Shown one piece after another: positions 1 through 12,106 of a stretch of 12,106 nucleotides of DNA. Position numbers and translations under genes: made by a program. The DNA comes from Prevotellaceae bacterium (GTDB taxonomy: Bacteria > Bacteroidota > Bacteroidia > Bacteroidales > UBA932). The notes below the pieces were generated by a model, which had not been told where the DNA came from, ran no database searches, and saw only the letters and a list, made by a program, of their open reading frames with translations. The DNA is taken from assembly GCA_031268055.1 (NCBI GenBank), contig JAIRXY010000263.1:1-12106 (forward strand), written 5' to 3'. Numbering within the stretch: position 1 is the stretch's first letter; each line of letters opens with the position of its first letter.

Positions 1-1
1 G

Positions 2-664
2 AATAGTGAATATGGCAAAAAAAGGTTTGTTGCGTACAACGGAGACCTTATTCTTGAAGACGATAGCGATTTTAATTTTCACAAAAGTTTAGTAGTTAGT
101 ATGGGCTATCAATCTACATTGCGACAAGCCTCATTGTTACCTACCATTAGGCAAGATTCAATCACTCTCTTTTCCAAACGGTTATTTGCTGAGACAAGAG
201 CAATTAGCAAAAGTACACAAACCAATAAACATAGGTACACGGACAAAGGCGCAATAGAAAACCCTAAAGAACGTGCAAATGGAATAGATGAGTTTGTGAG
301 GTTATCCGCCTATGAAGACGACAAAAGAATAGATACCATAAATAATAAATTGCTGAGTGGCTCTTATGCCACAACCGCTGCAGACTACCGCACATGTATG
401 TTTAATGATGATGATCCTGTTGACAGGTATGCTCTCCCTAACGATGAGAAAGTACAATGGGCTTTTTATATTCTGCCAAAAAGTGGAGATATTTTGCAAA
501 GAGGAATTGTTGAGCCTGCATACGGGCATGCTGGCGGAGGGGTAGAAGCGTATTTTGAATACGGGACATCGGATGGTACTTACTTTAATAAAAAAAGATA
601 TGGGGACTGGAGTGCGAATTCAACTAAGTGCACCACACACAGCGCTGCTGCAAGCGCTTCCTGA
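2..664 (+). CDS. 3' end of a large protein, possible polymorphic-toxin (Rhs-like) C-terminus, partial
   Basis: The frame is open from the left edge, so the gene starts upstream and the first ATG (101) need not be its start; 220 residues are visible. The N-terminal part is polar with no signal peptide or membrane segment. Toward the end it has a run reading RGIVEPAYGHAGGGVE, followed by an aromatic and Gly/Thr-rich stretch. A Pro-aromatic-Gly-x-x-Gly-Gly-Gly pattern near the C-terminus recalls the TNT/DUF4237-like NAD-glycohydrolase tails of Rhs and other polymorphic toxins; this is from memory of the family and not proven. The last ~20 residues (from about 600) are low-complexity Ser/Ala/Thr and look unlike a natural end, which suggests the original stop was lost or a frameshift lies near 600. 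Small + strand genes follow, as in toxin/immunity arrays. It could instead be an unrelated hypothetical protein. Confidence 0.5.
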   Translation, partial: NSEYGKKRFVAYNGDLILEDDSDFNFHKSLVVSMGYQSTLRQASLLPTIRQDSITLFSKRLFAETRAISKSTQTNKHRYTDKGAIENPKERANGIDEFVRLSAYEDDKRIDTINNKLLSGSYATTAADYRTCMFNDDDPVDRYALPNDEKVQWAFYILPKSGDILQRGIVEPAYGHAGGGVEAYFEYGTSDGTYFNKKRYGDWSANSTKCTTHSAAASAS

Positions 665-818
665 ACAAGGAATGGGGTATCAGCTCGTCAATGTAAAGTT
701 GAAAGATGGGAAAATTTTAAAAGAAAAAATGGTTTTTAATTCTACCTATTTACAGCTTGACGCACAAGACACGGTTAATGCTAATGATATTGATACAATC
801 CACCTCGCTACCTCATGA
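600..818 (+). CDS. small hypothetical protein overlapping the preceding gene out of phase
   Basis: A 72-residue frame runs from ATG 600; an earlier in-frame ATG at 555 would add 15 residues that look like shadow translation of the upstream gene. From about residue 20 it reads like a genuine compact domain: GMGYQLVNVKLKDGKIL, then alternating hydrophobic residues suggesting beta strands, and an acidic end (NANDIDTIHL). There is no signal peptide or membrane helix. It overlaps the upstream frame by 65 bases. Either it is a small partner (immunity-like) gene starting inside the toxin 3' end, or it is the 3' fragment of another protein brought out of phase against the toxin by a deletion or frameshift. 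I recall similar 'GMGYQ-V-V-LKDG' small proteins only as uncharacterised ones, so no function is assigned. Confidence 0.45.
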   Translation: MGTGVRIQLSAPHTALLQALPEQGMGYQLVNVKLKDGKILKEKMVFNSTYLQLDAQDTVNANDIDTIHLATS

Positions 819-855
819 ATACAATTCAATGCAAACCATTAAACATAATAAGCCT

Positions 856-1035
856 ATGAAAAAAACAGATGTTCCAAGAGAGGTCTTTGCTCTCTTAGGC
901 CTTAAGTGGAGCGATAGGCGCTACACCTCTAAAGAAACCGAGAGCGGCGGCGGTGAAACTGTAACCAAAAAAACATGGGAAGATTTGTATGACCATCTGC
1001 AAAAGTTGGTCGCCGACGGGAAATTAATTGTATAG
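856..1035 (+). CDS. small hypothetical protein (59 aa)
   Basis: The chosen start is ATG 856, followed by MKKTDVPREVF, a natural-looking N-terminus. In-frame ATGs at 757 and 829 exist, but 757 lies inside the preceding reading frame and the added residues are unconvincing. The product is short, soluble and charged, with a Gly-rich turn (ESGGGE) in the middle and a predicted C-terminal helix (WEDLYDHLQKLVADG). I do not recognise the family. It sits 37 bases after the previous small gene and 42 bases before the membrane protein gene, on the same strand, so it is probably co-transcribed with the toxin-tail cluster. An immunity or accessory role is only a guess from position. Confidence 0.45.
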   Translation: MKKTDVPREVFALLGLKWSDRRYTSKETESGGGETVTKKTWEDLYDHLQKLVADGKLIV

Positions 1036-1077
1036 CATTGCATTTTAAATGGAAACCACATTAAAGCTAAAAATATC

Positions 1078-1752
1078 GTGAAAAACAAATGGTCTTTCTT
1101 GATAATTTTTGCCGTAGTAGTTGCTTGTGCAGTTGTATTTTGGGCTTTGGCTATCGTTGCGTACAAGTGCTTTAGCTTTGCATTGGAGCCAACCAATGTC
1201 ATTCTAACCTTAGTTGGGATACTTGCCACGTTTGTTGTTGTGAGCAACTACATGCAGGTGCGTGATGTTAAGGATGAATTTGGCAAAGAAGTACAAAAGA
1301 TTAGGAGTGAACTTGGTACAAAAAAGCAGGAAGTTATGGCTGAGGTAGAAAAAATACTTGAATCAAAGGTACAGGAGATTCGTGTTGAATTTGGCAAGGA
1401 AATTCTAGAGTGGGTAAAAAGGTTTGGTTTAGAAATCGCAACGGTAAACGATAATATCAAATTAGTAAAAATTTACGATAGCTTTGATTTATTTTCAACT
1501 TGTTGTGCAATGGAGAAGTATGATATTGCTTTGCCGATAGGAATAGATGCTTTGCATAATGTGGAAAGAGGCGGTATTCGCCGTATGGTGCATATGATAC
1601 TGAAAGAACTAAAAGATAAACGAATAGTACTATCAAAAATTAAAAAAGCGCAATGCAGTGAAAAAGTGGATAAGCTGATAAAAAAATTTCCCGAAGTAGT
1701 TCTGTTGCTGAAATTGCAGGATATGGTAAATACTGCTGAAACAGATGAATAG
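1078..1752 (+). CDS. membrane-anchored coiled-coil protein of unknown function
   Basis: A 224-residue protein starting at GTG 1078. No ATG lies in frame between the upstream stop and this point, and the hydrophobic N-terminus begins immediately, so GTG is the likely start. There are two membrane helices at about residues 5-29 and 40-58, separated by a short loop with Cys and aromatic residues. Residues ~62-115 are rich in Glu/Lys/Val with regular hydrophobic spacing and probably form a coiled coil with two related segments (DEFGKEV and VEFGKEI). The rest is a soluble, probably helical domain ending in a Lys-rich stretch and an acidic tail. The layout suits an inner-membrane protein with a cytoplasmic coiled-coil stalk. 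No catalytic motif is seen. It lies in the AT-rich cluster after the toxin-like tail. Confidence 0.75.
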   Translation: MKNKWSFLIIFAVVVACAVVFWALAIVAYKCFSFALEPTNVILTLVGILATFVVVSNYMQVRDVKDEFGKEVQKIRSELGTKKQEVMAEVEKILESKVQEIRVEFGKEILEWVKRFGLEIATVNDNIKLVKIYDSFDLFSTCCAMEKYDIALPIGIDALHNVERGGIRRMVHMILKELKDKRIVLSKIKKAQCSEKVDKLIKKFPEVVLLLKLQDMVNTAETDE

Positions 1753-1814
1753 GTGTAGGATGATGTCAAAAGTGAGCCATTGTAAGACATTAGTATTTTA
1801 AATATAACCCATCT

Positions 1815-2027
1815 ATGGACAAAAAACGATTTTATGGAGATTATGATAAAATCTCTGTTGATGAAATAAATAAAGCCGTTGGTACTATCCTCAAAGAGTT
1901 AAACATGAATGGAGGGTCTGTGGGCGGTTTTGACTTGTATCGATTGCTGCAAGTCTACTTTAGAGAGGTAGATAAGCGCGACCAGATAAATAAATTTCTT
2001 GGGATTTCCGGCGTATGGAAAGGATAA
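1815..2027 (+). CDS. small hypothetical protein (70 aa)
   Basis: A 70-residue soluble protein starting at ATG 1815 after an A/T-rich leader. It has a charged N-terminus (MDKKRFYGDYDK), then a predicted helix (DEINKAVGTILKEL), a Gly-rich turn (NGGSVGGFD), a second helix (LYRLLQVYFREVDKRDQINKF) and a short end. No signal peptide, membrane segment or known motif is visible. Amino-acid use looks natural and no better frame overlaps it, so it is probably a real gene. It follows the coiled-coil protein by 62 bases on the same strand. The family is not recognised; its size and position fit the small orphan or immunity-like genes that trail polymorphic toxins. Confidence 0.55.
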   Translation: MDKKRFYGDYDKISVDEINKAVGTILKELNMNGGSVGGFDLYRLLQVYFREVDKRDQINKFLGISGVWKG

Positions 2028-2108
2028 AAGCCGTCCATTTGATATGTAGTGGTTGCCTACATGGGCTGCAAACCCACGTTAGCGTGAACATTAAAGTAAA
2101 TCTAAATC

Positions 2109-2142
2109 ATTGAGAAAAAAAACAAGTTAATAGTTACGCTTG
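2109..2142 (+). promoter_or_regulatory. weak candidate Bacteroidota-type promoter for the lipoprotein gene
   Basis: TACGCTTG at 2135-2142 differs by one base from the TAnnTTTG -7 box used by the Bacteroidota primary sigma factor. An upstream ATTG lies at 2109-2112 with a 22-base gap, slightly longer than the usual ~19-21. The box is 35 bases before ATG 2178. The match is partial and could be chance. Confidence 0.25.
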
Positions 2143-2177
2143 CAAAATGAGCGTCGTGCAATAAAAACCTATAAACT

Positions 2178-2753
2178 ATGAAAAAAGTAGCGGTATTTGT
2201 GGTGGTATTAGCCGTTTCGTGTACAAAAGAGCCTTATAATAAATTCTACGTTGAGAACAAAACTCATGCTGATATTACTATTGAGCTGTCTTGCGCCAAT
2301 CAGCGCATAGCGCTGAAAAAGGGAGAGAGGATGTACGTTGAGACAGATGAGGTGGGGTGTAATTTATCGTCTTGGAACGACGATAAGTGGATTTTGTATG
2401 CTGACCCTGCGTACATGTACGAATACTTTACCTCATACGCTGAGGGTACAACAAAGTATTCATTCATTTCATTTGTCAATAAAATTAAGTACGAAATAAC
2501 CGGCAGCGCCCGCCGTGTAGATGTAACTATGGAGTGGAGCGATGGGAGCACGCGGCAGTATTCTAATGTAAGCGTTCCTGCTACATACGAATTTAAAAGT
2601 TGGGGGTATGATGGGTTTGTGTATTTGTCCGCCCAGAACGATGGGGTATCGGGTTCCGTCACCTGCAATATTTACCATAGAGACAACTTATTTAAAACCG
2701 CCACCAGCTACGGCGAATACTCTATAGCAACTGCAAGCGGCAGCATCAAATAA
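2178..2753 (+). CDS. small lipoprotein of unknown function
   Basis: A 191-residue protein. It begins MKKVAVFVVVLAVSC with a positively charged end, a hydrophobic core and a lipobox (AVS before Cys15), so signal peptidase II should cut it and Cys15 be lipidated. The mature part is rich in Tyr, Ser, Thr and alternating hydrophobic residues, suggesting an all-beta fold, perhaps one or two sandwich domains. Two further Cys residues follow early in the mature protein and another is near the C-terminus. It has no catalytic signature I recognise. The probable location is the outer membrane, facing either the periplasm or the surface. It is separated from the previous gene by 150 bases and from the next convincing gene by more than 800, so it may be monocistronic. 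It might be a periplasmic immunity lipoprotein of the neighbouring toxin cluster, but only position suggests this. Confidence 0.75.
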   Translation: MKKVAVFVVVLAVSCTKEPYNKFYVENKTHADITIELSCANQRIALKKGERMYVETDEVGCNLSSWNDDKWILYADPAYMYEYFTSYAEGTTKYSFISFVNKIKYEITGSARRVDVTMEWSDGSTRQYSNVSVPATYEFKSWGYDGFVYLSAQNDGVSGSVTCNIYHRDNLFKTATSYGEYSIATASGSIK

Positions 2754-2837
2754 ATATGTGGATACAACCAAAACACCAAAATACATATAAGATACAGCAA
2801 ATACAAAAATAACCCATTAAAAATGATTGCGTAGCAG

Positions 2838-2860
2838 GGGCGTGGCAAACCGGCCACCCC
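2838..2860 (+). other. GC-rich hairpin downstream of the lipoprotein gene
   Basis: GGG (2838-2840), a bulged C, then GTGGC (2842-2846) pair with GCCAC and CCC (2853-2860) around a six-base loop, AAACCG. That gives eight G/C-rich pairs in otherwise AT-rich DNA. No U-tract follows on the + strand, so it is not a standard intrinsic terminator; it could end or protect the lipoprotein transcript, or belong to a small RNA or mobile-element end. Confidence 0.35.
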
Positions 2861-2881
2861 GACGGGAACAAAAAACTACTC

Positions 2882-2943
2882 TGTATCAGGTAGTTATAGT
2901 TGTATCTAAGTTGTATCTAAGTTGTATCTACAGTTTAGATACA
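2882..2943. repeat. 11-bp tandem repeat with an inverted copy (TTGTATCTAAG)
   Basis: TTGTATCTAAG occurs at 2900-2910 and 2911-2921, followed by a third copy diverging at its end (2922-2931). An inverted relative, TTTAGATACAG, lies at 2934-2944, and another TGTATC at 2882-2887. The complement GATACA also appears upstream at 2761 and 2791. The third copy and the inverted copy can form a short hairpin. The pattern resembles iterons or a multi-site operator. Confidence 0.55.
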
Positions 2944-3325
2944 GCGAACTGCTCACAGGCTATGCAATCGTTGGAATTTTCCAAAAAATTTCAGAGAATG
3001 CATAGAAAAAAATTTTTATCCGCCCCGCACTAAAGAGCCGGAAGGGCGACCTCTAATTGCCATGCTAAAATCCCCGCATGATGGAGACGTTGAGCACAAC
3101 GCATCTCTACTACAAAACGACAATTTGAAATGTACCTTTACAACGCGTCACGCTACCCCCCCCAAACGCAAAAAGCGACCGTATAATTCACCGCTGCTTA
3201 TTTCCATATCTTTATCCGTTTTTGAACGGCAAATTTACGAAATTTATCCCTGCTTCATATGATTAATAATTGAATATAAAAATAAAAATAAATCAATATC
3301 TGTGAGTTTCAAGTTAAATTTTTGT

Positions 3326-3333
3326 TAGTTTTG
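3326..3333 (+). promoter_or_regulatory. candidate -7 promoter box (TAGTTTTG)
   Basis: An exact TAnnTTTG match in very AT-rich DNA. No TTTG is found at the expected distance upstream (TTTC lies at 3307, too close). If active, it would give a leader of about 240 bases before ATG 3580. Chance matches are likely in such AT-rich sequence. Confidence 0.25.
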
Positions 3334-3526
3334 CCGATAAATATATCAAAAGTTATAGGATATAAATCATTTTTTTCATTGTTTTTAAACCTTTTACAGC
3401 CTACCTTTCGGAATTCTTATGCAGCTAAAATTCAAATCTCTATTTCTATTATTTCGTATGAAAAAATATGGTTGATTGACAGGATAACGAAACCGACAAT
3501 ACGGCGGTAATATTTATTTGCTTACA

Positions 3527-3534
3527 TAGCTTTG
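3527..3534 (+). promoter_or_regulatory. candidate -7 promoter box (TAGCTTTG) before the 3580 remnant and lyase gene
   Basis: An exact TAnnTTTG match about 45 bases before ATG 3580, which would give a leader of roughly 40 bases. No clear -33 TTTG is found 19-21 bases upstream. It could be the original promoter of the gene now reduced to the remnant, and might still drive the lyase gene downstream. Confidence 0.3.
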
Positions 3535-3579
3535 TTGGACAATAATGATTGAAAATCTAAAACCCTAAAAATCTGAAGT

Positions 3580-3805
3580 ATGAAGTATACAGCTACTTTC
3601 CTGATGTTGCTCGCTGGAGGCGCGCAGGCCGTTGTTTCAGGGCTTACTTTGTCGGAAGGCGCTGCCGCAAAAGTCGGCTCGTTTGATTGCACCTATGTTT
3701 TTGGGGAGCTACCTCCGGATTTGAGCAAGCTGCCTAAGTCTAACCTGCTGCCTGATCAACAACGGCATTGTGTACGATTACATCAGGCTTGAGCTCGACG
3801 ATTGA
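3580..3805 (+). pseudogene. remnant of a secreted protein, probably internally deleted and frameshifted
   Basis: The first frame starts at ATG 3580 with a good signal peptide (MKYTATFLMLLAGGAQA) and ends after 70 residues at 3790-3792. Its last residues (LPDQQRHCVRLHQA) look like out-of-frame translation. In the +1 frame the same DNA at 3755-3802 reads INNGIVYDYIRLELDD and then stops at 3803-3805. A '(V/I)-YDY-(I/L)-RLEL' tail is typical of the CBM-like C-terminal domain of family 4-type rhamnogalacturonan lyases and related Bacteroidota carbohydrate enzymes. The simplest reading is that a larger pectin-related gene lost its middle and its frame, leaving signal peptide and C-terminal tail. 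It lies just upstream of the PL11 gene on the same strand, which fits. The alternative is a genuine 70-residue secreted protein. The family assignment rests on only ~16 residues. Confidence 0.45.
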
Positions 3806-3902
3806 GCAAGGCTTAGCCTTAGCTGGTATTCAGTTAAGCATTTGATTAAAAAATAAAAAAATGTAGAAATAAAAAATGTAAACATCAAAAACACTTTGTA
3901 CT

Positions 3903-5753
3903 ATGAATAAGATTTTTACCTCTGCTATTCTTTGTGCTATTTTGTGCGCTTTTGCACCAAATGCATTTTGCGCCGAAAATTCGCGCCAAATGGAGCGTCT
4001 GAATAGAGGCGTGGTGGCCGTTGCGTGCGATTCCGGCGTGTTTGTCAGCTGGCGGCTTTTGGGTGACGAAGACCCGCAAACGCTCTTCAACGTTTACCGG
4101 AATGGGGAGCGAATAAACGGGCAACCGCTGGCAGGCGCTACCTGCTGGATGGATGCGGCGGGAGGCATGGCGGACAAGTATGCCGTGAATGCTCTTGAAA
4201 AAGGCAAAGAGGCGGCTGCCTTACCGCAAGTAACGCCGTGGGATAAACCCTACATGTCGTTGCAGCTCAGCCGTCCGCCCTTTAACGTAGACTCTGCCAC
4301 GCTTAGCGCTCAGCAGCGCTGGGAGCGTGGGCCTCAGCAGCTCGGCTACCTTCCCAACGATTGCAGCGTGGGCGACCTTGACGGCGATGGCGAGTATGAG
4401 CTCGTTGTGAAGTGGAACGCCCGTGCGCGCGACAACTCCCAAGCGGGAATTACCGACCCCGTCCTATTAGATGCCTACAAGCTCGACGGCACGCACCTTT
4501 GGCGAATTGACCTTGGGATAAACATCCGCGCTGGGGCGCACTACACACAATTCATGGTGTACGACTTGGACGGCGACGGAAAGGCGGAGGTTGTCTGCAA
4601 AACAGCGCCCGGAACAACGGACGGGCTGGGAAAAAGCGTTGTCTTGGGCAGCGACGACCCCAACGCCGACTACCGCAACGAGCAGGGATACGTTATCGCT
4701 GGCCCCGAATACCTCACCGTGTTTAGCGGCGCAACCGGCGCAGCACTAACTACTATTCCCTACAATCCGCCGCGCGGCAATACTCTTCGCGAGACGTGGG
4801 GCGACGACAAGGGCAACCGCGTTGACCGTTTCCTTGCCTGCATTGCCTACTTGGACGGCGTGCACCCATCGGTAGTGATGTGCCGTGGCTACTATACCCG
4901 CGCCGTGCTGGTGGCCTACAGGTTCGACGGGAAGTCGCTCACGGAGCAGTGGGTGTACGATTCGGGTACGAAGCGGGATACCAAAAACACTGCTTACGGG
5001 CAGGGCAACCACAGCCTTGCCGCCGGCGACATTGACGGCGACGGCTTTGACGAAATTACCTACGGCGGGGCCTGCATTGACCACAACGGCACGCTGCTCT
5101 ACTCCACCGGTCTGGGGCACGGCGACGCGCACCATCTCTCCGACCTTGACCCCGACCGTCCGGGTCTGGAGTTTTTCGATGTGCATGAGACCAAGCCAAG
5201 CCCTGCCGGTGTAGAGCTGCGGGACGCGCGCACGGGCGAGCTCATCTTTGGACGACCTACCAACATTGACGTAGGTAGGGGGTTGGCGGCCGACATTGAC
5301 CCAAGGTACAGGGGATTTGAGTTTTGGAGCTCGGCGAGCGACAGCGTTTACAACATCAAGGGTGAGGTGATTGCCACCAAAAAACCCTCTGTCAACTTTC
5401 GCATCTACTGGGATGGCGACCTGCAAGACGAGCTGTTAGACGGAACTAAGCTCGACAAGTGGGACGGCAGCCGCGCTGTCCGCTTGGTGAATTTTGCCGA
5501 TTTTGGGGCTCGCTCCATCAACGGTACCAAGCAAAATCCCTGCCTGAGCGCCGATATTTTGGGCGATTGGCGCGAGGAGGTTATCCTCTACGACGGCAAC
5601 GACCCCAGCAGGCTGATGATTTTTACCACTACCATTCCTACATCTCACCGGATGCCCACCCTCATGCATGACCCGCTGTATCGCTTGGGGGTAGCCTCCC
5701 AGAACGTGGCCTACAACCAGCCACCGCACTTGGGAAAATACGTGGGAAATTAA
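3903..5753 (+). CDS. rhamnogalacturonan lyase, polysaccharide lyase family 11
   Basis: A 616-residue exported enzyme that cleaves the rhamnogalacturonan-I backbone by beta-elimination at Rha-GalA bonds, leaving unsaturated galacturonate ends. The signal peptide is MNKIFTSAILCAILCAFAPNAFCA, with cleavage likely after Ala24; no good lipobox precedes Cys23, so a soluble periplasmic protein is expected. After an N-terminal beta domain (to ~130) comes the PL11 propeller, with three calcium-loop motifs: DLDGDG at residue 158, DLDGDG at 221 and DIDGDG at 376. Other family stretches are VVCKTAPGT, VVMCRGYYTR, GQGNHSL, TGLGHGDAHH, the INGTKQNP...GDWREE block (from 539) and a C-terminal TLMHDPLYR...YNQPPHLG. 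Length matches YesW/YesX-type family members. The start is ATG 3903, the only one leading straight into the signal peptide. It is first of three co-oriented pectin enzymes. The family is secure; whether it acts endo or exo cannot be told here. Confidence 0.97.
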   Translation: MNKIFTSAILCAILCAFAPNAFCAENSRQMERLNRGVVAVACDSGVFVSWRLLGDEDPQTLFNVYRNGERINGQPLAGATCWMDAAGGMADKYAVNALEKGKEAAALPQVTPWDKPYMSLQLSRPPFNVDSATLSAQQRWERGPQQLGYLPNDCSVGDLDGDGEYELVVKWNARARDNSQAGITDPVLLDAYKLDGTHLWRIDLGINIRAGAHYTQFMVYDLDGDGKAEVVCKTAPGTTDGLGKSVVLGSDDPNADYRNEQGYVIAGPEYLTVFSGATGAALTTIPYNPPRGNTLRETWGDDKGNRVDRFLACIAYLDGVHPSVVMCRGYYTRAVLVAYRFDGKSLTEQWVYDSGTKRDTKNTAYGQGNHSLAAGDIDGDGFDEITYGGACIDHNGTLLYSTGLGHGDAHHLSDLDPDRPGLEFFDVHETKPSPAGVELRDARTGELIFGRPTNIDVGRGLAADIDPRYRGFEFWSSASDSVYNIKGEVIATKKPSVNFRIYWDGDLQDELLDGTKLDKWDGSRAVRLVNFADFGARSINGTKQNPCLSADILGDWREEVILYDGNDPSRLMIFTTTIPTSHRMPTLMHDPLYRLGVASQNVAYNQPPHLGKYVGN

Positions 5754-5754
5754 A

Positions 5755-5834
5755 AATTAAGAATTAAGAATTGGAAATACAAAAAAAATCGGTTACGCGG
5801 ACTATTTTCAATTCTTAATTTTCAATTCTTAATT
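5755..5834. repeat. inverted repeat of AATTAAG-type heptamers after the lyase gene
   Basis: Two TAAGAAT units (5758-5771) begin right after the lyase stop. The segment 5762-5778 pairs with 5804-5820 over 17 positions with one G-T pair, enclosing a 25-base loop that contains an A-run. A second copy of the right arm, CAATTCTTAATT, lies at 5823-5834 and competes for the same left arm. The stem is nearly all A/T, so it is not a standard intrinsic terminator but would fold in the transcript. Confidence 0.7.
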
Positions 5835-5848
5835 ACTATTTGTCTTGT

Positions 5849-5939
5849 TTTTCGTTAATGCTGTGTGTTCTTAACTCTTAAATCATAATTATTTTGATTT
5901 TCGTTAATGCTGTATATTCTTAATTCTTAATTCTTAATT
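5849..5939. repeat. direct repeat TTTTCGTTAATGCTGT plus ATTCTTA heptamer array
   Basis: TTTTCGTTAATGCTGT is present at 5849-5864 and again at 5898-5913, each followed by a (TG)TATTCTTAA-like stretch. The second copy runs into three perfect ATTCTTA heptamers (5916-5936) plus a partial unit ending five bases before the GH2 start codon. The module recurs before the GH106-GH28 gene at 8836-8877 with three base differences. The array occupies the 5' leader where a ribosome would load, and no Shine-Dalgarno site is present. Confidence 0.75.
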
Positions 5940-5944
5940 TCCCC

Positions 5945-8809
5945 ATGTATCGTAAGCATATTCTTCATTTGGCGCTGCTGCTGCTTGTAGTGGGCGCTTT
6001 TGCGCAAGGCAATATCGTTGATTTGTCGGGGCCGTGGGAGTTCAAAATCGACCGCGACGACAAGGGCGCTACCGAAAAGTGGTTTAACAACCGCTTCGAC
6101 GATTACATCAACCTGCCGGGCTCCATGCCCGAAAACCTGCTGGGCGACATCCCCAACCTTGCTACCCGCTGGACGGGTAGCTTATACGACAGCTCATTCT
6201 ACCGCGACCCGCGCTATGAGAAGTACCGTCAGCCGGGCAACATCAAGTTCCCGTTTTTCCTCACGCCCGACAGACATTACGTTGGCGTAGCGTGGTACCA
6301 AAAGGAGGTGAGCATCCCCAAGAGCTGGGCAGGCAAGCAGGTATTTTTGCGGTTAGAGCGTCCGCACATCGTAACCCGCGTTTGGGTCGACGGCAACGAA
6401 GTTGGCGCTTACAGCGCTTTCTGCACGCCGCACGTGTTTGACCTCAGCCGCTGGATGAAGCCGGGAAAGCAATGTCGCATTAGCGTTAGCGTAGATAACA
6501 GGCTAACCGAGGCTATCAACGTGGGGCCGGATTCGCACAGCATTACCGACCAAACCCAAGGCAACTGGAATGGCATAGTGGGGGCGTTGCAGCTGGAGGC
6601 AAAAGATCCCGTTCACTTTGACGACATACAGGTGTACCCCAACCTCGCCGCAAAGCAAGCAGTCGTGAAGATTACGCTGAACAAGGAGGCTTCGGGGAGC
6701 ATTACGCTTTCGGCAAAGAGCTTCAACAGCAAGCTGACCCACGAGGCGCTGGCGGTAACGCAGGCGTTTGGCGCTACAGGAAAAACCCGTGAGGTGGAGC
6801 TCGCGCTGAAGTTGGGCGACGGCATGCAAACGTGGGATGAGTTCTCGCCCACCCTCTACACGCTGCACGCCGAGCTATCGTCTGGCAAGGCGAAGGACAG
6901 CCGCGATGTGCAATTTGGCATGCGCGAGGTGAGCATTGAGGGTAAGTATTTTTACATCAACGGGCGAAAAATCATGCTGAGGGGAACGGTGGAGAACTGC
7001 AACTTTCCGCTCACCGGCTACGCTCCTATGGATGTAGCGGCGTGGGAGCGGGTATTTCGTATTTGCAAAAATCACGGGCTAAACCACATGCGCTTTCACT
7101 CCTACTGCCCACCCGAGGCTGCTTTCGTGGCCGCCGACCTAACGGGCTTTTACCTGCAACCCGAAGGTCCCAGCTGGCCTAACCACGGTTCGTCGCTGGG
7201 CGACGGCAGGCCTATTGATACCTTTTTGCTCGACGAAACCGTGCGCCTCACCAAGGCCTACGGCAGCTACGCCTCGTTCTGCATGCTGTCGAGCGGCAAC
7301 GAGCCGCGGGGACGCTGGGTGCCGTGGGTGAGCCGCTTTGTGAGCTACTGGAAAGAGAAAGACCCGCGCCGCGTATACACCGGCGCTTCGGTTGGGCAAG
7401 GCTGGGCATGGCAGCCTGCAAGCCAATATCACGTGAAGGCCGGCGCGCGAGGGCTGGCGTGGGGGCAGCGCCCCGAAACTCGCTCCGACTACCGCGGACG
7501 CATAGACACCATACAGCAGCCATACGTGTCGCACGAAACGGGGCAGTGGTGCGTATTCCCCGACTTTGACGAAATGAAAAAGTATACGGGGGTGAATAAG
7601 GCAAAAAACTTTGAGCTCTTCCGCGAAGATTTGGCCGATCACGACATGGCCGACTTAGGGCACGACTTCATGATGGCTTCGGGCAAGCTTCAGGCGCTGT
7701 GCTACAAGCACGAGATAGAGAAAACCCTTCGAACGCCCGGATACGCCGGCTTCCAGCTGCTGGCGCTGAACGACTACTCGGGGCAAGGGTCAGCGCTGGT
7801 GGGCGTGCTCAACGTGTTTTTTGATGAAAAAGAGTACACAACGGCCTCCGAGTTTCGCAAGTTTTGCAGCAGCACTGTACCGTTAGCGCGCCTTGACAGA
7901 TTTGTGTTCCGCAGCGCAGACACCCTGAAAGCCGACGTTGAGGTGGCGCACTTTGGCGCTGCCCCTCTGCAAAATGTGCAGGCATCGTGGGCTATATGCA
8001 GCGAGCACGGCGTGCCGCTGGCCGAGGGGAAGTTGGCGAGGCAGGATATACCCATAGGCAGCTGCATTCCCTGGGGCAGCGTGAAGGCTCCCTTAAATCT
8101 TGTTTCAAAAGCTTCTAAGCTGACTTTTAGGGTAAGCATTGACGGTACGGAGTTCACCAACGATTGGGATTTCTGGGTATACCCCGACGTTAAGCCCACG
8201 TCTGGCGAAAGCGGCGTATACATTTGCGAGCAGCTGGACGATCGGGCGCTGGACACGCTAAGGCAGGGCGGCAGGGTGCTGCTGCTGGCAGCGGGAAAGG
8301 TAGAGTACGGAAAGGATATAGTACAGCACCTGCTGCCGGTGTTTTGGAACACCTCATGGTTTAAGATGCGGCCTCCGCACACCACCGGCATTTTGGTTAA
8401 CCCGCGGCATCCGCTGTTTGCCGACTTCCCCACCGACTACCACAGCAACCTGCAATGGTGGGAGCTGGTGCACCGGGCGCAGGTAATGCAGCTCACCGAC
8501 TTTCCCAAGGGATTTCAGCCGCTGGTGCAGTCCATCGACACGTGGTTTTTGAACCGCAAGATAGGTATGCTCTTTGAGGCGAATGTATCTGGCGGCAAGC
8601 TGGTTGTGTGCAGCATGGATATACAGAGTAGCTTGGACGAGCGCATTGTGGCGCGGCAGCTGCGCAGCAGCATCATCGGCTACATGCAGTCGGGCAAGTT
8701 TCGCCCGGCGCATCAGGTGGCGCTTACCGACGTGCAAAACCTTTTCACCAAGGAAGCCGACCGCGTAAAAACCTACACCACCGACGCGCCCGACGAGCTG
8801 AAAAATTAA
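5945..8809 (+). CDS. glycoside hydrolase family 2 enzyme with C-terminal amidotransferase-like domain
   Basis: A 954-residue exported beta-glycosidase. The signal peptide is MYRKHILHLALLLLVVGAFA, cleaved before Gln21. Residues ~22-220 form the GH2 sugar-binding jelly roll, including a long insertion (LYDSSFYRDPRYEKYRQPG) and HYVGVAWYQKEV. Residues ~225-330 are the Ig-like domain and ~335-640 the TIM barrel. SGNE places the likely acid/base at Glu453, and HETGQW places the likely nucleophile at Glu531, 78 residues later as expected for GH2. A beta-rich linker follows, then from ~755 a domain (LRQGGRVLLLAAG, a HPLFADFPT motif, GKLVVCSMD) resembling the glutamine-amidotransferase-like fold often appended to Bacteroidota GH2 proteins, with no obvious catalytic triad. 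The substrate is not readable from sequence; beta-galactose or beta-glucuronate side groups of rhamnogalacturonan-I are candidates from context. It lies 191 bases after the lyase and 231 before GH106-GH28. Confidence 0.93.
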   Translation: MYRKHILHLALLLLVVGAFAQGNIVDLSGPWEFKIDRDDKGATEKWFNNRFDDYINLPGSMPENLLGDIPNLATRWTGSLYDSSFYRDPRYEKYRQPGNIKFPFFLTPDRHYVGVAWYQKEVSIPKSWAGKQVFLRLERPHIVTRVWVDGNEVGAYSAFCTPHVFDLSRWMKPGKQCRISVSVDNRLTEAINVGPDSHSITDQTQGNWNGIVGALQLEAKDPVHFDDIQVYPNLAAKQAVVKITLNKEASGSITLSAKSFNSKLTHEALAVTQAFGATGKTREVELALKLGDGMQTWDEFSPTLYTLHAELSSGKAKDSRDVQFGMREVSIEGKYFYINGRKIMLRGTVENCNFPLTGYAPMDVAAWERVFRICKNHGLNHMRFHSYCPPEAAFVAADLTGFYLQPEGPSWPNHGSSLGDGRPIDTFLLDETVRLTKAYGSYASFCMLSSGNEPRGRWVPWVSRFVSYWKEKDPRRVYTGASVGQGWAWQPASQYHVKAGARGLAWGQRPETRSDYRGRIDTIQQPYVSHETGQWCVFPDFDEMKKYTGVNKAKNFELFREDLADHDMADLGHDFMMASGKLQALCYKHEIEKTLRTPGYAGFQLLALNDYSGQGSALVGVLNVFFDEKEYTTASEFRKFCSSTVPLARLDRFVFRSADTLKADVEVAHFGAAPLQNVQASWAICSEHGVPLAEGKLARQDIPIGSCIPWGSVKAPLNLVSKASKLTFRVSIDGTEFTNDWDFWVYPDVKPTSGESGVYICEQLDDRALDTLRQGGRVLLLAAGKVEYGKDIVQHLLPVFWNTSWFKMRPPHTTGILVNPRHPLFADFPTDYHSNLQWWELVHRAQVMQLTDFPKGFQPLVQSIDTWFLNRKIGMLFEANVSGGKLVVCSMDIQSSLDERIVARQLRSSIIGYMQSGKFRPAHQVALTDVQNLFTKEADRVKTYTTDAPDELKN

Positions 8810-8877
8810 TTAAGAATTAAGAATTAAGAACGCAAGATTTTCGTCAATGTTGCATATTCTTAATTCTTAATTCTTAA
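8810..8877. repeat. perfect 21-bp inverted repeat of heptamers after the GH2 gene
   Basis: The left arm 8810-8830 (TAAGAAT units starting one base after the GH2 stop) is the exact reverse complement of 8857-8877 (three ATTCTTA units). The loop is 26 bases and contains TTTTCGTCAATGTTGCATA, the recurring module also seen twice before the GH2 gene. The stem is almost all A/T. It could fold as an RNA hairpin between the two genes or promote slippage and recombination. Confidence 0.8.
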
Positions 8878-8993
8878 CGTAGGAGAAGCCCTATGGACAG
8901 AGCAAGAGTTGTCCGTCATGCCCTGAAAGGGTGTAATCCAAGCTATAGTTGGCGCTTTCGAGACATCTGCTTTATTTTGCCGAATAACAGTAT
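8878..8993. other. unique spacer inside the repeat region, possible REP-like fragment
   Basis: This 116-base stretch sits between two ATTCTTA arrays and is richer in GC than the arrays. It contains CCCTGAAAGGG (8921-8931), a small palindrome I associate with REP-like interspersed repeats in Bacteroidota, though from memory only. An AGGAG (8881-8885) stands seven bases before an ATG at 8893 that opens a 35-codon frame ending at 9000; its product resembles nothing known, and I do not call it a gene. Confidence 0.3.
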
Positions 8994-8999
8994 TTCTTA

Positions 9000-9030
9000 A
9001 TTCTTAATTCTTAATTCTTAATTCTTAATT
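9000..9030. repeat. ATTCTTA heptamer array, four perfect copies
   Basis: Perfect ATTCTTA units lie at 9000-9006, 9007-9013, 9014-9020 and 9021-9027, with an imperfect unit before and a partial ATT after. The array ends ten bases before the GH106-GH28 start codon, in the same relative place as the array before the GH2 gene, and would form part of the mRNA leader. Confidence 0.85.
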
Positions 9031-9040
9031 TCTAACTGCC

Positions 9041-12000
9041 ATGTTGTTTCATTCAAAATTCAAAATTCAAAATTCAAAATTTCTATCCTGCTTTTTGTTG
9101 CTGCTATCTGTCGGATCTTTGCAGGCGCAGCTGGTTGATTGGCCTCCTGTTGCGAAGGAGGCAAAGCCCTACACCCGCTGGTGGTGGCTGGGAAGCGCTG
9201 TGGACGAAGCGAATCTGACTGGTAGCCTTGAGGCCTACGCGCAGAAAGGCATTGGCGGCGTGGAGATAACCCCCATTTACGGAGTCAAGGGCAACGACAG
9301 CAGCAATATTCCCTTCCTTTCGCCGAGGTGGATGGAGGTGTATGCGCACGCTGTAAGGGAGGCAAGGCGGCTGAACATGGAGGTAGATATGAACACCGGT
9401 ACCGGCTGGCCTTTTGGCGGTCCACAAGTCGGCATAGCCGACGCCGCGGGTAAGGTTATTTTCCGTCGCTACGCGCTCTCGTCGGGCGAGAAGCTGAGCG
9501 AAAAGGTGGCGGTAGACGACCCCAAGCAAAAAGAGGTGGCTTCGTTGCTGCGCCTCATGGCGTTTGAAAAAAGCACAGGAAAGAAGCTCGACCTCACCGC
9601 CAAGGTATCCACAGACGGCGCGTTGCTCTGGGTTGCCCCTAAAGGCAGGTGGGAGCTGGTGGCGGTGTTTAGCGGAAAAACCTTACAGCAGGTAAAGCGG
9701 GCGGCGCCCGGCGGGGAGGGCTACGTGATGGACCACCTCTCGAAAGCCGCGGTTGACAGCTACCTCAAGCGCTTTGACGAAGCCTTTGCGCAGAGCGGAG
9801 CGCCTCTACCCGGCGTATTCTTCAACGACTCCTACGAGGTGTACGGAGCAGACTGGACGCCAGGATTGCTTACCGAGTTTAGCAAGCGGCGGGGCTACAA
9901 GCTGGAGGACTACCTGCTTGTACTACTGGGGGAAGATGGCAGCGCCAACGACCGCGCTCGCCTTGTGAGCGACTACCGCGAAACCGTAGGCGAGCTGCTG
10001 CTCGAAAATTTTACCGCCGCGTGGACTGCCTGGGCGCACCGGCATGGCAGCACAACCCGCAATCAGGCGCACGGGTCGCCGGGTAACCTTATAGACCTTT
10101 ACGCCGCCGTTGACATTCCGGAGTGCGAATCGTTTGGAATTTCCGACTTCGGCATTAGGGGGCTGCGAAAGGATAGCTTGCGAAAGGAGAACGACTCCGA
10201 TATTTCGATGCTCAAGTACGCTTCGTCGGCGGCGCACGTGGCCGGCAAGAAGCTCACCTCGTCGGAAACGCTCACGTGGCTTACGGAGCACTTCCGCACG
10301 TCGCTCTCACAGTGCAAGCCCGACGTTGACCTTATGCTTGTGGCAGGCGTAAACCACCTCATATTTCACGGAACGCCATACTCCCCCAAGGAGGCAGCGT
10401 GGCCCGGATGGCTGTTTTACGCCTCGGTGAACATGTCGCCTACCAACCCCATTTGGAGGGATGCCGACGCTATGTTTGCCTACATAACCCGTGCGCAGTC
10501 TTTCCTTCAGTATGGGCAGCCCGACAACGATTTTCTTGTTTACCTGCCCATTTACGATATTTGGCATGGCGAGCAGCAACCTCACTACATGGCTTTCAGC
10601 ATTCACGACATGCGCAAGCGTGCGCCGGAGTTTATTAGCGCGGTGACCTCCATCATCGGTAGCGGCTACGATGTGGACTACATTTCCGACAAGTTTGTCA
10701 AGACGACAAAAGTCGAAAACGGCTTGCTGAAAACGCAGGGCGGGAGCAAGTATAAGGCTATTGTAGCGCCCAACGTAAAGCTTATGCCTCCTGCCACCCT
10801 GAAAGCGCTGATGCAGCTGGCGCAGGACGGCGCTACGGTGATTTTTGTGGGGCAGTACCCCGACGATACCCCCGGCCTCCAGCGCAGGGAGGACAGCAAA
10901 AAGAGCCTGAGCAGCCTGCTAAAGGCGCTGCCGGTGGCAGATTTTGATGGAGTGAACGTCGCCGCATTTGGCAAGGGAAAAATAGCGACGGGCGCAGATT
11001 ACGCGCAGGCGCTGGCCGTCTGTGGGCTGAGCGGCGAGGCCATCAGGACGGAGCTGGGAGCGCAGTGCATACGCCGCGCTAACGAAAGCGGACATCACTA
11101 CTTTATTGCCAACCTGCAAGAAAAAGACATCGACGCGTGGGTTACCTTGGCGGTGGACGCTACCTCTGCCGTGCTGTACAACCCTATGACGGGCAACCTT
11201 GGCAAGGGGAAGCTTCGCAGGAGCAGCGGCAAAGCAGAGGTATACTTGCAGCTTCGCTCCGGTGAATCTGTCATCCTCAAAACCTTCAAAAATGCCGACG
11301 TTGAGGCTGCTGCATGGCCTTACTACAGGGAGCAGCCGCTGGCAATCGAAGTTGCCGGAGGGTGGCAGCTACAATTTGTGGAGAGCGAGCCTCCCATCAG
11401 CGGCAGCTTTTACATCGACAAGCTCAGGCCTTGGACAGACCTGAACGTGCCCAATGCAAAGGTAAATATGGGAACGGCAAAGTACACCGCCGTCTTTGAC
11501 ATGCCGCAGGTAGAAGCCGACGGCTGGATTTTGGATTTAGGCGATGTGCGCGAGAGCGCCCGCGTGTCAATCAACGGGCAGCAAGTGGCAACGCTTTGGG
11601 CTGTTCCGTACAGGGCGCTTGTGGGGCACGCGCTGAAAAAAGGAAAAAATACGCTTGAGGTTGAGGTAACAGGAACCCCCGCCAACCGCATTGCCGACTA
11701 CGATCGGCGGGGCGTAAAGTGGCGCATATTCAACGAAATAAATTTTGTGGATATTAAGTACAAACCTGCAACCTTTGGCCATTGGGCTACGCTGCCGTCG
11801 GGCTTGCTGGGGCCTGTAAAGTTCATTCCGGTAGCTTCGGCGCACCGCCCCGAGTGGGCTGATTCGGTAGGAGCGATGCGCTTCCTCAACGCCTCAGGCA
11901 GGGTAAATATCAAAGATTTTGGTGCAAGGCCGGATGGAAAAACCCTAAGCGCTAAAGCTATTCAGGCGGCCATTGACGCTTGCGCCGACAGAGGAGGAGG

Positions 12001-12106
12001 GAGAGTAGAGGTAGGAGCAGGAGCCTACCTCACCGGTGCAATTTTTCTGAAAAGCAACGTAGAGCTGCACCTCAGCGAGGGCGCTACGCTCCTTGCAGCG
12101 AGCGAC
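9041..12106 (+). CDS. GH106 alpha-L-rhamnosidase fused to a GH28 (polygalacturonase-family) domain, 3' end cut off
   Basis: The frame is open for 1022 codons, from ATG 9041 to the window end. The signal peptide has an extended n-region (residues 1-13, partly encoded by a heptamer repeat) and a core FLSCFLLLLSVGSLQA, cleaved after Ala29. Residues ~32-930 are GH106: TRWWWLGSAVDE, NTGTGWPFGG, NDSYE (263-266), RNQAHGSPGN (340-348), DIPECESFG, SSETLTW with Glu409, AGVNHLIFHGTPYSP, then a C-terminal jelly roll (~775-935) ending in WATLPSGLLGPV. After a ~20-residue linker, residues 955-1022 begin a GH28 right-handed beta helix: VNIKDFGARPDGKT, AIQAAIDAC, GGGRV, FLKSNVELHL. The GH28 catalytic Asp residues lie beyond the window. 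GH106 removes alpha-L-rhamnose; GH28 would remove or cut at alpha-galacturonate, the other residue of the rhamnogalacturonan-I backbone. It is third in the enzyme series. Confidence 0.95.
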   Translation, partial: MLFHSKFKIQNSKFLSCFLLLLSVGSLQAQLVDWPPVAKEAKPYTRWWWLGSAVDEANLTGSLEAYAQKGIGGVEITPIYGVKGNDSSNIPFLSPRWMEVYAHAVREARRLNMEVDMNTGTGWPFGGPQVGIADAAGKVIFRRYALSSGEKLSEKVAVDDPKQKEVASLLRLMAFEKSTGKKLDLTAKVSTDGALLWVAPKGRWELVAVFSGKTLQQVKRAAPGGEGYVMDHLSKAAVDSYLKRFDEAFAQSGAPLPGVFFNDSYEVYGADWTPGLLTEFSKRRGYKLEDYLLVLLGEDGSANDRARLVSDYRETVGELLLENFTAAWTAWAHRHGSTTRNQAHGSPGNLIDLYAAVDIPECESFGISDFGIRGLRKDSLRKENDSDISMLKYASSAAHVAGKKLTSSETLTWLTEHFRTSLSQCKPDVDLMLVAGVNHLIFHGTPYSPKEAAWPGWLFYASVNMSPTNPIWRDADAMFAYITRAQSFLQYGQPDNDFLVYLPIYDIWHGEQQPHYMAFSIHDMRKRAPEFISAVTSIIGSGYDVDYISDKFVKTTKVENGLLKTQGGSKYKAIVAPNVKLMPPATLKALMQLAQDGATVIFVGQYPDDTPGLQRREDSKKSLSSLLKALPVADFDGVNVAAFGKGKIATGADYAQALAVCGLSGEAIRTELGAQCIRRANESGHHYFIANLQEKDIDAWVTLAVDATSAVLYNPMTGNLGKGKLRRSSGKAEVYLQLRSGESVILKTFKNADVEAAAWPYYREQPLAIEVAGGWQLQFVESEPPISGSFYIDKLRPWTDLNVPNAKVNMGTAKYTAVFDMPQVEADGWILDLGDVRESARVSINGQQVATLWAVPYRALVGHALKKGKNTLEVEVTGTPANRIADYDRRGVKWRIFNEINFVDIKYKPATFGHWATLPSGLLGPVKFIPVASAHRPEWADSVGAMRFLNASGRVNIKDFGARPDGKTLSAKAIQAAIDACADRGGGRVEVGAGAYLTGAIFLKSNVELHLSEGATLLAASD
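9051..9078 (+). repeat. coding heptanucleotide repeat ATTCAAA x4 at the start of the GH106-GH28 gene
   Basis: Four perfect ATTCAAA units (9051-9057, 9058-9064, 9065-9071, 9072-9078) and a partial ATT follow the start codon by ten bases. They encode residues 4-13, ahead of the hydrophobic core of the signal peptide. Seven is not a multiple of three, so gain or loss of one unit shifts the frame; with one unit more, the frame from the same ATG soon meets a TGA. No other ATG lies in frame upstream before a stop at 9026. Confidence 0.85.

Follow-up and report, generated by a model that had tools for sequence, protein, structure and literature searches.

A putative exported GH106-GH28 fusion protein beside rhamnogalacturonan-I genes in a Prevotellaceae bacterium, and other fusions of related GH106s

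The backbone of rhamnogalacturonan-I (RG-I) alternates two sugars, rhamnose (Rha) and galacturonate (GalA), and its exo-degradation therefore needs two enzymes by turns. On this polymer, GH28 enzymes take off GalA, GH105 enzymes unsaturated GalA, and GH2 enzymes galactose from Rha. The closest described rhamnosidase is the BT4145-type GH106, whose NCBIfam model (NF049897) covers one domain of 897 positions. In this study, we analyzed a window of 12,106 nucleotides from a Prevotellaceae bacterium, by which we mean the whole stretch of DNA examined. Residues 32-930 of one predicted protein in the window match the BT4145 model end to end and above its cut-off; unlike the model, this protein adds a second catalytic domain of family GH28.

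The fused gene and its neighbours

The window makes up the entire contig C293 in the assembly of its species (G000; 2.07 Mb, 313 contigs, 74.5% complete), and the frame of the fused gene is therefore cut at the contig end (Table 1). A sequence-only reading had described a continuous frame running from a signal peptide through a full GH106 domain into the beginning of a GH28 domain. Open reading frames and profile matches agree with this description, and the 68 GH28 residues given there are correct to within one (69 counted). The whole gene in the window species would have about 1,395 codons.

Table 1. Features of the window (L035 is the orthologous locus in a second species)
Feature	Position	Strand	Basis or remark
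PL11 rhamnogalacturonan lyase	3903..5753	+	PF21348 694 bits, PF18370 105 bits; backbone enzyme
GH2 exo-beta-1,4-galactosidase, BT4151 type	5945..8809	+	NF049890 1549.7 bits, cut-off 1500; RG-I side-chain enzyme
Fused GH106-GH28 gene, 5' part	9041..12106	+	1022 codons from ATG, stop-free, exits contig; intact orthologue L035:5-4204
Signal-peptide-like N-terminus, about 30 residues	9041..9130	+	Read from sequence
GH106 alpha-L-rhamnosidase, BT4145 type, residues 32-930	9134..11830	+	NF049897, PF17132; aligns with solved chains 5mqm, 6q2f
E266 (NDSYE)	9836..9838	+	Aligns with residue that is E in 5mqm, Q in 5mwk
E409 (SSET), second candidate active-site Glu	10265..10267	+	Aligns with Glu of 5mqm
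C-terminal jelly-roll module of GH106	11351..11695	+	NF045579 75.3 bits, cut-off 50
Linker, residues 931-953	11831..11899	+	Window versus L035: 52% amino acid identity, dN/dS 0.46
GH28 start, first 69 codons, truncated by contig end	11900..12106	+	88% identical to L035 GH28

The GH106 domain belongs to the BT4145 equivalog family (1449 bits against a cut-off of 1300, model positions 3-897 of 897) and also matches Pfam PF17132 (E 1.6e-78). E266 and E409, which align with Glu residues of 5mqm, are the candidate active-site glutamates; the NDSYE pattern is found in 121 of 123 aligned GH106 rows and the SSET pattern in 107, being missing as written from 16. In the window protein E266 is likely catalytic, and the domain is predicted from its sequence to act as a rhamnosidase on the RG-I backbone.

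The GH28 stub matches the start of the NCBIfam BT4146 GH28 model with 59 bits (residues 957-1021 on model positions 1-65), and similar matches were obtained with the BT4155, BT4153, PglB, and PglA models. The Pfam GH28 model (PF00295) was not listed for this short stub at E values up to 0.1, and PF12708 (Rhamnogalacturonase A/epimerase) falls slightly below its cut-off (25.3 vs 27). The domain is complete in the orthologue from a second species (L035, corresponding to G010:C174), which is 88% identical and holds the whole gene as a frame of 1401 codons (L035:5-4204). There, the Pfam GH28 model scores 69 bits (cut-off 22.9), and the STD, NDD, GSE, and R-x-K motifs are retained. The catalytic Asp residues, which the sequence-only reading had placed outside the window, are thus present in the orthologue (STD 1155-1157, NDD 1177-1179); in the window species these motifs fall past the contig end. 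The predicted fold of the L035 domain (pLDDT 91.2, pTM 0.92) is a right-handed beta-helix.

The remainder of the GH28 domain was not found when the DNA of the incomplete G000 genome was searched with the L035 continuation, the only matches being unrelated repeats and 38 bases of overlap where the contig ends. Three other GH28 genes of G000 were considered as the missing half and rejected, with scores of 158, 114, and 56 bits when compared with the GH28 of L035. An element of approximately 84 bp at L035:5987-6070 matches several G000 contigs in both orientations with 73-82% identity; according to ARAGORN it is not a tRNA, and no tRNA was detected by this program in L035.

The RG-I setting proposed in the sequence-only reading is also supported, as the neighbouring PL11 and BT4151-type GH2 genes suit RG-I breakdown, and these two upstream genes together with the fused gene make, by their predicted families, a coherent RG-I gene set. 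Between the GH2 gene and the fused gene there are AT-rich repeats (8808-9072), AATTAAG and its complement followed by ATTCAAA, the last of which reaches the first codons of the fused gene; because of this overlap the exact start of the fused gene is uncertain. In G010, repeat-like codons (FKIQN) stand ahead of both the fused gene and cstA, and the start codons of these genes are likewise uncertain. A scan of positions 8700-9200 for promoters and terminators gave nothing clearly exceeding shuffled sequences, and Rfam at gathering scores gave no match within the window. The signal peptide carries an LSAC motif (possible lipoprotein) in G010 and in a sister species (G003), and LSVG in the window; membrane anchoring of the fused protein or of GH106 may differ among the three species.

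The junction and the origin of the fusion

Comparison of the window with L035 gave dN/dS values of 0.10 for GH106 (898 codons), 0.46 for the linker (23 codons), and 0.08 for the GH28 stub (69 codons), in which 23 of the 31 differences lie at third codon positions. GH106 and the GH28 stub both seem to have evolved under purifying selection, and conservation of the linker appears loose. The linker occupies the site where a stop codon and the signal peptide of a GH28 would otherwise stand, and no signal peptide on GH28 could be read from the sequence at the junction. Because the assembly is fragmented and 74.5% complete and the frame reaches a contig end, two genes could have been joined in error during assembly, but the same junction occurs in the middle of a contig in the second species with mostly synonymous differences, and the GH28 lacks a signal peptide at the junction. 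As most changes on either side of it are synonymous, the junction is explained neither by an assembly error nor by a decaying read-through. We therefore rejected the assembly explanation: the second species, the conserved gene order, and the pattern of substitutions make it extremely improbable.

The sister species G003 has an unfused GH106 at the same locus, 82% identical and ending five residues beyond a shared IPV. Its next gene starts 135 bp after GH106 and is 84% identical to cstA of G010, which was identified by Pfam and lies 314 bp after the fused frame. G003 also has a separate BT4153-type GH28 gene (768 bits, cut-off 650) approximately 4 kb from GH106. The simplest history would be that the GH28 module was acquired on the branch leading to G000 and G010, which has an SH-aLRT support of 88 in the GH106 tree, below the starred level; gain followed by loss in G003 is possible. 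From these comparisons, the most likely origin of the fusion is addition of a GH28 module to the C-terminus of GH106 at a fixed locus, within one genus. Directly upstream of GH106 in G003 there is a PL22-like oligogalacturonate lyase gene (L149:12115-13356, Pfam), and a frame of G1498 (L232:2146-3360) resembles such a gene by eye.

Rarity of the fusion and other partners of related GH106s

The forward GH106-GH28 fusion was observed in one of 76 loci with related GH106s (L035), and 18 of the 76 have a separate GH28 gene directly adjoining; four of these 18 loci also carry a fusion to GH105 or GH2. The two families are thus usually encoded separately, as the sequence-only reading had stated. Fusion to a GH105-like domain was found in seven loci and to GH2 in one. 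A GH105-like match lies next door in nine loci; those in L037 and L062 are very weak, at 30 bits, and the one in L097 is probably part of the same split gene. One locus of the 76 (L107) has no GH106 frame above 400 bits and was left unlabelled.

We also searched overlapping samples of 60 relatives and of 11 genus, 398 family, 393 order, 395 class, and 395 phylum genomes. Among the matches listed or scored, the forward fusion occurs only in G000 and G010. For the 60 relatives this result holds among the matches listed; the other five samples were searched at strict E limits, by which weaker relatives would be missed, and two candidates per genome were scored in the family, order, class, and phylum samples. 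Since frame lengths given by the genome search can extend past a stop codon, fusions were counted only from directly translated frames. Long frames in G705, G416, and G1498 resolved into separate genes on direct translation (in G1498, a stop codon and 15 bp separate GH106 from the downstream GH28), and no fused partner was seen in G530 and G1304.

Five fusion architectures were distinguished in a GH106 tree of 123 rows, comprising 105 single GH106s, two GH106-GH28, one GH28-GH106, eight GH105-GH106, six GH106-GH105, and one GH2-GH106; labels were taken from direct translation, and rows truncated where a locus ends may be among those labelled "single". These architectures occupy different parts of the tree. 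Five separate fusion events are likely but not proven, as this rapidly built tree carries warnings of long-branch joins and gives several of its forks no more than moderate support.

The reverse fusion (L150:5974-10176, genome G057) is a frame of 1401 codons in which the GH28 match ends at residue 486 and the GH106 match begins at residue 494, with a signal-peptide-like stretch only at the frame start. It is present in one of two genomes of its genus, and there was no match in the other. In a GH28 tree of 59 rows, the GH28s of the forward and reverse fusions share one clade of 11 rows with weak support, within which they occupy different sub-clades. The GH2-GH106 protein, from Odoribacteraceae (L037:1497-7043), has 1849 residues (1851 codons stop to stop) and is followed by two separate GH28 genes; its GH2 partner is nearest to the BT4156 galactosidase model, below the cut-off (1432 of 1700). 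The fused GH106s of L035 (1430), L150 (1401.8), and L037 (1469) all pass the BT4145 cut-off of 1300.

The GH105-like domain is N-terminal to GH106 in L094, L095, L097, L099, L101, L102, L110, and L154, and C-terminal in L162/L172, L163/L173, L164, L166/L174, L175, and L176. In all six proteins scanned with Pfam this partner matches PF07470, the GH88 family model, and we assign it to GH105 by inference. All eight scanned GH106s fused to GH105 fall below the BT4145 cut-off (1025-1214 bits), with BT4145 still their best NCBIfam match. In the clade of L082, L085, L098, L148, and L154, a GH105-like gene lies upstream, separate in L082, L085, and L098 and fused in L154, which offers a plausible path to fusion. 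According to RG-I chemistry, each of the partners GH28, GH105, and GH2 is expected to expose or unblock Rha at the chain terminus, the substrate of GH106.

Such tethering may also be neutral: loss of a stop codon or recombination could have joined neighbours that both work independently, with no kinetic benefit beyond a 1:1 stoichiometry. The forward order in only two species among the genomes examined, the loosely conserved linker, and the frequency of close unfused neighbours (the 18 adjoining GH28 genes and the 15-bp gap in G1498) are consistent with this explanation, yet BT4145-like GH106s occur in five architectures with functionally adjacent enzymes, which would be more than one accident. 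We give neutral tethering a substantial probability, somewhat short of an even chance.

Proposed function and comparison with known systems

The activity of the fused GH28 is predicted to be that of a galacturonidase. By sequence and by Foldseek, the solved chains most similar to it are the galacturonidase 5olp and the exopolygalacturonases 3jur and 2uve, with the endo-enzyme 1bhe behind; in the VIA comparison, the endo-enzyme 7b8b is level with the exo-enzymes. The closest sequences are bacterial exo-acting GH28s, 5olp among them, and the fused GH28 is tentatively predicted to be exo-acting. The L035 domain falls below all equivalog cut-offs (BT4155 188.8/800, BT4153 182.9/650, and BT4146 109.5/500 bits). 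In the 59-row tree it belongs to a group of 31 rows apart from other GH28s, with the stand-alone genes L064, L202, and L050 as its neighbours (support 98/99); at E 1e-60, the 11 genomes of the genus (50-91% complete) yielded no gene of this group standing alone. The group also includes the GH28 of a GH43-GH28 fusion (L198:1492-3795, G1074).

RG-I as the substrate of this GH28 is suggested by context. If the domain instead acted on homogalacturonan or another galacturonan, the protein would serve two pectin domains rather than alternation on one chain. The names of the nearest solved relatives, the absence of any score reaching a curated rhamnogalacturonidase cut-off, and the top model of L035, the BT4155 alpha-D-galacturonidase, would fit such a substrate. 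On the other side, the BT4153 rhamnogalacturonidase model is best for five of six scanned group members (L035 being the exception), and members of the group adjoin a BT4145-like GH106 in L050, adjoin a more distant GH106 in G1498, and are fused to a BT4145-like GH106 in G057. We consider a substrate other than RG-I rather unlikely.

Our preferred reading, which we hold with good though not full confidence, is that of a two-enzyme exported protein alternating the removal of Rha and GalA from RG-I, as one of several separate tetherings of a BT4145-like GH106 to enzymes that would expose its substrate. The fused protein would be exported, probably to the periplasm; PL11 would release RG-I oligosaccharides, which the GH2 galactosidase would trim, and the GH106 and GH28 exo-sites would then remove Rha and GalA in turn at the non-reducing end. 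Tethering would fix at least a 1:1 stoichiometry of the two enzymes, and co-operation between them by tethering can reasonably be inferred. After every cut, each exo-site would have to bind a new chain end, except in an arrangement with the two sites facing one another. A two-domain model had a pTM of 0.72, with linker pLDDT below 50 and a poorly supported jelly roll, whose rows are few in that alignment; given these weak parts, no domain arrangement is claimed. An alignment mixing jelly-roll and GH28 fragments proved misaligned and was left out. In a bolder version, which is speculative and distinctly improbable, BT4145-like GH106 would be a repeated docking point for GH28, GH105, and GH2, and GH106-GH28 an alternating unzipper that takes off a pair of sugars in each cycle and lets few intermediates go; hand-over without letting go of the chain, the processive action suggested in the sequence-only reading, would belong to this version.

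The GH106-GH28 fusion is rare, and repeated fusions of related GH106s raise its interest. Natural fusions in both orders, apparently made separately, are ready constructs for testing whether proximity or hand-over limits the RG-I pathway, and they indicate enzyme pairs that selection may treat as one unit.

Among described GH28s, those of BT4153, BT4155, and BT4146 (NF049899, NF049892, NF049898) share family and motifs with L035, whose scores lie far below their cut-offs and whose fused GH28 falls in a separate tree group. The Thermotoga maritima exopolygalacturonase 3jur (so titled) and the galacturonidase 5olp are the closest solved chains (26-30% identity), but neither is joined to a GH106. 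The reverse fusion of G057 has a GH28 of the shared group and a GH106 above the BT4145 cut-off, but has the opposite order and different places in both trees. Fusions with GH105 in either order likewise pair a BT4145-like GH106 with an enzyme that should liberate terminal Rha, whereas that partner is of the PF07470 type and their GH106s lie below the BT4145 cut-off.
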